The notes under the pieces were generated by a model. That model was not told the origin of the DNA and ran no database searches. It worked only from the letters and a program-made list of their open reading frames with translations. Position numbers and translations under genes: made by a program. This document shows, one piece after another, positions 1 to 64,000 of a DNA stretch of 64,000 bases (position 1 is the stretch's first letter; each line of letters opens with the position of its first letter). Origin of the DNA: Candidatus Vecturithrix granuli (GTDB lineage: Bacteria > Moduliflexota > Moduliflexia > Moduliflexales > Moduliflexaceae); NCBI GenBank assembly GCA_000739535.1, contig DF820464.1, positions 137,281 through 201,280 of the forward strand, given 5' to 3'.

Positions 1-60
1 GCATCGCTGATGCCGTTGCGACGACCTCGTCGCACTCCTGACCGCATCGTGACGCATGAG

Positions 61-88
61 TCATCACTTACTATTTAACTACTACCCA
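61..88. repeat. Terminal-repeat copy of the MITE-like family (partial, window edge)
   Basis: These 28 bases match, with about two differences, the terminal inverted repeat of the complete element at 5015-5136. The other arm and the body would lie to the left and are cut by the window edge or lost. Just upstream, positions 17-34 form a perfect small hairpin (8-bp arms, 2-nt loop). Confidence 0.55.
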
Positions 89-249
89 GAAAACTTTTCG
101 ATAAATTAAATTTATGCAATCGCTCAATCTGTTTCAGGAAAAATATGATCGTTTCTCTCAAATCTGTCAACTTTTTCTTGTAAGAGAAATAGAGCATGGA
201 GCGGAAACTGTTCGATTACAGCTTTCACTCAACTACAAACAATTTTTGA

Positions 250-280
250 TTGACAAATTTCAGACTCTTTCCAATATAAA
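250..280 (+). promoter_or_regulatory. Candidate sigma-70 promoter of the livKHMGF operon
   Basis: TTGACA at 250-255 is followed by TATAAA at 275-280, a 19-bp spacer, slightly longer than optimal. It lies about 90 bp ahead of the binding-protein start. The leader also has a small GAGAAC/GTTCTC inverted repeat at about 321-345. The rest of 93-366 holds no convincing gene. Confidence 0.45.
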
Positions 281-366
281 ACCGGTTGAAGCTCTGCACA
301 AATTGTAGGTTTTATTCATAGAGAACATCAATTGAGGCTGTTCTCTGTCCAACACAGGAGGTTTGT

Positions 367-1491
367 ATGAAGAGGAAGATCGCTGTGATGCTGATGGTGT
401 GTGTGTTTGTTGTAACAACTGCTATTCCGGTCAGCCTGGCGGCTGACGATACGATTCACATTGCGCTGACAGCCCCAATTACCGGCGATTATGCCGAATA
501 CGGGCGCAATTTCGAACGCTCGGTCACGATGGGCATGGATTTCATTAACGCCAAAGGCGGCGTATTGGGCAAAAAACTGATTCTGTCGGTGGGCGATTCC
601 AAAGGCGATCCCAAAGAATCGGCCACGCTGGCGATGAAATGGACGTCCGATCCGACGATTGTGGCGCAGATTGGGGATTTTACCAGTACATGCTGCCTGG
701 CCGGACAACCGATTTACGACCAGGCCGGGATGATCCAACTTTCGCCGACCGCCAGCCATCCTGATTTTGCTCCTGGCTCAACGTGGAGTTTTAGCATTGT
801 CGGCACGCAGAAAAGCGAAGGTCCTTTCATGGCCGATTGGACCTATAATGAACTTGGATTCAAAAAAGTCGCGATTTTGCACATCAATAACGACTGGGGT
901 ATCGTGACGGCCGATTGTTTTCAAGAAGCCTACGAACAATTAGGCGGTCAGATTGTCGCCAGAGAATTTTACTTCGAAGGGGATAAAGATTTCAAGGCTG
1001 TGTTAACCAAGCTGAAAAATAGCGACGCTGACGCCTTTTTTATGGCCGCCATGTATAATGACGGCGCGTTAATCGCCAAACAAAAAGCGAGTCTGGGCTG
1101 GGCGATTCCGATTTTAGGCCCTAGTTCGCTCTATTCAACCCAGTTAACTGCACTGGGCGGCGATGCGGTCGAAGGGTTATACACCAACGCCAGTTTCTTT
1201 GCTGAAGACCCGGATCCGGCGGTGCAAGGCTATGTACAGGAATTCCAGAAACGCTTTGAAGCCACACCCAATTTCCATGCGGCTTTAGCGTATGATGCCA
1301 TTCTGCTGCTGGCCGACGCTATCCAGCGGGCAGGCACGACGGAAAGCGAACCGTTGCGCGAAGAGCTTGCCAAAACCAAAGATTTTCCGGGGCTGACCGG
1401 GGAAATCACGTTTACCCCGGCCGGAGATGCGGTGAAAAAATACAAAAAAGTGTGGGTGACCAACGGAAAATTCGAACTCTATACAAAGTAA
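367..1491 (+). CDS. livK: Branched-chain amino acid-type ABC transporter, periplasmic binding protein
   Basis: This is the periplasmic substrate-binding protein of a HAAT-family importer. It opens with a signal peptide (basic start MKRK, hydrophobic core, A-x-A-like end near residue 25). The body shows the Peripla_BP_6 pattern of two alpha/beta lobes, with 'ALTAPITGDYAEYGR' near the mature N-terminus and 'LAYDAILLLADAI' near the C-terminus. Its 374 aa are typical of the family. A good SD (AGGAGG) precedes ATG 367. It is the first gene of an operon carrying all five LivKHMGF parts. The ligand cannot be read from sequence: relatives bind branched-chain amino acids, but also urea, amides or aromatic acids. 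Confidence 0.9.
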   Translation: MKRKIAVMLMVCVFVVTTAIPVSLAADDTIHIALTAPITGDYAEYGRNFERSVTMGMDFINAKGGVLGKKLILSVGDSKGDPKESATLAMKWTSDPTIVAQIGDFTSTCCLAGQPIYDQAGMIQLSPTASHPDFAPGSTWSFSIVGTQKSEGPFMADWTYNELGFKKVAILHINNDWGIVTADCFQEAYEQLGGQIVAREFYFEGDKDFKAVLTKLKNSDADAFFMAAMYNDGALIAKQKASLGWAIPILGPSSLYSTQLTALGGDAVEGLYTNASFFAEDPDPAVQGYVQEFQKRFEATPNFHAALAYDAILLLADAIQRAGTTESEPLREELAKTKDFPGLTGEITFTPAGDAVKKYKKVWVTNGKFELYTK

Positions 1492-1510
1492 ACACCTTGC
1501 GGTATCATAA

Positions 1511-1547
1511 CAATGGTATCCTGTCCCACAGGATACCATTGTTTTTT
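1511..1547 (+). terminator. Intrinsic terminator/attenuator between livK and livH
   Basis: A perfect 13-bp stem (1511-1523 with 1529-1541) closes a 5-nt loop and is followed by six T residues, the form of a Rho-independent terminator. It lies inside the operon, so it probably trims most transcripts after the binding-protein gene or protects that 3' end. This would give more binding protein than permease. Confidence 0.8.
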
Positions 1548-1551
1548 GCAC

Positions 1552-2418
1552 GTGACCTTACAACAATTGATCAACGGCTTGACCCAAGGCAGTTTATTCG
1601 CCTTGCTGGCGATCTCCTTTGCCATTATTTACGGCGTGTTGAAACTCGTCAATTTTGCAACCGGCGCATTGTATATGATGGGCGCGTATGCCGGTTGGAT
1701 GGTCGTGACTTACGTGAGTGAAAATATCTTTCTGGCCCTGTTGGCCGGTGCAGCCATGGGCTGGAGCCTCGGTTTTATTATCGAGAAAGTCGCCATCAAG
1801 CTGCTGCGCGGCGTGGCCCGGATTGCCTCACTGATTTGCACCATCGGATTTTCCATTCTCTTTATGGAAATCGCGTCGGTCATCTGGGGCGCGGAAACAA
1901 AATCCATGCCGAGTTTCTACGATGGGGTGGCCTTTAGGATTGGAGATGTTGAGGTGGTGTGGTATCAATTGTTCATGATCGCCACCGCTATCGTCATCCT
2001 GAGCGGCCTGCAAATCCTGATTTTCAAGACCAGAATCGGCCTGGCGATTCGCACCGTGTCGCTGGATTATAAAACTGCCGGGCTGATGGGGGTTGATGTT
2101 GACCGCGTAACTTCGTTTACCTTTGCCCTGGGGGGCGCCTGCGCCGGAATCGCCGGCGTACTTGGCAGCGTCTATTACAACGCGATTAACCCCACCATGG
2201 GCTTGATTGCCGGCACCAAGTCCTTTTCGTCCGCAGTGTTTGGCGGCTTGACCTCGGTGCCAGGGGCGATTATCGGCGGCTATTCTCTGGGGATTATCGA
2301 AAATCTGGGCGTGCACGTGATCGGCATCGGCTACCGCGACATTATCGGCTTTGTCATTCTGGTCGGATTTCTGCTCTTCCGCCCGCAAGGCATTCTGGGC
2401 CGAAGAGTCAATATTTAA
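1552..2418 (+). CDS. livH: Branched-chain amino acid-type ABC transporter permease LivH
   Basis: Inner-membrane permease subunit of 288 aa with about eight hydrophobic segments. The N-terminal 'LQQLINGLTQGSLFALLAI' is the standard LivH opening, and 'GGAxxGIAGVLG' and 'GAIIGGYSLG' are family motifs. The start is GTG 1552. An in-frame ATG at 1513 lies inside the terminator hairpin and is unlikely to be used. The protein pairs with LivM to form the translocation path. The gene ends 74 bases before livM, and the gap holds a REP-like module. Confidence 0.88.
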   Translation: MTLQQLINGLTQGSLFALLAISFAIIYGVLKLVNFATGALYMMGAYAGWMVVTYVSENIFLALLAGAAMGWSLGFIIEKVAIKLLRGVARIASLICTIGFSILFMEIASVIWGAETKSMPSFYDGVAFRIGDVEVVWYQLFMIATAIVILSGLQILIFKTRIGLAIRTVSLDYKTAGLMGVDVDRVTSFTFALGGACAGIAGVLGSVYYNAINPTMGLIAGTKSFSSAVFGGLTSVPGAIIGGYSLGIIENLGVHVIGIGYRDIIGFVILVGFLLFRPQGILGRRVNI

Positions 2419-2427
2419 GAATTGTAC

Positions 2428-2472
2428 CACGAAACTCCGGTCTCGTGGATGCGAAACTGGAGTTTCGCGTTA
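2428..2472. repeat. REP-like inverted module (copy 1)
   Basis: Two near-palindromic half-units, each of the form CGAAACT-CC/GG-AGTTTCG with some decay in the first, lie head to head. The SD of livM (AGGAG at 2481-2485) follows directly. The same module recurs at 11833-11990, 12940-13015 and 21358-21426. Confidence 0.75.
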
Positions 2473-2492
2473 CATTTCTCAGGAGAACCTGT

Positions 2493-3527
2493 GTGAAAGC
2501 AACGCTCAAAAACATAGTTATTCGTTTCAGAATTCCCCTGTTGATCGCCCTGGGAATCGCTTTATTGGGGCTGCCATTTTTGCTGACCAATGCTTATCTT
2601 TTGCGCGTCGCCACTATGGTAGGGATTTACATTGTGCTGGCCTCAAGCTTGAACATCGTGATCGGGTTTACCGGCATGTTTTCTCTGGGGCACGGCGCGT
2701 TTTACGGATTGGGCGCGTATTGTTCCGCCTTGCTCGCGCTCAGATTGGGCTGGTCGTTCTGGGTGTGCATGCTCGCGGCGGGTGTGTTTGCCGGGTTCTG
2801 GGGCGCGATGATTGGCCTGGCAACCTTACGCTTACGGGCGATCTTCCTGGCCTTCACCACGTTGGGATTTGGCGAAATCGTGCGCATTCTGATCCTGAAC
2901 TGGACGCCGTTGACCAGAGGCCCGATGGGTCTGGTCGGCATTCCGGTGCCGAATCTATTTGGCCAGAAATTCAATTCCATGCACTCGTACTATTTGATTT
3001 TAGTGCTGATCGTGATCGTCGTGGTCTTCATTCACCGGTTGTCCGCCTCCAAAGTCGGCCGCGCCTTTCTCGCTATCCGCGAAGATGAACTCGCGGCCAA
3101 AAGCATGGGGATCAACGTCTTTGCCTATAAAACCCTGGCTTTTACCATCGCCTGTTTTATTGCCGGGATTGCCGGTTCCTTTTATGCGCACTTTGCCCGT
3201 TTTCTGAGCGCGGATCAATTCAGCGGCAATGAGTCCTTTACCGTGTTGACCATGGTGGCCCTGGGAGGCACCGGTTCGATTGTGGGGCCGATGCTCGGCG
3301 CGGGAATTTTAGTGCTCCTGCCGGAGCTCTTCCGGTTTATGTCCCAGTATCGTATGGTGCTGTACGGCCTGATCCTGATCGGCGTGATTGTGCTCAGGCC
3401 AGGCGGCATCATGGGTGTGAAAGGTTTATTCGAACGCTCAGAGCCATTGTTCAAAAAACATCGAAAACGCGGCCAGAAACGCCAGCGCGCTGTTGTAGGA
3501 GGGGCTGAACGTGAACTTCAACATTGA
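2493..3527 (+). CDS. livM: Branched-chain amino acid-type ABC transporter permease LivM
   Basis: Second inner-membrane permease of the importer, 344 aa with about ten hydrophobic segments. Typical LivM stretches are visible: 'VGIYIVLASSLNIVIGFTG', 'FSLGHGAFYGLGAY' and the cytoplasmic coupling loop 'GRAFLAIREDELAAKSMGI'. The start GTG 2493 has an AGGAG eight bases upstream. A longer in-frame start at 2445 would translate the REP-like repeat and is rejected. The 3' end overlaps livG by 17 bases, so translation of the two is probably coupled. Confidence 0.88.
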   Translation: MKATLKNIVIRFRIPLLIALGIALLGLPFLLTNAYLLRVATMVGIYIVLASSLNIVIGFTGMFSLGHGAFYGLGAYCSALLALRLGWSFWVCMLAAGVFAGFWGAMIGLATLRLRAIFLAFTTLGFGEIVRILILNWTPLTRGPMGLVGIPVPNLFGQKFNSMHSYYLILVLIVIVVVFIHRLSASKVGRAFLAIREDELAAKSMGINVFAYKTLAFTIACFIAGIAGSFYAHFARFLSADQFSGNESFTVLTMVALGGTGSIVGPMLGAGILVLLPELFRFMSQYRMVLYGLILIGVIVLRPGGIMGVKGLFERSEPLFKKHRKRGQKRQRAVVGGAERELQH

Positions 3528-4275
3528 ACGCTTACGCAAAACTTTTGGCGGATTAGTGGCTGTGAACGACGTTGATCTGACCGTGCAGGAGGGCACGGTG
3601 CATGCCATCATCGGCCCGAATGGCGCCGGGAAAACCACATTTTTCAATTGCATTACCGGTATTTATCCGCCCAATTCCGGCGCGGTCGTGTTTAACGGCG
3701 AACATCTGGAGGGATTGCCAACACATATCATTTCGCGCAAAGGAATTGCCCGCACCTTTCAAAATATCCGCCTCTTCCGCTATATGTCGGTGCTGGATAA
3801 TGTCATGGTCGGCGCGCATCAACTGACAAAATATTTCTTGTGGAGTCTGGCGATTCGCAGCCAGCGATTCAAACGCGAAGAAAGGGATATCCGCGAATTT
3901 TGCCTGCACCTGTTAGAAAAAATCGGATTGGTGAGCAAGCAGCACGACTTTGCCAGCAGCCTGCCTTATGGCGAGCAGCGCAAGTTAGAAATCGCCAGGG
4001 CACTTGCCAGCAAACCGCAGCTTCTTTTACTCGATGAGCCAGCGGCCGGGATGAACGATCGCGAAACTGCGGATTTGAAAAACTATATCGTCTCGCTGCG
4101 GGAAGAGGGCTACACCATTCTGATTATCGAGCACGACATGAAACTGGTCATGAGTCTGGCCGATACGATCTCGGTCATTGACTATGGCGTCAAAATCGCA
4201 GAAGGCACCGCGGCCGAAGTGCAGACCAATGAACTGGTGATTGAAGCCTATCTCGGCAAAGGAGGCGTCAAATAA
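3511..4275 (+). CDS. livG: Branched-chain amino acid-type ABC transporter ATPase LivG
   Basis: Cytoplasmic ATPase of 254 aa. Visible motifs in order are Walker A 'GPNGAGKTT' (about residues 35-43), a LivG-type variant signature 'LPYGEQRKLEIARAL', Walker B 'LLLLDEPAAGMN' and switch His in 'LIIEHDMKLV'. The 'ARTFQNIRLF' Q-loop is characteristic of LivG. The start is GTG 3511 with a TAGGAGGGG SD, inside the end of livM. Its stop overlaps the livF start codon. Confidence 0.92.
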   Translation: MNFNIERLRKTFGGLVAVNDVDLTVQEGTVHAIIGPNGAGKTTFFNCITGIYPPNSGAVVFNGEHLEGLPTHIISRKGIARTFQNIRLFRYMSVLDNVMVGAHQLTKYFLWSLAIRSQRFKREERDIREFCLHLLEKIGLVSKQHDFASSLPYGEQRKLEIARALASKPQLLLLDEPAAGMNDRETADLKNYIVSLREEGYTILIIEHDMKLVMSLADTISVIDYGVKIAEGTAAEVQTNELVIEAYLGKGGVK

Positions 4276-4988
4276 TGGCGTTACTGGAAATCTATGATTT
4301 AGCCGTGCATTACGGGGAAATTAACGCCTTAAAAGGCGTGTCGCTGCAAGTACAGCAAGGGGATTTCATCACTCTGATCGGCGCGAATGGTGCAGGCAAA
4401 ACCACGCTGCTGAATACGTTGACCGGCGTGGTCAAAAGCTCCGGGGGCGATGTGTTCTTTCAGGAGGAAAATATTACGGATCTGCCCTCGCATGAAATTG
4501 TCAAAAAAGGCATCTGTCACGTGCCCGAAGGACGCAAAATTTTCTCCGAATTGACGGTTGAAGAGAATCTGTTCGCCGGAGCTTTTATTCAAAGGGATAA
4601 GCAGAAAATTCACGATCTGATGGAACAATGTTACGCACTGTTTCCACGGTTAGCGGAACGGCGCAAACAGGAAGGCGGCACGCTTTCCGGCGGAGAACAG
4701 CAAATGTTGGCGATTGCCAGAGGCATGATGTCTGATCCGGAAATTCTCTTGCTGGACGAACCGAGCCTGGGTCTTGCGCCGATTATCGTGGAAAAAATCT
4801 TCGAATTCATCGTGAATATTAACCGCCTGGGCAAGTCAATTTTACTGGTCGAACAGAACGCAAATCTGGCCTTGCAAGTGGCCTCCTATGGCTATGTGCT
4901 CGAAACCGGCTCGATCATCATGGAAGCTGAAACCTCGGTGCTGCGGACGAGCGATCTGGTTCAAAAAGCCTATCTGGGGATCGCGTAA
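4275..4988 (+). CDS. livF: Branched-chain amino acid-type ABC transporter ATPase LivF
   Basis: Second ATPase, 237 aa, which forms a heterodimer with LivG. Walker A 'GANGAGKTTLLN', signature 'LSGGEQQMLAIARGMM', Walker B 'ILLLDEPSLGLAP' and H-loop-equivalent 'LLVEQNA' are all intact. The Glu-Gln (instead of His) in the switch is normal for LivF. The ATG overlaps the livG stop (TAATG), and the SD GGAGG lies just before. It is the last gene of the operon and is followed by a MITE-like element. Confidence 0.92.
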   Translation: MALLEIYDLAVHYGEINALKGVSLQVQQGDFITLIGANGAGKTTLLNTLTGVVKSSGGDVFFQEENITDLPSHEIVKKGICHVPEGRKIFSELTVEENLFAGAFIQRDKQKIHDLMEQCYALFPRLAERRKQEGGTLSGGEQQMLAIARGMMSDPEILLLDEPSLGLAPIIVEKIFEFIVNINRLGKSILLVEQNANLALQVASYGYVLETGSIIMEAETSVLRTSDLVQKAYLGIA

Positions 4989-5014
4989 GAAAACGACTGC
5001 ATAACCGATTTAGT

Positions 5015-5136
5015 TTTGGGTAGTGGTGAAATAGTAAGTGATGCGTTCCCTGAGCGAAGTCGAAGGGAACAGTGAGCGGCTCGTTTCGACTTCGCTCAAC
5101 GAGCGGGCATCACTTACTATTTCACCACTACCCAAA
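5015..5136. mobile_element. MITE-like element with 30-bp perfect terminal inverted repeats
   Basis: The arms 5015-5044 and 5107-5136 are perfect inverted repeats of 30 bp. Their outer part contains the motif GGTAGTGGTGAAATAGTAAG. The 62-bp core holds two smaller palindromes built from CCCTTCGACTTCGCTCA-like words and has no coding capacity. Related ends occur at 61-88 and, more diverged, around 9620-10003. No transposase for this family lies in the window. The element separates livF from the NACHT gene and supplies no obvious promoter. Confidence 0.8.
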
Positions 5137-5215
5137 TTTTGCTGAAATACGCAAGGCTTCTTTCCAACTCATATTTTACAATGATACCATAGTCATAGAA
5201 GAAAAGGAGCACATT

Positions 5216-8200
5216 ATGAGCCGCTATCGGGAAGAACTTCAAGAGCAGCGCGAGCAACTCAAACACAAACTCAACACAATGCTTCCTGATTCCCCGCAAG
5301 AACAGGAATTTCAGACCCAATTACAGGAAATCGAGCAGAAGTTGCAACAACTCGCGGTCTTTCCGCCCCCGCCTGAGCCTGATCCGCTGCGCGACGCGTA
5401 CCTGCGCCGGGTGTTGAAAACGACCAGCCGCCTGGAATTGAGTGGGATCGACCGCAAAGCTACCGGCACTGATGCGAATTCCTGCTTGAATCTGGAAGCG
5501 GTCTATACCGCGCTGCTGACCCTGAGCAGCGAGCATAAGGAAACCCTGCTCGCCTCCTTGCCGCGAGAGGAAGGACAGGCGCGGCGTCTGTCGGCTTTGG
5601 AGATGATGAACCGGCAGAAGCGCCTGGTGTTATTAGGCGATCCCGGCAGCGGCAAGACGACCTTTGTCAAGTTTGTGACCCTATGTCTGGCTGGCGCATG
5701 GCTGGATGACCCGCAGGCCAATTTCTTGCGGTTAACCGCGCCTTTGCCGGATGAGGAAGGCAAGCCTACGGACGAACCGCAGCCCTGGGAAGCCGGACTC
5801 TTGCTGCCGGTGCAGGTGGTGCTGCGAGATTTTGCGGCCAAAGGTTTGCCTGCGCCGGGGCAGCCGGCCAAAGCGAAACACTTGTGGGATTATATTGTCA
5901 AAAATCTGGAAGAAAACATGCTCAGTGCGTTTATTCCTCAGTTGCAACACTATTTTCAGGAACAGGGCGGATTGCTGCTGCTGGACGGACTGGATGAAGT
6001 GCCGGAGGCCGACCGTCGGCGCGGACAGATCAAACAGATTGTGGAAGATTTTACGCTTCTGTTTCCTGACTGCCGCATCCTTGTCACCAGCCGCACGTAC
6101 GCCTATCAAAAACAGGACTGGAAATTGGACGGCTTTCACGAGACGATTCTGGCGCCATTTTCCAAAGGACAGATCCGCTGTTTTGTGGATCGCTGGTACC
6201 AGCATATTGCTGCTGTCCGCAGCATGGATCGTGACAATGCGCAGGGACGGGCTGAAAGGTTGAAACAGGCCATATCGCGGAACGATCGCTTGTATAGCCT
6301 TGCAGAACGTCCCTTATTGTTAACGTTGATGGCCAGTCTGCACGCCTGGCGCGGCGGCAGCCTGCCCGAAAAGCGTGGGGACCTATACGCTGAAGCGACC
6401 GATTTATTGTTAGATTGGTGGGAACAGGATAAAGTCGTACGCAATGCGGACGGTCAGATTGTCGTGAGGCAGACCAGTCTGTCAGAACTGTTAAAGGTCG
6501 GCAAAGAGCGTGTGCAACAGGTGCTCATGTTTCTGGCATTTGAAGCCCATCAGGGCCAGCCCGACCTGGTCGGCACGGCTGATGTGCCAGAGGAGCGGCT
6601 GGTAGGGCAGCTCATGGATATCTGCCGCAATGATAAGGTTAATCCTGTCCTGTTGGTCGAGTATCTCAGCGACCGCGCCGGTTTGCTTGTGCCGCGAGGG
6701 GTGAAAGTCTATAGTTTTCCGCACCGCACCTTTCAGGAATATCTGGCCGCCTGTCATCTGGCTGATGAGGAGAATTATCCGGACACAGTTGTGCGTCTGG
6801 CGAGGGAAGACCCGAATCGCTGGCGCGAAGTGGTCTTGTTAGTCGGCGGTATCGGCAAAACGGCCATGCGCTGGTCGTTGGTCAATGAACTCTGTCCGTA
6901 TCCTCCTGAAAATGGGAAGCGTTTGCCTGTGAATGCCTGGAGCGCACTGCTGGCCGGGCAGGTGCTGTATGAATCATTGAGTATCGAACGCCTGAGTTCC
7001 GCCAACCAATCCTGCGTGGAGCGGCTGCGTGACTGGCTCACGGCGATTCTGACCGAACAGACACCCTTCGACTCCGCGCCCTTCGACTCCGTTCCCTTCG
7101 ACTCCGCGCCCTTCGACTCCGCTCCCTTCGACTCCGCTCCCTTCGACTTCGCTCCCTTCGACTCCGTTCCCTTCGACTCCGCTCAGGGAACGGGAACGGG
7201 AAAACCCTTCCCGGCAACTGAACGCGCCTTAGCCGGAAATATTCTCAACAAAACGGGCGATTCACGCGCGGGCGTGGGCTGCCGCCCCCTGAGCGGAGTC
7301 GAAGGGCGCGGAGTCGAAGGGCGCGGAGTCGAAGGGCGCGGAGTCGAAGGGCGCGGAGTCGAAGGGAGCATTCGGTTGCCGGATATTGTCTGGTGTGAGG
7401 TGCCGGAGGGGACGTTTTTGATGGGCAGTGATCCCCAGCAAGACCCGCCGGAAAAAATTTTGGAAGAATTTTTGGAACTCTATGATGTGCCTGATGACCA
7501 AATACCTGCTTTAAAGAAGCTGATTTGGTCAGAGCAGCCTCAACATGAAGTCCTGCTTTCCTCTTATCACATAAGCCGGTACGTTGTTACCAATGCGCAG
7601 TATTACACCTTTGTGACCAATGGCGGTTACACCGAGCGTTGGAAAGAATGCTGGTCTCCGGAAGGCTGGATCTGGAAGGAACAAGAAAATATTCGTGGAC
7701 CAGAAAGTTATAGAGAACCATTTGGAACAGGGAATCATCCGGTAGTAGGGGTATCCTGGTATGAGGCGTCAGCATTTTGTCAATGGCTCACGCTTCATCT
7801 GCGTGCGAGCGGCGATTTGACAGGCACGCAATTCATTCGCTTACCCACTGAGGCGGAATGGGAAAGAGCGGCGCGCGGCGAAGAAGGTCAAATTTATCCC
7901 TGGGGCAATGAGTTTGATCCAAACCGGTTAAATTACTATAAAATCGGATTAGGGGCAACCAGTCCGGTTGGGTGTTTCCCGTGCGGCGTGAGTCCCTGTG
8001 GATGTGAAGACATGGCAGGCAATGTGTGGGAGTGGTGTCAAGACTGGTATAATGATGAGTACTATGCGAAGAGTCCCCTGAAAGATCCTGCGGGGCCTGC
8101 ATCGGGCTCGGGCCGCGTGTTACGGGGCGGCTCCTGGAACGACGACGCCGGGAATTGCCGGTCGGCGGTCCGCCTCAGGGGCGGCCCCGGCGGCCGCGAC

Positions 8201-8239
8201 GACTTCGTCGGGTTCCGCCTCTTGAGGACGCCTTCGTAA
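5216..8239 (+). CDS. NACHT-type STAND NTPase with C-terminal FGE/C-lectin-like domain ending in a DGR-type variable region
   Basis: A protein of 1007 aa with these parts in order. Residues 1-40 are a charged coiled coil (EELQEQREQL). The NACHT NTPase has Walker A 'LLGDPGSGKTTF' near 139-150, Walker B 'LLLLDGLDEVPEADRR' near 251-266, sensor 'LVTSRTYAY', and the helical segments 'SLAERPLLLTLMASL' and 'FPHRTFQEYLAACHL' near 500. A linker at 616-717 is made of repeat-encoded pentads (PFDSA x8, then GVEGR x5). Residues 722-1007 form an FGE-sulfatase-like domain ('VPEGTFLMGSD', 'RLPTEAEWERAARG', 'GNVWEWCQDWY', 'GFRLLR'). The last 35 residues look like a DGR variable region. The start ATG 5216 has AAAAGGAG; the upstream in-frame extension lies in the MITE. 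Related STAND proteins act as regulated sensors or conflict proteins, and that role here is inferred. No partner gene is obvious. Confidence 0.85.
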   Translation: MSRYREELQEQREQLKHKLNTMLPDSPQEQEFQTQLQEIEQKLQQLAVFPPPPEPDPLRDAYLRRVLKTTSRLELSGIDRKATGTDANSCLNLEAVYTALLTLSSEHKETLLASLPREEGQARRLSALEMMNRQKRLVLLGDPGSGKTTFVKFVTLCLAGAWLDDPQANFLRLTAPLPDEEGKPTDEPQPWEAGLLLPVQVVLRDFAAKGLPAPGQPAKAKHLWDYIVKNLEENMLSAFIPQLQHYFQEQGGLLLLDGLDEVPEADRRRGQIKQIVEDFTLLFPDCRILVTSRTYAYQKQDWKLDGFHETILAPFSKGQIRCFVDRWYQHIAAVRSMDRDNAQGRAERLKQAISRNDRLYSLAERPLLLTLMASLHAWRGGSLPEKRGDLYAEATDLLLDWWEQDKVVRNADGQIVVRQTSLSELLKVGKERVQQVLMFLAFEAHQGQPDLVGTADVPEERLVGQLMDICRNDKVNPVLLVEYLSDRAGLLVPRGVKVYSFPHRTFQEYLAACHLADEENYPDTVVRLAREDPNRWREVVLLVGGIGKTAMRWSLVNELCPYPPENGKRLPVNAWSALLAGQVLYESLSIERLSSANQSCVERLRDWLTAILTEQTPFDSAPFDSVPFDSAPFDSAPFDSAPFDFAPFDSVPFDSAQGTGTGKPFPATERALAGNILNKTGDSRAGVGCRPLSGVEGRGVEGRGVEGRGVEGRGVEGSIRLPDIVWCEVPEGTFLMGSDPQQDPPEKILEEFLELYDVPDDQIPALKKLIWSEQPQHEVLLSSYHISRYVVTNAQYYTFVTNGGYTERWKECWSPEGWIWKEQENIRGPESYREPFGTGNHPVVGVSWYEASAFCQWLTLHLRASGDLTGTQFIRLPTEAEWERAARGEEGQIYPWGNEFDPNRLNYYKIGLGATSPVGCFPCGVSPCGCEDMAGNVWEWCQDWYNDEYYAKSPLKDPAGPASGSGRVLRGGSWNDDAGNCRSAVRLRGGPGGRDDFVGFRLLRTPS
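7064..7183 (+). repeat. In-frame tandem array, eight 15-nt units
   Basis: Eight consecutive units of CCCTTCGACTCCGCT (variants GCG, GTT and one TTC) run through the NACHT-FGE coding frame and encode (PFDSA/V)n. The unit is a multiple of three, so copy changes keep the frame. The same word occurs in intergenic repeats at 5041-5100 and 9680-9710. Confidence 0.95.
7292..7366 (+). repeat. In-frame tandem array, five inverted 15-nt units
   Basis: Five units of the reverse complement of the 7064-7183 repeat (CGCGGAGTCGAAGGG; the first begins AG) encode (GVEGR)n. With the upstream array, about 108 bases away, it can form a long mRNA or cruciform stem inside the gene. Confidence 0.95.
8125..8235 (+). 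other. Putative DGR variable region (VR) at the 3' end of the NACHT-FGE gene
   Basis: After 'VLRGGSW', nearly every codon ends in C (AAC GAC GAC GCC ... GTC CGC CTC ... GGC GGC CCC GGC GGC CGC GAC GAC TTC GTC). This is the pattern left when AAC-rich template codons are randomised at adenines. The G+C content jumps compared with the upstream domain. The position, the last codons of an FGE/C-lectin fold ending in GFRL, is the classic DGR target site. No template repeat or reverse transcriptase lies in the window, so it would be a remote target or a frozen relic. Confidence 0.65.
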
Positions 8240-8262
8240 TGCTTGGTACTTTTACCCTTTTA

Positions 8263-8289
8263 CCCTTTGCGAAGCAAAGGGGGTTTTTT
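8263..8289 (+). terminator. Hairpin terminator after the NACHT-FGE gene, part of a hairpin-rich tail
   Basis: An 8-bp stem CCCTTTGC/GCAAAGGG with loop GAA is followed by GG and six T residues. A second palindrome (8293-8306, CGCTACG/CGTAGCG) follows, then a TTCGC/GCGAA pair and an A/T run. Hairpins just after the variable region are also a common property of DGR targets. Confidence 0.65.
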
Positions 8290-8388
8290 CTTCGCTACGC
8301 GTAGCGTTAGCCGCGCAGCGCGAAAAATTTTTTTGGGCATTTTTCTCTGCCTTTTCGGAGTGCATCGAAAAGCCTTCAAGGGATTTAT

Positions 8389-9591
8389 ATGAACAACAAC
8401 GATCACGAAACGGCGTATAGATGGTATGTGTTGACGCTGGCGGCCCTGACGCACACCTTTGTCGCAGCGATGCCGTTGATGTGTCTGCCAGTGCTCTTTC
8501 AGGAGATTTCGAACGATTTAGGGTTGAGTCTGGTGCAGATTGGCGTTGTCTGGGGTCTTGTGTCGCTGCCGGGCGTCGTCACCTCGCTGGCCGGGGGCAT
8601 GATCGGCGACCGCTTCGGAGTGCGGCGCACCCTCACGATCATCTGCGGGTTAGCCGGCATCACCAGCGCGTTGCGCGGATGTTCGATCAATTTCCTGACT
8701 CTGAGTGCGACCATGTTCCTGTTTGGCATGGTGCGCCAGATGATTCCGATGAACGTACATAAAACCTGCGGCCTCTGGTTTTCGTCCCGACAATTGGGAT
8801 TAGCGAACGGGGTCGTTTCAATGGGCATGGCGTTAGGATTTATGGCCGGCTCAATGCTCAGCGCGACCTTCTTATCGCCCTGGCTTGGCGGCTGGCGCAA
8901 TGTCCTGTTTTTTTATGGCGCGATCTGCCTTGGCCTCACTCTCCCCTGGCATTTTCTGCGCCCGGCGTCCGGGGAACTCAAACATTCGTCAGAGAGTCGT
9001 TCTGCCAGATCGCTGCGCCAGACGCTTGTAGATGTCATGCAGATCAAAGCCGTGTGGCTTCTGGGCCTCGCGCTTTTTGGCATAAGCGGATGTGTGCAGG
9101 GGACTTTAGGCTATCTGCCCTTGTATTTGCGCGGAATTGGCTGGGCTCAAACCGCGGCTGACGGAACCTTAGCCGCATTTCACGGAGTGAGCCTGTTGTG
9201 CGTCATCCCGCTAGCCTTATGGTCGGATCGACCGGGCGCCAGAAAACGCGTACTGCTGATCACAACGCTCATGCTCATCCTGGGGGTCGTGCTACTCGCC
9301 CTCGTTAACAGCGTAATGATCTGGGGCGCAGTCATCATCGCCGGTTTTGCGCGTGATGGGTTTATGGCGATTTTTATGACGACTGTTATTGAAATCAAAG
9401 GCATCGGCTCCGCTTATGCCGGAACAGCTATCGGTCTGGTTATGAGCGTTATGGGCCTGGGCAATTTACTTGCGCCGCCCCTGGGCAACAGTCTGGCTGG
9501 CATGTCGCCAGGCTGGCCTTTTCTCTTTTGGGCCCTGCTGGCGGCAGCCGGACTCTATAGCCTGCATCTCGCCTTATCGCCTGAGTCCTGA
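8389..9591 (+). CDS. Major facilitator superfamily transporter
   Basis: Inner-membrane secondary transporter of 400 aa with about 12 hydrophobic segments. The MFS signature after TM2 is visible as 'GGMIGDRFGVRRTL', and a second copy-like loop 'LWSDRPGARKRVLL' follows TM8, as expected for the two-bundle fold. The segment 'FGMVRQMIPMNVHKTCGLWF' resembles nitrate/oxalate-type or anion MFS members, but no substrate can be assigned. An AAGGGA SD precedes ATG 8389. The gene stands alone between the NACHT gene's terminator and a repeat-rich gap. Confidence 0.82.
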   Translation: MNNNDHETAYRWYVLTLAALTHTFVAAMPLMCLPVLFQEISNDLGLSLVQIGVVWGLVSLPGVVTSLAGGMIGDRFGVRRTLTIICGLAGITSALRGCSINFLTLSATMFLFGMVRQMIPMNVHKTCGLWFSSRQLGLANGVVSMGMALGFMAGSMLSATFLSPWLGGWRNVLFFYGAICLGLTLPWHFLRPASGELKHSSESRSARSLRQTLVDVMQIKAVWLLGLALFGISGCVQGTLGYLPLYLRGIGWAQTAADGTLAAFHGVSLLCVIPLALWSDRPGARKRVLLITTLMLILGVVLLALVNSVMIWGAVIIAGFARDGFMAIFMTTVIEIKGIGSAYAGTAIGLVMSVMGLGNLLAPPLGNSLAGMSPGWPFLFWALLAAAGLYSLHLALSPES

Positions 9592-9614
9592 AAACACAGA
9601 CTATTTTCAAAAAC

Positions 9615-10003
9615 CGGTTTTTTTGGTAATGGTTAAACGGGAAGCGACATCCGCTCGTTGAGCGAAGTCGAAACGAGTCTGGACTTGTTCCCTTCGACTC
9701 CGCTCAGGAAACGGTATTACTTAGCGTGAGTTCGGGATAAGAAAAACGCCGTAAAAGTAAAAGTCCCGAAGGGACGGGATATAGTAGCCCAGGGTGTCAG
9801 CCCTGGGGTCGAAAATCCGACGTGTGTGCCCTCCCCTCTCCGCATTCCGCCGCCGCTCGCGGCGGCGGAATGCGGAGAGGGGAGGGGGCAAACCGCTTTT
9901 TGTCCCAGGGCTGACACCCTGGGCTACCAGATTCCGCCCCGTTGGGGCTTAAAAGCTTATCCCGAACTCACGTTGCTTACCATTTAACCACTACCGTTTT
10001 TTG
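9615..10003. mobile_element. Composite repeat element with diverged MITE ends enclosing a nested palindromic element
   Basis: The outer ends, near 9618-9640 and 9976-10000, are diverged inverted copies of the GGTAGTGGTTAAATGGTAAG-like end seen at 5015-5136. Inside are CTTCGACTCCGCTCAGG-type words (9655-9710) and then the nested element 9725-9972. No ORF with coding features is present. This unit is most of the gene-free stretch 9592-10337; the remainder (10004-10337) holds a small inverted repeat (10094-10105 with 10162-10173) and the putative operators. Confidence 0.5.
9725..9972. mobile_element. Nested palindromic MITE-like element (three concentric inverted repeats)
   Basis: The 17-bp perfect terminal repeats are CGTGAGTTCGGGATAAG at 9725-9741 and its complement at 9956-9972. 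Inside them a second perfect pair, 24 bp, lies at 9784-9807 and 9904-9927. Innermost is a very G+C-rich palindrome of about 26-bp arms (9829-9854 with 9861-9886). The whole can fold into one long interrupted hairpin. It has no coding capacity. Confidence 0.8.
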
Positions 10004-10191
10004 TTGTTTTTACAGGGCCTACGTATCCTCACCCTGACCCCTCTCCCACTAAGGTATTTTGCATTGAAGCACCTTCCGTCCAGCCATCAATGGCCGGTCT
10101 CAAAGTCAAAGCAGGCTGAAGCCCGCTGCTGAATTCCAGAGGACGCTTCAGCGTCCTTCAGCTTTGAGACTGGAGATTGATCGCCAGATTC

Positions 10192-10237
10192 TGAAAATTA
10201 TTTACAAAAAAAATATTATTTTTGAAAATTGTTTACA
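10192..10237. promoter_or_regulatory. Paired 15-bp operator-like sites upstream of the sugar kinase
   Basis: TGAAAATTATTTACA (10192-10206) and TGAAAATTGTTTACA (10223-10237) differ at one base. Each is a near-palindrome (TGAAAA-N3-TTTACA), and their starts are 31 bp apart, about three helical turns. A TTGACA follows at 10246-10251, with no good -10 at the usual distance. The form resembles operators of RpiR/HexR-type regulators, and the cluster encodes an RpiR protein at 16693. Confidence 0.5.
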
Positions 10238-10337
10238 AAAATAGCTTGACATTTTTGAGCATACATCATTGTTTCGCATCATTGCGATTCATTTGGAATT
10301 TGAATTTTATTAACTTCACACGAATCCTGGAAAATCT

Positions 10338-11819
10338 ATGGCCTATCTTGTCGGCATCGATCTGGGAAGTTCGTCGCTGAAAGTGGCGGTGTTTCAGGAA
10401 GATGGCGCAGTCATCGCCAGGCAATCCGCCGTCAATATTCTTCACACCCCGCGTCCGGGATGGTCGGAATATGATCCGCAAGAAGTCTGGGAGGGGATCG
10501 TCAGATGTTTGCGAACCTGCCTGGCCTCTATTGAAGATCGCTCGGCCATTCGAGGCGTGTCAATCTCAAGCATGGGCGAAGTCGGAATTCCGATCACTCG
10601 TTCAGGCGAACCGTTATTTCCGGCCATCAGTTGGATGGATCAACGCGCGCTGCCGCAATTGAATTGGTGGGCTGCCAATTTTGATCGATCCTATCTGTTT
10701 TCTATCTCAGGCATGCCTCTGGACCCGATGTATTCGATCCACAAGATTATGTGGCTGCGTGACCAGCAGCCTGAGATCTACGCGTCCATGTACAAATGGA
10801 TCTGCCTCCCGGATTATATAGTGTTCAAACTCACAGGTGAATTGATCAGCAGTTATAGCCATGCCTCGCGCACCATGGTGTTTGATGTGCATACAAAAGC
10901 ATGGTCGTCGGAACTCTGCGAGGAGGCCGGCATTTCGACGGATATTTTTCCAAAGGTGACGAACTCCGGCGTGATCGCGGGTGAAATCTTGCCAGATATT
11001 GCCACGCTCACCGGACTTCCGGTTGGAACTCCGGTTGTACTCGGCGCGCATGATCATGCCTGTGTGGCCGTTGCCCTCGGATTGACGCAGGCCGATGAAG
11101 TAGTTGATTCGACCGGCACAGGCGAAGGGCTGGCGGCCGTCACGGCGTCGCCGCATTTACCGGCCTCGCTCGCGGACACCAATCGTTATGCCTGTTATCC
11201 GCATTGCGTGCCTGAAAAATATCTTGTGCTCGGGCATCTGGGGGTCATTGGTCAGACCTTAACCTGGATTTCCAATGTGACAGGTCAGCGCCTTGAGGAA
11301 TATTCTCAGGTTCCAGAGGCGAAGCGTCCGTTTTATTTTCCGTTTCTGGGAAATCCTGAGGATCCCATGCACGATGTCGGGGCCTGGATGGGGATAACGC
11401 CTTCCCTGAGCGGGGCAGATCTGGTCAGCAGTCTGATGGAAAGCGTCTGTTTCTGGTTCCGTTACAATCTGGAACGCTATACCTCAGGGTATGGCGTCAT
11501 TCCCCGGCGAATCTGGCTCACCGGGGGCTTATCGCAGTGCGAGGTTTTAAGCCGGCTCAAAGCGGATGTGCTCAATGCGACCCTCACGATTCCTCACTAT
11601 CCTGATCTGGCCGTGTTAGGGGCTGCCATGATCGCTGGCATCGGCGCGGGCGTATATGCTTCCTGGGACGAAGCGTTTGCCCGCGTACGCCTTCCCTGCA
11701 AACAGATTGCCCCGAATGAAGCGCGGGCGTCTTTGTATGATACACAATATTTACGGTATGTTCATATCGCAGAAACGTTAGGTATGAAACTTACGATGAG
11801 AGATTCGTCACTTACATAA
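10338..11819 (+). CDS. FGGY-family carbohydrate kinase
   Basis: Cytoplasmic ATP-dependent sugar kinase of 493 aa. The N-terminal 'VGIDLGSSSLKVAVF' is the phosphate-1 loop of the actin-like fold, 'GAHDHACVAVALG' carries the catalytic Asp region, and 'WLTGGLSQCEVLSRLKADV' plus 'AVLGAAMIAGIGAGV' are the C-terminal FGGY motifs. The length fits xylulokinase and related ketose kinases. It opens a cluster with a class II aldolase and an ABC sugar importer, so it probably phosphorylates the imported (iso)sugar before aldol cleavage. The exact sugar is unknown. The SD is weak. Confidence 0.85.
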   Translation: MAYLVGIDLGSSSLKVAVFQEDGAVIARQSAVNILHTPRPGWSEYDPQEVWEGIVRCLRTCLASIEDRSAIRGVSISSMGEVGIPITRSGEPLFPAISWMDQRALPQLNWWAANFDRSYLFSISGMPLDPMYSIHKIMWLRDQQPEIYASMYKWICLPDYIVFKLTGELISSYSHASRTMVFDVHTKAWSSELCEEAGISTDIFPKVTNSGVIAGEILPDIATLTGLPVGTPVVLGAHDHACVAVALGLTQADEVVDSTGTGEGLAAVTASPHLPASLADTNRYACYPHCVPEKYLVLGHLGVIGQTLTWISNVTGQRLEEYSQVPEAKRPFYFPFLGNPEDPMHDVGAWMGITPSLSGADLVSSLMESVCFWFRYNLERYTSGYGVIPRRIWLTGGLSQCEVLSRLKADVLNATLTIPHYPDLAVLGAAMIAGIGAGVYASWDEAFARVRLPCKQIAPNEARASLYDTQYLRYVHIAETLGMKLTMRDSSLT

Positions 11820-11832
11820 GAAGGGATCAATG

Positions 11833-11990
11833 TATGTCGAAACTCCAGTTTCGGCATACGCACTGGATGAACATCAGGCATATACGCGAAACTGGAGTTT
11901 CGCGCTACCTTTGATTTACAAGGGAGATGTAGCGCGAAACTCCAGTTTCGCGGCAGTAGCAACGGTGCGCGAAACTGGAGTTTCGCGCTA
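11833..11990. repeat. REP-like modules, four half-units in two pairs (copy 2)
   Basis: Four near-palindromic half-units, CGAAACT-CC/GG-AGTTTCG, are arranged as two inverted pairs and fill the kinase-aldolase gap. The last half-unit ends in GCTACATTTTCG, followed immediately by the aldolase SD (AAGGAG). The same junction occurs at the other copies. Confidence 0.85.
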
Positions 11991-12011
11991 CATTTTCGAA
12001 GGAGAAAACAC

Positions 12012-12866
12012 ATGGGACTTGTTCCGATTACACAATTACTCGCAGACGCCCGGAAGCAAAAATATGCGGTTGGGGCGTTTAATATTGTCAATTTAGAAAC
12101 CTTGCAAGCGGTCGTGACAGCGGCTGAGGCAGAAAACAGCCCGGTAATCGTTCAGGTCTGGCATGGCGATTTATCTCATGCCGGCCTTCCCTACCTGAGC
12201 GCGCTTGCGCGTGTGGCCGCTGAGTCTGTGAGCGTGCCTGTCGCATTACAGCTTGATCATGGACAAAGCTATGCACAGGCGATGACCTGTATTGACGCCG
12301 GATTTTCTTCGGTGATGATCGATCTGGCCTCTTCCGATTTTCAGGAAAATGTGCGTCGGACGAAAGAGGTGGTGCAGGCAGCGCACGCCCGAAATGTTTC
12401 GGTTGAAGCCGAACTCGGACAAATTTTTGACGGCCAGTCTTCGATTGAACAGCGCAATTCCGGCCTGACTGATCCGAAATTAGCAGCAAAGTTTGTGCGT
12501 GAAACAGGGGTAGATGCCCTGGCAGTATCAATCGGAACGGCGCATGGCCTGTATGCAGCGAAGCCGGTGGTTGATTTTACCAGGCTCGAAACTATCATCA
12601 ACACGATTCAGGCGCCTGTGGTCATTCATGGCGGGTCAAACACGCCGGATGACGATATCCGGCGCATGGTTCAGTTAGGCGTCGCCAAAGTCAATATCGG
12701 TACGGATTTAATGATCGCGTTTCTGCAAGGCTTGCGTGATACGCTTGCGAGCGATGATCCCAGATTGGCCGTGCGCGACGTTCTCGGCCAGGCGCGCGAA
12801 TATACCTACAAGGTGACCAGACAAAAAATTCAATTGCTCAATACGTACAGATATAAAGTCAAATAA
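12012..12866 (+). CDS. Class II fructose/tagatose-bisphosphate aldolase family protein
   Basis: Zinc-dependent aldolase of 284 aa, a typical length for the family. The family opening 'YAVGAFNIVNLETLQAVV' is present. Metal and catalytic motifs are visible in order: 'LQLDHGQ' (catalytic Asp and first His ligand), 'VEAELGQI' (Glu), 'IGTAHGLY' (second His ligand) and 'VIHGGSN' (third His ligand). A phosphate-binding 'VAKVNIGTDL' follows. Family members cleave fructose-1,6-bisphosphate, tagatose-bisphosphate or related ketose phosphates. Here it probably cleaves the product of the FGGY kinase to triose units, which is inferred from the operon. The AAGGAG SD precedes ATG 12012. Confidence 0.88.
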   Translation: MGLVPITQLLADARKQKYAVGAFNIVNLETLQAVVTAAEAENSPVIVQVWHGDLSHAGLPYLSALARVAAESVSVPVALQLDHGQSYAQAMTCIDAGFSSVMIDLASSDFQENVRRTKEVVQAAHARNVSVEAELGQIFDGQSSIEQRNSGLTDPKLAAKFVRETGVDALAVSIGTAHGLYAAKPVVDFTRLETIINTIQAPVVIHGGSNTPDDDIRRMVQLGVAKVNIGTDLMIAFLQGLRDTLASDDPRLAVRDVLGQAREYTYKVTRQKIQLLNTYRYKVK

Positions 12867-12894
12867 GTACGAAATACAATTTCGCGCTACATTT

Positions 12895-13020
12895 GCCCAG
12901 GGGATGTCATGAGCTGACGCTCACCTGACACAATGAAAATGAGAGATGTAGCGCGAAACTCCAGTTTCGCGCATCATTGACAGCCGCGAAACTGGAGTTT
13001 CGCGGTACATTTTCACAGGA
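12895..13020. repeat. REP-like module (copy 3) with an ATG-AGC-TGA mini-ORF word
   Basis: The stretch 12895-12935 carries the word ATGAGCTGACGCTCACCTG, shared with 15521 and, inverted, with 21461. It is followed by one inverted pair of CGAAACT-CC/GG-AGTTTCG half-units at about 12952-13005. The next ATTTTCACAGGAGG contains an SD, as at the other copies, although here the next real gene starts 140 bases further on. Confidence 0.75.
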
Positions 13021-13160
13021 GGTGATGCCGGGGAAAACAGGTTGGTAGGGGTGAGAGAACCTTGTATCACAGGAATTGAGAACATGAGTTCATTGTCATA
13101 ACATGCCGTCTTATGACCTTTGTTCGGAAGGTTATGAGCACCTTAAGGAAGGAATGTCTT

Positions 13161-14450
13161 ATGAAAAAAATGTTCATCTTTTCGATACTCGTCTTTGTGA
13201 TAGCAACGCTAACGCCTATTCTTGCAGGGGCAGCAGATATAGTGGAGTTGGAATTTTGGCTGCGGGATACTCGTCCATCTAATGTGGAAGCCATGCAGAA
13301 AATTGTAGCCAATTTTGAACAGGCCAATCCGGGGATTAAGGTCAATGTGATGTTAACGCCCTGGGACAGCGTCGAACAAAAAACCATGACCGCGATTGCC
13401 GCCGGCACGCTGCCTGATCTGTCGCAACTGAATCAAACCGGAGCAGCCGATTATGGCGCCAAAGGGGTCTTGCTGAACTTAGAAGACAAATTTCAAACCT
13501 GGGATCGGAAAAGCGAAGTAGCCCAGATCAGCCTTTCCCAAGCACAGTACAATGGGCAGTATTACGCCGTGCCCTGGTTTGCCGGGTCGAACGTGATGTT
13601 TTATAATAAAGATCTCTTTGTCAAAGCCGGGATCGTTGATGACAAAGGCGAAGCTAAACCGCCTGTAACCTGGGATGAATTTTTGGAATACGCCAAGAAA
13701 CTGACCCTGGATACCGATGGGGATGGCAGTGTGGATCAATGGGGTTTTGTGGTACGCGGTAATGTTTCGCTGACTATTCCGGTGCGTGAGTTTATGTTAG
13801 CGGCTGGCGATGGCGACTGGATTGATACGTCTGCCGGCAATAAAGTGATTATTGATTCTCCAGAAAATTTGAAAGGGTTACAATTCTATCTTGATCTCTA
13901 TCGCGAACATAAAGTGGTGCCGCCGGATACGCCTTCCGTTGATTATGTGGCTGAAGAACAATATTTCCTCTCCGGGAAAGTGGCGATGATGTTTAACGGC
14001 CCCTGGAACCTGGGAAATATGTACGAATCGAAAATCAATTGGGGTGTCGCCCTTGAACCGAAATCCGAACGCCATGCGGCCCATATCGGCGGCTGTCCGG
14101 TCGGGATTTTCGCTACGACAAAGCATCCTGAAGAAGCCTGGAAATTTGCGACCTATTTAGTCAGTGATGAAGCGCAGCAGATCTGGGCGATTGAATACGG
14201 ATGCGGCTTGCCGATTACAAAGAAAGCGCAAGAAGAAGCCAAGGCCGATCCTGTGTTGAAAGTGTTTGTGGAAAGCCTCCAATTTGCGGAACGCGATGGT
14301 GTGACCCCGCCGCCGCAGGTACCGCAATGGGTGACAATTGAACGTTCGATTGCGCCGTCAATTTTTCAGGCCGGATTGTTAGGAGAACTTTCGGCAGAGG
14401 ACGTTCTGAAACAACTTGAAGCGGAAATTACCGCCCTGATGAATAAATAA
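13161..14450 (+). CDS. Extracellular sugar-binding protein of an ABC transporter (family 1)
   Basis: Periplasmic binding protein of 429 aa for a CUT1-type sugar importer. A signal peptide spans residues 1 to about 25 (MKKMF, hydrophobic core, 'ILAGAAD'). The mature part shows SBP_bac_1 features: 'IVANFEQANPGIKVNVML', 'YYAVPWFAGSNVMFYNKDLF' and 'KVAMMFNGPWNLG'. ATG 13161 has the AAGGAAGG SD; a longer in-frame start at 13113 has none. It is followed by a perfect terminator-like palindrome and then the two permeases. The bound sugar is unknown. Confidence 0.88.
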   Translation: MKKMFIFSILVFVIATLTPILAGAADIVELEFWLRDTRPSNVEAMQKIVANFEQANPGIKVNVMLTPWDSVEQKTMTAIAAGTLPDLSQLNQTGAADYGAKGVLLNLEDKFQTWDRKSEVAQISLSQAQYNGQYYAVPWFAGSNVMFYNKDLFVKAGIVDDKGEAKPPVTWDEFLEYAKKLTLDTDGDGSVDQWGFVVRGNVSLTIPVREFMLAAGDGDWIDTSAGNKVIIDSPENLKGLQFYLDLYREHKVVPPDTPSVDYVAEEQYFLSGKVAMMFNGPWNLGNMYESKINWGVALEPKSERHAAHIGGCPVGIFATTKHPEEAWKFATYLVSDEAQQIWAIEYGCGLPITKKAQEEAKADPVLKVFVESLQFAERDGVTPPPQVPQWVTIERSIAPSIFQAGLLGELSAEDVLKQLEAEITALMNK

Positions 14451-14472
14451 GCGACCATAAGTTTTCAGGGTG

Positions 14473-14506
14473 AAAAACCAGGTTTCTTCGAAGAAACCTG
14501 GTTTTT
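14473..14506. terminator. Perfect 34-nt palindrome after the sugar-binding protein gene
   Basis: AAAAACCAGGTTTCTTC and its exact complement lie back to back, giving an A-tract/T-tract hairpin that can end transcription in either direction. As in the liv operon, it stands between binding protein and first permease. A near-identical word forms the terminator at 17559-17593. Confidence 0.75.
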
Positions 14507-14611
14507 AAATGTCCGAAAACTTTTGAGTCAGCACTTAAGTCAAACAAAAAGGAGTGGCGGCGTCTCACCGGTTACAGAGGCCGGCAAGATGCCAGCGATC
14601 CGAGGAATTCT

Positions 14612-15502
14612 ATGCAGAGCTCCTATGCTCGTTCAACAAGACGATTCTCGTATGCCCTGATCGCCCCGGTTGTGGGAATCATGCTATTGGTCATTGTGTT
14701 TCCGGTCTTAGATACGGCTCGTTTATCCTTTTTTGACGCCACTTTTATCAAACCTGGCCTGGACGCGCCTTTTATCGGCTTCAAGAATTACTTCTCCGCT
14801 TTGAACGACAAGTTATTCTGGCGCGCTTTGTGGATTACGGTGAAATGGACGACGGCCTCAATCATCTTTCAGTTTGCGCTTGGCTTTGGACTGGCGCTGC
14901 TCGTCAATTGCAAAGTACGCGGCGCAAAAGTCATTCGTTCCTTGTATCTGATTCCCTGGATGCTGCCCGGCGCTTTAGCCGCGTTGATGTGGAAGTGGAT
15001 GTATCATGGTTCCATCGGGCTGCTCAATTATGTGTTGCTACAATCCGGATTTTCGAATGAGCCGATCCCCTGGCTGTCGAAACCGGAAACCGTGCTCTGG
15101 GCTGCCGTGTTGGTGAATGTCTGGCGGGGCGCGCCGTTTTTCATGATCATGTTGTTGGGCGGATTACAGACCATCTCGCATGAATTGTATGAATCAGCCC
15201 AGATTGATGGGGCAAATTTTGTGCAGCGTTTTATCCACATTACGATTCCGCTCTTACGCCCTTTAATCCTCACATTGTTTATTTACGGCACGGTAGGCGC
15301 GTTTAATTTTTTAGATATTGTGCTTGTGCTGACCGGAGGAGGGCCGGCGAATCACTCGCTCGTATTACCGCTCTATGCCTGGCGTTCTGCGTTTTTTGAC
15401 ATGCGGATCGGGTACGCTGCCACCATTTCTATGCTGATGTGTCTTGTGTTGGGAGGATTTGTGCTGACGGCATTTCGATTAAAAGCCGCGACAACATCAT
15501 AA
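14612..15502 (+). CDS. ABC sugar transporter permease, MalF/UgpA type
   Basis: Inner-membrane permease of 296 aa with six predicted membrane segments. The EAA loop that contacts the ATPase reads 'ELYESAQIDGANFVQRFIHITIPLLRP', with the conserved G in IDGA. The N-terminal 'LIAPVVGIMLLVIVFPVLDT' is the usual first segment. The SD is GAGGAATT before ATG 14612. It pairs with the permease at 15626. No ATPase gene follows, so a shared MsmK/UgpC-type ATPase elsewhere must power it. Confidence 0.88.
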   Translation: MQSSYARSTRRFSYALIAPVVGIMLLVIVFPVLDTARLSFFDATFIKPGLDAPFIGFKNYFSALNDKLFWRALWITVKWTTASIIFQFALGFGLALLVNCKVRGAKVIRSLYLIPWMLPGALAALMWKWMYHGSIGLLNYVLLQSGFSNEPIPWLSKPETVLWAAVLVNVWRGAPFFMIMLLGGLQTISHELYESAQIDGANFVQRFIHITIPLLRPLILTLFIYGTVGAFNFLDIVLVLTGGGPANHSLVLPLYAWRSAFFDMRIGYAATISMLMCLVLGGFVLTAFRLKAATTS

Positions 15503-15504
15503 GT

Positions 15505-15618
15505 TTTTAAAGGAGTTGTTATGAGCTAATGCTCGCCCGGCATTATGAAACTACAGGGATTTCACATAACCAGGGATAAAAAATCCTTGCTTATGAGGAA
15601 TCCTTGTAGTTTCATAGG
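15505..15618. repeat. Repeat module with ATG-AGC-TAA word and an inverted repeat before the second permease
   Basis: AAAGGAG-N5-ATG-AGC-TAA at 15510-15529 is a complete ribosome site with a two-codon reading frame. It is followed by an inverted repeat of about 18 bp (ATGAAACTACA... at 15545 with ...TGTAGTTTCAT ending at 15616). The real permease SD and start follow directly. Confidence 0.65.
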
Positions 15619-15625
15619 AAAGGAT

Positions 15626-16480
15626 ATGAGAATACGGATTTCAGCGAGAACGTTGCGCGAGTTTCTCAGCAGCGCAATCATTTATTTGTTAATCGTTCTC
15701 GGTCTTATCTTTATGTTGACGCCCGTGATCTGGCTTTTGTCCACTTCGCTCAAAAGTCGCAGTGAAATGTTTACCTTCCCGCTCCATCTGATCCCCGGCG
15801 AATTTGTCTGGGACAATTATGTGAAAATCTGGAAAGTGATTCCCTTTGGTGCGTACGTCAAAAATAGTGTCGTCATTGCGTTTTATACAACCGTTGTGGC
15901 GCTTCTCTTTTCTACTCTCGCAGCCTATTCTCTCTCGCGTTTTCGATTTCGGCGCAGGACAGGATTTCTGCAATGTATGCTCGTGGCTCAGATGTTTCCC
16001 GCGGTGCTCCTGATTATTCCGATGTTTATTTATGTGAAAAAACTTGGCTTATTAGGCACATTCAGCGGTTTAATGCTGACGTATTTAACCTTTCTTTTGC
16101 CGTTTAGCACCTGGGCCTTAACCAATTTTTTTGATAACATCCCGGTTGATTTAGAGGAGGCCGCTTTGATTGACGGATGCAGCCGCCTGGGCGCAATGGT
16201 ACGGGTCACGCTGCCGGTGTCGCTCCCCGGGCTGATTGCCGTGAGCACGTATTGTTTTCTGACCTCCTGGAATGAGTTCCTGTTTGCACAGACTTTTATG
16301 GGCGCTCAGGAAAAATGGACGATTCCGGTGGGGTTAGCTGCCTTAACCAGTCAATTTGCCTTAGATTGGGGGCTTTTAACAGCAGGGGGCATTATTAGTC
16401 TGGTGCCAGCGATTCTGGTCATGCTGTTTTTACAACGCTATCTTATTGCCGGCTTGATGGCCGGCGCGATCAAAGAATAG
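15626..16480 (+). CDS. ABC sugar transporter permease, MalG/UgpE type
   Basis: Second permease of the sugar importer, 284 aa, six membrane segments. The EAA motif is 'DLEEAALIDGCSRLGAMVRV', preceded by 'WALTNFFDNIPV', typical of MalG relatives. The start ATG 15626 has AGGAAAGG just upstream. An in-frame ATG at 15545 would translate the inverted repeat and is rejected. A gap of 212 bp filled by an inverted-repeat element separates it from the RpiR gene. Confidence 0.87.
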   Translation: MRIRISARTLREFLSSAIIYLLIVLGLIFMLTPVIWLLSTSLKSRSEMFTFPLHLIPGEFVWDNYVKIWKVIPFGAYVKNSVVIAFYTTVVALLFSTLAAYSLSRFRFRRRTGFLQCMLVAQMFPAVLLIIPMFIYVKKLGLLGTFSGLMLTYLTFLLPFSTWALTNFFDNIPVDLEEAALIDGCSRLGAMVRVTLPVSLPGLIAVSTYCFLTSWNEFLFAQTFMGAQEKWTIPVGLAALTSQFALDWGLLTAGGIISLVPAILVMLFLQRYLIAGLMAGAIKE

Positions 16481-16521
16481 AGATTATCGCGAAGAACATC
16501 TTTATGTGACAAAGTCGCCCG

Positions 16522-16681
16522 AATCCCCCTCCTGGGAGGCAGGGCTGTTAAGTTCTCGCGGGGAAAAGCTGTGCCCCCCCCCTTTTATTCCCCCCGCAAG
16601 CGGGGGAAACGGATCGACCTCCCCTGCTTGCGGGGGACTGAGGAGGGAGAACTTCACAGCCCTGCTCCCAGGAGGGGAATT
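16522..16681. repeat. Imperfect long inverted repeat (about 35-bp arms)
   Basis: Arms 16522-16557 and 16647-16681 match at roughly 33 of 36 positions (word CTCCTGGGAG-CAGGGCTGT-AAGTTCTC). The core has its own CCCCGCAAGCGGGG palindromes. No coding capacity. Similar in style to the element at 9725-9972. Confidence 0.75.
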
Positions 16682-16692
16682 GAGGCAATGCC

Positions 16693-17550
16693 ATGGACAA
16701 GGATTTGCGGGGACGCCCGCTTTTCTCAAAAATCAAAAGCTGCTATCCGGCTTTACGCACGGCTGAGAAGAAAGTCGCTGATTATATTCTCCAGCACGGG
16801 GAAGAGGTTACTGAGATGACCGTTACAGAAGTGGCCGAAAGCAGCCAGGTCAGCGACGCGACGGTGGTCAGGTTTTGTCAGAAGATCGGGTATAAGGGGT
16901 TTTATCAAATGAAAATTGCTTTGGCTCAGGATCTCACCCATCCGATGTTCGGATTTCATCCATCGATCTCCCCTGATCATTTCGAAGAGTCAATCCAAAA
17001 TATTTTCACGCTGACACTGACCAACTTAAAAGAAACGGCTTCTTCGATCAATGCGCCCGATGTGAAACAATGCGTGCGCCTGCTCAATACGTGCCAGTCC
17101 ATCTATCTTTTTGCCGCCGGCAATTCCTGTTCGATTGCATCGGATGCGATGTATAAGTTTTCCAGAATCGGGCTGAAGGCCATCCACTCCAATATTCCGG
17201 AGACCCAGGTGGCTCTGGCGCAATTAATGACTGAACAGGATGTGGCCCTGGCGATCTCGCATTCCGGGAGTTCAAAGCTGATTCTGACCTGCCTGGAAAT
17301 TGCGAAAAAACAGCAGGCCAAAATTATATGCATCACAAATTTTGTGAAATCCCCGGTCGGCAAAATCTCCGATTATCACATTACCACAGCCGCGCATGAA
17401 TATATTTTTTATGATGATTCCGTGATTACCCGAATATGTGAAATGGCTGTGGTTGACATGCTCTTCTTTTTATTAGCCGATCTGCGGTTGAACGATTCTT
17501 TAGATCGCTTTCACCGCACAGAAAACGCACTTTCTGATTATAAATTATGA
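16693..17550 (+). CDS. MurR/RpiR-family transcriptional regulator
   Basis: A 285-aa regulator. The N-terminal HTH_6 domain covers residues 1-78 ('ALRTAEKKVADYILQHGEEV', 'TEVAESSQVSDATVVRFCQKIGYKGF'). A C-terminal SIS sugar-phosphate-isomerase-like domain lies at about 125-260 ('IYLFAAGNSCSIASDAMYKF', 'ALAISHSGSSKLILTCLEI'), which in this family senses a sugar phosphate. Position at the end of the sugar cluster suggests it controls the kinase-aldolase-transporter genes. The paired 15-mers at 10192-10237 are candidate operators. A terminator follows. Confidence 0.88.
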   Translation: MDKDLRGRPLFSKIKSCYPALRTAEKKVADYILQHGEEVTEMTVTEVAESSQVSDATVVRFCQKIGYKGFYQMKIALAQDLTHPMFGFHPSISPDHFEESIQNIFTLTLTNLKETASSINAPDVKQCVRLLNTCQSIYLFAAGNSCSIASDAMYKFSRIGLKAIHSNIPETQVALAQLMTEQDVALAISHSGSSKLILTCLEIAKKQQAKIICITNFVKSPVGKISDYHITTAAHEYIFYDDSVITRICEMAVVDMLFFLLADLRLNDSLDRFHRTENALSDYKL

Positions 17551-17558
17551 TAACGATG

Positions 17559-17593
17559 AAAAACCGGGTTTTTTGAAGAAACCCGGTTTTTTT
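17559..17593 (+). terminator. Intrinsic terminator after the RpiR gene
   Basis: Stem AAAAACCGGGTTT / AAACCCGGTTTTT (13 bp) with a 7-nt loop runs into further T residues. It closes the sugar cluster and may also serve the convergent GGDEF-EAL gene. A GAGTGC/GCACTC-bounded repeat (about 17601-17647) follows. Confidence 0.8.
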
Positions 17594-17685
17594 CTGCTCG
17601 GAGTGCGAAAGCTCTGCTTTCGCTGCCAAAGCGGAGCTTTGGCACTCGGGATCGTCGAGAACTTCACTGCCCTGGAGATTGCGGT

Positions 17686-20061
17686 TTATAAAAAATATGT
17701 TCTGTCTCCTGTTTTATGTTGGGGAAGAGTACTGCATAATCTGGCTTCGAATTGATCCGCAGGCATGGGATGTCCAAAATAGAACCCTTGCATCATACGG
17801 CAGCCGTTTCGCGCCAGAAACTGTTGTTGTTCTCTGGTTTCAACCCCTTCGGCGATGGTATCCAGACGTAAATTGTGCGCCATGGCGATGATTGTTTTGA
17901 TAATTTCCTGATCATCTTTATCGGTCGGGGCATCCATCACAAAGGATCGGTCGATCTTTAAAATATCAATCGGCAGGCGTTTCAAGTAGCTTAAGGAAGA
18001 ATACCCGGTGCCAAAGTCATCAATCGAAAAATGAATCCCTTTCGCTCGCAGGATGTGCATCTTGGCGATGGCGTCGTCCGGATTGTCCATGATTCCGCTT
18101 TCGGTCACTTCTAATTTCAGACGATTAGGAGCCAGGTGGGTTTCTGCAAGGACCTGCTCGATCATCTCTGTCAGATCCGGTTCTCTGAATTGCCGGGTCG
18201 AGAGATTCACAGAGATAGAAAAATCAGGATAGCCCATGTCATGCCACTTTTGGGCCTGAGTACATGCTGCCTGGAGTACCCATTTTCCCAGGGGAATAAT
18301 TACCCCTGTTTCTTCAGCGATCGGAATAAATTGAGTCGGACTGATCCACCCCAGATTCGGATGATTCCAGCGTAGCAGCGCTTCCATGCCGATCACCTGG
18401 TTGTTGTGATCGGCGACAGGCTGGTAATAGACCAGAAACTGATCCTGCTGGAGGGCGCAGCGCAGACTATTTTCCAATCGCATACGTTCAAACGCTTTTT
18501 GGTTCATCTCTTCCGTAAAGAAACGATAGCCCTGTCCTTCTTCTTTTGCGGAATACATCGCCATATCAGCATTCTGTAATAATGTTTCGCCATTATCGCC
18601 ATCATTTGGGTAGAGGCTGATGCCGATACTGGCGGTGATATAGAGTTCATGCCCATGAATCGAATAGGGACGCGCAATTTCATCACGAATTTTTTGCGCC
18701 ACTCTGGCCACGTCTGTATAGTCATTGATGGTATTGAGAATGATCGTGAATTCATCGCCGTCGAATCTGAAGATATAATCACTTTTTCGTAAACAGGTGT
18801 GGAGACGATTAGCAATTAATTGGAGCATCTCATCGCCAATGTAATGTCCGAGTGTATCGTTAACGAACTTAAATCGATCCAGATCCAGAAATAAGAGCGC
18901 CCATTGATGCTGCGGGAATCGTCGTTTTTCCAACCCTTCACTTGCCGAGGGAGCCAATTCATAGTGCAGGCGCATGTTAAAGGCCTTACGATTTGGAAGA
19001 CCGGTCAGCGCATCGTGATAGGCAAGAAATTTCATTTCTTCTTCGGTTTTCTTGCGTTCCGTCATATCTTGCATCGTGATGACGCTGCCCTGAAGTTTGC
19101 CGTTGGGATCAAAAAACCCTGCACCACTCAGACTCACTTGTAATGTATTGTTCTCCCTGGTCAAGCGAGTTGTTTCAAGTCCGGCAATTGTGCCGCCTTT
19201 TCTGATCTCCTCGAACAACGCGTGTATCTCAGTCTGGTTCTCAGGTGGAGTAAAATAGAACGATTGTCCTTTACACTCAGCCAACGTCCAGTGAAATATG
19301 CGCGAAAACGCCGGATTCAGATAATCAATCTTGTTTTCCGCATCATAAACAACAATCGGGTCTGGCACCGTTTCCAGAACAATACGATACCTTTCTTCAC
19401 TTTTCCGTAAGGCCTCCTCAATACATAAGTGTTCTGCTATTTTGTGCTGTAACTCACGATTAGTTGTTCTGAGTTCAGTTGTATGCCCTATTACCAGTTC
19501 TTCCAGATGTTGACGATAGGTATTCAATTCTTGCTCTAACTGTTTTCGTTCACTGATATCCTCACAGCTTGTCACTATTCCGCAGGGTTCTCCTCTGGCA
19601 TCTTTCACCACTTCAGACATCACCCTGATGGGAAAAATAGTTTCGTCTTTTTTGAGACCCCATTCCTCTCGGATTAAGCCTTTCCAGGCCTTTATCTGGT
19701 CTAATGAAAGCGGCTTTCGCCGTTCATAAGGCAGGAGTATTTGCATGAGTTGGGCGAGAAGTGCGGCGACCTGATAGCCATAAATGTCTGCCTGGGCTTG
19801 ATTCGCATAGATGATCTTGCCGTCCAAATCTGTAATCAACACCCCGATTTGCATAATCTCAACCGCATTTTCTAACAAACAAAGATAGTGTTCGCTCTGC
19901 TCTGGGTTTGTGTTTTCCTGTTGTTCTTTTCCAGGTGGATAGTATGGTTTTTCAGAGGATTTCGATAAATCCATTGTTTGTATTTCCCCCTTTTCTTCCA
20001 AATTACGTTCAGTTAAACTAGATTTTTCCGAAATGCCCTCTTTAAAGATGTGTTTGAACAT
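17686..20061 (-). CDS. PAS-PAS-GGDEF-EAL cyclic-di-GMP signalling protein
   Basis: A 791-aa cytoplasmic protein with no membrane segment. PAS 1 spans about 60-170, a short coiled coil follows, PAS 2 spans about 220-335, GGDEF about 340-505 and EAL about 520-775. The GGDEF site reads 'RFDGDEF' (first Gly replaced by Asp), so cyclase activity is doubtful. The EAL site is intact ('MEALLRWNHP', 'DDFGTGYSSLSYLKRLP', 'LKIDRSF'), so a c-di-GMP phosphodiesterase is the likely activity. The start is uncertain: ATG 20061 lacks an SD, while in-frame ATG 19974 has AAAAGGGGG upstream. Such enzymes commonly tune pilus motility, and pilus genes lie nearby. Confidence 0.9.
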   Translation of the reverse strand: MFKHIFKEGISEKSSLTERNLEEKGEIQTMDLSKSSEKPYYPPGKEQQENTNPEQSEHYLCLLENAVEIMQIGVLITDLDGKIIYANQAQADIYGYQVAALLAQLMQILLPYERRKPLSLDQIKAWKGLIREEWGLKKDETIFPIRVMSEVVKDARGEPCGIVTSCEDISERKQLEQELNTYRQHLEELVIGHTTELRTTNRELQHKIAEHLCIEEALRKSEERYRIVLETVPDPIVVYDAENKIDYLNPAFSRIFHWTLAECKGQSFYFTPPENQTEIHALFEEIRKGGTIAGLETTRLTRENNTLQVSLSGAGFFDPNGKLQGSVITMQDMTERKKTEEEMKFLAYHDALTGLPNRKAFNMRLHYELAPSASEGLEKRRFPQHQWALLFLDLDRFKFVNDTLGHYIGDEMLQLIANRLHTCLRKSDYIFRFDGDEFTIILNTINDYTDVARVAQKIRDEIARPYSIHGHELYITASIGISLYPNDGDNGETLLQNADMAMYSAKEEGQGYRFFTEEMNQKAFERMRLENSLRCALQQDQFLVYYQPVADHNNQVIGMEALLRWNHPNLGWISPTQFIPIAEETGVIIPLGKWVLQAACTQAQKWHDMGYPDFSISVNLSTRQFREPDLTEMIEQVLAETHLAPNRLKLEVTESGIMDNPDDAIAKMHILRAKGIHFSIDDFGTGYSSLSYLKRLPIDILKIDRSFVMDAPTDKDDQEIIKTIIAMAHNLRLDTIAEGVETREQQQFLARNGCRMMQGFYFGHPMPADQFEARLCSTLPQHKTGDRTYFL

Positions 20062-20327
20062 CTGTTTTAGATGGACTTTGTTATTTTATAAAAGTTTATT
20101 AAAAAGCTATATAAAAGAGAAAAAATAACTAACATTTATATCAAGTTTAATAAACCATCTTTTTTATCCAATATTCGTTTCATACCCAAACTTTTTCAGG
20201 AAAAATGTATTTTTCTCTTGCTCGTTACCGTAACAATAAGAATAAAGAATAGGGATTATCGGAAATAATACGAAACATTTAGTCAGCATCATGATTCATC
20301 ATGGCGTCAGGAATTCAAGGAGATTCG

Positions 20328-20534
20328 ATGAGTGAGCAGAATATTTGTACCATAAAGCTCTCCGCGCCGGAGAGAAAAATTGTTGAGCACGCTTTAGAGA
20401 TAAAAGCCTTGCAATTGCAAGGGGATATACAGGCGTTAGGTGCGGAATTCAGCGATTTGCAGCATGAATTGGAGGAAGAGTTGAAACTGGTGAAAAGCTT
20501 GCAAACGCGCTTACACTACGCGCTAGGCTATTAA
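20328..20534 (+). CDS. Small coiled-coil protein of unknown function
   Basis: A 68-aa soluble protein of no recognised family. Residues 15-62 are a charged heptad-like helix ('LEIKALQLQGDIQALGAEFS', 'LQHELEEELKLVKSLQTRL'). ATG 20328 follows a good AAGGAGA SD, which favours a real gene over the longer in-frame start at 20301. An A+T-rich gap of 266 bp lies between it and the divergent GGDEF-EAL gene. It might be a partner of that gene, but only by position. Confidence 0.6.
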   Translation: MSEQNICTIKLSAPERKIVEHALEIKALQLQGDIQALGAEFSDLQHELEEELKLVKSLQTRLHYALGY

Positions 20535-20601
20535 ATGCCTGGCGCGGAAGGACTCGCTGAAGCGAGAACTACGAACCTATCAGAATTCATCTGGTCATAC
20601 G

Positions 20602-21345
20602 CTAGGGAATCACGAATTCGTTCAGCAAGCGCGTGAGGCCGCCGTTGAAAAGGTTTAAATCAATTGTGGGGTCACTGACGCCGGGTACGCTGCCGGAATC
20701 CGTATATTGCCAGAAATCCCAGTCGTCCCACAATCCTGGATTAGGAGCAATGGCCGGATCGCGCGTATAGTGTGCTAACCAGAAATCGTATTGCGTGACC
20801 GAGACATCTAAGTAATGGGTAAAGTTGCTATAGGTATAGAAGATGGGTTCAACGCCGGTCAGTTGTTTGACAGTGGCCATCCAGCTATGCACCCAATTCG
20901 AGAGTGTTGTTTTGCCTAAAGAGGCCCCGGTTTCCAAATCTAACACCGGTCGGAGATAGCCTTTGCTCAAGAAGGACCTCGCTACATTCACAAAATATGC
21001 GGCTTCCACCCGGGCATCAAGGTTCAAATCCGGGCGAGCATAGTGATACGCGCCCATGAACATTCCGGATTGACGCCCCTGTTCCATATTAGTGCGAAAG
21101 GTTGGGTCGGTCCAGCCCCCTTTGTATCCGTCAGTCGCTTTCACAAACGCAAACACGTAGCCGGCCTTGAGTACCTGCGCCCAATCAATACTTGTATAAT
21201 CATCAATGTTATAGTGCGAAATATCAATGCCTGATAGAGTTAAGCCCTCTACCGGGCCATCGTCGGGGTCAGACGGACTGGAACAACTGACCAGATTCAA
21301 TATCAGTGCAACAAGCAGTATCGTGTAAGTGATGGATGGTTTCAC
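20602..21345 (-). CDS. Glycoside hydrolase family 25 (lysozyme-like) lipoprotein
   Basis: A 247-aa protein starting at GTG 21345 with AGGAG upstream on the minus strand. A hydrophobic signal ends in the lipobox 'LNLVSC', so the mature protein should be lipid-anchored. The GH25 barrel runs from 'LSGIDISHYN' (catalytic-site Asp) through 'YVFAFVKATDGY', 'GAYHYARP' and 'RPVLDLETG' (catalytic Asp/Glu pair) to 'WLAHYT' and 'WDFWQYTDSGSVPG'. Members cleave the MurNAc-GlcNAc bond of peptidoglycan. It lies downstream of the murein/divisome genes on the same strand, fitting cell-wall remodelling. The longer frame to 21558 runs through repeats and is rejected. Confidence 0.88.
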   Translation of the reverse strand: MKPSITYTILLVALILNLVSCSSPSDPDDGPVEGLTLSGIDISHYNIDDYTSIDWAQVLKAGYVFAFVKATDGYKGGWTDPTFRTNMEQGRQSGMFMGAYHYARPDLNLDARVEAAYFVNVARSFLSKGYLRPVLDLETGASLGKTTLSNWVHSWMATVKQLTGVEPIFYTYSNFTHYLDVSVTQYDFWLAHYTRDPAIAPNPGLWDDWDFWQYTDSGSVPGVSDPTIDLNLFNGGLTRLLNEFVIP

Positions 21346-21357
21346 AGAGGCTCCTAT

Positions 21358-21461
21358 GAAAATGTAGCGCGAAACTCCAGTTTCGCGCATTGTTGACAGC
21401 TGCGAAACCGGAGTTTCGCGGTACATTGTATTTTCATTGCGCCAGGTGAGCGTTAACTCAT
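21358..21461. repeat. REP-like module (copy 4) with ATG-AGT-TAA word
   Basis: Seen from the minus strand: ATG-AGT-TAA with AAGGG upstream (21461-21453), then CGCTCACCTGGCGCAATGAAA, then an inverted pair of CGAAACT-CC/GG-AGTTTCG half-units (21367-21418), then CTACATTTTCATAGGAG, the SD of the GH25 gene. Order and junctions match the module at 12895-13020. Confidence 0.8.
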
Positions 21462-21482
21462 GACAACCCTTTTGAAAAAGTT

Positions 21483-21541
21483 GTACCGGCGGACAGCCCT
21501 GTCCGTTGAAACATTCGGCGGACAGGGCTATCCGTCGGTAC
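21483..21541. repeat. Inverted repeat, 23-bp arms
   Basis: Arms 21483-21505 and 21519-21541 match at 21 of 23 positions (word CGGACAGGGCT). It sits between ftsW and the GH25 gene. No T tract, so it is not a typical terminator. Confidence 0.7.
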
Positions 21542-21579
21542 GAATTCGGGACAACCATTCCCAGGAGGAAAACCCAAGC

Positions 21580-22731
21580 TCAACGTGAAAAAGCGGGCTG
21601 ATTAGCAGCCGAAGGGCGCTGACTCCAGCGAAGCTCAGGACAATACCTGGAAATATTCAGCAAGATGCCCATGCTTGTTAAACAGACGATAAGGGATGTG
21701 CCGCCATGACTGATAAATGGCAGGGGCAGCCCTTTGGTGGGCAGGATACCGGTCACGACTCCCAGGTTGATGCCAGCTTGAATACCGATGAGGAGCGTTA
21801 AGCCAAAGGCGACGAAGGTGCCGAAGAGATCAGGAGCGCTGAAGGCGATCAGGATGCCGCGCCAGAGCAGCACGGTAAAGAGCACGATCACGACGATCGC
21901 GCCTAATAATCCCAATTCTTCGCCGATGGTGGAAAAAATAAAATCCGAATAGGGTTCCGGCAGATAAAAAAGCTTTTGTTGACCGCGTCCGAGTCCGACA
22001 CCAGAGATGCCGCCTTTACCAATGGCAATAAGTGATTGAATCAGTTGATAGCCGCTCTTTTTCGGGTCTTCCCAGGGATTTAGAAACCGCAGGATGCGCA
22101 TCTTTTGATACGGATTGGTCCAGGTGAGCAAGCCAATCAGCGGAAGGCTTACCAAAGCGACTTCGAGCAAGTGCACGATGCGCACTCCGGCGATAAACAT
22201 TAACGGAATCACGAGGGCCACGATGTTAATCGCCGTTCCAAGATCCGGCTGGATCACAATGAGCGTAAAGAACAGGCCGAGAATAATTAAGCACGGAATT
22301 ACCGTAAAGGTAAAACTGCGAATTTTATCCTGCTTTTTGACCATGTAATACGAAAAATAGAGGACCAGAATTAATTTTGCCACTTCTGCCGGTTGAAAAG
22401 TACGAAAATTTCCAATGGGCAGCCAACGCCGGGCGTTGTTAATTTTCGCCCCAATCCCGGGAATGAGCGTCAGAACCAGCAAGGCGATAGCAAAGAATAA
22501 TAAGGGAATAATGACGCTAGGCCGACGATAAAACGGATAAGGAATCAACGAAATAATCGTCATGGCTGTGACGCCCACAAGAATCGAAAACAGGTGGCGC
22601 AGTAGAAAATAATGTTCATTCCCTCCGGATTTGGCGTACACCCCGCTACTGCTATACACCATGATCACGCCAAATCCTAATAAAATGAGCACAACTGATA
22701 ACAAGACTTTATCGGATGATCCTTGTTGCAT
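21580..22731 (-). CDS. ftsW: Cell division lipid II polymerase FtsW
   Basis: A SEDS-family membrane glycosyltransferase of 383 aa with about ten membrane segments. It polymerises lipid II at the septum together with FtsI. Diagnostic motifs are 'RWLPIGNFRTFQPAEVAKL', 'YQLIQSLIAIGKGG', 'SDFIFSTIGEELGLLG' and 'LPFISHGGTSLI'. The ATG at 22731 is ten bases after the mraY stop. It is the last gene of the divisome/murein group here. RodA is the alternative, but the context favours FtsW. Confidence 0.93.
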   Translation of the reverse strand: MQQGSSDKVLLSVVLILLGFGVIMVYSSSGVYAKSGGNEHYFLLRHLFSILVGVTAMTIISLIPYPFYRRPSVIIPLLFFAIALLVLTLIPGIGAKINNARRWLPIGNFRTFQPAEVAKLILVLYFSYYMVKKQDKIRSFTFTVIPCLIILGLFFTLIVIQPDLGTAINIVALVIPLMFIAGVRIVHLLEVALVSLPLIGLLTWTNPYQKMRILRFLNPWEDPKKSGYQLIQSLIAIGKGGISGVGLGRGQQKLFYLPEPYSDFIFSTIGEELGLLGAIVVIVLFTVLLWRGILIAFSAPDLFGTFVAFGLTLLIGIQAGINLGVVTGILPTKGLPLPFISHGGTSLIVCLTSMGILLNISRYCPELRWSQRPSAANQPAFSR

Positions 22732-22741
22732 AAGAGGTTTC

Positions 22742-23824
22742 CTATCGTATTTTTAAGGTTGCCAGACTCATCAAAGCCAACAGAATCGAGATAATCCAAA
22801 AGCGCACGATAATCTTGGGTTCTTCCCAGCCCTTCAGTTCAAAATGATGGTGAATCGGGGCCATTTTGAACACACGCTTACCCGTCAGTTTAAAGGAAAC
22901 GACCTGAATAATGACGGATAACGCTTCAATCACAAACAAGCCGCAGATCACGCCTAACAAAATTTCGTGTTTGGTCAGGATGGCGATCGTCCCTAAGGCC
23001 CCGCCGAGCGCGAGGGAGCCAATATCGCCCATAAATACCTGAGCCGGAAAGGTGTTGAACCACAGAAAGCCGAGGCCGGCTCCCAGGATTGACCCGCAAA
23101 AAATGGTCAGTTCCCCTGCGCCCCGAATGTATGCGATATTCAGATAGTCAGCCAGGACAACATTTCCGCTGACATAGGCTAATCCGGCAAACGAGAACGC
23201 CGCGACAATCGAAGGACCAATGGCTAAACCGTCAAGCCCGTCTGTCAGGTTCACGGCATTCGAGGTCGCCGTGATCACAAAAATCACAAAAGGAATATAG
23301 AAAATCTGTAAATTCGGATACAGTTCTTTAAAAAATGGGATGCTGAGAATGGTCATAAAGGCTGCATCATCGTTCAAGTAGATATACAGGCCAATCAGAA
23401 AGGAAATCAGGATTTGACCGGTCAGTTTATATGTGCCGCGTAATCCGAGCGAGCGTTTTTTCACGAGTTTGAGGTAATCATCAATAAAGCCGATAATTCC
23501 GAAGCCTGCGGTTGATAACGTCACAATCCAGATATGTTCATTCCTAAAATCCGCCCACAAAACGGTCGAGACAAACACAGCAATCAAGATTAACAAACCA
23601 CCCATAGTCGGAGTTCCGGCTTTTTGGAAGTGGGTTTTGGGGCCTTCTTCCCGGATATTTTGGCCGACTTTATACTGTCGCAGCCGATCAATCAGCCAGG
23701 GGCCTAAGGCGAAACTGATAATTAAGGCGGTTAAGGTTGCTGAAAAAGTTCGAAACGTAATATATCTAAACACCCGAAAAGCCGGGAATACATCGCGTAG
23801 CGAAAATAACAAATGAAATAACAT
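22742..23824 (-). CDS. mraY: Phospho-N-acetylmuramoyl-pentapeptide-transferase MraY
   Basis: An integral membrane enzyme of 360 aa with about ten segments. It transfers phospho-MurNAc-pentapeptide from UDP to undecaprenyl phosphate, making lipid I. All family signatures are visible: 'GTPTMGGLLIL', 'GFIDDYLKLVKK', 'NAVNLTDGLDGLA', 'FMGDIGSLALGGALG' and 'PIHHHFELKGW'. The gene follows murF after a 76-bp gap holding a perfect 28-bp-stem hairpin. It lies directly before ftsW. Confidence 0.95.
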   Translation of the reverse strand: MLFHLLFSLRDVFPAFRVFRYITFRTFSATLTALIISFALGPWLIDRLRQYKVGQNIREEGPKTHFQKAGTPTMGGLLILIAVFVSTVLWADFRNEHIWIVTLSTAGFGIIGFIDDYLKLVKKRSLGLRGTYKLTGQILISFLIGLYIYLNDDAAFMTILSIPFFKELYPNLQIFYIPFVIFVITATSNAVNLTDGLDGLAIGPSIVAAFSFAGLAYVSGNVVLADYLNIAYIRGAGELTIFCGSILGAGLGFLWFNTFPAQVFMGDIGSLALGGALGTIAILTKHEILLGVICGLFVIEALSVIIQVVSFKLTGKRVFKMAPIHHHFELKGWEEPKIIVRFWIISILLALMSLATLKIR

Positions 23825-23838
23825 TATTTATGCGTGTT

Positions 23839-23903
23839 TAAGCGTTTAAGTGTTTAAGTGTTTGAGTGTTTTTTCCTCAAACACTTAAACACTTAAACGC
23901 TTA
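23839..23903. repeat. Perfect hairpin of tandem GTTTAAGT-type octamers between murF and mraY
   Basis: A 28-bp perfect stem (23839-23866 with 23876-23903) with a 9-nt T-rich loop is built from repeated GTTTAAGT/GTTTAAGC octamers and includes the murF stop codon. A related, less perfect array lies at 28692-28766. Confidence 0.85.
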
Positions 23904-25442
23904 AATCTCTAATAATTTCAAGATGCTTTCAAGTACAATTTCCATTTTCATCCCGCGGGATGCTTTACAGAGCATAAGATCGCCTTCTTCGATTTGGGCG
24001 GTAATTTCTTGCGCGAGCTGATTGTGTGAGGCGCCAATGACAATGTGATGCGGTTTCATCCCAGACATTTGCGCTCCGCGCGCAACTTCATCGGCATATT
24101 CTCCAAGCAGGAAAAGCCGGTCAACCGGGATCTGGGCAGCTAAAGCACCCAGAAGATAATGTTCGGATTGACTGCGATGTCCGAGTTCAAGCATATCGCC
24201 TAAGACTGCAATTTTTTTTCCCGGACATGTCATGTTGCGCAACGTATCCAGGGCTGATTTCATGGACGCAGGATTCGCATTATAAGCGTCATTGATAAAC
24301 GTGATCTGTCGGTGCGTGAACTTGTGCATCCGCATCGGACTGGGTTCAAAATGTTCTAAGCCATATTTAATCTCGTCAAGCGACATGGGGCCGATCGTGT
24401 CCATCAAGGCTACAGCGATTGATATGGCAGCCAGGGCATTGCTGATATTATGATATCCTGGTATATTGAGCGAAACAGGAAATCTGCCGGCCGGCGTGAT
24501 CGCCTCAAAAGAGTATGTCTCGTCAGGCGCAGCGACAATCTGTTCAGCCGTGACGGTAGGATTGTGGTGTGGAATGGGCGCAAAAGGATCATCAAAATCT
24601 TCAGGTTCGTGAGCAATGCCAAATTTGATGACACCCATACCTCCTCGCAGATAAGAAAACATCTGTTCAAATAATTTATCGTCCCGATTGAGCACTGCAC
24701 ACCCATCATTCGGCAGCGCCTCGATTAATTCCATTTTTGCCTGCATGATGGCTTCAATTGAGTGAAAAAAACCGACATGGGCCAGAGCAATATTCGTCAC
24801 GGCGCCGATTTCAGGACTGGCAATTCCGGCTAAATGACGGATTTCTCCTGGTGCATTCATGCCAATTTCGACGACAGCAATCGCATGGTATTCAGACATG
24901 TTTGCCAGGGTTAATGGGAGTCCGATATGATTATTAAAGCTTTTTTCGGATTTTAAGACCTGTGCGCCATAATGCGCCGCTAAAATTGAGGCGGTCATGT
25001 CTTTCACAGTCGTTTTGCCATTGCTTCCGGTCACCGCAATAAGCGGAATCGTATGTTTTTGACGGCACACACGGGCAATTGACTGTAACGCGCTCAAGGT
25101 GTCGTCAACCAGAATCACGAAGGATCTGGAGCGTGGAGAAATTCCGGTCGTTTCTGATGGGGAGACTTGTTGTTCGATCTGGGCGATGCGGTTTTTATCA
25201 CTGACAACGAGACCACATGCGCCATTGCGTAAGGCCTGCTCAAGATAGTCGTGCCCATCAGAATGTTCTCCACGCAAGGCAATAAATATCTGCCCCGGTT
25301 GAAGCGTGCGACTATCAATTGAAAACGAAAATCTTCGTTTCGCCGTCAATTGCGAATCTCTGAGAAGCGATCCGTCAGGCCATAATTCACATAATTTTCC
25401 ATTGGCTGCCACAGCAAGTTCATGCAATTGAAATTTCATCAC
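23901..25442 (-). CDS. murF: UDP-N-acetylmuramoyl-tripeptide--D-alanyl-D-alanine ligase MurF
   Basis: A cytoplasmic Mur ligase of 513 aa that adds D-Ala-D-Ala to the UDP-MurNAc tripeptide. The N-terminal MurF domain has 'FSIDSRTLQPGQIFIALRGE' and 'HDYLEQALRNGA'. The central ATPase has 'IAVTGSNGKTTVKDMTASIL' and 'VEIGMNAPGEI'. The C-terminal domain has 'FINDAYNANPASMKSALD' and 'VLGDMLELG'. About 50 residues longer than E. coli MurF, with an insertion near 280-310 (PEDFDDPFAPIPHHN). It lies between ftsI and mraY. murE, which usually precedes it, is absent. Confidence 0.94.
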   Translation of the reverse strand: MMKFQLHELAVAANGKLCELWPDGSLLRDSQLTAKRRFSFSIDSRTLQPGQIFIALRGEHSDGHDYLEQALRNGACGLVVSDKNRIAQIEQQVSPSETTGISPRSRSFVILVDDTLSALQSIARVCRQKHTIPLIAVTGSNGKTTVKDMTASILAAHYGAQVLKSEKSFNNHIGLPLTLANMSEYHAIAVVEIGMNAPGEIRHLAGIASPEIGAVTNIALAHVGFFHSIEAIMQAKMELIEALPNDGCAVLNRDDKLFEQMFSYLRGGMGVIKFGIAHEPEDFDDPFAPIPHHNPTVTAEQIVAAPDETYSFEAITPAGRFPVSLNIPGYHNISNALAAISIAVALMDTIGPMSLDEIKYGLEHFEPSPMRMHKFTHRQITFINDAYNANPASMKSALDTLRNMTCPGKKIAVLGDMLELGHRSQSEHYLLGALAAQIPVDRLFLLGEYADEVARGAQMSGMKPHHIVIGASHNQLAQEITAQIEEGDLMLCKASRGMKMEIVLESILKLLEI

Positions 25443-25457
25443 CGAAATCCTTTCTAT

Positions 25458-27221
25458 TCATTTTGAGTCAATCCTGTCCCCCATCCAGGCGACCAGTTCA
25501 GGTCTCTGTTGCTCTGGGGAGATGTCGAGATATGGCAAGATCCGTTCGGTAATGCGTTTGAATAACGGCGCGGCCACTGTGCCGCCCCATTCATTCAGGG
25601 CGGGTTCATCAATAATCGCCGCAATGACCACCTGGGGGTAGTCAGCAGGCGCAAACCCGATAAAGGACGTGACCAGACTTGTACTGGAATAATTGCCCAT
25701 AGCGCGGTTAAATTTCTGCGCAGTGCCAGTTTTTCCGGCCACCCGGTAACCATTGACCGCTGCACGCTTTCCGGTGCCCTGTTCAACCACGTGGGTCAGG
25801 ATGTTACGCAGCATTTCTGCGGTTCTACGCGAGATGACCCGCCGAACTTTTGTCGGTTCGACCTGCAGCACCGGCGTTCCATCCTTCTGCTGAATTTCAC
25901 GGACAACATAGGGGGTGTACAGCATCCCGCCATTGGCAATCACCGCAAACGCTCTGGCCATTTGCAAGGGGGTGACGGAAATTTCCTGGCCAATGGATAA
26001 AGATTGGAGAGAAATGCTAGACCAGTCCTTTGGTTCACGGAGCGTTCCGCTCAATTCGCCAGGAAGGTCAATGCCGGTAAGCTCTCCAAAGCCGAAACGT
26101 TTCATATACTCGTAAAATCGCTGTATTCCTAATTGTTCACTGATTTTCATGGCCCCCAGGTTGCTGGATTGCACCAGAATATCTTCAACAGAGAGGAATT
26201 TTAAGGCTTGCCATTCTTCGGAAGTGTGCAGGGAACCATCGAGAAATCCGTTATGATTGTCATAGCGGTCGGATGGGCTTAAAATGCCTTCCTCAAACGC
26301 TGCGGCAGTTTGGATAATTTTAAATGTGGAACCAGGTTCGTAATCCCAGGCTACCGCTCGATTTCTATAATATTCCGGCGGGTATTTCGCAAAGTCATTC
26401 GGGTCGTAATCGGGATGGTTGGCCATGGCTAAAATTTCGCCGGTATGAGGATCCATGACAATCACAATTGCATGGCGGGCGCGTTCATTGCGAAAGGTAT
26501 TTTCCAGTTCCCGCTCCACCATATATTGAATATTTTTATCAATCGTTAAGATCAAGTTATACCCGGCGTTTTTCAATTCCAACGCCCAACTGTTCAACGA
26601 ATTCCGTTTCGCATCCATGGGTACTTGCAGACGTTCGGCCTGACCGCGTAAGTAATGATCATAATAAAATTCCAGCCCTTCCAGGCCATGATTATCATAC
26701 CCTTGCTCGTCAAATCCGGTAAAACCGAGGATATGGGAAGCCAGGCAGCGTTGCGGATAAAAGCGTTTGGTATCGGGAATCAGAAAAATTCCGGAGGATT
26801 GAATCGCTGCTTCAGCCCACAGTGCTTGCGTTGTTGCGAGTTCCTCCGGCGACAGCTTCCGCTTGAGATAGGTAAACTGCGTGCTGGTCGGAAGTTGAGT
26901 TTCGAGTTTTTCAAGGCTAATATCCAGGACGTTTGAGACGCGTTGCAAGGATTCGGATTTCGGATCAAAGCTGGCAGTCCTCATGACGACAGATTTTGTG
27001 TCAAGGCTTTCTGCCAGAGGGTTCATGTTCCGATCAAAAATTTTGCCTCGAACTGGCAAGGTCAGTAAATTTCCCTGAGATTGATCCCAGGCAAGTTTGA
27101 TATATCTGGAATGTTCGAGCACCTGGAGATGAAACAATCGGACGCTTACTGCGCCAAGGAGCAGGATAACTCCTAAAAACACCACATACACTCGTATTCG
27201 GATTTTTTTCGTCGCGGCCAT
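25458..27221 (-). CDS. ftsI: Septal peptidoglycan transpeptidase FtsI (PBP3-like)
   Basis: A class B penicillin-binding protein of 587 aa. One N-terminal membrane segment ('VYVVFLGVILLLGAVSV') is followed by the PBP dimer domain and the transpeptidase. The active-site triad is intact: SxxK in 'YEPGSTFKIIQ', SxN in 'LVQSSNLGAMK' and KTG in 'YRVAGKTGTAQKF'. No PASTA domains are present. It crosslinks septal murein with FtsW. The stop is 15 bases before murF. Confidence 0.94.
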   Translation of the reverse strand: MAATKKIRIRVYVVFLGVILLLGAVSVRLFHLQVLEHSRYIKLAWDQSQGNLLTLPVRGKIFDRNMNPLAESLDTKSVVMRTASFDPKSESLQRVSNVLDISLEKLETQLPTSTQFTYLKRKLSPEELATTQALWAEAAIQSSGIFLIPDTKRFYPQRCLASHILGFTGFDEQGYDNHGLEGLEFYYDHYLRGQAERLQVPMDAKRNSLNSWALELKNAGYNLILTIDKNIQYMVERELENTFRNERARHAIVIVMDPHTGEILAMANHPDYDPNDFAKYPPEYYRNRAVAWDYEPGSTFKIIQTAAAFEEGILSPSDRYDNHNGFLDGSLHTSEEWQALKFLSVEDILVQSSNLGAMKISEQLGIQRFYEYMKRFGFGELTGIDLPGELSGTLREPKDWSSISLQSLSIGQEISVTPLQMARAFAVIANGGMLYTPYVVREIQQKDGTPVLQVEPTKVRRVISRRTAEMLRNILTHVVEQGTGKRAAVNGYRVAGKTGTAQKFNRAMGNYSSTSLVTSFIGFAPADYPQVVIAAIIDEPALNEWGGTVAAPLFKRITERILPYLDISPEQQRPELVAWMGDRIDSK

Positions 27222-27294
27222 AGGGCTTTATGGAAAAAAGGGTATTTCATGGAACACGCTCACGCATTCATGAAATACCCTCAGCATTTCAGAA

Positions 27295-27645
27295 TTACGG
27301 AACAATCCGGATTTGACGCTCTTCTACCGGAACAAACCCTTGTTTTTGCAACTCTTGTTCAATAGATTCCAACCGTTTTAACTGGTGCAGTTGCACTTGC
27401 AAGGTTTCATACTGTTCACTTAATGCTTTTTTTTGCTGTTTTAATTCAATAATCGCATAGTTTAAGGTATGCAACTGCACTTGTTGTTCAACATAATAAA
27501 AGGCGGCCAGAAAAATTAACACCCAAAACAGCAGCATCAGCATGACGGATTTGCGAATGGAGAGCCTGGGTAATCGCCATTCAACAGGCTGATCAAGGCG
27601 AAAAAATTTCACTCGTGTCTCAAGACTTTTCATCGAAGTTGCCAT
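27295..27645 (-). CDS. ftsL: Cell division protein FtsL-like
   Basis: A small bitopic membrane protein of 116 aa. A short cytoplasmic N-terminus is followed by one membrane segment ('SVMLMLLFWVLIFLAAFYYV', about 33-52) and a periplasmic coiled coil ('ELKQQKKALSEQYETLQVQL'). The sequence of FtsL is poorly conserved; the assignment rests on this topology and on its place between rsmH and ftsI. Its start overlaps the rsmH end by 26 bases. Confidence 0.8.
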   Translation of the reverse strand: MATSMKSLETRVKFFRLDQPVEWRLPRLSIRKSVMLMLLFWVLIFLAAFYYVEQQVQLHTLNYAIIELKQQKKALSEQYETLQVQLHQLKRLESIEQELQKQGFVPVEERQIRIVP

Positions 27646-28654
27646 ATTCTATTTTTTCCGCAATCCTAAGTTTTGCACTCCTCGACCGCGGGTTGCGATT
27701 TTTCTCCTCTTCTGAAGGAAGTATCGGTTTCTTGGTTAAAATTTTGAGTGAAGGCTGAATGCCACACATACACACCGGAAAATCCGGGGGACATTGACAG
27801 CCCTTCGCTAATTTTACATAAGTTTGTTTCACAATACGATCTTCGAGCGAGTGAAAAGAAATCACACAGCAGCGTCCTCCTGGTCGTAAACGTGCGATCA
27901 TAAGTTCTAAGGTTTCACCCAGGCGTTGAAGTTCGCCATTGACTTCAATGCGAATCGCCTGAAAAATTCGCGTCGCCGGATGAATTCCCTGTACCTGAAA
28001 CCGTTTCGGAACAGCCCTGGACGCCAGTTCCGCTAATTGCGTTGTGGTTTCAAGAGGAGTTGCCGTTCTTGCTTCCACGATCATGCGTGCAATGCGCTTT
28101 GAAAATCGCTCTTCTCCGTAACGGAAAAAAATTTCGGTTAACTGCTCAAGCGGATAGGTATTCACCACGTCATACGCGGTTGTTGTTCGTTTTGCGTGTT
28201 CGTTTTCCTGATTCATCCGCATATCCAGCCGCCCAGGCTTTTGAAAACTAAATCCGCGCTGCGCGTCCTCTAATTGCAGGGAAGATACGCCTAAATCCAG
28301 GAGAATGCCATCAATGCGTTCATCTGGCGCAAGAATCTGTTCCACCTGTTCAAAGCGTTGGTGAAAGAGCATTACTCGTTCCTTATATGGAGCAAGCCGC
28401 TGCGCCGCGATTTGAAGCACAGCAGTGTCCCGATCCATCGCCAGCACCCGATTTTCAGGGTGCTGCGCCAGAATCGCCGCGCTATGTCCACCGCACCCTA
28501 CAGTGCAATCCAGATAAACTCCTTTGCGTTCACAGCGTAATCCTGCCAGCACCTCCTGCAATAACACCGGAATATGTTGCGTCATCACCTCGTGTTGATC
28601 ATGAATTTCAGGTACGTTCATCGCCTCTTTTTCTTTCACTTTCTGCATTATCAT
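27620..28654 (-). CDS. rsmH: 16S rRNA m4C1402 methyltransferase RsmH (MraW)
   Basis: A SAM-dependent methyltransferase of up to 344 aa that methylates C1402 of 16S rRNA. Signatures are 'HIPVLLQEVLAGL', 'YLDCTVGCGGHSAAIL' (SAM loop), 'DGILLDLGVSSLQL', 'GFSFQKPGRLDMRMN' and 'VISFHSLEDRIVK'. The start is uncertain. ATG 28654 has a weak SD, ATG 28621 has GAGG, and ATG 28585 begins at the conserved MTQHIPVLL. It heads the divisome/murein group; no mraZ precedes it, only an octamer-repeat gap after pilR. Confidence 0.94.
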   Translation of the reverse strand: MIMQKVKEKEAMNVPEIHDQHEVMTQHIPVLLQEVLAGLRCERKGVYLDCTVGCGGHSAAILAQHPENRVLAMDRDTAVLQIAAQRLAPYKERVMLFHQRFEQVEQILAPDERIDGILLDLGVSSLQLEDAQRGFSFQKPGRLDMRMNQENEHAKRTTTAYDVVNTYPLEQLTEIFFRYGEERFSKRIARMIVEARTATPLETTTQLAELASRAVPKRFQVQGIHPATRIFQAIRIEVNGELQRLGETLELMIARLRPGGRCCVISFHSLEDRIVKQTYVKLAKGCQCPPDFPVCMCGIQPSLKILTKKPILPSEEEKNRNPRSRSAKLRIAEKIEYGNFDEKS

Positions 28655-28691
28655 TATTTTTACCCTGGAATTGGAATAATGTCAAGAAAAA

Positions 28692-28766
28692 GTATCTAAG
28701 TGTTTAAGTGTTTAAGTGTTTAAGTGTTTGGATTGTAGTTATCCTAACACTCAAACACTCAAATAC
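28692..28766. repeat. GTTTAAGT octamer array and imperfect inverted partner
   Basis: Four direct AGTGTTTA octamers (about 28698-28729) are followed by an inverted, decayed set (AACACTCAAACACTCAAATAC). It lies between pilR and rsmH, and the same octamer forms the murF-mraY hairpin. Confidence 0.75.
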
Positions 28767-28779
28767 ACAGTCACCATAT

Positions 28780-30168
28780 TCAATTCTCAGGATTGTCATC
28801 ATCAATATGAAATTTATCCAGGCGATAGCGGAAGGAGCGGAAACTTAAGTGCAGTAGTTTGGCGGCGCGTTTTTTGACCCAGCCTGTTCGCTCTAACGCT
28901 TTAACCAGCAGATCTTTTTCAATTTCCTCCACCACATTTTCAAGGTGAATCCCTTCCGGCGGAATCTCAGTTGGGATCAGCGAAGAACCATGGCCGGTTG
29001 CGCCGCGAATGTTTTCAGGAAAACTGGCGACATCAATGACATCGTCGGTTTCCAGGGCGACGGCGCGTTCAATCGCGTTTTCTAATTCGCGAATATTGCC
29101 GGGCCAGTTGTAGGCAAGCAATTTCGCCATGGCCTCTTCTGTCATTTGGGCAAAATGTTTGCCAATTTCACGACTGCATTTTTCTAAAAAGTGTTCCACT
29201 AAAATTGGAATATCTTCTTTGCGTTCTCGTAACGGCGGAAGATGGATCGGAATCACATGCAAACGATAATACAAATCTTCTCGAAACAGGTTATCTTCGA
29301 CCATTTTGCGGAGATCGCGATTGGTGGCGGCAATAATGCGGACATCAATTGAAATGTCCTTTGTGCCACCCACACGTTTAAATTGCCGTTCTTGCAGCAC
29401 GCGCAGGAGTTTCACCTGGATTAACAGGGGGAGTTCTCCGATTTCATCCAAAAATAAGGTGCCCGTATCTGCCAGTTCAAACAAGCCCATTTTATTGGCA
29501 ATGGCACCAGTGAAGGACCCTTTGATATGTCCGAACAATTCGCTTTCCAGAAGACTTTCCGGAATGGCACCGCAACTGACAGCCACAAAGGGTTTGTCGC
29601 GGCGCGGACTATTTTGATGAATCGCCCGGGCAATCAATTCCTTGCCTGTGCCGCTTTCGCCGGTAATCAACACGGTGCTCTTGCCTGGGCTGACGCGCTG
29701 AATCAGATCAAAAATCTGTCGAATCGCCGAACTGTCACCAACAATGTTGCCGACATCAAATTTGTGTTCGTCTCGTCGTTTGTAATATTCATGCTCTTCA
29801 TGGAGTTTCTTGCGTTCCAACGCGTTTTTAATCACTAATTTGATTTTTTCAATGTCAAAGGGTTTGGTAATGTAATCCAGAGCTCCCTGTTTCATGGCTA
29901 AGACGGCATCTTCGGTTGAAGAAAACGCAGTTATCATCACCACCAGGGTTTCTGGAGAAACCTGTTTCACGTGGCGCAACAATTCCAACCCATTCATACC
30001 TGGCATTTTAATATCGCTAATCACCAGATCGTAAATATCTTCTTCAATGGCTTGGCTGGCTTCATACCCATCTTCAGCGGTCGCCACGTTGTACCCTTCT
30101 TTTTTGAGCATAATCGCAAGAAAATCGCGCATACTTTGTTCATCATCTACTATTAATATCGTACTCAT
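28780..30168 (-). CDS. pilR: Sigma-54-dependent response regulator, PilR-like (NtrC family)
   Basis: A 462-aa three-domain activator. The receiver spans 1-120, with the phospho-Asp in 'LVISDIKMPGMNG'. The AAA+ sigma-54 domain spans about 145-380, with Walker A 'ITGESGTGKELIARAI', the sigma-54 contact loop 'GSFTGA' (a common GAFTGA variant), and Walker B 'GTLFLDEIGELP'. A C-terminal Fis-type HTH ends with 'KKRAAKLLHLSFRSFRYRL'. It follows the PilS kinase by about 20 bases and presumably activates pilin-type promoters with sigma-54; no pilA is in the window. Confidence 0.9.
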   Translation of the reverse strand: MSTILIVDDEQSMRDFLAIMLKKEGYNVATAEDGYEASQAIEEDIYDLVISDIKMPGMNGLELLRHVKQVSPETLVVMITAFSSTEDAVLAMKQGALDYITKPFDIEKIKLVIKNALERKKLHEEHEYYKRRDEHKFDVGNIVGDSSAIRQIFDLIQRVSPGKSTVLITGESGTGKELIARAIHQNSPRRDKPFVAVSCGAIPESLLESELFGHIKGSFTGAIANKMGLFELADTGTLFLDEIGELPLLIQVKLLRVLQERQFKRVGGTKDISIDVRIIAATNRDLRKMVEDNLFREDLYYRLHVIPIHLPPLRERKEDIPILVEHFLEKCSREIGKHFAQMTEEAMAKLLAYNWPGNIRELENAIERAVALETDDVIDVASFPENIRGATGHGSSLIPTEIPPEGIHLENVVEEIEKDLLVKALERTGWVKKRAAKLLHLSFRSFRYRLDKFHIDDDNPEN

Positions 30169-30189
30169 CGTTCAATTGCCAATATCTAA

Positions 30190-31914
30190 TTACCAGTGTT
30201 CTTGTTTTAATGGAAGGATTACGTCAAAGGTTGTTCCTGTTTGCCGCGTACTTTTCACTTTAATCATACCGTGATGATGTTTGACGATGCTATGCGCAAT
30301 CGCTAATCCTAAACCAGTCCCTTTTTTTTTCGTGGTATAGAAGGGATGAAAAATATAGCGTAAGGTTTCCGGGTCGATCCCTTCTCCGGTATCATTTACC
30401 GAAATTACCCCGGCATAAAAAGATTCGTTCGTCTTGAATTCCCAGTCTTCTATTTTTTTCACTCCAGCCGCGATAGTCAACACACCACCATGAGGCATGG
30501 CCTGGAATGCGTTCAAACAGAGGTTCCAAAACACTTGTTGGATTTGTTCGATATCACACACAATTTTGGGGAAATTCGGAGGCGCATCGATTTGAATCGT
30601 CATTTCGTCTCCCGAAAAGCGCTGGTCTTGCTTTAACAAGCCAAGGGTTGGAATAATGGCGTCGTGCAGAAGATCACATTTGGCAAAGACCAATGGTTTG
30701 GGCCGGGCATAGAGTAAGAAGTTGGATAAGATCGTATCCAGGCGCGTCGATTCACGCAAAATAATGTCCATCAGGGTTTGATCGTCTTCATTCAACGTCA
30801 ATTCTGCCTTCAACATTTGAATCGCCCCGCTAATCGAAGCCAGCGGATTTCTGATTTCATGGGCTACTCCGGCAGCCAATTCCCCAATGGCTGCCAGGCG
30901 GTCGGCTCTGGCAACTTGTTCTTCCATCTCTTTTAACTCGGTTAAATCCTGAAAAATACCAATTAAACCAGCAACCTTTGCATGATGATCAAGAAATAAG
31001 GCCACAGAAAATCCAAGATACACTTTTGCCCCTGTCCTGGTTGTGATAGTGGTTTCTAAACGACGAGCGGCTTTCGGAGACGTCGAACTTGAGTACAGAA
31101 GTTGGTGCGGGTCCAGATCCGGGAAAAAACGGCAAAGATCTGCGCCATAGACTTCACTCAAGGTATATTCGGTAATCACCTCGGCAGCATGATTATAGGA
31201 GGTGATCTTCCCTTGCAAATCCGTGGTAAACACACCACTGTGCATACTTTGCAGAATATTATGGTGAAACATCTGCAATTCACTAAGGTCATGGGAGGCT
31301 TCGCGTAAACGTTGATCCGTCCGTTTTAACGATTCGGAAAGATACCCGCTTAAAAACGCGACCAGATAAAATGCGCAGGAGTTGAGAAAAATATTATAAT
31401 AAATTGCGCTACTATTCACCGAAATAAAGAGAGGGGAGAGGGATGCGTAGGAAGGAAGAACGCGATAAAATTGCAAATCGACAAGCGTTCCATAGAGGAT
31501 CGTACTTAATGACGCGGCGATAAAAGCTCCTCGTCGCAATAATAAAATACTGGCGGCAATGATGGTGAAAATATAGGTAAAGGTAAATACGCTTTCGACG
31601 CCGCCCGTAATATAAATAATTCCAGTTTCAAATACCAAATCATAAATAATCTGAAAATACGCGTAGAGTTGAACATTGCGTATGCGTTTCAGAAGATAAA
31701 CGGTGCTTGCGGTAAAAACATAAGAAACTATGATAAACACATAGAGGAGTTCAAGCGGGCGCGACGTGCTGGCATTAAATTGAATAATTAGAGCAGACCC
31801 CAGCAACAGAGTGACCAGCACAATCCTGAAAATTACTAACCATTTAATGCGATATAACAGAATTTCTTTATGCTGCATATCTTCAGGATTGTGCGGAAAT
31901 ACAAACGCTGACAT
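30190..31914 (-). CDS. pilS: Membrane sensor histidine kinase, PilS-like
   Basis: A 574-aa kinase with about six N-terminal membrane segments (residues 20-200), a PAS domain (about 225-345), HisKA with the phospho-His in 'GVAHEIRNPLASISGAI', and HATPase with 'NLCLNAFQAMP' and 'GTGLGLAIAHSIVKHHHG'. The layout is that of PilS, which senses pilin in the membrane and acts on PilR. I place the start at ATG 31914, ten bases after the pilC stop. A longer frame to 32007 would overlap pilC. Confidence 0.9.
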   Translation of the reverse strand: MSAFVFPHNPEDMQHKEILLYRIKWLVIFRIVLVTLLLGSALIIQFNASTSRPLELLYVFIIVSYVFTASTVYLLKRIRNVQLYAYFQIIYDLVFETGIIYITGGVESVFTFTYIFTIIAASILLLRRGAFIAASLSTILYGTLVDLQFYRVLPSYASLSPLFISVNSSAIYYNIFLNSCAFYLVAFLSGYLSESLKRTDQRLREASHDLSELQMFHHNILQSMHSGVFTTDLQGKITSYNHAAEVITEYTLSEVYGADLCRFFPDLDPHQLLYSSSTSPKAARRLETTITTRTGAKVYLGFSVALFLDHHAKVAGLIGIFQDLTELKEMEEQVARADRLAAIGELAAGVAHEIRNPLASISGAIQMLKAELTLNEDDQTLMDIILRESTRLDTILSNFLLYARPKPLVFAKCDLLHDAIIPTLGLLKQDQRFSGDEMTIQIDAPPNFPKIVCDIEQIQQVFWNLCLNAFQAMPHGGVLTIAAGVKKIEDWEFKTNESFYAGVISVNDTGEGIDPETLRYIFHPFYTTKKKGTGLGLAIAHSIVKHHHGMIKVKSTRQTGTTFDVILPLKQEHW

Positions 31915-31924
31915 ACCATCATGG

Positions 31925-33139
31925 TTATTTGAGTGCATTGACCATATTAAAGATCGGCATATACATTGCCACAACCACTCCGCCGACCGTCGTTCCGAGG
32001 ATAACAATCATCAAAGGTTCCATGGCTGAGGTTAATGCCTCGACGGCGGTATCGACTTCTTCTTCATAGAAATCGGCAATTTTCGCCAACATTGCGTCTA
32101 ATGCCCCACTTTGCTCACCGACCCCGATCATCTGCACCACCATGCCTGGAAAAACTTCCGTCGCTTCCAGGGGTTCAGCAATCGTCTTGCCTTCCTTAAT
32201 ACTGTCTCTGGTCGCCAAAATTGCCATCTCAATAATCGCATGGCCTGAAGCTCGCGCGGTGATTTCCAGACTGTCTAAGATTGGTACGCCGCTGCTGATC
32301 AGGGTCCCCAGGGTTCTGGTGAACCGGGCGACCGAGGATTTCACGATCAAATCTGCAAATAATGGCAGCTTTAATGTGAGTGAATCAATAAAGACTCTTC
32401 CTTGCTCAGTGGCATAATACTTTTTAAAAGCATAGATAAAAATGGCCACCGCCGCCACAATGACGATAATCCAGCGTTTCAGGAAATTACTTAACGCCAT
32501 CACAATTCTGGTCGGCAGCGGCAATTCCGCGCCCATTTCTGTAAACAGGCTGGCAAATACCGGGATGACAAATATCATGAGAACCGTCACCACCACGACA
32601 GCCACCGTGACCACAACGGCCGGATACACCATTGCGCCTTTGATTTTGGCTTTAATGGCTTCATTTTTTTCCATGTAGGTCGCCAGGCGGTTTAAGATGG
32701 TATCCAAAATACCGCCGGCCTCCCCAGCTTCGGCAAGATTCACAAAGAGATTATCAAAATACTTCGGATGCTTGCGTAAGGCATCGGCAAAGGTTGAGCC
32801 TTCTTCAACATCTGATCGGATTTTTTTGAGCAACGTGGACATTGCGGGGTTTTCAGGATCATTGGATAAGATCTCCAGACACTGAACCAGAGGAAGGCCG
32901 GCGTCAATCATTGTCGCAAACATACGCACAAAGATCGTAATACTTTTTGTCGTAATTTTGGGAGCCGTTAATTTATCTAGATATGGAATTTTGATTTCCT
33001 TGGGTTTGGGTTTCACTGATTTCAGGTCTGCCCCGGTTTTGTTTTTCACCATTTTAATGGCCGCTTCTTTCGTCGGCGCTTCAATGGTTTTTTTCAGTGT
33101 TCGGCCAGCAATTTTAATTTTATAGTTAAACTCGGGCAT
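31925..33139 (-). CDS. pilC: Type IV pilus inner-membrane platform protein PilC
   Basis: A 404-aa T2SSF-family protein with two repeated cytoplasmic domains and three hydrophobic segments. Typical stretches are 'FVRMFATMIDAGLPLVQCLE', 'GEAGGILDTILNRLATYMEK', 'TLGTLISSGVPILDSLEITA' and 'GEQSGALDAMLAKIADFYEEE'. It anchors the PilB and PilT motors. ATG 33139 (MPEFNYKIK) has AAGGA upstream; the longer frame to 33175 is less likely. Confidence 0.93.
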   Translation of the reverse strand: MPEFNYKIKIAGRTLKKTIEAPTKEAAIKMVKNKTGADLKSVKPKPKEIKIPYLDKLTAPKITTKSITIFVRMFATMIDAGLPLVQCLEILSNDPENPAMSTLLKKIRSDVEEGSTFADALRKHPKYFDNLFVNLAEAGEAGGILDTILNRLATYMEKNEAIKAKIKGAMVYPAVVVTVAVVVVTVLMIFVIPVFASLFTEMGAELPLPTRIVMALSNFLKRWIIVIVAAVAIFIYAFKKYYATEQGRVFIDSLTLKLPLFADLIVKSSVARFTRTLGTLISSGVPILDSLEITARASGHAIIEMAILATRDSIKEGKTIAEPLEATEVFPGMVVQMIGVGEQSGALDAMLAKIADFYEEEVDTAVEALTSAMEPLMIVILGTTVGGVVVAMYMPIFNMVNALK

Positions 33140-33226
33140 AATATTATCCTTTACAAGGGAAGAAAGGACACGCAAAAATAATGTTCCTCATAACATGAAT
33201 GTTCAAGACCTTCTCGTTTATGCAGG

Positions 33227-34321
33227 CTATTTTTTTTGCGCACTCTTTCCGACTTGTACCCGTGCAATCATCTGGGAAAATTCTTCCAGGTTCGGAGAAC
33301 GCCGTATCGCTTCATCTTTGCTGATATGACGTCTCTGATACAATTCAAGCAACGATTGATTCATCGTCTGCATCCCAAATTTTTCCTGTCCGATTTGCAT
33401 CTGCGAATAAATTTGGTGTACTTTATCTTCTCGAATTAAATTACGGATGGCAGCCGTCGGAACCATCACCTCTACTCCGAGTACTCGACCTCGCCCCCCC
33501 ATTCTGGGAATCAGTTGCTGCGTCGCAACCCCTTCTAATACAAACGACAATTGTGTACGGACCTGGGTTTGCTGATGGGGAGGAAAAACATCAATCACTC
33601 GATTAATTGTCTGTGCGCACGAATTTGTGTGGAGGGTGGCAAACACAAGATGGCCGGTTTCCGCGACGGTCAGTGCCGCTTCAATGGTTTCCAAATCTCG
33701 CATTTCCCCAATCAAAATCACATCCGGGTCCTGACGCAAAACATGCCGCAATGCTGTTGCAAAGGATTCTGTATCGGTGTGCACTTCGCGTTGATTGACA
33801 AGACAATTTTTATGTTCGTGTAAAAATTCTATCGGATCTTCAATGGTGATAATATGCGCATGGCGCTCCCGATTAATTTTATCAATGATCGCTGCTAATG
33901 TTGTTGATTTGCCGCTTCCCGTTGGACCCGTAAGAAGAACTAATCCCATTGGACGTTCGGCAAATTTTTCCACCGACGATGGCAGACCTAATTCGCGAAA
34001 CGACGAGACTTTATAAGGAATTGTTCGGAACACTGCGCCAACAGTTCCGCGCTGAATAAACGCATTCCCACGAAAACGACACAACCCTTTAATCCCAAAC
34101 GAGAAATCCAGTTCATTCTTTTCCTCAAACAAATGCTTTTGAGAGTCTGTTAAGACGCTATAGATTAATGATTTAGAATGAGACGCTGACAGCGGCAATT
34201 CATTTTCTAAATGACGTAATTCGCCATCAATCCGAATGGTTGGAGGAACTCCTGTGGTGATGTGTAAATCGGAAGCCCCCTGCTCAAACATAAAATTTAA
34301 GAGTTCGTGTAAATCAGCCAT
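33227..34321 (-). CDS. pilT: Type IV pilus retraction ATPase PilT
   Basis: A hexameric cytoplasmic ATPase of 364 aa that drives pilus retraction and twitching. Motifs are 'GASDLHITTGVPP', Walker A 'LLTGPTGSGKSTTLA', the Asp box 'ITIEDPIEFLH', Walker B 'QDPDVILIGEMRD' and the His box 'AETGHLVFATLHTN'. 'LSFVLEGVATQQLIPR' fits PilT's AIRNLIRE-containing C-terminal region, which is also present. It lies between pilB and pilC. Confidence 0.95.
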   Translation of the reverse strand: MADLHELLNFMFEQGASDLHITTGVPPTIRIDGELRHLENELPLSASHSKSLIYSVLTDSQKHLFEEKNELDFSFGIKGLCRFRGNAFIQRGTVGAVFRTIPYKVSSFRELGLPSSVEKFAERPMGLVLLTGPTGSGKSTTLAAIIDKINRERHAHIITIEDPIEFLHEHKNCLVNQREVHTDTESFATALRHVLRQDPDVILIGEMRDLETIEAALTVAETGHLVFATLHTNSCAQTINRVIDVFPPHQQTQVRTQLSFVLEGVATQQLIPRMGGRGRVLGVEVMVPTAAIRNLIREDKVHQIYSQMQIGQEKFGMQTMNQSLLELYQRRHISKDEAIRRSPNLEEFSQMIARVQVGKSAQKK

Positions 34322-34427
34322 ATCCCTCTGTCTGAATCATGATTGCTTTGATTATGCGATATTCATGACGATTATCACCGCAATCATTCCATTCATCATA
34401 AAAATCCAGGTTTCAATACTCTTGTAA

Positions 34428-36263
34428 TTAGCGAATCATCGTCACTTTCAGCACTTCTTCCAAACTCGTCATGCCATCGCGAGCTTTTGTTAATCCACTT
34501 CGTCGTAACGTTAACATCCCATCTTCTTCAGCTTTTGCGCGGAGTTCATCCGTGGAAGCCCCTTGAAGCACCATTTCTCGCAGGTTAGCAGTCATCTTCA
34601 TAACTTCATATAAAGCGACTCGCCCTTTATAACCTCTATTACTACATTTTGGACATCCTTTGGGCGCCCAAATTTGGGTCATTTTATGAGCTTCCTCTTC
34701 AGAATATCCGGCTCGCACAAGCACGTCATAGGGAATTTCGTCAGGAACTTTTTTGGGTTGCTTACACTCACACAAGCGACGCAATAAACGCTGGGCCACG
34801 ATTAATAAAACAGAAGATGACACCAGAAACGGCTCAACTCCCATATTAATCAAGCGGCTAATGGTGCTGGGCGCATCATTGGTATGAAGAGTGCTTAACA
34901 CAAGATGGCCGGTTAATGCCGCTTTAATCCCGATTTCTGCGGTTTCAAAATCACGAATCTCTCCCACCAGAATCACATCAGGATCCTGGCGCAGGAACGA
35001 GCGCAGCGCAGCCGCGAAATTCAACCCAATATCATCGTGCATTTGGACCTGATTAATACCCATTAAATTGAATTCCACCGGATCTTCTGCCGTCATAATA
35101 TTGATGTCAGGCGTATTCAGTGACGATAATGCCGAGTAGAGCGTTGTAGTTTTGCCACTACCGGTTGGCCCAGTCACCAATACCATGCCAAAAGGGCTTT
35201 GAATGGCTTCTCGGAAACGTTCCAGAGATTCCTCTTCAAACCCAAGTTTCGTCATGTCCAATTGTAAGTTGGATTTATCCAACAACCGCATGACGATTTT
35301 TTCACCAAACAAGGTCGGTAAAACAGAGACCCGGTAATCCATGTCTTTCCGTTTTCCAATTTTGAGTTTGATGCGTCCATCCTGCGGCAGACGTTTTTCC
35401 GCAATATCTAACTGCGACATAATTTTAACGCGGGAAGTAATCGCATTTCTTAACGAGAGTGGTAACCCCATTACCTGGTGCAGCGCGCCATCTAAGCGAT
35501 AACGAACCCGGTAGGCTTTCTCATACGGTTCAATGTGAATATCACTCACTTTTTTCTTCACCGCATTCAACAAAATGCCATTGACCAGTTTGATCACCGG
35601 GGCGTTTTCTGCTTCGAACGGATTGACCTCATCATCTTCATCTTCAACCACTTCGATCTGATCGACCGCGCCTTTTACCATTTCTTCAAAATCGTTAATA
35701 TCAACCGTTGGCGCTTCGATGCGATCGTCAACTGAGGCATCCTCCAGATCATCCTCTTTAATACTGAAATCTTTATAATCGATCGACGCAACAGTTTTTT
35801 CTTCCGCTTTGGGGGCACTGGTGGGTCTTTTTTTCGATTTTTTGCTATATTGTTCGGCGATAGCCACAAGAATCGCGCGTTCAGACGCCACTACCGGTTC
35901 GATATTAAAATTCGTCATGAATTTAATATCCTCTATAGCAAAAATATCTGAGGGATCGGCCATAGCCAGAGTCAGGGTGCCGCCCACACGACTAATCGGA
36001 ATAACCGTATATTTTTTCGCAGTTTGGATGGGAATAGTTTCTAATACGGAGGATTCTATTTGAAACGTTTCAAGATCAATCGCCGGAACACCAAATTGTT
36101 TACTTAAACACGACAGGATTTCATCTTCTGCCAGAAATCCCATTTTGACCAATAATGACCCTAAACGTTCACCCGTGCGTTTTTGCTCCTGGAGGGCCTG
36201 TTGTAATTGGTCATTCGTAATTAAATTTGCTTTTTGTAATATTTCCCCTATCTTTTTTGCCAT
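34428..36263 (-). CDS. pilB: Type IV pilus assembly ATPase PilB
   Basis: The extension motor ATPase, 611 aa. An N-terminal MshEN/T2SSE_N domain (about 1-145, 'ILSCLSKQFGVPAIDLETF') can bind c-di-GMP in related proteins. An acidic linker (about 150-215) follows, then the ATPase with Walker A 'VTGPTGSGKTTTLYSAL', 'MTAEDPVEFNL' and Walker B 'RQDPDVILVGEIRD'. The zinc-binding tetra-cysteine is visible as 'LCECKQPKK' and 'GCPKCSNRGYKGR'. It is the first gene of the minus-strand pilus operon. Confidence 0.95.
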   Translation of the reverse strand: MAKKIGEILQKANLITNDQLQQALQEQKRTGERLGSLLVKMGFLAEDEILSCLSKQFGVPAIDLETFQIESSVLETIPIQTAKKYTVIPISRVGGTLTLAMADPSDIFAIEDIKFMTNFNIEPVVASERAILVAIAEQYSKKSKKRPTSAPKAEEKTVASIDYKDFSIKEDDLEDASVDDRIEAPTVDINDFEEMVKGAVDQIEVVEDEDDEVNPFEAENAPVIKLVNGILLNAVKKKVSDIHIEPYEKAYRVRYRLDGALHQVMGLPLSLRNAITSRVKIMSQLDIAEKRLPQDGRIKLKIGKRKDMDYRVSVLPTLFGEKIVMRLLDKSNLQLDMTKLGFEEESLERFREAIQSPFGMVLVTGPTGSGKTTTLYSALSSLNTPDINIMTAEDPVEFNLMGINQVQMHDDIGLNFAAALRSFLRQDPDVILVGEIRDFETAEIGIKAALTGHLVLSTLHTNDAPSTISRLINMGVEPFLVSSSVLLIVAQRLLRRLCECKQPKKVPDEIPYDVLVRAGYSEEEAHKMTQIWAPKGCPKCSNRGYKGRVALYEVMKMTANLREMVLQGASTDELRAKAEEDGMLTLRRSGLTKARDGMTSLEEVLKVTMIR

Positions 36264-36345
36264 AGAATCGATCCTTCAAAATACACAATATTTAGAATAT
36301 ACGACACGATATTTCTCCCCGTTCTTTCTCACGCATCCTTTTTAA

Positions 36346-36375
36346 ATAATAGGTGCGCATCAACTTCCTTGTCAA
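36346..36375 (-). promoter_or_regulatory. Candidate sigma-70 promoter of the pil operon
   Basis: On the minus strand, TTGACA (36375-36370) and TATTAT (36351-36346) are separated by 18 bp, about 80 bp before pilB. The 436-bp gap 36264-36699 between divergent pilB and the CheY-like gene holds no gene. A second TTGACA at 36435-36440 (plus strand) has no matching -10. Confidence 0.6.
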
Positions 36376-36699
36376 GAAAAAAGATGTGATACACGAGAAC
36401 TTCCCTTGAAAAGGATACGTTTCTTTTTTCTTACTTGACATTTTACGTGTATGAAGTGAAAAAATATCGAGGAATATAAGGCATGAAAAGGGCGTATTTC
36501 TTGAATTGAAGATGCAGCCTGCCTGTAAAATGGCAAATTTTATAAGTTGACAAATTTCTCCTATTATGCCAACGTTCAATTTGGAAGAGTTTTTCCATTC
36601 TTATGATGAACGTATTTAACCTGGAAGAGATCGTCCTGTCTCAATAGGAGAGCATTTTCTCAGAGCGGAGACGTGTATTTTTTAGGAGAGGCATCTATT

Positions 36700-37068
36700 A
36701 TGGCAAAATCTGTACTTATCGTAGATGATTCCGCTGTGATTCGAAATTCACTCTGTTTTTTACTTGAAACTGAAGGGTTTGAAGTCCAAACAGCGGGAAA
36801 TGGCATAGAAGGTCTTGAAAAAGTGCAGACTCATCAATTTGATACAATTATTGCGGATATTAATATGCCGAAAATGCATGGCTATGATCTTATCAAAGAA
36901 ATCCGGAAAAAAGAAAATTATAAAGACGTGCCCATTATCATTATTACGACAGAGGAAGAAGCCGCCGATAAGAAAAAGGGATTTGAGGTGGGAGCGAATC
37001 TGTTTTTGATTAAACCGACAGAACCGAAAAAAATGGTGAAATATGTTAAAATGTTTCTCAATCAATAA
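36700..37068 (+). CDS. CheY-like single-domain response regulator
   Basis: A stand-alone receiver of 122 aa. Acidic pocket 'LIVDDSA', phospho-Asp in 'TIIADINMPKMHG', switch Thr in 'IIIITTEEEAADK' and Lys in 'LFLIKPTEPKK' are all present. ATG 36700 has TTAGGAGAGG. It starts the plus-strand chemotaxis cluster and is probably its output regulator, acting on the pilus motors in the manner of PilG/PilH. That target is inferred. Confidence 0.92.
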   Translation: MAKSVLIVDDSAVIRNSLCFLLETEGFEVQTAGNGIEGLEKVQTHQFDTIIADINMPKMHGYDLIKEIRKKENYKDVPIIIITTEEEAADKKKGFEVGANLFLIKPTEPKKMVKYVKMFLNQ

Positions 37069-37169
37069 TGGCCCGGGCTGTTTGTTGGACGGTCAGCGTA
37101 TGCTTCCGGAGGCGGGAAGAGAAACGAGGACATCAGCATCAGAGATCACGCTTTTGTATGGGGAAAATT

Positions 37170-38258
37170 ATGAAGACTCACGTGGACGCGCTCATTCAGC
37201 AGATACAACATGGTAGTCCTGACAGCCGCAGAGAAGCGGTAAGGCAACTTGGGAACATGGAGACGCCTGCCGATCGAGGCGACGTCATCCAGGGGTTAAT
37301 TCAGGTATTGGAAGATGAAGATGTGGCCGTGCGAGAAGCTGCTGAAGAAGCGTTGACCAGGCTGGGGGGAAGAGATGTGATTCAATCGTTGATTCTTTGC
37401 CTGTCCAGTCCCTCGACCACGCTGCTCAACGCCGCAATCGAAATTCTCAGCCGCATTGGCTATGCGGCGATTGACCCAATACGAGCCCTGTTAGAAAGTA
37501 AAGATCATGATATCCGCAAATTCGGTTGTGATATTTTAGGAAATCTTCGACATGCGGAGGCGGTGTATGACCTGATTGACTTGTTGAATGACCCACATGT
37601 GAACGTGGCAATTGCTGCGGGAGAAGCGTTAGGGAAGATTGGAAATTCTGACGCCGTCCCGTATTTAATTCGCGCGTTGCACCATCCTGATACCTGGATG
37701 AAATGTATTGCGGCCGAAGCGTTGGGGAAAATTGGCGATCAACGGGCGATCACCCCCTTCATTGAGATGTCCGCGCATGAAGATCCGATTGTCCTGTACA
37801 CCGTGATTAAAGCGATGGGGAATTTGCGTGATGAACGCGTGCTGCCGTATATTCTTTCGATCTTGCAGGCTAACCCCATCTTTGCCCCTTCAGCCGTGCA
37901 GGCCATCCACACGCTGGCGACAGTGAAAGGCGATGAGATTTATGATCACGTCCGCGCAGCAGGGGTTGAGGGCGCTTTCATGCGATTGTTGCAGAGTGAG
38001 AATCTCGATGTGTTGAAAAGTGCGATCAACCTGGTCGGCCACCTGCATCTCACGCAAGCCGTTCAGCAATTAGGCCGTTTTCTTGAGCATCGTGATGCCC
38101 AGGTTGTGACGGAGGCGCTGCACGCGCTTCTCCGTATGGGCGAACCAGGGATGGCAGAAATTCACAAGGCCATGCCGACCTTATACACCCTGATGAACCA
38201 GATGACAGATCCAGGGCTGCAAAACGCTCTACAACACGCCTTATCAGGCGTCGCATAA
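37170..38258 (+). CDS. HEAT-repeat (PBS-lyase-like) protein
   Basis: A 362-aa alpha-helical solenoid of about ten HEAT-like repeats of 31 residues, for example 'IGNSDAVPYLIRALHHPD' and 'IGDQRAITPFIEMSAHED'. No catalytic residues are recognisable. Such proteins serve as scaffolds in chemosensory pathways. It lies between the CheY-like protein and CheR. The start is ATG 37170 (GGGGA upstream) or ATG 37158; the longer frame back to 37068 begins at the previous stop and is unlikely. Confidence 0.85.
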   Translation: MKTHVDALIQQIQHGSPDSRREAVRQLGNMETPADRGDVIQGLIQVLEDEDVAVREAAEEALTRLGGRDVIQSLILCLSSPSTTLLNAAIEILSRIGYAAIDPIRALLESKDHDIRKFGCDILGNLRHAEAVYDLIDLLNDPHVNVAIAAGEALGKIGNSDAVPYLIRALHHPDTWMKCIAAEALGKIGDQRAITPFIEMSAHEDPIVLYTVIKAMGNLRDERVLPYILSILQANPIFAPSAVQAIHTLATVKGDEIYDHVRAAGVEGAFMRLLQSENLDVLKSAINLVGHLHLTQAVQQLGRFLEHRDAQVVTEALHALLRMGEPGMAEIHKAMPTLYTLMNQMTDPGLQNALQHALSGVA

Positions 38259-38317
38259 AGTACTCGGAATCAGGAATCAATCCACTGGTCTTGGTTCCTC
38301 ATTCCTGAAGTCTTTTC

Positions 38318-39148
38318 TTGTGGTTGCAGGATCAACACGCATTTGAATTACTTCGCGATTTTATTTGGGAAAAAAGCGGGTTATATTTTGAATCTACCAA
38401 ACGGCAGTATTTTTGGCGTCGCGTCCAAAATCGGATGCGGTTGTTGGACTGCTTTGATGGGAAGGAGTACTATCGTATTTTACGCTCTGATACCTCGGAA
38501 ACGGAATTACGGGAATTGTTGAATGTCCTGACCACCACTGAGACGTATTTTTTCCGGAATGAGCCTCAACTGCGAGCCTTTCAGGAGGAAATTCTGCCCG
38601 AGATGCTTCGAAGGAAAAGGGCACAGGGAGACTGCTACCTGCGATTCTGGAGCGCCGGATGTTCCTCTGGAGAAGAACCCTATACGCTCGGCATGATTTT
38701 ACGAGAACATCTCCCGCAGATCGAGCAATGGAACATCACGGTGGTTGGCACAGACATCAATACCCGGATGGTACAGAAAGCGCAGGAAGGGGTGTATCAT
38801 GTGCGGTCGCTGCGGGAAACCCCCGATCGCTATCGCGCCAAATATTTTACAGTTGAGGGCGATCAGTATCGTCTGCACGACGTCATTAAAAAGATGGTGA
38901 CGTTTCGTGTCGGTAATCTGATGCATGCGGAAGATGCATCCCTGATGCACAATGTCGACTGCATTTTTTGTCGCAATGTATTAATTTATTTTAATGTGGA
39001 ATCGTGTCAAAAAGTCATCACGATGTTCTATGAGACCATGGCGACTCAGGGATATTTACTGCTAGGTCATTCTGAGTCATTGTATCGGATTTCTGCTATT
39101 TTTAAGCTCATGAAATTGAAACATTCGCTGGTCTATTATAAAGAGTAA
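38318..39148 (+). CDS. cheR: Chemotaxis protein methyltransferase CheR
   Basis: SAM-dependent methyltransferase of about 276 aa that methylates glutamates of the receptors encoded next door. The N-terminal helical domain spans 1-75. The catalytic domain has 'TTTETYFFRNEPQLRAF', 'RFWSAGCSSGEEPYTLGMIL' (SAM site), 'VVGTDINTRMVQKAQEG' and 'DCIFCRNVLIYF'. The start is unclear: TTG 38318 or TTG 38324, with no strong SD. No CheB methylesterase lies in the cluster. Confidence 0.92.
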   Translation: MWLQDQHAFELLRDFIWEKSGLYFESTKRQYFWRRVQNRMRLLDCFDGKEYYRILRSDTSETELRELLNVLTTTETYFFRNEPQLRAFQEEILPEMLRRKRAQGDCYLRFWSAGCSSGEEPYTLGMILREHLPQIEQWNITVVGTDINTRMVQKAQEGVYHVRSLRETPDRYRAKYFTVEGDQYRLHDVIKKMVTFRVGNLMHAEDASLMHNVDCIFCRNVLIYFNVESCQKVITMFYETMATQGYLLLGHSESLYRISAIFKLMKLKHSLVYYKE

Positions 39149-39164
39149 GAGCGGAGTGAAGATT

Positions 39165-39232
39165 GAGAAGTGACAAGTGAGAAGTGACAAGTGACAATTG
39201 ACAAGTGACAATTGACAAGTGACACTTCTCAA
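39165..39232 (+). repeat. Short-period repeat (AAGTGACA/AATTGACA) between cheR and cheW
   Basis: About eight copies of a seven-base word (GTGACAA, TTGACAA, GTGAGAA) lie in tandem. They end in CACTTCTC, which can pair with the opening GAGAAGTG. No spacer/repeat structure of CRISPR type is present. Confidence 0.75.
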
Positions 39233-39240
39233 GACGGTCT

Positions 39241-39756
39241 ATGCGTGCTCAAGAAGAATATTTTGGCGTTCACGCCGATGAAAAATTACAAGAGGAAGCG
39301 AGCGAGGTGCAATTAGTCAGTTTTCTGCTCGGAGAAGAAGAATTTGGTGCGGATATCCTGATGGTGCAAGAGATTATCCGGATGCAGCCCATTACGCGAG
39401 TCCCGAATGCGCCGCACTTTGTGGAAGGCGTGATCAACCTGCGCGGCAAGGTCATCCCAATTGTGGATCTCCGCAAACGCTTACACATTGACGGGATCAC
39501 AGATAAGAAAAAGATGCGGGTGATCGTGGTGGAGGTTGACACGAAAATGACCGGGTTTATTGTGGATGCAGTCTCGCAAGTGCTGCGTATTCCCAAAAGC
39601 ACTATCGAACCTCCGCCCTCGATTGTGATCGCGGGGATCGACTCGGAATATATCACGGGCGTGAGTAAATTGGGGGAGAAACTCTTGATCCTGCTGGATT
39701 TCAGCAAAATTCTGACTACGCGGGAGAAAAAGGCGTTACACGAGGTTGAGACGTGA
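39241..39756 (+). CDS. cheW: Chemotaxis coupling protein CheW
   Basis: A 171-aa adaptor linking receptors and CheA. Two SH3-like lobes are visible through '[20 protein letters not shown]', '[20 protein letters not shown]', 'VDLRKRL' and '[11 protein letters not shown]'. The ATG 39241 lacks a clear SD. The TGA stop overlaps the GTG start of the next receptor (GTGA), suggesting coupled translation. Confidence 0.92.
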
Positions 39757-42479
39757 CATTTCGAACAAAATTGACCTTCAGTAGCATTGTGCTGGTATTT
39801 CTGACCTCGGCGCTCTCATCCATTGTCGTAGGAGTCGTCTTGTGGTCAAAAGCGAAAGCAGACGCCAGGCAATCCATGCTTCTGGCTTATCAGTTGATTG
39901 AGGACGATCTGCGTGCTGAACAAGAAGCGTATCACGCGCGCGTCCTCCACCTGATTCGAGGGGAAGAGAAGCTTGATCAGCGCATCTGGTTTGTAACCGC
40001 CTTTGACACCGAAGCCGCTGCAATGGGAGTGGCGTATCTCAATACGCTTCAAAACCTGACAAAGCTAATTTTCCGTCAGGCAGAGATCGCTGCCTATGAT
40101 CAACTGATGCTGTTTGATCCCAACTGGCGACTAGTGGCGCTGGTTGATCAGCACGGCTTCGACGCGCAACCGCTCCTGGGATATACGGTGACCCAGACGG
40201 AGGGCGTCCGCCAATTCTACCAGGCTCGTGTTCAGGAGCATCAGGACATCGAGTGGATGCCTGCTCCACTTCCTGAATCCGTCGACCAGAGAATCCGGGA
40301 ACAGATCGATCATGCGAAAGCGAGCCTCTCCTGGCCGTTGCAAGAAGAAGGGTCTTCTGATGTTGAACCAATCTATGTCGGCTATGTTCAAGAACAGGGG
40401 AAACTCGCCCTGCGTGCTGTGGTCGGCGTCAGGTATTTTGATTATCGCAGCAACACAGAGAAGGTCGTGGGAATTTTGACGGTGACGCGTGTAATCACGA
40501 ACGAGTATATTACAAAGCTTGCGTTACTCAGTCGGATGGAGGTGGATGTGTTTATCGGAGATGCCTTTGCCGGCGGCACATTGCCGCTGCAGGCCATCTC
40601 CGCGCTTGACCAACGCGCTTCCAGAGAGGGCCAGGAGGATTCGTCCGGCCCTTCCGTCCATCCTTTGCCTGCCTCGGAGATTGTGATCACCAACGCCGTG
40701 CTCGATCGTGCGTCCTACTATCAGGCGCTCATGCCGTTACCGGATACTCATGGGCAACCGGTGGGCACCATCGCCCTCTTTCTTTCAAAAGCACAAGTGC
40801 GATCCCAGGTCACATACACCATTGTTTCGCTGCTGGTGGTGGCGTGTGTCGTGATTCTGATGGCAAGCCTGGTGACCTCAATGTATACGGGCAGAAAACT
40901 CGCCACTCCCATTGTCCGCCTGGCGCGATTGATGCAGCGCATTGCTGAAGGCGGCGGCAATTTAACCCAGGGATTGGACGCGTCGGCGGCCGATGAACTC
41001 GGAGAATTAGCCCGCTGGTTTAATCTGTTTTTACAGAAACTCCGGGAAATCGTCATCGAGGTGATGTCTTTAACCGACTATGTCACGAGCGCATCGCAGC
41101 ACCTACGCGCCACCGCTGAACGGATCGCCGAAGAAGTCTCGATCCAGGCCGGCTCCATTCGCCATATCACCGAGATCGTCAACCGGATTTCTCAGGCCGC
41201 CGAAGAAAATCGGCGCATTGCGGATGAACAGGCCGCGCTGGTGCTGGAGGCCTCGGAGTATTCGCAGCAGATCGTCACTTCGATTCAGAACAATACTGAC
41301 ACGGCCGAGCAGCAATTGCAACAGGCGCGTAATGTGCGCGATTTCGTGAAAAACATGAGCGCGACCTCAAAACATGTTGCTCACCACGCGATGACGACGG
41401 CTTCATTGGCGGCGGAGACGGCCTCGGCCGTGACAGAAATGAATCAGTCTGCCCATGAAATTGCGGAGACGACCCATATTCAGGTGGAATCAACCAAAAA
41501 AGCGGTCGACGTGGTCATGAATATGGCACAGATCTCGTCAGCGGCCAGAGCCAAGGCGCATGATGCGGTGGCCCTGGCGGAAGAAGCGTTAACAGCGGCC
41601 TCCAAGGGACAACACGCGGTCAACCAAACGGTCGAGGGGATGAAGGCCATTACAGAAAGTTCTGAGCACATTTCTGATATCATCGAAGTGATTAGTGAGA
41701 TTGCGGAACAAACGGATTTGCTGGCGTTAAACGCGGCAATTGAGGCGGCGCGGGCTGGAGAACATGGCCTGGGCTTTGCGGTGGTGGCCGATGAAATCCG
41801 GCAGTTGGCCGAGCGCGTCGGAAAATCATCGAAAGAAATTACGAAACATATTCAACATAGCAATACGCGCATCCATCAGGGCGCCGCTTTGGTACACGAC
41901 GCGTATGCCGCCTTAGACATGATTTACCAAAATGTCAGTCGCACAGTTGAGCAAATGAAAGCTTTAGCGGCGGCGAATGAGGCTCAGGAATCGCAAAGCG
42001 AGGTGGTCGCCGACACCATCAGCCGGATTGAACAGTTGGCAACCGTGATTGAACAGGCGACCAGTCAGCAGGTGACAGCGGTTGAAGATATTTTACGCAC
42101 CATGGAACAGTTGACCGTGTTGGCGGAAGAAATTACCACACAAACCGATGGGCAGGTGCGCGATGGCGAACAAATTGAACATATTATGACTGAATTAGCT
42201 GATTTCAGCGCGAATATTCATCGCGCCACCCTTGAGCAAGTGTCGGACGCGAGCGCCGAACGGCAACTCATTCAAAACATTGCGGCAAAGGCGCAGCAGA
42301 TTGTGGAGAAAACCTCGGATCAGCATCAACGCGGACAACAGGTTTTTCAGGAGATTCAAAATTTGGAAACCCTTTCGACCCACCATGTGCTCAAGTTACA
42401 CGGCGTGCAAGAAGCGACCTTAGCATTAGTCAATTCTGTCGAGAGTCTTCGGAATCGTGTCAGAAGGTTTCACGTTTAA
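39753..42479 (+). CDS. Methyl-accepting chemotaxis protein with large periplasmic domain
   Basis: A 908-aa receptor. TM1 spans about residues 9-29, a periplasmic domain of about 320 residues (dCache-like in size) follows, then TM2 about 354-376, HAMP ('[20 protein letters not shown]') and a long cytoplasmic coiled coil. The CheA/CheW-contact tip reads '[20 protein letters not shown]' (about 650-670), with Asp where most receptors have Asn. '[19 protein letters not shown]' follows. No C-terminal CheR-binding pentapeptide is seen. GTG 39753 overlaps cheW. The ligand is unknown. Confidence 0.92.
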
Positions 42480-42585
42480 CGCAGAGCTTGGGAGGACGTG
42501 TCTGAGTGGTGAACGGCAGGGCTTTTAGTGATGTCTTTATCGCCTCTCTGATCATTGCAACACGTCGCCAGGTTTTTTCTGAACC

Positions 42586-43833
42586 ATGAAACGTTTGTTC
42601 CATCTGAAATCGTTTTTCCCCCAGGTTTGTTTAATGGTGGGGGGAGTGGTACTGGGGATCTCGCTCGCCAAACTCTGGTATCTCCAGCGCGTGGTGAATC
42701 ATGAGTGGCGTGGGGAACTGGTGTTCAGTCAATGGAACTATGGCGCTCTCATGCTCTGTGATGTGGCCATGGTGCTGATCCTCTGGGTGATGCTTTGGAG
42801 ACGCTATCAGATTACACTGGTCCGACCGATGGGACAGCTTGCCGAGATGATAACACGTCTGCGAGGTCATCGAAGCCAGGTCAGCACGGAGATCTTGCGC
42901 GGGTCATGTGAAGACATACAGGAATTGGCGCGGGCGACAAGCGCGCTGGTAAACCAGGTCAACGCGCTGATCACGCACGGGCATGAAGTAGGGCAACGCC
43001 TGCTTGAGACGTCACATAGTGCCTTTGCCGCCTCAAAACATCAATCCACGCTCCTGTCGGAGTACGTTACCGCCTCCGACGTGATGGCGAGGAATCTGCG
43101 CGACCTGGTGATGACTGCCCAGCAGATCAGCGCCGATGGGCAGGCGGCGGTGGAGGTGGCTAGTCGCACTATGGAGTTGGCCGAACAGGGGCAGCAGGCC
43201 GTGATGCTTGTAGCGCAGAGTATAGATGATATCCGCCAGGCGTTTCAACGAAATTCTGACAAGATTCTGGCGCTGGGAAGACACTCGGAACAGATTCATG
43301 ATGTCGCCGCTGCCATTGATCGGATGATTGAAGATACCAAGCTGATTGCGTTTAATGCGACTATTGAGGCGGCCCGCGCCAGGAATGAAGGGCGGGGATT
43401 TGGCGTGGTGGCAATGGAAATGAAACGCTTAGCTGATGAAGTTTGCGATTCCACGGAAGATATGAAAGAGGTGATTCACGAGATTCAGAGCGCGTCCTCG
43501 CTGTTGGTGCTGGGCACGGAAGAAGACATGAACACGGTCTCGCACGGTGCCCGGCTGGCGGAAGATGCCGGCGAAGTGCTTGCGCAAATTTTGGCGATGG
43601 CGACACTCACAACCGAATCGGTGCAGCGCATGGCGTCGGCCACACACCAGCACATCCACGCCAGCGAGCAGGTGTTGCATGCGGTGGACACGGCCAATCA
43701 GTCCACCCGACGCTTTGCGCAGGAATCAACACAAATTGCGGTCGCCGCTGCTGAATTGAGTCTGCTGGCGGAGGGCCTACGACAACTTCTGGTCAGGTTT
43801 GGAGGGGAGGGTGTATGGGAACAGAGCAGTTGA
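42586..43833 (+). CDS. Second methyl-accepting chemotaxis protein, minimal sensor region
   Basis: A 415-aa receptor with two close membrane segments (about 13-32 and 49-67) and only about 15 residues between them, so it has no room for a periplasmic ligand domain. The cytoplasmic tip 'EDTKLIAFNATIEAARARNE' and 'GFGVVAMEMKRLADEVCDS' are present but diverge from the usual QTNLLALNA form. It may sense inside the membrane or signal with the first receptor. It ends 19 bases inside cheA. Confidence 0.88.
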   Translation: MKRLFHLKSFFPQVCLMVGGVVLGISLAKLWYLQRVVNHEWRGELVFSQWNYGALMLCDVAMVLILWVMLWRRYQITLVRPMGQLAEMITRLRGHRSQVSTEILRGSCEDIQELARATSALVNQVNALITHGHEVGQRLLETSHSAFAASKHQSTLLSEYVTASDVMARNLRDLVMTAQQISADGQAAVEVASRTMELAEQGQQAVMLVAQSIDDIRQAFQRNSDKILALGRHSEQIHDVAAAIDRMIEDTKLIAFNATIEAARARNEGRGFGVVAMEMKRLADEVCDSTEDMKEVIHEIQSASSLLVLGTEEDMNTVSHGARLAEDAGEVLAQILAMATLTTESVQRMASATHQHIHASEQVLHAVDTANQSTRRFAQESTQIAVAAAELSLLAEGLRQLLVRFGGEGVWEQSS

Positions 43834-46214
43834 TTCGGGAATTTCTCGCCGAAGCAGAGGAACACTTCCTCACTTTAGAGCCGAATCTGTTGCGTTTAGA
43901 AAAAGACCCTTCCAATCGTGAACTGATCAATGAGATTTTTCTGACCACGCACAGCATGAAGGGGACAGCGGCGTATGTGGGGTTAGCCCATATCAGCAAC
44001 TTTACCCATGCGCTAGAATCGCTGCTGGAGCCGTTACGACAAGGCCGCGCGCACCCCTCGCCAGCGCTCATTGATATCCTGCTGCACGGCGTCGATATGT
44101 TAAAAGACCTGGTGCAGCATGTGGCTCAGGGCAAAACCCCTCCCGATACGTCAGAGATCGTCGCACAGTTGAATGCCTGGCAACAGGATCTGGCGCAGCA
44201 GACGCAGGGTGCCCCTTCTCAGTCGGTTACGTCGTCAGGCGCTATTCCGGAGGCCTCTGCCCATGCGCCTGACCGGCAGGTTGATCTACATGGACTTCTG
44301 CTTGAACGGGAGGATTGTGAGATTTTTGTAGAGATTAGTCGCCAACAACTCGAGTTGATGCGCCTGACGCTTGAGCACTTGCGCGCTGGTTTGCAAGAGG
44401 TCCCGCTGGATACCGAGCGGTTGCGACAGCAACTCGCGGCGATAGTCAAGGCCTTCCGAAAAATCCAATCCTCGGCGGCGATGCTGAAGGTGAAGCAACT
44501 GGATGCGGCGTTGGCCGAGCATGCTCGCGAGTTTGTGACATTGGAAACCGCGGATTCTCTCCTGACCACAGAGGAGATACACACGATTGCCCGGATGCTT
44601 CAAAGACTTGAGGCAATCATTGCTAGCGTTTCTGCCTCGAGCCCAGAAGAACCTTCTTCCCCGCCTTTACCGCCGCCAGAGGACACCGTTTCTCTGTCAC
44701 GCGCGGTGGAATGGTCACGAGGACGCTATACCTTACGCGTCGAGGCTGAGCGCGTCGACTATTTACTGAATCTGGTGGGCGAACTCGTGATCAGTCGCGC
44801 CAGGTTGGTCCAAATTGGCCGGGAACTCAAGACACTATACGAGGATCTGCGTACTGGGGACCTGATATGGCGGCAGGGATCTGCGCTACAACGCAAAAAA
44901 GAGGCGCGCCTGTTCAAACAGGTTAAAGAAAGCCTGGATGAAACCACGGTCGAGTTAGGGCGATTGACGAATCAGATGCAGGAAGCTACGATGCACATCA
45001 GGATGGTGCCAATCAGTCAGGTGGTGAGTCACTTTCCGCGCATGGTACGCGATCTGGCGAGGCAGGCTGGAAAAGAGGTGGAGATCGTGATCTCTGGCGC
45101 AGATACGGAACTGGATAAAACCATGATTGATATGATCGGAGATCCCTTAATTCATCTCATTCGCAATGCGATTGATCACGGCATCGAAACGCCGGACGAG
45201 CGCGTCAAACGAGGCAAAGCGCGCCAGGGTACGATCAAGCTTTCGGCGTCGTATGAAGGGAATCAGGTGATGATTGCGGTGCAGGATGATGGGCAGGGAC
45301 TTGATTTGGAGCGTATTAAGCAGAAAGCGGTGCAGCAGGGAGTGATTCGTGCCCGAGATGCGGAGACCTTGTCAGAGCGCGAGGCGATGGCACTGATCTT
45401 CGCGAGCGGGTTGAGTACGGTGGAGTCGGTTAGCAGTCTGTCGGGACGTGGCGTGGGACTGAACGTGGTTAAACGTTATTTGGAGAAACTCAGCGGTGCG
45501 ATTGAACTGGAATCGATTGTTGGAAAGGGCTGCGCTTTTCTGATCAAATTGCCCTTAACTCTGGCGATTATTCCGGCGCTGATGGTCAGAGTAGGCGCGG
45601 AATTGTTTGCGATTCCGCTGATGGCGGTGGAAGAAGCGATCAGGTTTGGTCCACACGATATCCACACCATCGAAGCGCAGCAGGTGATGCGGTTACGCGA
45701 CCGGATGATCCCGGTGTTTGATCTGGCGGATTTGCTGGGAAGGCCGGTGTGTGGTTCTTCCCAGAGTGGTGATGAGGCAGGTACGACGCCAATGCATTTT
45801 TCTGAAGCAGAGGGGCAAACCGATGAGCAAGCGGAAAAATATTACGGGGTGATTGTGAGCGATGGTGTACGAGAAATTGGCGTGCGGGTTGACGCCCTGT
45901 GCGGCGAGGGGGATATAGTGATCAAGTCGCTCAGGCATGACTTGTTGGCAGTGGAAGGCATTTCCGGGGCGTCGATTCGCGGCGATGGGCAAGTCTCACT
46001 CGTGATCGACACAGCGTCGCTCATCACTCTGGCGATTACCCGCGTAAAACAGCAGCACCGCGCCCGTTCCGAGGGCGATCGCCCTTTCGAAATCGGACGC
46101 GATGAGCATCATACATTCGAGGTTACGGAAGATGACCCCAGATCCGAATCTGAAGCAGAGGGATCGTGTTCAGATCCGTGCGGATGGTCAGCCAGCCGCT
46201 CAGCACGCCTGTAG
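43815..46214 (+). CDS. cheA: Chemotaxis histidine kinase CheA
   Basis: A 799-aa kinase. Hpt domain 1 has the phospho-His at 46 ('TTHSMKGTAAYVGLAHI'). A second Hpt-like helical bundle (about 155-270, 'AFRKIQSSAAMLKVKQLDAA') lacks the His. Then come a dimerisation helix pair, HATPase with N-box 'DPLIHLIRNAIDHGIE' and 'SLSGRGVGLNVVKRYLEKL', and a CheW-like domain ('VGAELFAIPLMAVEEAI'). No receiver domain is fused, unlike ChpA or FrzE, so the stand-alone CheY-like protein is the likely target. The last 45 residues are of low complexity and overlap, on the opposite strand, the 3' end of the DUF1573-like gene. SD GGAGGGGAGG. Confidence 0.93.
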   Translation: MGTEQLIREFLAEAEEHFLTLEPNLLRLEKDPSNRELINEIFLTTHSMKGTAAYVGLAHISNFTHALESLLEPLRQGRAHPSPALIDILLHGVDMLKDLVQHVAQGKTPPDTSEIVAQLNAWQQDLAQQTQGAPSQSVTSSGAIPEASAHAPDRQVDLHGLLLEREDCEIFVEISRQQLELMRLTLEHLRAGLQEVPLDTERLRQQLAAIVKAFRKIQSSAAMLKVKQLDAALAEHAREFVTLETADSLLTTEEIHTIARMLQRLEAIIASVSASSPEEPSSPPLPPPEDTVSLSRAVEWSRGRYTLRVEAERVDYLLNLVGELVISRARLVQIGRELKTLYEDLRTGDLIWRQGSALQRKKEARLFKQVKESLDETTVELGRLTNQMQEATMHIRMVPISQVVSHFPRMVRDLARQAGKEVEIVISGADTELDKTMIDMIGDPLIHLIRNAIDHGIETPDERVKRGKARQGTIKLSASYEGNQVMIAVQDDGQGLDLERIKQKAVQQGVIRARDAETLSEREAMALIFASGLSTVESVSSLSGRGVGLNVVKRYLEKLSGAIELESIVGKGCAFLIKLPLTLAIIPALMVRVGAELFAIPLMAVEEAIRFGPHDIHTIEAQQVMRLRDRMIPVFDLADLLGRPVCGSSQSGDEAGTTPMHFSEAEGQTDEQAEKYYGVIVSDGVREIGVRVDALCGEGDIVIKSLRHDLLAVEGISGASIRGDGQVSLVIDTASLITLAITRVKQQHRARSEGDRPFEIGRDEHHTFEVTEDDPRSESEAEGSCSDPCGWSASRSARL

Positions 46215-46809
46215 GAGCATCAGGCAACAATTTGCCGGTGACGGTCACCTCGCCGTTGGGAGGAATCGTCAGGGCTGAGATAGCAAGATCGACAGAGGAA
46301 TTGGATGAGTGAATCTCGCTGAGGTGCACGGGGTTGTCAGTATAGTTTTTAATCACCAATGAGGCAGACTCTGATTGTTTTGGATCGAAACGCAATAAAT
46401 TCGGTTTCGCTTCCAGATCAACCAGGACCTTCGCCGTGACAAGCAGGGTGATGACCTCATTCACTGGATCGTTCGTGTGCACCGTCACGGTGTGACGAAG
46501 GGTCTGTTGTCGGTAACCTGAACGGACAGTGACCCCGATTTTTCCCTCCCCACCGGGAGGCACTTCGTCGCCAGACAGCAACGTGGTAGTGCAGCCTCAG
46601 CCGCCTTTGGCTTGCTGAATGCGCAGCACGCTGTCGCCGGTATTCTTGAGCACAAAGGTATGCGTCAGGGTCTGGTTGGCCTGCACCTCGCCAAAATCAT
46701 AGGTTGGCCCCCCCACAATCTCCAGCCGAGGGGCAGCGTGGACACTCTGTCCTTCGCCAACCAAAAAAAATACCCACAACATCCCGATTAAAATACTTGA
46801 TTTTTTCAT
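46123..46809 (-). CDS. Candidate selenoprotein: DUF1573-like exported protein with in-frame UGA (Sec71)
   Basis: Read through one TGA (46599-46597), the frame encodes 228 aa. A signal peptide (MKKSSILIGMLW... 'VHAAP') precedes a first Ig-like DUF1573 domain ('YDFGEVQANQTLTHTFVLKN', 'GDSVLRIQQAKGG-U-GCTTTLL', 'EVPPGGEGKIGVTV') and a second beta-rich domain. The UGA falls where the family normally has the first Cys of a CGCT motif. Immediately after it the mRNA can form a SECIS-like hairpin. Both flanking frames are intact and in the same phase, with no other stop. UGA is a normal stop elsewhere here (for example the MFS and RpiR genes). A nonsense mutation or sequencing error remains possible. 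AGGAG lies upstream of ATG 46809. Function of the family: unknown, periplasmic. Confidence 0.72.
46560..46592 (-). promoter_or_regulatory. Putative bacterial SECIS element
   Basis: On the minus-strand mRNA, starting four bases after the UGA: lower stem GCACU/AGUGC (46592-46588 with 46564-46560), internal loop ACCA/A, upper stem CGUUGC/GCGACG (46583-46578 with 46571-46566, one G-U pair), apical loop UGUCUG. The loop begins 19 nt after the UGA and has G in its second position; both fit the general rules for bacterial SECIS elements. Confidence 0.62.
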
Positions 46810-47083
46810 AGATGTTTGCTACTCCTGTTTGAAAGTAATCATACCCTGGAACCCAGGCATGTTGCATTCCAGAGTGGGGGTAAAACATGCGCGTCAATAC
46901 TGTGATGAATACACGTTGATTATACGAAGAAAAAAGTCAACAGATTATGTGAAAAAATATGAATATCCAACAAAAAAATTTGTTGAAGAAACGTTTTTGA
47001 AGATGACATTTGATTGACGGAAAGACAAGAGCTGCAAAAAGGCATTTCTACTATCACAGAATTATCTTTGAAAGGAGTACGTC

Positions 47084-47338
47084 ATGATGACCGAGAAAGA
47101 AGAATTAAAAAAAGATTTGTCAGAATTAGATCGGGTTCGCTGTGAATTAATCATGGCAAATTATCGTTATGAAGAAGCGCTGGAAAAGTTTGATAAAAAA
47201 TATGGCGACGGTTTAGGTCAAAAGGCTATTCGAATTTTACGAAACCGTTTTTTGTTAAAAAAATTGATCTTGCCCCCTGAAGCCCTGGAAGATGTCACCG
47301 CAGAATTGTATGATTCACTTAAAGATAAGTCATTCTAA
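47084..47338 (+). CDS. Small charged protein of unknown function
   Basis: An 84-aa soluble, mostly helical protein ('EKEELKKDLSELDRVRCELI', then 'RNRFLLKKLILPPEALEDV'). I recognise no family. It has a strong AAAGGAG SD before ATG 47084 (a second Met follows at 47087), which supports a real gene. It precedes the deacetylase gene by 106 bases, a gap that contains a repeated GAAGCGATG word. Confidence 0.6.
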   Translation: MMTEKEELKKDLSELDRVRCELIMANYRYEEALEKFDKKYGDGLGQKAIRILRNRFLLKKLILPPEALEDVTAELYDSLKDKSF

Positions 47339-47444
47339 AGAAAAAATGTATCTTTGATTCCTGACCTGGCATGAAAATCGGAAGCGATGCAATCACTTGA
47401 AGCGATGGCATCGCTCGTTAGAATTTGTCTGGGAGATATAGCGT

Positions 47445-48620
47445 GTGAAAAAATGGAAAAAGAAGACTGTACGCTTGACATTGTTACTCATACTCATCCT
47501 ATTAGTGAGTCTGGGAGGCGTGTTGGGATCGGCTTTTTGGGAAAATACGTATCAACCACATCAGGAAATGACCCCCGTCGTATTTCCAGAGAGAACATCT
47601 CTCAGGTTCAACACAATTATTGAAAAAACTTTAGAGCGTATTGGGGAGCAGCCGCCAGAAGCATTTATTCCTCTCCGAACTTCTATTCAGCGCGAAGCGG
47701 CGACCTGGAATATGTATGAGTATCATATTCGATTAGCGCAGCCTGAGATGTTTACAACGCTTGCAGATCACCTTTCAACAGCTATTTACCGCAGCGGCGG
47801 AGAGATCTTTCAGAAATATGTCCAGTCAGAAGAACAGAAAGCAACGATCGTGATCGGTATCGGCACCTTCATCACCCATACTCTTGTTTTTACATGGCAG
47901 CCGTCAGTTACGCCTGAATCGCCAATGGTGCAACAGGAACCTTCTGTTGTAACGCCATTCAAAACCGCCATCATCATTGATGATTTAGGGTCCAACACGC
48001 AGGTCGTGTTGCGTTTACTCGACTTGAACGAAGATTTTACCTTTTCAGTATTACCTCATCTGGAATACTCTACGCAAGTCGCCTCGCTTCTCCATGAATA
48101 CCAGAAAGAAATTCTGCTCCATCTCCCGATGGAAGCCCGAGATTCCTCGGAAAACCCGGGCAAAGGCGCAATCATGTCGTATATGGAGTTAGAGCAAATT
48201 CGAGAAACCATTGAACGAAACTTACTTTCGGTACCCTTTGTCGTTGGCGTCAATAATCACATGGGATCGCGTATGACCGCGGATTCGGAAAAAATCACGA
48301 TGGTGCTGCAGCACCTTGCTCATCATCACCTGTTTTTCCTGGATAGCCGAACAACTGCGTCTTCTGTGGCGTATGATGTTGCGCAGCGCTTAGGCCTGAA
48401 ATCGGCAGTCAGAAAGGTGTTTCTGGACGCTGATGCTCACCTGAGCGTTGAAACCGTGAAAACAAGGCTGCGCGAACTCGCTGAACTCGCCGAACTCCAG
48501 CAGCCAGCTATTGCGATTGGGCATCCTAAAGAGGCCACATTTCACGCATTAGACGAGATGTTGCCAGAATTCAAACAACGCAATATTCACATTGTAAGAG
48601 TGTCGCAATTTCTCCATTAA
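47445..48620 (+). CDS. Divergent polysaccharide deacetylase (DUF610 family)
   Basis: A 391-aa protein with an N-terminal membrane anchor ('LTLLLILILLVSLGGVLGSA', about 9-28). An N-terminal domain of about 130 residues is followed by the divergent deacetylase domain from about 170: 'KTAIIIDDLGSN' (metal-site Asp pair), 'FTFSVLPHLEYS', 'EILLHLPMEARDS' and 'VGVNNHMGSRMTAD' (His region) and 'FFLDSRTTASSVAYDVA'. Family members are periplasmic and thought to act on polysaccharides; the substrate is unknown. The start is GTG 47445 with GGGAGA upstream. It is convergent with yraN, four bases apart. Confidence 0.87.
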   Translation: MKKWKKKTVRLTLLLILILLVSLGGVLGSAFWENTYQPHQEMTPVVFPERTSLRFNTIIEKTLERIGEQPPEAFIPLRTSIQREAATWNMYEYHIRLAQPEMFTTLADHLSTAIYRSGGEIFQKYVQSEEQKATIVIGIGTFITHTLVFTWQPSVTPESPMVQQEPSVVTPFKTAIIIDDLGSNTQVVLRLLDLNEDFTFSVLPHLEYSTQVASLLHEYQKEILLHLPMEARDSSENPGKGAIMSYMELEQIRETIERNLLSVPFVVGVNNHMGSRMTADSEKITMVLQHLAHHHLFFLDSRTTASSVAYDVAQRLGLKSAVRKVFLDADAHLSVETVKTRLRELAELAELQQPAIAIGHPKEATFHALDEMLPEFKQRNIHIVRVSQFLH

Positions 48621-48624
48621 ATGC

Positions 48625-48987
48625 TTAGAACGCATTTTGAATGTGATCGAGATGGTGTTCTCCAGTGTCAGGATTGAGGGTAATTCCAATCACATCGAAG
48701 CGAAATTGCGTGTTCACCAGATTGTGTTGGCTGATATAATATAGAGCAACTCGTTTGACCTGTTTTTGTTTGGACGGGGTGACAGTATTATACGCCGGAC
48801 CATACAGATTTGACGTTTGGGTTCTGACTTCGATAAACACCACAACATTCCGGTCTTTAGCAATAATATCAATTTCTCCTGCCTTACAGCGAAAATTTTT
48901 TTGGATAATCATGTAGTCATGTTGGCGCAAATACTCCTGAGCCAACCCTTCGCCTTGCTTTCCTATATCAATGCGACGTTGTGTCAT
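48625..48987 (-). CDS. YraN/UPF0102 family protein (endonuclease-like fold)
   Basis: A 120-aa protein. 'GKQGEGLAQEYLRQHDYMII', 'KNFRCKAGEIDIIAKDRNVV' and 'VFIEVRTQTSNLYG' show the PD-(D/E)xK-like core (E...D...ExR) typical of UPF0102. The biological role is not settled. ATG 48987 has AAGGAG upstream; the longer frame to 49101 lacks support. Confidence 0.9.
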   Translation of the reverse strand: MTQRRIDIGKQGEGLAQEYLRQHDYMIIQKNFRCKAGEIDIIAKDRNVVVFIEVRTQTSNLYGPAYNTVTPSKQKQVKRVALYYISQHNLVNTQFRFDVIGITLNPDTGEHHLDHIQNAF

Positions 48988-49354
48988 AAAAACTCCTTCA
49001 AGATATAAATATGGCATGATCATTTTAATGAACGTTAGAATAATCAGAAAATTTTTTTCATCACGACCGAGTTTGTCAACTTTTTCATCATCGGGTTTCA
49101 CTGATAGGCATCAGATTCTGAGTATCACTGCTTGTTTCAAGAATTATTACAACCGATTTTCCTTTTTTGTGTCTATTGGTTATGATTCCCGAAAAAACGT
49201 ATAGAGACAGTATCGCTCTTATTGGCGAGCGTGAAAAAAAGTAAGAGAATTTTCCGCTTGACTTCTTTATCGTACATTGAAATAGTATATAAGCCTTTAT
49301 CAGGATACTCATGGATGAAACAAACAAACTGATACTATAAGGAGGTACAATACT
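48988..49354. other. Divergent intergenic region, no gene seen
   Basis: An A+T-rich stretch of 367 bp between yraN and the first acyl-CoA ligase, so it should hold promoters for both. On the plus strand TTGACT (49258-49263) and TAGTAT (49283-49288) are a weak candidate with a 19-bp spacer. On the minus strand TTGACA (49079-49074) has no clear -10. Confidence 0.4.
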
Positions 49355-50860
49355 ATGACATTAGGTAAAATGCTTGAGGAAACGGCTCAGCAGTTCCCTC
49401 GCAAGTGTGCGATAAAGTTTGAAAAAAGGAAGATTTCATATAAAGAGTTAAATATCTCCGTGAACAAGGCAGCCCATGCGTTGATAGCGCTTGGGCTGAA
49501 GAAAGGAGATCGAGTCGGTATTCTCAGTGATAACTGCCCCGAATATATTATTTCCTACTTTGCTATTTTAAAATTTGGTGGGATTGCTGTCCCCATTAAC
49601 AGCTTTTTAACGGGGAATGAGGTTAAATACATCGTCAATGATTGTCAGGTCAAAGTGCTCGTGACGTCAAAAAAATTCTTACGAACGATTCAACCTGTCC
49701 TTGCGCAGATGTCATCAATTCTCAATATCATTGTAATCAATGACGTTGAGCAGAACGAGCATCTATCCTTCGAAAAATTATTGGAGTCCGATAAAGCAGA
49801 AAATATTCAGGCAGAGATTGCAGAACAGGATCTGGCGGTATTTATTTATACATCGGGCACCACTGGACATCCCAAAGGAGCGATGCTGTCACACTATAAT
49901 TTATTAATGAATGTGGTTGATGCTGTCCAGGTCTTTAAGGTAGTTCCGAAGGATAAATTTTTGCTCTTTCTTCCGATGTTCCATTCATTCACGTTCACGG
50001 TGTGCGTGCTGCTTCCTCTCAAAGTCGGATCAACAATTGTCTTGATTGGATCGGTCAAATCCCTCGATTCGATCAAAAAGGCGATTATTTTTGATCGGGT
50101 CACGTTATTTGTGGGGGTTCCGGCAGTGTACAACGTGTTAGCGAATAAACCCCTTCCCAAAATTTTGCGTTATATCAATGCGATCAGAGCCTTTGTGTCC
50201 GGGTCTGCCCCGCTGCCTGCCCCGGTGATCGACAAAATTGAACAGAAGTTCAACAGCGTTCTCTGCGAAGGATACGGGTTATCAGAAGCATCCCCGGTCG
50301 TTTCCGTCAATCCAGTTTACGGAACACGGAAAGTGGGGTCAGTTGGCCCTGCCCTGCCGAGTGTGCAGGTAAAAATTGTCGATGAGAATCTAAAAGATCT
50401 TCCCATTGGAGAGGTGGGAGAATTGGCGGTCAAAGGGCCAAATGTGATGCAGGGCTATTTCAACCTGCCTGAAGAGACCCGGAAAACCATTGTTGATGAC
50501 TGGCTTTTGACAGGCGATATTGCCAAGCTTGATGAGGAAGGATATATTTATATCGTTGACCGCAAAAAAGATATGCTCCTCGTGCGCGGTGTCAATGTTT
50601 ATCCACGAGAAATTGAGGACGTGTTATACACACATCCAAACATTGTAGAATGCGCTGTGATCGGAGTGCCTGACGAAACAAAAGGCGAGGTACCCAAAGC
50701 GTTTATTGTCGTTCGAGAGGGGGAAACGCTCTCTGAGCAAGACGTGCGAGACTTTTGTAAAGAACATCTTGCTGCATATAAACTTCCGAAATATATTGAA
50801 TTTAGAACATCACTTCCGAAGAATGCCACGCAGAAAATTATGAAGCGAGATCTTCGGTAA
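49355..50860 (+). CDS. Long-chain acyl-CoA synthetase / AMP-dependent ligase (first of pair)
   Basis: A 501-aa ANL-superfamily enzyme that activates a carboxylate with ATP to an acyl-adenylate and then a thioester. Motifs are the AMP-binding loop 'IYTSGTTGHPKGAMLSHYN' (A3), 'EGYGLSEASPVVSVNP' (A5), 'WLLTGDIAKLDEEGYIYIVD' (A7-A8 hinge) and the C-terminal catalytic Lys in 'NATQKIMKRDLR'. The usual G in 'TGKI' is replaced by TQKI. SD AAGGAGG. Its stop is about 20 bases before the second ligase. The length fits fatty acyl-CoA ligases without extra domains. Confidence 0.9.
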   Translation: MTLGKMLEETAQQFPRKCAIKFEKRKISYKELNISVNKAAHALIALGLKKGDRVGILSDNCPEYIISYFAILKFGGIAVPINSFLTGNEVKYIVNDCQVKVLVTSKKFLRTIQPVLAQMSSILNIIVINDVEQNEHLSFEKLLESDKAENIQAEIAEQDLAVFIYTSGTTGHPKGAMLSHYNLLMNVVDAVQVFKVVPKDKFLLFLPMFHSFTFTVCVLLPLKVGSTIVLIGSVKSLDSIKKAIIFDRVTLFVGVPAVYNVLANKPLPKILRYINAIRAFVSGSAPLPAPVIDKIEQKFNSVLCEGYGLSEASPVVSVNPVYGTRKVGSVGPALPSVQVKIVDENLKDLPIGEVGELAVKGPNVMQGYFNLPEETRKTIVDDWLLTGDIAKLDEEGYIYIVDRKKDMLLVRGVNVYPREIEDVLYTHPNIVECAVIGVPDETKGEVPKAFIVVREGETLSEQDVRDFCKEHLAAYKLPKYIEFRTSLPKNATQKIMKRDLR

Positions 50861-50879
50861 GTGCAGAGGTAGGCCATTG

Positions 50880-52463
50880 ATGAATTTCAGAGATCCCAGG
50901 ATGACTATTGCGAAATTGGTTGAGGATGTTGTTGCGATCTATGGCAGGAATAAATGTCTTACGTTTGAAAAGACCACCTACACCTATGAAAAGTTCAACC
51001 AAAAGATTAATCAAACTGCTCATGGGCTTCGCAATTTGGGAATTTCTCGAGGCAGTCGCATAGGGTTGTTCCTTTCAAATTGTCCGGAATATCTCTACAC
51101 GTATTTTGGAGTCATCAAACTTGGTGGAATTAATGTGCCAATCAATACGTTCCTTTCAAGTGAAGAACTGCAATTTATTCTACACGATTGTGAAATGTCT
51201 GCTGTCGTGACAGATCAGAAGTTATATGCAGTCTTAGAGCCTATTATTCCAACTCTCCCGCACTTAAAACATATCATTGTGGTTGATAAGGATATTCCAG
51301 GGACGATTCCTTTTCGCACCTTTGAAAAAGAAATACGTGAGAATCCGACCTGGGATTCTCCGACAAACAGTGATATTGCTGTCATTCACTATACCTCCGG
51401 GACAACAGGGAAGCCGAAGGGGGCTATGTTGAGCCATAAAAATTTGCTTGCGGCGATTGACGCGAATACGGATGCCATTAAAATCTCTCATCGCGATAAA
51501 ATTATTGTCTTTCTCCCTTTGTTTCATGTCTTCACATTTGTCGTCTGCATTCTGGCGACGTTGAGCTATGGGACGCGAATCATTCTGCTTGGTTCTATTC
51601 GACCATTTAAGCGCGTGATTCGCGCCATCCTGAAATATCGGATCAATATTTTGGTTGGGGTGCCTCAAGTTTTTCATGCGCTGGTCAACGCCAATATTCC
51701 CTGGTTTTTTCGGTTTATCAATCCGATTCGGGTGTGTGTCTCAGGAGGCGCTCCTTTAAACGCCGAAGTCCTTCAGGCATTCCAGCAGAAATTTAAAATC
51801 CCGCTCTTAGAAGGGTATGGCCTGTCGGAAACGTCGGGCGGGATTTGTGTCAATCCATTACATGGTCTCCAAAAACCCCTTTCGATCGGGGTACCGATCA
51901 AAGGGGTGAAGGTCAAACTTGTCGATGAAGATGATCTCGAACCCGGGCCAAATGAAGTCGGAGAGCTATTTGTCCAATCGGATAGCGTCATGGTCGGATA
52001 TTATAACCAGCCGGAAGAAACCAAAGAAGTTTTACAAAACGGCTGGCTGCGCACAGGCGATATGGCGAAAATTGACGCCGATGGCTATATTTACATTGTT
52101 GATCGGAAAAAAGATATGCTCATTGTGCGCGGCATGAATGTCTATCCTCGAGAAGTAGAAGAAGTGATCTGTAGCCATCCGAAAGTGGCAGAATGTGCGG
52201 TCATCGGGGTGCCCGATAAACAGCGTGGTGAAGTTCCGAAAGCTATTATCAGCTTAAAAGAAAATGTCACGGTCACTGAAAAAGAAATCCGGCGATTTTG
52301 TCACGAAAAAATTGCGATGTACAAAAATCCAAAGTATTTTGAATTTCGAGATGTCCTTCCGAAAACGCCGACCGGAAAAATTATGAAGAAGGTCTTAAAA
52401 CAAGAAGAATTTGAGCGTTTACGGAAAACGACTGAACAAAAACCCGTGCAACAGAGAAAATAA
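50880..52463 (+). CDS. Long-chain acyl-CoA synthetase / AMP-dependent ligase (second of pair)
   Basis: A 527-aa paralogue of the preceding gene. It has 'HYTSGTTGKPKGAMLSHKN', 'EGYGLSETSGGICVNP', 'GWLRTGDMAKIDADGYIYIV' and a canonical 'LPKTPTGKIMKKVL' catalytic Lys. The two proteins share long stretches (for example 'DRKKDMLIVRGMNVYPRE' and 'ECAVIGVPD'), so they probably arose by tandem duplication. ATG 50880 follows AGAGGTAGG; a TTG codon lies just ahead. Substrate preference of each is unknown. Confidence 0.9.
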   Translation: MNFRDPRMTIAKLVEDVVAIYGRNKCLTFEKTTYTYEKFNQKINQTAHGLRNLGISRGSRIGLFLSNCPEYLYTYFGVIKLGGINVPINTFLSSEELQFILHDCEMSAVVTDQKLYAVLEPIIPTLPHLKHIIVVDKDIPGTIPFRTFEKEIRENPTWDSPTNSDIAVIHYTSGTTGKPKGAMLSHKNLLAAIDANTDAIKISHRDKIIVFLPLFHVFTFVVCILATLSYGTRIILLGSIRPFKRVIRAILKYRINILVGVPQVFHALVNANIPWFFRFINPIRVCVSGGAPLNAEVLQAFQQKFKIPLLEGYGLSETSGGICVNPLHGLQKPLSIGVPIKGVKVKLVDEDDLEPGPNEVGELFVQSDSVMVGYYNQPEETKEVLQNGWLRTGDMAKIDADGYIYIVDRKKDMLIVRGMNVYPREVEEVICSHPKVAECAVIGVPDKQRGEVPKAIISLKENVTVTEKEIRRFCHEKIAMYKNPKYFEFRDVLPKTPTGKIMKKVLKQEEFERLRKTTEQKPVQQRK

Positions 52464-52464
52464 A

Positions 52465-52512
52465 TGCCCGATTTCATTTTTGTAGAAAATCTACTGATTA
52501 CAAAATCGGGCA
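52465..52512. terminator. Hairpin between convergent ligase and bioY genes
   Basis: TGCCCGATTT (52465-52474) pairs with AAATCGGGCA (52503-52512) and encloses a smaller GTAG/CTAC hairpin. There is no clean T tract, so termination is only likely. Next to it are direct ACGTT repeats and an ATTAACGTTAAT palindrome. Confidence 0.45.
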
Positions 52513-52559
52513 GAATACGTTATTAAACGTTATTGTACGTTCTAATATTTTGATTAACG

Positions 52560-53156
52560 TTAATCTTTAGGATTTCCCAAAAAATTTCCTAAAACTGGCA
52601 GTAAAAGAGCTCCAATACCAATTTTATACAGGTCGCCGGCAATAAACGGATACAACCCTAAAAATAGAGCTTTCGTGGTGGAGATATTCAAAATCGTCTG
52701 CAACCACGCTATCCCAAACACATACAGCACAACATTGCCTATGCCCATCGCCATCATTGCCGTACTGACTTTACGACCCCAGCCTCTTTCTACTAACAAC
52801 CCAACAACAAAAGCCGCCGCCACAAAACCAAGCAAATATCCGCCAGTTGCTCCTCGTAGATACGCAATCCCTGCCGCGCCTTTCGCAAAGAACGGCAGAC
52901 CGATCATGCCTTCAGTCAGGTAAACCAGGACGCTTAACGCCCCTAAGCGGCTTCCTAATACCGCGCCTGCTGCGAGAACCACAAATGTCTGAAATGTCAC
53001 GGGAACAGGCGAGAAAGGCAGAGGAAAACCTACTTGAGCAGATAACGCCAATAAAAGGCTTGTCGCAATCACAAGAAGACTGTCACGGGTAAGACTTCTG
53101 GCTGGCCAGATAACGTCAACTAACGGGGATCGTAATGTTGTATCTCTCATAAACAT
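52560..53156 (-). CDS. bioY: Biotin transporter BioY
   Basis: The S component of an ECF-type biotin importer, 198 aa with about six membrane segments. Family motifs are 'FPLPFSPVPVTFQTFVVLAA', 'LGALSVLVYLTEGMIGLPFF', 'LRGATGGYLLGFVAAAFVVG' and 'FIAGDLYKIGIGALLLPVL'. BioY may work alone or with a shared ECF energy module; no bioM/bioN is seen here. The SD (53172-53162 on the minus strand) is AAGGAGGTGAT, a full match to the 16S anti-SD. Confidence 0.93.
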   Translation of the reverse strand: MFMRDTTLRSPLVDVIWPARSLTRDSLLVIATSLLLALSAQVGFPLPFSPVPVTFQTFVVLAAGAVLGSRLGALSVLVYLTEGMIGLPFFAKGAAGIAYLRGATGGYLLGFVAAAFVVGLLVERGWGRKVSTAMMAMGIGNVVLYVFGIAWLQTILNISTTKALFLGLYPFIAGDLYKIGIGALLLPVLGNFLGNPKD

Positions 53157-53296
53157 CGGAAATCACCTCCTTATTGACATATTCAGGACCCAACGTTGAG
53201 AAAACACCTTCCAACCTTTTTCTACCGGTCAGGCTCAATTGTTCACCATCCGAAAATTGAGCTTTTTCTTTTGTCAGAGATCGATACTCATTACAA
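53157..53296 (-). promoter_or_regulatory. bioY leader region
   Basis: About 140 bases between tRNA-Thr and bioY. It contains an 8-bp inverted repeat GCTCAATT/AATTGAGC (53233-53240 with 53255-53262). On the plus strand this is followed by a T-rich run, so it looks like a terminator for plus-strand transcription. I recognise no riboswitch or BirA operator. Confidence 0.35.
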
Positions 53297-53369
53297 AGCC
53301 GGCGATAGGATTTGAACCTACGACCTGCTGATTACGAATCAGCTGCTCTACCAGCTGAGCTACGCCGGC
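53297..53369 (-). tRNA. tRNA-Thr (CGT anticodon)
   Basis: A 73-nt cloverleaf on the minus strand: acceptor GCCGGCG/CGCCGGC, D-arm AGCTCAGCTGGTAGAGC, anticodon stem GCTGA/TCAGC with loop TTCGTAA (anticodon CGT), T-loop GGTTCAAATCC. CCA is not encoded. Confidence 0.96.
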
Positions 53370-53434
53370 AAAAAACGTGTTAACCTTTTTTTATTCTTTG
53401 GTTAACTATACCTGCAAAAAAACATACACAAAAA

Positions 53435-53507
<73 letters not shown>

Positions 53508-53639
53508 ATCACTTGTGCGTTATTCAATGTACATTTCTAAGACTATAAAGAGATAGTTTTTTGTCAAGATTTTTTTTATCAATCTGAAAAAATTTCTCTA
53601 CTTGCTTCACATTATTCATCAAAGCAAGCTTCCCGTGAT

Positions 53640-54941
53640 CTACACCGATTGCTTTTCGAAAATTAAGATTCCTCGCAGCACATCAACAGCCCGTTGCAAT
53701 TGCACATCTCGCATCAACATCTGTTCAGCTTCCTCTTCGGGATTTTTCGCTTCAGGAGTTTCTTCGCCTTCTTCTTTCGGAGGAGACGTTTCGTCTTGAG
53801 ACGCTTCTGGTTGCGCATCTTCTGAAACTTCTTTCGTCGGGGGTTCGAACGCAATGACGATATCCGGGGTAATTCCTTTTTCATGGATAGACTTTCCATC
53901 CGGAGTATAGTACAAGGCTGTTGTTAATCGAAGTCCTGAATTATCACTCAGAGGAATCACACTCTGTACCGATCCCTTTCCATAGGTTTGGGTCCCGATA
54001 ATCACGGCTCTTGAATTCGCCTGTAATGCTCCGGCAACAATTTCCGATGCACTGGCACTGCCGTGGTCCACTAAAACCACCATGGGATAGTTTGGATGGG
54101 TAAATTCTTGATGAGCGACAAACCGCATATCCTGATTCTTTTTTCTCCCCTCAGTGTAAACAATCAGCTTGCCTTTCTCAAGAAATTTATCAGCGATCTC
54201 GACAGCCGAATTCAAAAGTCCACCCGGATTGCTCCGTAAATCCAAAATCAACGCTTCCATGCCGTTTTCTTCCAGATCTCTTAAGGCATCTTCCATTTCA
54301 TTTGCGCTATCTTCCTGAAATTGTCGTAGCCGTAAATATCCGATATTCTGCACAAGCATCCGATAGCTCACACTTTTTATTTCGATAATATCACGAACGA
54401 GTGTAAACTCACGCGGTTTCTCAAAACTGTCACGCATAATAGTGATAGTTACCTGCGAGCCTTTCGGACCGCGCAACAGTTTCACGGCTTCCATCAGAGT
54501 CATATCGTTCGTTGACTGTTCTTCGATTCTCAGAATCTTATCTCCTGCCTCTATTCCGGCGCGAAAAGCAGGTGTATCATCAATGGGAGCAATCACGGTC
54601 AGTTGATTATCCTTAATGCCAATTTGAATCCCCAGGCCGCCAAAATTGCCTCGCGTTTCCACTTGCATTTCCTGGTACATATCAGGAGGCATAAACGAAC
54701 TATGTGGATCAAGAACTTTGAGCATTCCATGGATCGCTCCATACACAACCTCTTGCGTATCAACCTCTTCAACATAGTTGGTTTGAATCAGATAGAGGAC
54801 TTCGCTTAAAATCTTGAGTTTTTCATACGTTTCCGCCTGGGTTGCAAGCACTTTTGTGGCGATACTTCCCCCCAATATGACAGCTACCCCCACGGCTATG
54901 ACAAGTACAATAATTTGTTGGTCTTTCATTTTTTTCTGCAT
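53640..54941 (-). CDS. C-terminal processing peptidase (S41 family, CtpA-like)
   Basis: A 433-aa serine protease. An N-terminal membrane anchor or signal ('QIIVLVIAVGVAVILGGSIA') is followed by a PDZ domain (about 95-175, 'GNFGGLGIQIGIKDNQ', 'AGIEAGDKILRI') and the S41 core. 'EALILDLRSNPGGLLNSAVE', the nucleophile Ser in 'VDHGSASASEIVAGAL' and the general-base Lys in 'QTYGKGSVQSVIPL' are intact. An acidic Pro/Glu tail of about 45 residues precedes the end. It trims proteins in the periplasm. ATG 54941 has GGAGG; the longer frame to 55058 is unlikely. Confidence 0.92.
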   Translation of the reverse strand: MQKKMKDQQIIVLVIAVGVAVILGGSIATKVLATQAETYEKLKILSEVLYLIQTNYVEEVDTQEVVYGAIHGMLKVLDPHSSFMPPDMYQEMQVETRGNFGGLGIQIGIKDNQLTVIAPIDDTPAFRAGIEAGDKILRIEEQSTNDMTLMEAVKLLRGPKGSQVTITIMRDSFEKPREFTLVRDIIEIKSVSYRMLVQNIGYLRLRQFQEDSANEMEDALRDLEENGMEALILDLRSNPGGLLNSAVEIADKFLEKGKLIVYTEGRKKNQDMRFVAHQEFTHPNYPMVVLVDHGSASASEIVAGALQANSRAVIIGTQTYGKGSVQSVIPLSDNSGLRLTTALYYTPDGKSIHEKGITPDIVIAFEPPTKEVSEDAQPEASQDETSPPKEEGEETPEAKNPEEEAEQMLMRDVQLQRAVDVLRGILIFEKQSV

Positions 54942-55249
54942 GAAACACATCCTCCAGGTGTATTCCCTAACCATAGCAAAGCTCTGTGACGTTCTCTCGA
55001 TTGTCCACAGCAAGAGCTGCATGGTGTCTCTAAGCAGGGAACATCGTCCACTTAACAATTCAGATTATAGAGCTTTTTAGCTATTTTTTGTATATTTTTT
55101 ATTATGTAATAACGAGCAACATTTTTGTCAAGAGATAATCCCAGAATTGTCAGTAAGAATACACTCTTTCCGTCACAAGGCCAAATTCTTATCTTCAAAG
55201 TACCCAGAAAAACCCTTTAACAAGCATTCCTCAGATGAGCAAAAGAATT

Positions 55250-56038
55250 TTAAAAACGAAGAGGAGCAATCAACGTCAGGATTAAAAGTACTGCGCCTAA
55301 AACATCATGCTGCCAGGTTTGGCGTGGATACGACCAAAAAACAAGGTTGCGAATAGCTCGAATAACGAAAGGAGAATTGGGAGATCCATAATATTTTCGA
55401 GCATCGTCAGGATGTTCAAGATTATGATCAACTTGCCAGGCATCCCAAATGCGATGAAAAGTCGCCAAATTTGAAAACACCGCAATAATAAGCATCCCCA
55501 TATAAAGGCGACTTGCTAAACAGGTGACAGCCAGGATCACAATACGTTCTGGACGTTCCATATAACCGGCATTAAATTTCCCTGGCAACAACGATTCGGC
55601 TCTTGCACGAGCATAACTCGTCATCACACTTCCAAACAGAGCAAAAACCGAAATGATCACCCAGGGAAGATCACGGCGCAATGCAAAATACGTAATCGCT
55701 CCCCCCAGAAGAATCATATCGGAATAGCGATCTGTGACCGAATCACAAAAGGCCCCAAATCTCGTCACCCGATTTGACATTCGCGCCACTGCTCCATCAA
55801 GCATGTCAAAAATATTGGCCACGATAATCACCCCTCCTGCCAACGCATGAATCCAATTGAAACGGGTATGGGCCATGACCCCGAAGATTAGGAGAACACC
55901 TCCAATCAGATTAATCACAAAACCTGTGATCGTCAGAATATTCGGTGAAATCTTTCTTTCAATAATCGCCCGAGCCAAAGCGTCTCTCCATTGACTGCCC
56001 AATGTGCCCAGGGTTTTCCCAATGATATTTTTCGTCAT
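55250..56038 (-). CDS. CDP-alcohol phosphatidyltransferase family protein
   Basis: A membrane enzyme of 262 aa with about six segments. The complete signature DG-x2-AR-x8-G-x3-D-x3-D is present in 'DMLDGAVARMSNRVTRFGAF' and the following 'CDSVTDRYSD'. It condenses a CDP-diacylglycerol-type donor with an alcohol such as glycerol-3-phosphate or inositol phosphate; which alcohol is unclear. The opening 'ERKISPNILTITGFVINLIG' resembles PgsA/PIS proteins. The gap to ctpA (55059-55249 side) holds nothing recognisable. Confidence 0.88.
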   Translation of the reverse strand: MTKNIIGKTLGTLGSQWRDALARAIIERKISPNILTITGFVINLIGGVLLIFGVMAHTRFNWIHALAGGVIIVANIFDMLDGAVARMSNRVTRFGAFCDSVTDRYSDMILLGGAITYFALRRDLPWVIISVFALFGSVMTSYARARAESLLPGKFNAGYMERPERIVILAVTCLASRLYMGMLIIAVFSNLATFHRIWDAWQVDHNLEHPDDARKYYGSPNSPFVIRAIRNLVFWSYPRQTWQHDVLGAVLLILTLIAPLRF

Positions 56039-56183
56039 GAAATCCTTTCAGTCGCTCCAAAAATTAACACACTCTCAGCATTCTGCTGAAAAATTCCCCT
56101 GTGGGTTAAAATTATGAAACAAAGATGATTGTCAAGTTTTTTTAGTTTCTGAAGAGGATTCTCGTTTGAAGTCCTTTTTTTCC

Positions 56184-56212
56184 TTGACAAAAGGCGTTCT
56201 TTTATAGAATAT
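56184..56212 (+). promoter_or_regulatory. Candidate promoter for the 56300 gene
   Basis: TTGACA at 56184-56189 is followed by TATAGAATAT. The -10 could be TAGAAT (56205, 15-bp spacer) or GAATAT (56207, 17-bp spacer). The gene starts about 90 bases later. Confidence 0.4.
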
Positions 56213-56299
56213 TTTCTTATAAATACATTTTCTACAAAAGGTATATATTTATCAATCCTGGTAGAAGTTTCATAGTGTAAGATCCAAAGGAGATCATAT

Positions 56300-56740
56300 A
56301 TGTCGATACAAACAAGAGATATAAAGGGTTCCGGAGAAATGCTGAGCATCGCATCACGGGGGGGATTTTTTGGATCAAAGGCCTATCTTGAGAATAGGGA
56401 TTCTGCGCCTGGAGCGGTGGTCAAAATAGAATTTTTCAAAGATATTAACGGCGTTCCCACAGGATACGAATATTTGGATGTAAATCAATATTTGCAAATT
56501 CCAGACTTTGACATGATTGCTTGTTCTGTTGGGTATCGAGACAGGCCCCCTGTTCGCGTGGTCATCTGGAATGATTCCACCAATGCGGAACTGTGGATTT
56601 TTAAAGAAATAGCCGGACGCAGGCAATATATCGATTATCTTCCCGCAGTGGATGCCCAGGGGGCGTTTTCTTACGCGTTTGAAATTCTCCCTGCTGAAGT
56701 CTATCGTTTTTTAGCAGTCGTCCCGCTGCAAAAATCATGA
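56300..56740 (+). CDS. Hypothetical beta-rich protein
   Basis: A 146-aa soluble protein, no signal peptide, no family recognised. It alternates short predicted strands ('AVVKIEFFKDINGVPTGYEY', 'RVVIWNDSTNAELWIFKEI'). AAAGGAG lies eight bases before ATG 56300, and a candidate promoter precedes it. It is followed after about 100 bases by the acyl carrier protein gene on the same strand, so the two may be co-transcribed. Confidence 0.6.
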   Translation: MSIQTRDIKGSGEMLSIASRGGFFGSKAYLENRDSAPGAVVKIEFFKDINGVPTGYEYLDVNQYLQIPDFDMIACSVGYRDRPPVRVVIWNDSTNAELWIFKEIAGRRQYIDYLPAVDAQGAFSYAFEILPAEVYRFLAVVPLQKS

Positions 56741-56846
56741 TGAATAGGGTAGTGAAAACAGAACTGTTTAGCAACTTGAACTCCATATCAAGGAGAAAGG
56801 AAACTTTTTGCTATGGAAGCGTGTGCGAAGAAGGTGGTGGACTAAC

Positions 56847-57098
56847 GTGGCAGATGCTGCATTAAAAGATCAGTTAAAAGCGATTATTTCTAAAGCGACA
56901 GGAGGGGCGGTGAGCGTTGCTGCCATTGGCGATGATGTCGCACTGATGGATTTAGGAGTCGATTCAATGGCTGCCCTTGAAGTCGTCATGGAATTGGAAA
57001 TGCAATTTGGCGTTTCAATTACCGATATGGAAGCCGGAAAGGAGGCTTTTACCTCAATTAATTCATTGGCGAATTTTGTTGAAGCCAATCGGTCATAG
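56847..57098 (+). CDS. Acyl carrier protein
   Basis: An 83-aa four-helix carrier protein. The phosphopantetheine Ser lies in 'LMDLGVDSMAALEVVMELE' and the third-helix region in 'FGVSITDMEAGKEAFTSINS'. 'DSM' in place of the usual 'DSL' is common in polyketide or specialised carriers. The start is taken as GTG 56847 (weak AAGGTGG). TTG 56808, preceded by AAAGG, would add a basic N-terminal stretch (MLWKRVRRRWWT). It is not next to fab genes, so a specialised role, possibly with the two acyl-CoA ligases nearby, is conceivable. Confidence 0.82.
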   Translation: MADAALKDQLKAIISKATGGAVSVAAIGDDVALMDLGVDSMAALEVVMELEMQFGVSITDMEAGKEAFTSINSLANFVEANRS

Positions 57099-57349
57099 CG
57101 TGTGAAGGTACAAGCAGCACATAGCAGACTCAACAGGCAGGAAACAGGTCATCTGAAAAAAGAAAGACGGTTTTTCTGCCTCTTCTTTTTAATATGTTTT
57201 ATAGTACGACTTTGTTAGATTCGAAAACATGGCATGTTGCCGTTTCAGGGCTATGAGATGGAACGTCTTTCAAATTTAACAAAGTAGAAATAGTTGTTCA
57301 TGAGATATAACTGCCGACTATGCTGTGATCGCGCTTCTGGAACGCCAGA

Positions 57350-59110
57350 TTATTGTTGCGATGATTTTTGTCGTTGTGCCTCAGCCTTTTCGTGCTCTTC
57401 TCGACTCATCTGACTGATCACCAGGGATTTAAACAACTCTCCTTCCTCAGTCGTGACCATCTCAAGCTGCTTCTGAAGAAAACGCTGTTGCCGGGGATGG
57501 CGAATTTTGTCCGGGAGGAGCAGCAAGAAAATAAATCCCAGGCTACATCCAACGACGCCAACCCATAATATACCAGTGTTGCCCGTCCGAATATAGATTG
57601 CTGAGAGAATCATGCCTGAACATACCAGGCATAGCCCCGCTACAATCCGACGCGCGATTCCACCCATCATAGTGCTGAGGCTTTGCATGTCAGACGGATG
57701 CAGATGGATTCGTAACTGTTCGCGGTCAAGTTTGATAATACTATCTTGAAGCGCTGAAATCGTGTGGTATGATTGTTTTGTCCATTGCTGCAAGATCTCT
57801 AAAATGCCTCCTTGCAATTCTTCCTGCAACACATCTTTTGCCATCTCTTTAATAATCGGTCGTCCAACAGCCACGGCGTCAAACCAGGGATCATGAATAA
57901 ATCCAATCCCTTCAATCAAAGACGTCGCGCGCGCAATATATACCAATTCTGAAGGTAGCGTAAACGGAAATTCATAAAACGCATTCATCAGGGCATTCAT
58001 CATTTGCTGCACTTTACGAGCCGAAATTTTCCCTTGCTCCTGAATCTCTAACATCAATACCGCTAAATCACGCAGCAGCGCCTTATTTGTTCCCGGCTCC
58101 ACAAGCTGCAATTCATACATTTCGTGCACCATACTCTCCACATCGTTATTCGCAAGCGCAATGGCATATTTGATGAGATGCCGTTTAAATGACGCATCAA
58201 TTCGGATGACCATGCCAAAGTCGAGAATGATAATCCGACTCTGGGAATCCACTAAAATATTTCCGGGATGCGGGTCAGCATGGAGCAAGCCGTCAATCAT
58301 TACCTGATGAATATAAATACGCGCCAGACGCCGGATCACCAGATCAATATCTATCCCCATCTGTTCAAGTTTTTCGACCTGATTGATTTTCACCCCTTCC
58401 AGAAATTGCAGGACAATCACCCGCCTGGTCGTTAACTCATCATACACTTTCGGAATCAACACCCATTTCTCATGCGCAAGATTGTGTTGAAACATTTTTA
58501 CGTGCCGAGCTTCTAACTGAAAATTCATCTCTTCCTGAATCACGCGCCGAAACTCCGTGAGCACGGTGGTGAAGGATCTGAGAAACGGACTATAGCTGAT
58601 AAACGTATTGAGGGTGGTCAACAAGGCGAACAAAATCTGCAAATCAACCTGAATCAGTTGAGGGACGCGGGGACGTAACACCTTGACTACCACATCTTCC
58701 CCGCCATAGCGAGCGCGGTGAACCTGACCTAAGGAGGCTGCGGCCAGAGGCATGTCAGTAAAATCCTCAAAAACCTCTTCAGGCGGGCGGTGAAGCTCTG
58801 TACTGATAACAGCCTTAATCGTCTCTGTTGGATCGGGTTTGACCTTATCTTGAAGCGTGCTCAGTTGCTTCAAGTAAGTTGGAGGTAGCACATCTGCCCT
58901 GGCACTTAAGACCTGGGCTAATTTGATGAAGGTTGGACCCAGTTCTGCTAGCGTCTGCGTTAGATGACGTGCACGTTGGATATGCCCTTCTTCAGAAAGA
59001 GTGCGTCCTGTTCCCCAAAAAATATAGCGTCTAAAATCTCTGACAAAACTCAGAACGATCGGAACAAGTTTCCATAACACCACGCTGACACGCATAAAAA
59101 AAACTCTCAT
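57350..59110 (-). CDS. ABC1/UbiB-family protein kinase-like protein
   Basis: A protein of about 586 aa with the atypical-kinase (ADCK/UbiB) core. Visible are 'LGPTFIKLAQVLSARADVLP' (a variant of the KxGQ motif, with Ala in place of Gly), the Ala-rich loop 'PLAAASLGQVHRARYGGEDV', 'GLLHADPHPGNILVD' and 'IIILDFGMVIRID'. Two C-terminal membrane segments ('IVAGLCLVCSGMILSAIYI' and 'ILWVGVVGCSLGFIFLLLLP') anchor it. UbiB proteins support quinone or isoprenoid-lipid metabolism. The start is ATG 59110 or 59095; the frame to 59299 would overlap the divergent kinase gene. Confidence 0.88.
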   Translation of the reverse strand: MRVFFMRVSVVLWKLVPIVLSFVRDFRRYIFWGTGRTLSEEGHIQRARHLTQTLAELGPTFIKLAQVLSARADVLPPTYLKQLSTLQDKVKPDPTETIKAVISTELHRPPEEVFEDFTDMPLAAASLGQVHRARYGGEDVVVKVLRPRVPQLIQVDLQILFALLTTLNTFISYSPFLRSFTTVLTEFRRVIQEEMNFQLEARHVKMFQHNLAHEKWVLIPKVYDELTTRRVIVLQFLEGVKINQVEKLEQMGIDIDLVIRRLARIYIHQVMIDGLLHADPHPGNILVDSQSRIIILDFGMVIRIDASFKRHLIKYAIALANNDVESMVHEMYELQLVEPGTNKALLRDLAVLMLEIQEQGKISARKVQQMMNALMNAFYEFPFTLPSELVYIARATSLIEGIGFIHDPWFDAVAVGRPIIKEMAKDVLQEELQGGILEILQQWTKQSYHTISALQDSIIKLDREQLRIHLHPSDMQSLSTMMGGIARRIVAGLCLVCSGMILSAIYIRTGNTGILWVGVVGCSLGFIFLLLLPDKIRHPRQQRFLQKQLEMVTTEEGELFKSLVISQMSREEHEKAEAQRQKSSQQ

Positions 59111-59262
59111 GATTGGATGCTTGAAGGCTATTTCAATGATGTCAAGCAAAAACAAGGAAGAATCTATTTTTGTTGTTGACAGACTTATGAGATTTCTGAT
59201 ATAACTCACAAAAATATAAGGTAAGGCCGTTAACTTGTTCAATCGGCAGGAGAGAACACACC

Positions 59263-60981
59263 ATGAAAGACAAAGAAATAGGAAAAGGCAGGTTTTCAAG
59301 ATTTCGAAAACGATTAGGAGAGGCGATTCAGAAACATATCGGGCTGCCTGTAGGCCCTGAAGAAATTCAACAGATTATTGAAAAACTCCAGGATGAATTA
59401 GATGAGAAAAACAAGGAAATTCGTCAGTTACAGGCACAACTTGAAGGCGAATGGCATCGCTATGATGAATTCTACAATTCAGTTCCTCTGGGATATTGTC
59501 TTCTCGATCGCAGCGGACGGATCATCGAGGCTAATCTGACATTAGCTGAACAATTGGGAGTCGAGAAACGTCTTTTGATTGGAACGCGCTTCGATGATCA
59601 CATTATTCAAGAGGATCTGGGTAAGTTTAGTTTACACCTTGAGAAATCATTCGAAGAAAAAACGATCCAGCGCGTTGAAACACGCTTGACAAACAAAGCG
59701 ATGCCACAAAATTTCGTACAAGTGGAAAGCGTGGTCGTATCAACTGACGAATACGGTTCGTTGGTTTGCCAAACAAGTATTCGCAATATTACCGATCTGG
59801 TCTTAGCGCGAGAATCACTCCTGCGGCGCGAAAGCGAACTCGCGTTCTTCAATCGAGTCAGCCGGGTATTTGAGTCCACAACTGAGTTAACCACCATTCT
59901 CATGACCGTCTTGGAAGAAGTGCGACGCTTATTAGAAGTGACAGCCTGTTCAATTTGGCTATGCGACCATGAAACCGGCGAACTGGTGTGCGAACATGCC
60001 ATAGGACCTTACAGTGATGCAGTACGAGGCTGGCGACTATCTCCGGGGCAAGGTATCGTCGGCTGGGTAGCAAGCACAGGCCGCAGTTTAATCGTCTCTG
60101 ACGCCTGGGCCGACGATCGGCATTTTCGAGGAGTCGATTTACAAACAGGCCAGGTCTTACGTTCAATTCTCGCGGTGCCCATGCTGGTCAAGGATCAGGT
60201 GATCGGCGTCTTGCAAGTACTCGACGACGAAATCGGCCGTTTCACGCTCAGGGATCAAGCTTTACAAGAACTTCTGGCCGCTCTGGCAGGTCTGGCCATT
60301 GAAAATGCGCATTTATTCAAACAAACCCTGCAAAATAATGCGATTCAAGAGAATTTACTGCATGAAATCAACCATCGCGTCGAAAACACGATGGCGATTG
60401 TGATTAACCTGTTTTCCATGGTGCGACGCCATGCCGGCTTAAAACAATACTCGATTTCGCGCGATTTAATGACAAATATGCTCAATCGGGTGCGAGGGCT
60501 GAAGGTGGTGCATGATTTTCTCTCAGAATTGAATTGGCATCCCTTACCGCTCTCTGAAATCACGCAGCAGGTCATTCAGTCGTATTTAAAAGTGCTGGAG
60601 CCGAAAAAACCGATCAAGATTGACGTGCCGGCGTCATTAGTCCGTATCTCTCCGGAACAAGGCGTCATTTTAGCCCTCATTATCTATGAATTAGTCTCCA
60701 ATACCGTGAAACATGGGCTGGCTGAACGGGAAAGCGGGCGCATCACCGTTCATATCGCCTGGGTTAACGGCGCGATTTTTTTCAAATATCAGGATGACGG
60801 TCCCGGATATCAGAATGACTTTTCGCAATTTGAGCACCATAACCTGGGGATTTATTTGATTCAAAAGATCGTCCAGAAAAACCTGTACGGGAAAGTGGAG
60901 TTTTACAATGATCAAGGCGCCGTGACAACGATTACCTTTGAAGCCGAAGAAGAGGGGAAAACCGGCGAATCTTCCGAATAA
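59263..60981 (+). CDS. PAS-GAF sensor histidine kinase (HisKA_2 type)
   Basis: A soluble 572-aa kinase. A coiled coil (about 30-65) is followed by PAS (about 66-180), GAF (about 200-350, 'VTACSIWLCDHETGELVCEH', 'GQGIVGWVASTGRSLIVSDA'), HisKA_2 with the phospho-His in 'LLHEINHRVENTMAIVINLF' (His371) and HATPase ('LIIYELVSNTVKHGLAE', 'DDGPGYQNDFSQ', 'NLGIYLIQKIV'). No response regulator is adjacent. ATG 59263 has AGGAGAG. It is divergent from the UbiB-type gene. Confidence 0.9.
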   Translation: MKDKEIGKGRFSRFRKRLGEAIQKHIGLPVGPEEIQQIIEKLQDELDEKNKEIRQLQAQLEGEWHRYDEFYNSVPLGYCLLDRSGRIIEANLTLAEQLGVEKRLLIGTRFDDHIIQEDLGKFSLHLEKSFEEKTIQRVETRLTNKAMPQNFVQVESVVVSTDEYGSLVCQTSIRNITDLVLARESLLRRESELAFFNRVSRVFESTTELTTILMTVLEEVRRLLEVTACSIWLCDHETGELVCEHAIGPYSDAVRGWRLSPGQGIVGWVASTGRSLIVSDAWADDRHFRGVDLQTGQVLRSILAVPMLVKDQVIGVLQVLDDEIGRFTLRDQALQELLAALAGLAIENAHLFKQTLQNNAIQENLLHEINHRVENTMAIVINLFSMVRRHAGLKQYSISRDLMTNMLNRVRGLKVVHDFLSELNWHPLPLSEITQQVIQSYLKVLEPKKPIKIDVPASLVRISPEQGVILALIIYELVSNTVKHGLAERESGRITVHIAWVNGAIFFKYQDDGPGYQNDFSQFEHHNLGIYLIQKIVQKNLYGKVEFYNDQGAVTTITFEAEEEGKTGESSE

Positions 60982-61021
60982 CAGGTCGTGATGACGTGAT
61001 CCGTAGGGAGGAAACCTGCTG

Positions 61022-62035
61022 ATGAAAAAATTTCAAAATCACACATCTGCCGATGATAGAGGTAAAGAAGAAACTCCTCAGACCGAGATCTTCGATGTGT
61101 TTCTATGCCATAACAGCCAGGATAAACCGGTAGTCAAGTAGGTTGGCGAACAGCTCAGGCAGCAAGGGCTGAAGCCCTGGATTGATGTCGAACAGTTGCG
61201 CCCCGGTCTGCCCTGGCAAGACGCGTTGGAGGAACAGATCGCTCAGATCAAAGCTGTGGCCGTCTTTGTTGGGCCAAACGGTCACGGCCCCTGGCAGAAC
61301 TTGGAAATGAAGGCATTCCTCAGACAATTTGTCAAACGCAACTGCCCCGTGATCCCGGTCATCCTGCCGGAATGTAAAGAAACACCCGCCTTGCCTCTTT
61401 TTCTGGACGGCATGACCTGGGTGGATTTCCGCAGCGATGATCCTGACCCGCTGCAACAATTGATCTGGGGCATTACCGGCGAACAAGACCTCCGTATTCC
61501 TCAGCAGCCTGAAGCCCAACAGACACAGCAGAAGGCGGAGAAAGCCCCCAAAACTCCTGTTGTTTTATTGCGACCTGAACCATTGGCAGTATCAGAAGAG
61601 GAAGCTCGGAAAATATTCGGATTAGATGATAGTTGACGACCACGGCAATATATCACGAATCAATTCGAAGAACAGGGCAAGGCCGTGGTTGACCATGCTA
61701 CCGGTTTGATGTGGCAGAAATCAGGTTCAAAAAATTCTATGCATTATCAAGATTCCCCTGAATATATTGAAGAGTTAAACCGGAAACGATTTGCCGGGTA
61801 TAAGGATTGGCGTCTGCCCACCATTCCGGAATTGATGTCCTTATTGGAACCGAAAGAGAAAAACGGTGATCTGTTTATTGATCCGATTTTTGACAAGGCC
61901 TAACAATGGTGTTGGAGTGCGGATAAAGTTGTTGGTTCGCTGGGGTCGGAGTGGCTAGTCTATTTTCGCGGCGGTAGCGTGCGTTGGCGTGACTTCCGCT
62001 ATGGCAGTTGCGTCCGTGCGATGCGTTCCGTGTAA
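61022..62035 (+). pseudogene. TIR-DUF1566 protein gene interrupted by three in-frame stops
   Basis: One reading frame of 338 codons keeps phase throughout but is cut by TAG (61139-61141), TGA (61634-61636) and TAA (61901-61903). Domains across the stops: an N-terminal TIR domain ('EIFDVFLCHNSQDKPVVK', 'LRQQGLKPWIDVEQLRPGLP', Glu in 'DALEEQI') to about residue 160, a linker, then a DUF1566/C-lectin-like domain ('DHATGLMWQ', 'GYKDWRLPTIPELMSLLEP', 'WCWSADKVVGS', 'VYFRGGSVRWRDF', 'CVRAMRSV'). A strong SD (GGGAGGAAA) and ATG are kept. No frameshift is seen. TIR domains degrade NAD in many defence systems. As it stands only fragments could be made. Confidence 0.75.
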
Positions 62036-62107
62036 TGATGGGAACTACACGGATTTCTCATAAGCAAGGGATTTTTGCCTCTGCATCAAAAATTGCCGGG
62101 GTTTTGC

Positions 62108-62138
62108 TTGACAGGCAGCTATATAATCGTATCATAAT
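62108..62138 (+). promoter_or_regulatory. Candidate promoter of the toxin-antitoxin pair
   Basis: TTGACA at 62108-62113 and CATAAT at 62133-62138 with a 19-bp spacer; a TATAAT also lies at 62122-62127. About 80 bp before the antitoxin start. Confidence 0.4.
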
Positions 62139-62219
62139 AAAAACAGTTACACCATTCTTGTCCAAAAAAGTTTTTGATTGTTATTGAAACCTCATGCAGA
62201 GATGCGCATGTTGTTTTCA

Positions 62220-62447
62220 ATGCCCAATATGACAACCATTCAACTTATTCAGCAAGAAATCACCACCCTCGACAGCGCAACACTCAATGAAATCCTGGAT
62301 TTTGTGCTGTTTCTCAAAGAACGCCGCCATACAAGCGAAGCGCGTCCGAATGAGGCAACTAAACGCACCTTTGAGGCAACTGATGCCGGGAAAGATATCA
62401 TCCCTTGCACCAATGCAGAGGACATGTTTCGACAACTCGGGATCTGA
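62220..62447 (+). CDS. Antitoxin-like protein (DUF2281-type) of a YafQ pair
   Basis: A small protein of about 75 aa. An N-terminal helical part 'IQLIQQEITTLDSATLNEIL' and 'DFVLFLKERR' resembles DUF2281 antitoxins, with a flexible polar C-terminus ending 'AEDMFRQLGI' that would wrap the toxin. The start could be ATG 62220, 62229 or 62178; none has a good SD. It ends five bases before the toxin ATG, the usual antitoxin-first order. Confidence 0.7.
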   Translation: MPNMTTIQLIQQEITTLDSATLNEILDFVLFLKERRHTSEARPNEATKRTFEATDAGKDIIPCTNAEDMFRQLGI

Positions 62448-62452
62448 ACGAT

Positions 62453-62722
62453 ATGCGTACGATTGCTTATACAACTCGATTTAAAAAAGATGTCAAAAAA
62501 ATACAAAAATCCGGCAAGGACATGGAAAAATTAAAAACCGTTGTGCGTTTACTCGAAATCGGAGAGGTGTTACCAGCGCATTATAAAGATCATACACTTC
62601 TTGGTAATTATCGAGAGCGCCGAGAATGTCACATAGAACCTGACTGGTTGTTGATCTATAAGCTGAAAGGTGAGCATATTATATTTGAACGCACCGGAAC
62701 GCATGCCGAATTATTTTCTTGA
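62453..62722 (+). CDS. YafQ-family mRNA interferase toxin
   Basis: An 89-aa RelE-superfamily toxin. 'TTRFKKDVKKIQKSGKDMEK' opens it. The catalytic residues of YafQ are matched in 'YKDHTLLG' (His), 'ECHIEPDWLLIYK' (His, Asp, Trp) and the C-terminal 'GTHAELF' (His, Phe). Such toxins cleave mRNA on the ribosome. ATG 62453 is used; a longer frame to 62405 would overlap the antitoxin. All key residues are present, so it is probably active. Confidence 0.87.
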   Translation: MRTIAYTTRFKKDVKKIQKSGKDMEKLKTVVRLLEIGEVLPAHYKDHTLLGNYRERRECHIEPDWLLIYKLKGEHIIFERTGTHAELFS

Positions 62723-62886
62723 CGCATCTCCTGCCGAAATCCCCGGAACATGCCCGAAATAAGACGGCTGTGTTTCGACATGATCCTTTGCCCCAACCCT
62801 TTAGGGAGGATGGATTCGAGGGACATTAACATTCAATCCTCCCTACATGAAATCTATGTAGTTCCAGAAGAAGAGGAGACTATCGT

Positions 62887-64000
62887 ATGAACGGACGTGA
62901 ACGCATGGCATGCGCCATGCAGCACCAACTGCCGGATCGCGTGCCCGTGATGTGCCAACTGGCGCTGGGGCACTATTTTTTGAACACTGAAATTCCACCC
63001 TATAAAATCTGGTTTACCAGCGAAGGTTTTGCTGAGGCCTTAGTGGCCTTACAGCGACGTTACCGTTTTGACGGCATTTTAGTCAATCTGCCCGGACGGC
63101 CGGAACGCCTGTTGGATGAGATCGTCTCGATTGAGGAAAACAAAGAGGGGCAGACGCTGATCTGGCGCAGCGGCGACCGCACCTTTTTCCCACGGGATGA
63201 TAACCCACAGCACACGGTCGCTGACCCAAACCACCCGACCCGTGCTGATTTTGCGACGATTGATCCGCAGCAGCTTGATAATCTTGATGGTTTCACAGGT
63301 TATGTCTGGAATACCTATCATGTGCCCTGGATTAGCGGCAAAACCCGACCGGGACCTTTGACCGAGATTCCGCCCTATTTTTTCCGTACCCTTGATCTGG
63401 TTAAAGCCATGGTGAACGATGGAGTCTCGGTGCATGGCGAAGTCTTTTCGCCCTTCACCCATTTTGTCGAACTATTCGGCTACGAACAGGCGTTGATGAA
63501 TCTTGTTACCGACAAAGCCAAAACCCATGCGCTGCTTGACCGTTTCACCGCAAGTTCCATCGCCTGGGGCGTGGCGCAGGCGCAGCATGGCGTGGATGCG
63601 GTGCTGATTTCTTCGGCCTTTGTCGGCGGCCCCTTTTTGTCGCGCAAGATGTATCAGGAATTTGTCGTGCCTTACGAACGGCGATTGACAGATGCGATTA
63701 AAACGACCGGCGTGCCGGTTTACACGCATACCTGCGGCCATATCGGCGACCGCCTGGAATTGATGCTTGCGACCGGCACACAGGGAATTGATACTCTCGA
63801 TCCGCCGCCTTTAGGTAACACGGAATTGGCGGAAGCCAAAACCCTCATCGGTGGACGAGCGTTCATCAAAGGCAACATGAACGGCGTGGAACTGTTGGCG
63901 ATGAAGGCGAAAGAGGAAGTCATTGAGCACGCCTCAGAACGTCTACGAATCGGCAAACCGGGCGGCGGTTATATTTTGAGCACTGCCTGTTCCGTGCCGC
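62887..64000 (+). CDS. Uroporphyrinogen decarboxylase (URO-D) superfamily protein, 3' end cut by window
   Basis: At least 371 codons from ATG 62887 (GAGGAG upstream) are open to the window edge, so the C-terminus is missing. 'MNGRERMACAMQHQLPDRVP' is the usual opening of the MtaA/CmuA-type branch, and 'VPVYTHTCGHIGDRLELM' carries the His-x-Cys zinc-type motif of corrinoid-linked methyltransferases rather than true HemE. 'GIDTLDPPPLGN' and 'FIKGNMNGVELL' are later family motifs. It may move methyl groups via a corrinoid protein, or act on another substrate; no corrinoid gene is in view. The gap 62723-62886 holds no gene. Confidence 0.85.
   Translation, partial: MNGRERMACAMQHQLPDRVPVMCQLALGHYFLNTEIPPYKIWFTSEGFAEALVALQRRYRFDGILVNLPGRPERLLDEIVSIEENKEGQTLIWRSGDRTFFPRDDNPQHTVADPNHPTRADFATIDPQQLDNLDGFTGYVWNTYHVPWISGKTRPGPLTEIPPYFFRTLDLVKAMVNDGVSVHGEVFSPFTHFVELFGYEQALMNLVTDKAKTHALLDRFTASSIAWGVAQAQHGVDAVLISSAFVGGPFLSRKMYQEFVVPYERRLTDAIKTTGVPVYTHTCGHIGDRLELMLATGTQGIDTLDPPPLGNTELAEAKTLIGGRAFIKGNMNGVELLAMKAKEEVIEHASERLRIGKPGGGYILSTACSVP

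What the first reader, a model, noticed from the sequence alone, without database searches (positions are those of the whole stretch)
8125..8235. DGR-type variable region at the C-terminus of a NACHT-FGE protein
Seen: the final 35 codons of an FGE/C-lectin-like domain show a run of NNC codons, raised G+C, and end in GFRL followed by hairpins. Established: DGRs mutate template adenines, so AAC codons become NNC in variable regions at exactly this place in FGE/CLec folds. STAND NTPases with DGR-diversified FGE domains are known from filamentous and multicellular bacteria. Inference: this is a remote DGR target whose binding surface is diversified for sensing.
Basis: partly seen in the sequence, partly recalled or inferred. 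Interest (0 to 1): 0.82.

Follow-up and report, generated by a model that had tools for sequence, protein, structure and literature searches.

The report
Hypermutated sensor tail, template not found
The end of an immune-sensor-like gene in this bacterium carries the footprint of a known gene-diversifying machine, shared by four sensor genes far apart in the genome, but the master copy that should feed them was not found in the sequence held.

Summary
Window 8123-8236 is a variable repeat (VR) of a diversity-generating retroelement (DGR) at the C-terminus of a NACHT-FGE protein. Three more copies of the same VR lie on other contigs. They end two TIR-NACHT-FGE proteins and one FGE protein beside iSTAND and AAA ATPase genes. 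Across the four, 25 columns vary. None is a third codon position (0 of 33), no invariant column is an adenine (0 of 74), and 21 of 25 fall on adenines of an independent template repeat in the same genome. Upstream, third positions differ at 34-66%, so ordinary divergence does not explain it. A GAA/GCA-loop hairpin sits 23 bases after the stop codon and occurs four times in 8.4 Mb, only beside these VRs. The predicted cognate template was not found. The one template beside a DGR reverse transcriptase mismatches the VRs at 20-22 of 72 non-adenine positions, so it is not theirs. Most likely the four are remote targets of a cassette in unassembled sequence; a recently lost cassette is the main rival. 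The kind is known (Dore 2024; Kaur 2020); this is a new multi-target member.

The parts
5216..8239 (+). NACHT-FGE protein gene, the DGR target (ORF open from GTG 5072; likelier start ATG 5216)
5624..6202 (+). NACHT domain
   Evidence: Pfam PF05729, 8.2e-11, aa 185-377
7064..7184 (+). in-frame tandem array of CCCTTCGACTCCGCT (8.1 copies) in the linker between NACHT and FGE
7293..7366 (+). in-frame tandem array of GCGGAGTCGAAGGGC (4.9 copies), the reverse complement of the first array
7517..8227 (+). FGE-sulfatase (C-type-lectin-type) domain
   Evidence: Pfam PF03781, 5.9e-59, aa 816-1052; aligns to TvpA 2y3c through the VR
8123..8236 (+). DGR variable repeat: block homogenised among four loci
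   Evidence: 0 third-position changes in 33 codons, all changed codons non-synonymous
8138..8207 (+). variable core: 25 varying columns in 16 codons
8208..8236 (+). invariant 3' end of the VR, place of an IMH-like element (IMH role inferred)
   Evidence: 0 of 29 columns vary
8250..8284 (+). conserved block after a diverged spacer: repeated TTTTACCC, then hairpin 8263-8281 CCCTTTGC-GAA-GCAAAGGG
   Evidence: 2 of 35 columns vary; four copies in the genome at up to 2 mismatches, all beside the VRs

Best explanation
8123-8236 is a DGR variable repeat. An error-prone reverse transcriptase copies a template-repeat RNA and misincorporates at its adenines; the cDNA then replaces the 3' end of the gene. 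This rewrites 16 codons of the tail of the FGE domain and leaves the other bases fixed. One template lineage served at least four targets on four contigs (window, L018, L019, L020), so it must have worked in trans on at least three of them. The conserved hairpin after each stop codon is the likely homing mark. The targets would be sensors of conflict systems: the FGE tail recognises an invader, and NACHT or TIR-NACHT (for L019, the neighbouring iSTAND and AAA ATPase) signals. Shown: the VR pattern, the four copies, hairpin conservation, the domains, and a DGR reverse transcriptase with a different template in the genome. Inferred: a cognate cassette in sequence not held (about 0.7), trans action, hairpin role, sensing, present activity. 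The confidence given is for the VR identity together with multi-target diversification from one template, past or present.
For: 25 variable columns, 0 of 33 at third codon positions, 0 A among 74 invariant columns. Third positions differ at 34-66% just upstream in the same genes. 21 of 25 variable columns are A in the genome's own TR2, and 21-24 of 25 in nine templates from other genomes. A DGR reverse transcriptase is present; 5 of 5 nearest named relatives carry adenine-biased template/variable pairs. The hairpin occurs only beside the four VRs. The tail aligns without gaps to the TvpA tail from GPASGSGRVLRGGSW to GFRL. NACHT, TIR and FGE domains.
Against: No cognate template found in the held genome. 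One variable column (8162, TTGT) never shows A, and L044's template has T there, so not every change need be adenine-directed. No similar hairpin (stem of 7 bp or more) after 6 of 6 VRs of the five RT relatives. No read-level or strain variation was available.
Confidence: 0.88

Rival explanations
1. A fossil: the VRs were made by a DGR whose template and reverse transcriptase have since been lost, and the four sensors are frozen variants.
For: No cognate template in a 93.8% complete assembly. The C14 reverse-transcriptase locus has lost similarity to C19 just before the place of a template. Degraded DGR loci are on record in Thiohalocapsa (PMC10907252, Results read).
Against: 0 third-position differences across four VRs means the loss would have to be recent. 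The assembly is incomplete and N runs lie beside several of these loci.
Confidence: 0.25
2. The C19 template (TR2) is the donor for the window VR.
For: It lies beside a DGR reverse transcriptase, has the same length and ends alike, 76% identical to the inferred template.
Against: 20-22 mismatches at 72 non-adenine positions; in Thiohalocapsa trans pairs match at all non-adenine sites (PMC10907252). The C19 enzyme itself could still act with another template RNA; that is not excluded.
Confidence: 0.02
3. Ordinary paralogues: gene conversion plus positive selection on a binding surface, without a DGR.
For: The block is homogenised, which gene conversion could do.
Against: Conversion would carry silent changes along, and selection would not spare every third position and every non-adenine column. 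Variable columns coincide with adenines of templates from unrelated genomes.
Confidence: 0.02
4. The hairpin at 8263-8281 is only a transcription terminator that travelled with the genes.
For: It scores as terminator-like with a T run, although the region has fewer such sites than its shuffles (2 against a mean of 4.6). None of 6 VRs of the five RT relatives has a stem of 7 bp or more.
Against: The exact sequence is kept at four loci across a diverged spacer and found nowhere else in the genome. The loop is GAA three times and GCA once. DGR hairpins with GRNA loops (PMC3240598, passages) and GRA loops (PMC4372165, passages) are on record; GNA and GNNA loops give very stable DNA mini-hairpins (PMC4686876, passages).
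Confidence: 0.35

Closest known systems
[quoted passage not shown] 2024, PMC10907252; Results section read)
   Same: NACHT or nSTAND proteins with a C-terminal CLec/FGE VR, some with TIR; MoxR-linked targets; several targets for one template class; remote targets best explained by trans action; degraded loci.
   Different: Here four dispersed targets of one VR lineage and no cognate template or reverse transcriptase found; one of the four sits beside iSTAND and AAA genes rather than a vWA target.
Remote variable proteins of cyanobacterial DGRs (PMC7517822, passages)
   Same: CLec targets away from the DGR, VRs at 3' ends, mobile-element-linked dispersal.
   Different: There remote targets were assigned to a template in the same genome by identity over 50%; here by shared adenine-specific variation among targets, with no cognate template found.
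MoxR-vWA ternary conflict systems with DGR (Kaur et al. 2020, PMC7159879, passages)
   Same: NTPase-linked FGE (FGS) hypervariable effectors or sensors.
   Different: No vWA domain was matched in the L019 target; its AAA neighbour matches its models only below their cut-offs.
DGR target hairpins: BPP-1 type (PMC3240598, passages) and nanoarchaeal type (PMC4372165, passages)
   Same: Inverted repeat after the VR, 7-10 bp stem, short loop beginning with G and ending with A.
   Different: 8 bp stem with 5 G-C pairs, 3-nt GAA or GCA loop; outside the target gene, 23 nt after the stop codon (nanoarchaeal ones lie within it).
TvpA, Treponema denticola DGR variable protein (PDB 2y3c)
   Same: Gapless alignment of the tail from GPASGSGRVLRGGSW to GFRL, 1.2e-18 for the last 136 residues.
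   Different: TvpA as solved is a 294-residue chain; here the domain ends a NACHT protein.

Membership tests
Diversity-generating retroelement target (VR) | differences between copies confined to template-adenine positions | tested here: met
   0 A in 74 invariant columns; 21 of 25 variable columns are A in TR2; 21-24 of 25 in nine other templates
Diversity-generating retroelement target (VR) | cognate template repeat matching at non-adenine positions | tested here: not met
   not in the held sequence; inconclusive for the organism because the assembly is incomplete and has N runs
Diversity-generating retroelement target (VR) | DGR reverse transcriptase in the genome | tested here: met
   C19 with adjacent TR2; 5 of 5 named relatives with adenine-biased pairs
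Diversity-generating retroelement target (VR) | VR at the 3' end of a CLec/FGE-type gene | tested here: met
Diversity-generating retroelement target (VR) | hairpin downstream of the VR | tested here: inconclusive
   present and conserved at 4 of 4 loci but also terminator-like; absent from 6 of 6 VRs of relatives
Diversity-generating retroelement target (VR) | variation within the population | not testable with these tools
   no reads or strains held
STAND (NACHT) sensor with DGR-diversified FGE domain | NACHT plus C-terminal FGE carrying a VR | tested here: met
   window, L018, L020
STAND (NACHT) sensor with DGR-diversified FGE domain | anti-phage or cell-death function | not testable with these tools
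   PADLOC gives no family for the window protein
MoxR ternary conflict system (L019) | MoxR ATPase, vWA and VMAP components | tested here: inconclusive
   iSTAND 8e-29 over its cut-off; AAA neighbour only below cut-off; no vWA or VMAP match among the proteins scanned
Catalytic formylglycine-generating enzyme | pair of active-site cysteines after RGGS (recalled) | tested here: not met
   in the alignment to 6muj the window protein keeps one cysteine, at the second place

The most novel reading that the evidence does not exclude
One template acts wholly in trans as a shared diversifier for unlike immune modules: a block of about 185 bp (VR, stop codon, spacer, GNA-loop hairpin) is a portable landing pad fitted to NACHT, TIR-NACHT and iSTAND/AAA-linked sensors on four contigs, so that a single cassette re-draws the sensor set of the cell.
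Probability: 0.3. Interest if true: 0.65.

Novelty: new member of a known kind. Interest (0 to 1): 0.47.

Why it matters
It adds a four-target DGR from a sparsely sampled phylum (4 genomes held) to the bacteria that diversify NACHT-type sensors. It also shows that a VR family can be recognised without its template: adenine-free invariant columns and silent third positions across paralogues are enough. If one template feeds both STAND and iSTAND/AAA-linked sensors through a hairpin-marked landing pad, the choice of targets in trans becomes directly testable.

Tried and rejected
Window VR against six reverse-transcriptase loci: only L002 (C19) stood out (73 of 130; next best 54). It proved a different template.

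TR2 against the genome for its own targets: itself and three short weak hits. Its targets were not found in the held sequence.

Viral contigs with the 21-base 3' end: 0 matches. 144 genomes with the inferred template: 8 match, one of them our own; the other seven are listed under other families. They give analogous templates or VRs, not the cognate one.

G001, the same-family genome: an Avd-like ORF and a short reverse transcriptase beside a caspase-like FGE protein; no template/variable pair found.

The seven other own FGE loci (L077-L083): none among the best 45 matches to either mask.

AlphaFold model of the FGE domain from four sequences: mean pLDDT 39.4, discarded; no fold search was run.

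PADLOC: no family for the window protein. PHROGs and NCBIfam gave no DGR-specific model for these reverse transcriptases; the C16 one was not typed. From memory I guessed a KSB3-type host and searched the word Vecturithrix; it occurs in none of the 40 papers listed of 174.

Rows left out: ten templates were compared. The templates of L061 and L062 and L045 (28 A, template-like) were not included. Of the ten, four (L016, L058, L059, L060) lie beside a reverse transcriptase in my calls; six (L043, L044, L046, L047, L048, L051) are called templates from adenine richness alone, and two of these (L046, L051) come from one genome.

Full report
OBSERVATION. The ORF at 5072-8239 encodes a 1055-residue protein with NACHT (8.2e-11) and FGE-sulfatase (5.9e-59) domains. 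The 33 codons of 8123-8221 are rich in NNC (24 of 33 against 286 of 1017 in the rest) and in G+C (0.778 against 0.55).

FOUR COPIES. The held genome (8.38 Mb, 21 contigs, 93.8% complete, 10.75% contamination) has three other places 86-88% identical to 8100-8239, on C9, C13 and C18. Each is the C-terminus of an FGE protein. L018 and L020 are TIR-NACHT-FGE. L019 is an FGE protein with no other Pfam match, preceded by an iSTAND protein (8e-29) and an AAA ATPase that matches its models only below their cut-offs. Of the 14 FGE-family matches in the genome, the window's included, 4 carry this VR.

THE ADENINE TEST. In 8123-8221, 25 of 99 columns vary: 13 at first, 12 at second and 0 of 33 at third codon positions. 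The 74 invariant columns are 36 C, 30 G, 8 T and no A; 20 of the 25 variable columns show an A in at least one copy. The control is the FGE region just upstream in the same genes: third positions differ at 34-66% in all six pairs, while within the VR every changed codon is non-synonymous. An independent check uses TR2, a template beside a reverse transcriptase on C19: 21 of 25 variable columns are A there, against 6 of 74 invariant ones (p 1.7e-12). Nine templates from other genomes give 21-24 of 25 (which ones were left out is told under Tried and rejected). Columns are not fully independent events, so the p-values are guides only.

BOUNDARIES. Mean pairwise difference among the four loci by segment: upstream 8063-8102, 0.59; 8103-8122, 0.125; 8123-8137, 0; 8138-8207, 0.24; 8208-8236, 0; stop and spacer 8237-8249, 0.295; hairpin block 8250-8284, 0.03; 8285-8300, 0.49; 8301-8339, 0.68. 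Retrohoming would explain the flat VR, neutral drift the spacer, and selection or co-spread the hairpin. The hairpin CCCTTTGC-GAA-GCAAAGGG (GCA loop in L020) folds at -8.2 kcal/mol as DNA and occurs four times in the genome at up to two mismatches, all here. Its GAA loop fits the GRA loops of nanoarchaeal DGRs (PMC4372165, passages) and is one base shorter than the GRNA loops of phage DGRs (PMC3240598, passages). It also looks like a terminator, and none of 6 VRs in five relatives is followed by a stem of 7 bp or more. Its role is open.

TEMPLATE AND ENZYME. Of six RVT_1 matches, C19 has a template whose core starts 23 bp after the gene (L016 6918-7016; reverse transcriptase 5902-6894). Its five nearest named relatives (36-44% identity) all carry adenine-biased template/variable pairs (89-100% of mismatches at template A in the windows shown), each with the template soon after the reverse transcriptase. 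So C19 is a DGR. C14 is 91.6% identical over 1002 bp and the match ends before the template position. C3 is a group II maturase type. C16 was not typed. TR2 mismatches the four VRs at 20-22 of 72 non-adenine positions, so it is not their template. The inferred template finds the four VRs, TR2 and eight short chance-level hits. The 3' end with up to three mismatches finds only the four VRs. No adenine-biased pair joins any reverse-transcriptase flank held to any own locus held. Runs of N lie beside several of these loci; whether they are assembly gaps or withheld I cannot tell.

HOW IT MOST LIKELY WORKS. A cassette in sequence not held rewrites, or until recently rewrote, the four tails in trans. 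Up to about 3.5e14 tails per target are possible, with no stop codons, if all 25 columns are template adenines. The tail aligns with the tail of TvpA (2y3c) and keeps only one of the two cysteines of catalytic FGE (pair recalled), so it should bind rather than catalyse. Sensing by the tail and signalling by NACHT, TIR or the L019 neighbours follows Dore 2024 (PMC10907252) and Kaur 2020 (PMC7159879) and is not tested here.

KNOWN OR NEW. The kind is known: NACHT-FGE and MoxR-linked DGR targets, remote targets and degraded loci are all in print (PMC10907252, Results read; PMC7159879, passages; PMC7517822, passages). Roux 2021 notes that contig-based mining misses remote targets (PMC8144416, passages). 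New here are this member, one VR lineage across NACHT, TIR-NACHT and iSTAND/AAA settings with an exactly kept hairpin, and the missing template. I did not search the literature for this hairpin sequence in DGRs and make no claim about its being unreported.

Noticed in passing
window 7064-7184 and 7293-7366; also L018 and L020: Two in-frame 15-bp tandem arrays, reverse complements of each other, in the linker between NACHT and FGE of the window gene; the same units occur in L018 and L020 but not in L019, L016 or L017. They might mediate swapping of FGE domains.
   Followed up: partly
L016 7589-8511; L020 2569-3389: In L020 a nucleotidyltransferase and a HEPN gene stand just before the TIR-NACHT-FGE gene; two ORFs after TR2 in L016 look alike by eye, not scanned.
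   Followed up: partly
L087 1046-3998 (genome G001, same family): Caspase-like protein (by eye) ending in an FGE tail with a VR-like end, an Avd-like ORF and a reverse transcriptase ORF of only 190 aa, with no template/variable pair found.
   Followed up: partly
L017 6250-7374: Second DGR-type reverse transcriptase, 91.6% identical to C19 in DNA over 1002 bp; the match stops before the place of a template and the C-termini differ.
   Followed up: partly
L001 3070-3399: A repeated peptide SNPSRDYSAFLR downstream of the group II type reverse transcriptase looks like a translated repeat array, perhaps CRISPR.
   Followed up: no
window 8263-8281 and L020 6836-6854: The hairpin core GCGAAGC (GCGCAGC in L020) is of the GNA-loop class of very stable DNA mini-hairpins (PMC4686876, passages); DGR loops of GRNA type fall in the related GNNA class.
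   Followed up: partly

What the first reader, a model, noticed from the sequence alone, without database searches (positions are those of the whole stretch)
7064..7366. An intergenic repeat expanded in frame as a hairpin-forming linker inside the NACHT-FGE gene
Eight 15-nt units (7064-7183), about 108 bases, then five units in inverse orientation (7292-7366). The unit is the same CCCTTCGACTCCGCT word found in the non-coding repeats at 5041-5100 and 9680-9710. Its length keeps the frame and gives PFDSA and GVEGR pentads exactly between the NTPase part and the variable sensor domain. The inverted arrays could form a stem of up to 75 bp, promoting slippage and copy-number change. This makes a second, independent source of variability in the same protein.
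Basis: seen in the sequence. Interest (0 to 1): 0.7.

Follow-up and report, generated by a model that had tools for sequence, protein, structure and literature searches.

The report
Palindrome-derived repeat linker in immune-like genes
A short palindromic DNA word scattered through this bacterium's genome has been copied in frame, as two opposed strings of repeats, into the linker between the switch domain and the sensor domain of a small family of NLR-like proteins, where it lengthens a floppy linker and sits exactly where two family members appear to have swapped halves.

Summary
In detail: 8x15 nt (7064-7183), 108 nt, then 5x15 nt inverted (7292-7366), all in frame in a NACHT-FGE gene (5216-8239). 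The unit is the first 15 nt of a 20-nt palindromic word, CCCTTCGACTYCGCTCAGGG, with 161 exact copies in this genome (Candidatus Vecturithrix granuli UASB270), mostly in 116-122 bp intergenic MITE/REP-type elements. Three paralogues carry the same opposed arrays at the same two sites (upstream units 8, 5, 1, 7). One paralogue and two genes on a foreign contig are array-free and show that the 108-nt middle is ancestral coding sequence for one conserved helix. AlphaFold leaves both arrays unstructured. NACHT-half and FGE-half trees conflict, with the breakpoint at the arrays, so halves have been swapped there. A unit variant found nowhere else in the genome occurs in both opposed arms, which suggests exchange between arms. 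The 5-unit counts downstream cannot be trusted: perfect runs of 74-79 nt are what a k=67 short-read assembly leaves after collapsing longer arrays. In-frame palindromic insertions are already known (Rickettsia RPE, intragenic REPs). The opposed tandem expansion at the seam of a DGR-type NLR family is a new variant. Population variability and linker function are untested.

The parts
5216..8239 (+). NACHT-FGE gene, 1007 aa: NACHT at residues 137-329, FGE-sulfatase domain at 768-1004
   Evidence: ORF; Pfam; AAGGAG Shine-Dalgarno-like sequence just upstream
7064..7183 (+). Upstream array: eight 15-nt units CCCTTCGACTYCGNN, coding PFDSA pentads (residues 617-656)
   Evidence: predicted unstructured, pLDDT <50 at 615-662
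7169..7188 (+). Complete 20-nt palindromic word CCCTTCGACTCCGCTCAGGG, inner end of the upstream array
7184..7291 (+). 108-nt segment between arrays. The part from 7205 (PFPATERALAGNILNKTGDSRAGVG) is ancestral host coding sequence, one helix (667-680). QGTGT at its start is a derived junction shared by all array-bearing paralogues
   Evidence: empty-site paralogues; model
7287..7306 (-). Complete 20-nt palindromic word in opposite orientation, inner end of the downstream array; 118 nt from the upstream one, as in the paralogues
7292..7366 (-). Downstream array: five inverted 15-nt units, coding GVEGR x4 and GVEGS (residues 693-717); count is a lower bound
   Evidence: pLDDT <50 at 691-718
5015..5136 (.). 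Intergenic 122-bp palindromic element (GTAG/CTAC near its ends) carrying the same words; member of the genome-wide family
9621..9724 (.). Second intergenic member of the family (end part at 9976-9995), split by another palindromic element (9725-9972)
8131..8239 (+). DGR-like variable 3' end of the FGE domain; 86-88% identical in DNA to three other genes while the rest of the FGE domain is ~65% identical to its paralogues

Best explanation
Fragments of a genome-wide palindromic (REP/MITE-type) repeat entered, in opposite orientations, two flexible sites either side of one conserved helix in the linker between the NACHT/helical part and the DGR-type FGE sensor of a small NLR-like family. They then grew there by tandem copying of a 15-nt part of the palindrome, tolerated because 15 nt keeps the frame and the product is a floppy linker. 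SHOWN: REP origin; in-frame opposed arrays at homologous sites in four paralogues with different upstream counts; array-free relatives; a phylogenetic switch between NACHT and FGE halves at the array; a private unit variant in both arms of this locus. INFERRED: the arrays are spread and kept uniform by recombination or template switching between arms and between paralogues, and they act as the identical-DNA joint at which paralogues exchange sensor halves. Protein function is probably limited to a longer disordered hinge.
For: 161 exact 20-mers in the genome, 0 in the reversed-pattern control. 35 of 42 sampled single copies lie in no frame of 200 aa or more, and the other 7 are N-run or frame-end cases; they sit in ~116-122 bp palindromic elements. 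Nearly all head-to-tail 15-nt pairs of the word are in five genes: four NACHT-FGE and one HsdM. Shared derived junctions QGTGT and LSGVEG point to one origin; the empty site is seen in C14 and L082. The 13-nt core of all 13 units in this gene matches the genome-wide consensus while most of the gene differs by 32-50% from its paralogues, so the arrays are young or homogenised. Trees: NACHT half C9+L82b (100/100), FGE half C9+C18b (100/99); AU p 1.2e-5 and 9e-7. With array columns removed the breakpoint still maps to W nt 1991-2211, flanking the arrays (dlnL 68.8, permutation maximum 8.6), and a second triple gives 1810-2000. Arrays hold the longest identical tract in five of six paralogue pairs. 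The unit CCCTTCGACTCCGCG occurs only here: 2 upstream, 4 inverted downstream. Arrays modelled as unstructured, middle helical.
Against: Another swap boundary, at the N-terminal effector/NACHT junction (W nt ~138), has no arrays, so domain boundaries alone can host swaps. The W gene itself shows no clear breakpoint at its array. One pair (W-C18b) has longer identical tracts outside the array. The GCG variant could be recurrent mutation. No population data. No RAYT clearly tied to the family.
Confidence: 0.5

Rival explanations
1. Neutral repeat noise: palindrome fragments landed in an unconstrained linker and expanded by slippage; the arrays do nothing, and the swap breakpoint reflects the domain boundary only.
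For: Intragenic REPs in linkers are known and argued to be neutral (PMC3733652). The same 15-nt tandem mode occurs at REPs in other genomes. An array sits in a decayed HsdM gene too. An array-free swap boundary exists at the N-terminus.
Against: In this genome tandem arrays are almost confined to five genes, four of them one family, although most of the 161 complete copies lie elsewhere. A shared GCG variant in opposed arms needs exchange or recurrence.
Confidence: 0.35
2. One reading: array length is a tuned or phase-variable linker that adjusts NTPase activation, a second variability source beside the DGR.
For: Upstream counts differ among paralogues (8, 5, 1, 7). Location between NACHT and FGE; predicted disorder. 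Frame kept in all complete copies.
Against: No within-population data. Paralogue counts are not strain variation. Relatives exist without arrays. Downstream counts are assembly-limited.
Confidence: 0.12
3. RNA-level device: the long mRNA stem is cut by RNase III or slows translation between NACHT and FGE.
For: Predicted helix of 75 bp here, 85 in C9 and 31 in C18b, against 9-11 bp at empty sites.
Against: Stem length is not conserved; no expression data.
Confidence: 0.05
4. Assembly artefact created the arrays.
For: Short-read SPAdes k=67 assembly (PMC4312070). One paralogue contig ends inside the array. Perfect runs of 74-79 nt lie in the 67-81 nt window left by a collapsed k=67 cycle.
Against: Five loci with distinct flanks and distinct unit variants, all in frame. 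Upstream perfect runs are 56 nt or less and so fully resolved. Collapse would shorten arrays, not invent them.
Confidence: 0.03

Closest known systems
Intragenic GTAG/CGTC REPs (PMC3733652) and Rickettsia palindromic elements
   Same: Palindromic interspersed repeats inserted in frame in protein genes, often as dimers, in linkers or loops; sometimes two insertions in one gene
   Different: Here a truncated 15-nt part is tandemly amplified in two opposed arrays around one conserved helix, shared by paralogues; the inserted part lacks the GTAG ends of the intergenic element
PARCELs (PMC2996958)
   Same: In-frame tandem repeats whose DNA has dyad symmetry; variable number
   Different: PARCEL unit is 25 residues and amphipathic; here 5-residue pentads, predicted unstructured, derived from a non-coding repeat
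DGR-diversified NACHT-CLec/FGE targets in multicellular bacteria (PMC10907252)
   Same: NACHT fused to a diversifiable C-terminal FGE/CLec sensor; domain shuffling between paralogues; MITE-like repeats near the loci
   Different: There the MITE-like arrays replace DGR parts at the loci; the sections read describe none inside the target reading frame at the domain seam
Repeat-number variation in fungal NLRs (PMC4986451, seen in a search list only; otherwise general knowledge)
   Same: Internal repeats in NLR-like proteins that can vary in number
   Different: Those are ligand-binding repeat domains; here a linker without predicted fold

Membership tests
REP/MITE palindromic repeat family | Short palindrome in high copy, mainly intergenic | tested here: met
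   161 exact 20-mers; sampled copies intergenic; 116-122 bp palindromic element
GTAG-tagged REP (RAYT-mobilised) | GTAG tag at one end of the element | tested here: inconclusive
   Intergenic elements run GGTAGTGG...CCACTACC, but the gene arrays contain only the inner word without GTAG
GTAG-tagged REP (RAYT-mobilised) | Associated tyrosine transposase flanked by the repeats | tested here: inconclusive
   12 Y1_Tnp matches; only 1 of 10 inspected loci has the word nearby, and that match contains a stop
Rickettsia palindromic element-like in-frame insertion | Interspersed palindrome inside an intact ORF without breaking frame | tested here: met
   Open frames in W, C9 and C18b; empty sites known. 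Works like RPE; sequence kinship to RPE not tested
PARCEL | 25-residue amphipathic repeat unit | tested here: not met
   Unit is 5 residues (PFDSA/GVEGS), predicted unstructured
DGR-diversified NACHT target | NACHT plus C-terminal FGE/CLec domain with variable 3' region | tested here: met
   Pfam; VR-like 3' ends
DGR-diversified NACHT target | Cognate template repeat and reverse transcriptase | tested here: inconclusive
   RVT_1 gene beside paralogue C14; no template repeat found with the variable region, N gap beside the RT
Phase-variable/contingency VNTR | Copy number differs among cells or strains | not testable with these tools
   Only paralogue differences available; no strain series or reads

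The most novel reading that the evidence does not exclude
Domesticated palindromic repeats act as a built-in recombination joint in a bacterial NLR-like family: arrays at the NACHT/FGE seam supply identical DNA that lets divergent paralogues swap sensor halves, on top of DGR hypermutation within the sensor.
Probability: 0.22. Interest if true: 0.75.

Novelty: new variant of a known kind. Interest (0 to 1): 0.5.

Why it matters
If right, it shows non-coding repeat DNA becoming protein linker and recombination seam in a bacterial relative of eukaryotic NLR immune receptors, giving module shuffling beside targeted hypermutation. It also gives concrete loci where array-dependent recombination can be measured. 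At the least it is a warning that unit counts in such arrays from short-read genomes are censored at the k-mer length.

Tried and rejected
Invertible switch: flipping the 108-nt middle between the arms gives two stops in this gene, so a functional flip is unlikely. Frame selection setting the 15-nt unit: the same 15-nt mode occurs at REPs in other genomes. Mobile 108-nt cargo: rejected by array-free paralogues. Viral spread: no tandem match in viral contigs. Same arrays in the three other held genomes of the phylum: none; 2 of the other 384 genomes searched have short ones. Literature on the word or on PFDSAQG: nothing relevant.

Full report
Observation. The arrays are present as described: eight 15-nt units at 7064-7183, 108 nt, five inverted units at 7292-7366, inside one open frame 5216-8239 with NACHT and FGE-sulfatase domains. 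The inner unit of each array is a complete 20-nt palindromic word, CCCTTCGACTCCGCTCAGGG; the others are its first 15 nt. The transcript folds into a 75-bp helix (z -17.6).

Organism. The assembly has 8,384,694 bases in 21 contigs, which equals Candidatus Vecturithrix granuli UASB270 (candidate phylum KSB3) in PMC4312070 (8,384,694 bp, 21 scaffolds, 38x coverage, SPAdes k 67).

Names used below. W is the window gene. C9, C18a, C18b and C14 are paralogues on those contigs of the same genome (L039, L040, L041, L073). L82a and L82b are the two genes of L082.

The word genome-wide. There are 161 exact copies and none of the reversed control. Of 42 sampled sites, none is convincingly inside a gene: 35 lie in no frame of 200 aa or more, and the other seven are N-run artefacts or open frames in which the word lies close to an end. 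The copies lie in ~116-122 bp palindromes, GGTAGTGG...CCACTACC. Allowing any spacing up to 30 nt, head-to-tail pairs of the word are confined to four NACHT-FGE genes and an HsdM gene, plus one intergenic doublet and one 32-nt-period site. The 15-nt mode itself is not peculiar to genes or to this genome: 2-3-unit versions occur in two unrelated genomes, outside any convincing gene.

The family. Three paralogues have the arrays in the same places, the two complete words always 118 nt apart: C9 (5 upstream / 5 downstream), C18b (1/5), C18a (7/at least 3, contig end), against 8/5 here. The C14 paralogue and both genes of L082 lack them, as in L82b: LTEQ-QPADT-PFPAVERALAGNILAQLGDPRLGVG-VHEDG-LPDIVW. 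So two insertions flank 25 ancestral residues. QGTGT after the upstream array and LSGVEG at the downstream one are shared by all four, favouring one origin. L082 is labelled Rhodobacteraceae; its genes sit among the KSB3 ones, so mis-binning or transfer is likely (inference).

Age and homogenisation. Outside the variable 3' end and the N-terminal domain, W is about 50-70% identical in DNA to its relatives, region by region, yet the 13-nt core of all 13 units in this gene still equals the genome-wide consensus. The arrays are therefore young or homogenised. The variant unit CCCTTCGACTCCGCG occurs in the whole genome only at this locus, twice in the upstream arm and four times in the inverted arm. 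Exchange between the opposed arms explains this most simply; recurrent mutation is not excluded.

Half-swap. In NACHT-half trees C9 is sister to L82b (100/100); in FGE-half trees C9 is sister to C18b (100/99). The alternatives are rejected (AU p 1.2e-5 and 9.3e-7); these groupings were chosen after seeing the identity profile, so the p values are optimistic. With array columns removed, the best breakpoints for the two key triples are W nt 1991-2211 (dlnL 68.8) and 1810-2000 (dlnL 49.9), against permutation maxima near 8.5; the arrays are at W nt 1849-1989 and 2065-2157. A third triple breaks about 140 nt upstream (1654-1711), and several break at the N-terminal domain border near nt 138, where there are no arrays. 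Thus the swap at the seam is shown; that the arrays caused it is inference, supported by their being the longest identical tract in five of six pairs.

Copy number. Perfect period-15 runs are 74, 79, 79 and 75 nt in the downstream and HsdM arrays, all inside the 67-81 nt window that a k=67 graph leaves when a longer perfect array is collapsed; upstream runs are 56 nt or less and thus resolved. So upstream counts 8, 5, 1, 7 are real differences between paralogues, while five downstream is a minimum. The window argument is my own reasoning about de Bruijn graphs, not a result from reads.

Protein. The AlphaFold model (12 sequences, mean pLDDT 69) has pLDDT below 50 at 615-662 and 691-718, i.e. 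both arrays, around a helix at 667-680. The alignment is shallow, so this is weak support for disorder.

DGR context. The 3' ends of three other FGE genes are 86-88% identical to that of W, with differences concentrated in codons ending in C. An RVT_1 gene lies beside C14. No template repeat was found, so DGR activity here is likely but not shown.

Comparison. In-frame REPs and RPEs, often dimers and in linkers, are described (PMC3733652). DGR-NACHT targets, their domain shuffling and MITE-like repeats near them are described (PMC10907252). I found no report of opposed, tandemly expanded REP fragments inside the reading frame at the NACHT/sensor seam, within an open-licence library only. Hence: a new variant of a known kind.

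Noticed in passing
L074 6092-6664 (G000:C13:104430-104540): A type I restriction locus with truncated HsdR and HsdM split into two overlapping frames carries GVEGS x5 in frame inside the N6_Mtase domain: an in-gene array of the same word in an unrelated gene.
   Followed up: partly
L073 1250-2374 (minus strand): Reverse transcriptase gene (RVT_1) next to the array-free NACHT-FGE paralogue, separated from it by an N gap; probable DGR whose template repeat was not found.
   Followed up: partly
window 9621-9996: One palindromic element (9621-9724 with 9976-9995) is interrupted by a second, different palindromic element (9725-9972): nested repeat insertion.
   Followed up: no
L082 1-7119: 7.1-kb contig labelled Rhodobacteraceae carries two opposed NACHT-FGE genes close to the KSB3 ones; probably mis-binned or transferred.
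   Followed up: partly
G000:C20:462067-462140 (in L210): A 32-nt-period repeat containing TTCGACTTCG, different from the 15-nt arrays.
   Followed up: no
window 5216-5360 (W nt ~138 of the gene): A second recombination boundary at the N-terminal effector/NACHT border among the paralogues.
   Followed up: partly

Follow-up and report, generated by a model that had tools for sequence, protein, structure and literature searches.

Gene structure and the in-frame UGA

The locus described here raises the question of whether a UGA triplet that interrupts an otherwise open gene for a DUF1573-like protein is a stop codon or a codon for selenocysteine (Sec). The gene lies in a window of 64,000 nucleotides from Candidatus Vecturithrix granuli, the whole stretch of DNA that was analysed. 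The features considered are listed below.

46123..46809, minus strand: putative DUF1573 / OS_HP2-related selenoprotein gene, 228 amino acids with Sec71, open in frame except for one TGA
46597..46599, minus strand: in-frame UGA, putative Sec codon at residue 71, first position of a U-G-C motif, the TGA being kept in homologues
46560..46596, minus strand: bacterial SECIS-like hairpin, upper stem CGUUGCU/GGCGACG, loop GUCU (or UGUCUG), from folding, a positional test and covariation
46735..46809, minus strand: signal peptide-like NH2-terminus MKKSSILIGMLWVFFLVGEGQSVHA, read from the sequence, with low pLDDT at residues 1–20
46822..46826, minus strand: Shine-Dalgarno-like AGGAG, 5' of the ATG of the DUF1573 gene, from the sequence

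The minus-strand frame runs from an ATG at 46809 to a TAA at 46123, and its sole interruption is the TGA at 46597–46599, which places residue 71 in the context QQAKGG-U-GCTTTLL. The description in the initial annotation of two halves in one frame, separated by a single TGA and with unbroken family sequence across it, was thus confirmed: the Pfam domain DUF1573 (PF07610) matched residues 36–128, across the UGA, with an E value of 9.6e-24 and 83.7 bits compared with a gathering cut-off of 26.1. With the UGA taken as a stop, the gene is truncated at 70 residues or just a 152-residue downstream open reading frame (ORF) is left. Given that UGA terminates 8 of the 37 window ORFs of at least 200 codons, it is a normal stop codon in the genes of the window, as had also been stated.

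The DUF1573 gene overlaps tail to tail with a cheA-like gene on the plus strand (43815–46214), the two sharing 92 bases (window 46123–46214). Its neighbours are chemotaxis and envelope genes, without redox genes.

Conservation of the UGA among homologues

Among 40 related genomes, we found an orthologue from a different genus within the family that is 49% identical over its full length and has TGA at the same residue, as well as a distant homologue (32% identity) with TGA at the residue homologous to 71. The host genome itself encodes a paralogue (43% identity) that also carries TGA at this residue. The orthologue shows the same gene order as the window, with chemotaxis genes, the last of which is cheA-like, the DUF1573 gene, a divergent polysaccharide deacetylase gene, a YraN-like gene and genes for two AMP-binding ligases; apart from those of DUF1573 and the deacetylase, these names were read from the sequence.

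A profile search was extended to 385 genomes, 91 of which had a DUF1573 match, and every stop-flagged match was read. Sixteen genomes contained a total of 19 DUF1573 genes with an internal stop, which was always TGA and always at the same residue, where the CGC motif has its first Cys. Neither TAA nor TAG occurred as an internal stop in these 19 genes, and the other flagged stops (TGA, TAG or TAA) were located at the ends of matches. TGA at the residue homologous to 71 was seen in L018, L029, L019 and 15 further genes; beyond the orthologue and the paralogue, it is present in 16 genes of 14 additional genomes. Other homologues have CGC at the motif, with Cys instead of UGA. The alignment at residue 71 that the initial annotation had proposed therefore showed either Cys or an in-frame UGA, in keeping with its view that Cys is the normal residue at this site, and random stops in homologues, which it had named as evidence against a selenoprotein, were not encountered in the 19 genes. 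Given that the internal stop is always TGA at one residue in 19 genes from 16 genomes, this comparison of sequences indicates that the UGA at residue 71 is not due to chance.

Sec at the DUF1573 CGC motif appears to be widespread, with 19 genes in 16 of the 91 sampled genomes with a DUF1573 match, a proportion that is not an unbiased frequency given that the profile query held four Sec rows and was biased towards Sec forms. Other such genes are therefore probably mis-annotated too. In a quick and poorly resolved tree, the Sec rows were clustered, with 4 changes compared with about 11 when shuffled.

These homologues also bear on whether the TGA could be a mistake of sequencing or assembly, in place of TGC or TGT. 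One base change would suffice, in an assembly that is estimated to be 93.8% complete with 10.75% contamination. However, the orthologue from another genus, the paralogue and 16 homologues encoded elsewhere have the TGA as well, and the hairpin downstream of it is conserved. Because independent homologues carry the TGA, an error is in practice refuted, and we give it next to no chance.

A hairpin downstream of the UGA

The initial annotation had described a hairpin downstream of the UGA, and folding confirmed it: a spacer of 19 nt after the UGA is followed by the loop UGUCUG, the second position of which is G, and the hairpin has its centre about 21–22 nt past the UGA. We take it to be like the SECIS element of E. 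coli fdhF, in that both are short stem-loops that follow soon after the UGA and have a G near the start of the apical loop, although its sequence is not the same. Considered alone, the window hairpin is mildly unusual (z of –1.45; z of –2.0 and p of 0.047 in a second test), and Rfam yielded no SECIS match either at the window gene or at the three Sec homologues closest to it.

When the 19 Sec genes were averaged, hairpin stability was greatest about 22 nt past the UGA, with a mean energy of –7.2 kcal/mol, compared with –3.1 kcal/mol at the same position in synonymous recodings and –1.8 kcal/mol in 21 Cys homologues. In this positional test of the 19 Sec genes, the difference from the controls was absent a few nucleotides either side of the 22-nt centre. 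The best hairpin was nearer to the UGA, at 15, in L019, L068 and L091. Folding energy over the whole region separated Sec from Cys genes weakly (p of 0.026, five Cys genes being counted twice), whereas the separation was clear in the position-specific test.

Covariation was analysed in 13 Sec genes. Given that these genes were picked by eye from the 19 and that the stem was derived from the same 13, the count leans towards the stem, with 71% of cells in the seven-pair stem being paired compared with at most 50.5% when the stem was slid. The stem covariation score for the same genes was 0.454 compared with 0.247 after shuffling, and 0 of 500 shuffles, which ignore kinship among the genes, scored as high. 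The alignment is inexact for a few rows at the three bases before the TGA, which are outside the stem. These comparisons point to selection for a hairpin about 22 nt after the UGA in Sec genes, a conclusion drawn from the gene set and not from the window hairpin alone.

Sec machinery in the genome

The initial annotation had recommended a search for the Sec genes, and had counted the absence of both selB and tRNA-Sec from a complete genome as evidence against a selenoprotein. The genome contains tRNA-Sec(UCA), selA (630 bits) and selD (383 bits), the last of these having an in-frame UGA itself. In contrast, selB was not found in the assembly either by profile or with the protein of a relative, the matches resembling other translational GTPases and all being below cut-off. 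Only the selB half of the stated absence was thus observed, and in an incomplete assembly. Given that this assembly is 93.8% complete, a gap in it is the simplest reading of the absence of selB. SelB scored above cut-off in a relative of the same family, and it was present in 14 of 16 Sec-DUF1573 genomes compared with 30 of 65 Cys-only genomes (Fisher p of 0.004); the Sec-DUF1573 genomes without a SelB match are the host genome and G193.

The failure to find selB would also be compatible with a decaying pseudogene, in which the UGA is a true stop and a 70-residue peptide is left. Such decay is nevertheless very unlikely, given that neither the frame nor the domain is broken before or after the UGA, that the orthologue shares 49% identity over its full length and the gene order is conserved, and that the only internal stop in 19 genes is TGA at the residue 71 site.

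The genome's selD is a Sec gene itself (L044:1393-2934, minus strand; TAAGUAAKMDP), and one in-frame TGA each was reported for selD of G001, G002 and G003. The genome also contains a tRNA-Sec-like tRNA with the anticodon GCA and U73 (L002:1498-1594, minus strand; G000:C16:163011-163105) that resembles the described selC* tRNA-Cys. It clusters with genes, named from the sequence, for a NifS-like aminotransferase, a small DUF3343-like ORF and a YedF-like protein, together with the Sec-containing selD.

A tRNA of this type beside selD suggests that the UGA might be read as cysteine or another residue, by a selC*-type tRNA-Cys or under a reassigned code. Systems with selC* tRNA-Cys have been described, some of them with UCA anticodons and a second SelB (PMC7609411). 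The anticodon GCA, however, pairs with UGC and UGU, not with UGA, and the genome has tRNA-Sec(UCA). Moreover, the tRNA-Sec-like GCA tRNA was not found beside selD in the relative G001, and the termination of 8 of 37 long window ORFs by UGA argues against reassignment as well. We therefore regard decoding as cysteine or another residue as highly improbable.

Because the UGA is conserved, the hairpin statistics are favourable and Sec genes are present in the genome, the selenoprotein reading of the initial annotation is well supported, and Sec insertion at the UGA of the window gene, as a member of the known DUF1573/UGC kind, is highly likely. The UGA at residue 71 would be decoded as Sec by SelA, SelD, tRNA-Sec(UCA) and SelB, with the hairpin just downstream directing this decoding, and the gene would encode a DUF1573 selenoprotein with a UGC motif that is related to OS_HP2 and predicted to be exported. 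The UGA, its conservation, the hairpin and the genome's selA, selD and tRNA-Sec were observed directly, whereas Sec insertion into the window protein, its export and its biochemical role are inferred.

Relation to known selenoproteins

The protein had been put forward as a candidate new selenoprotein, of a family in which none had been described. Neither claim holds: 'DUF1573 domain-containing protein, motif UGC' appears in the lists of prokaryotic selenoproteins given by two reviews (PMC9312934; PMC13188914), and NCBIfam includes NF041425, 'OS_HP2 family (seleno)protein'. For the DUF1573 UGC selenoprotein, both reviews cite the work of Zhang & Gladyshev 2007 on the Olavius algarvensis symbiont. 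The window gene would share with it, as listed in the reviews, the Pfam domain (PF07610) and a U-G-C motif whose first position is Sec, but it comes from another lineage. Given that DUF1573 is already in selenoprotein lists and NCBIfam, the window gene is very probably a further member of this listed family.

The first domain of the window protein (residues 35–128) aligned to positions 4–97 of the 98-position NF041425 model with an E value of 1.1e-25, but its 89.8 bits did not reach the curated cut-off of 100. Individual scans of nine further Sec homologues gave 68–92 bits, with none of the nine reaching 100, and all 33 aligned homologues matched the model at an E value of 0.001. The score below the cut-off led us to file the window protein as a putative DUF1573 UGC selenoprotein related to OS_HP2 rather than as a strict member of NF041425.

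Structure model and possible role

The structure model obtained with AlphaFold2 was confident (pLDDT of 93). It showed two tandem Ig/ASH-like (PapD-like) domains, with residues 71–73 lying between strands 62–69 and 73–77. Sec71 and Cys73 would thus be positioned at a loop between two strands of the first of the two tandem domains. Fold searches of the PDB returned solely the common Ig/ASH/PapD-like fold. PDB 2qsv, a protein of unknown function from Porphyromonas gingivalis, resembled the model in its Ig-like domains (Z of 12.6 over 193 residues) but differed in domain arrangement (rmsd of 12.9 across both domains), and the ASH (PapD-like) domains of HYDIN and CEP192 are Ig-like domains of the same kind. 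These matches to PapD-like/ASH domains and to 2qsv carry no functional information.

The choice of Sec marks the U-G-C motif as a putative reactive site of DUF1573, and the pair of residues may serve extracytoplasmic selenol/thiol redox chemistry or metalloid handling. Given that the paralogue is located downstream of genes for ArsF-family thioredoxin-like proteins, an ArsG/DsbD_2-like permease and a small, weakly ArsD-like protein, the protein may plausibly act outside the cytoplasm in selenol/thiol redox or metalloid chemistry, a role to which we assign slightly less than even chances. More speculative, and rather doubtful as a whole, is the generalization that Sec-DUF1573 proteins form a widespread and under-recorded extracytoplasmic class. 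In some bacteria this class would be linked to operons for metalloids or thiol redox that are ArsF/ArsG/DsbD-like, and U-G-C would bind metalloids or serve as a redox site.

Immediately 5' of the DUF1573-U paralogue lies an ORF of 98 residues (L105:7133-7429, plus strand; G000:C19) with two adjacent in-frame TGA codons (VIKGUUNAVK), and its homologue in G084 (L114, 45% identity) has the same tandem pair. The ORF scored 23.5 bits with NF041239, 'CC/Se motif family (seleno)protein', a weak match given the cut-off of 40, and is a candidate for a protein in which two Sec residues stand side by side. Downstream of the paralogue locus, at approximately L105:9065-10261, there is a long stretch of N. 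In the window itself, two matches to the Acido-Lenti-1 RNA (RF01687) were detected about 100 bases apart on opposite strands, at 9762–9807 (minus) and 9904–9949 (plus).
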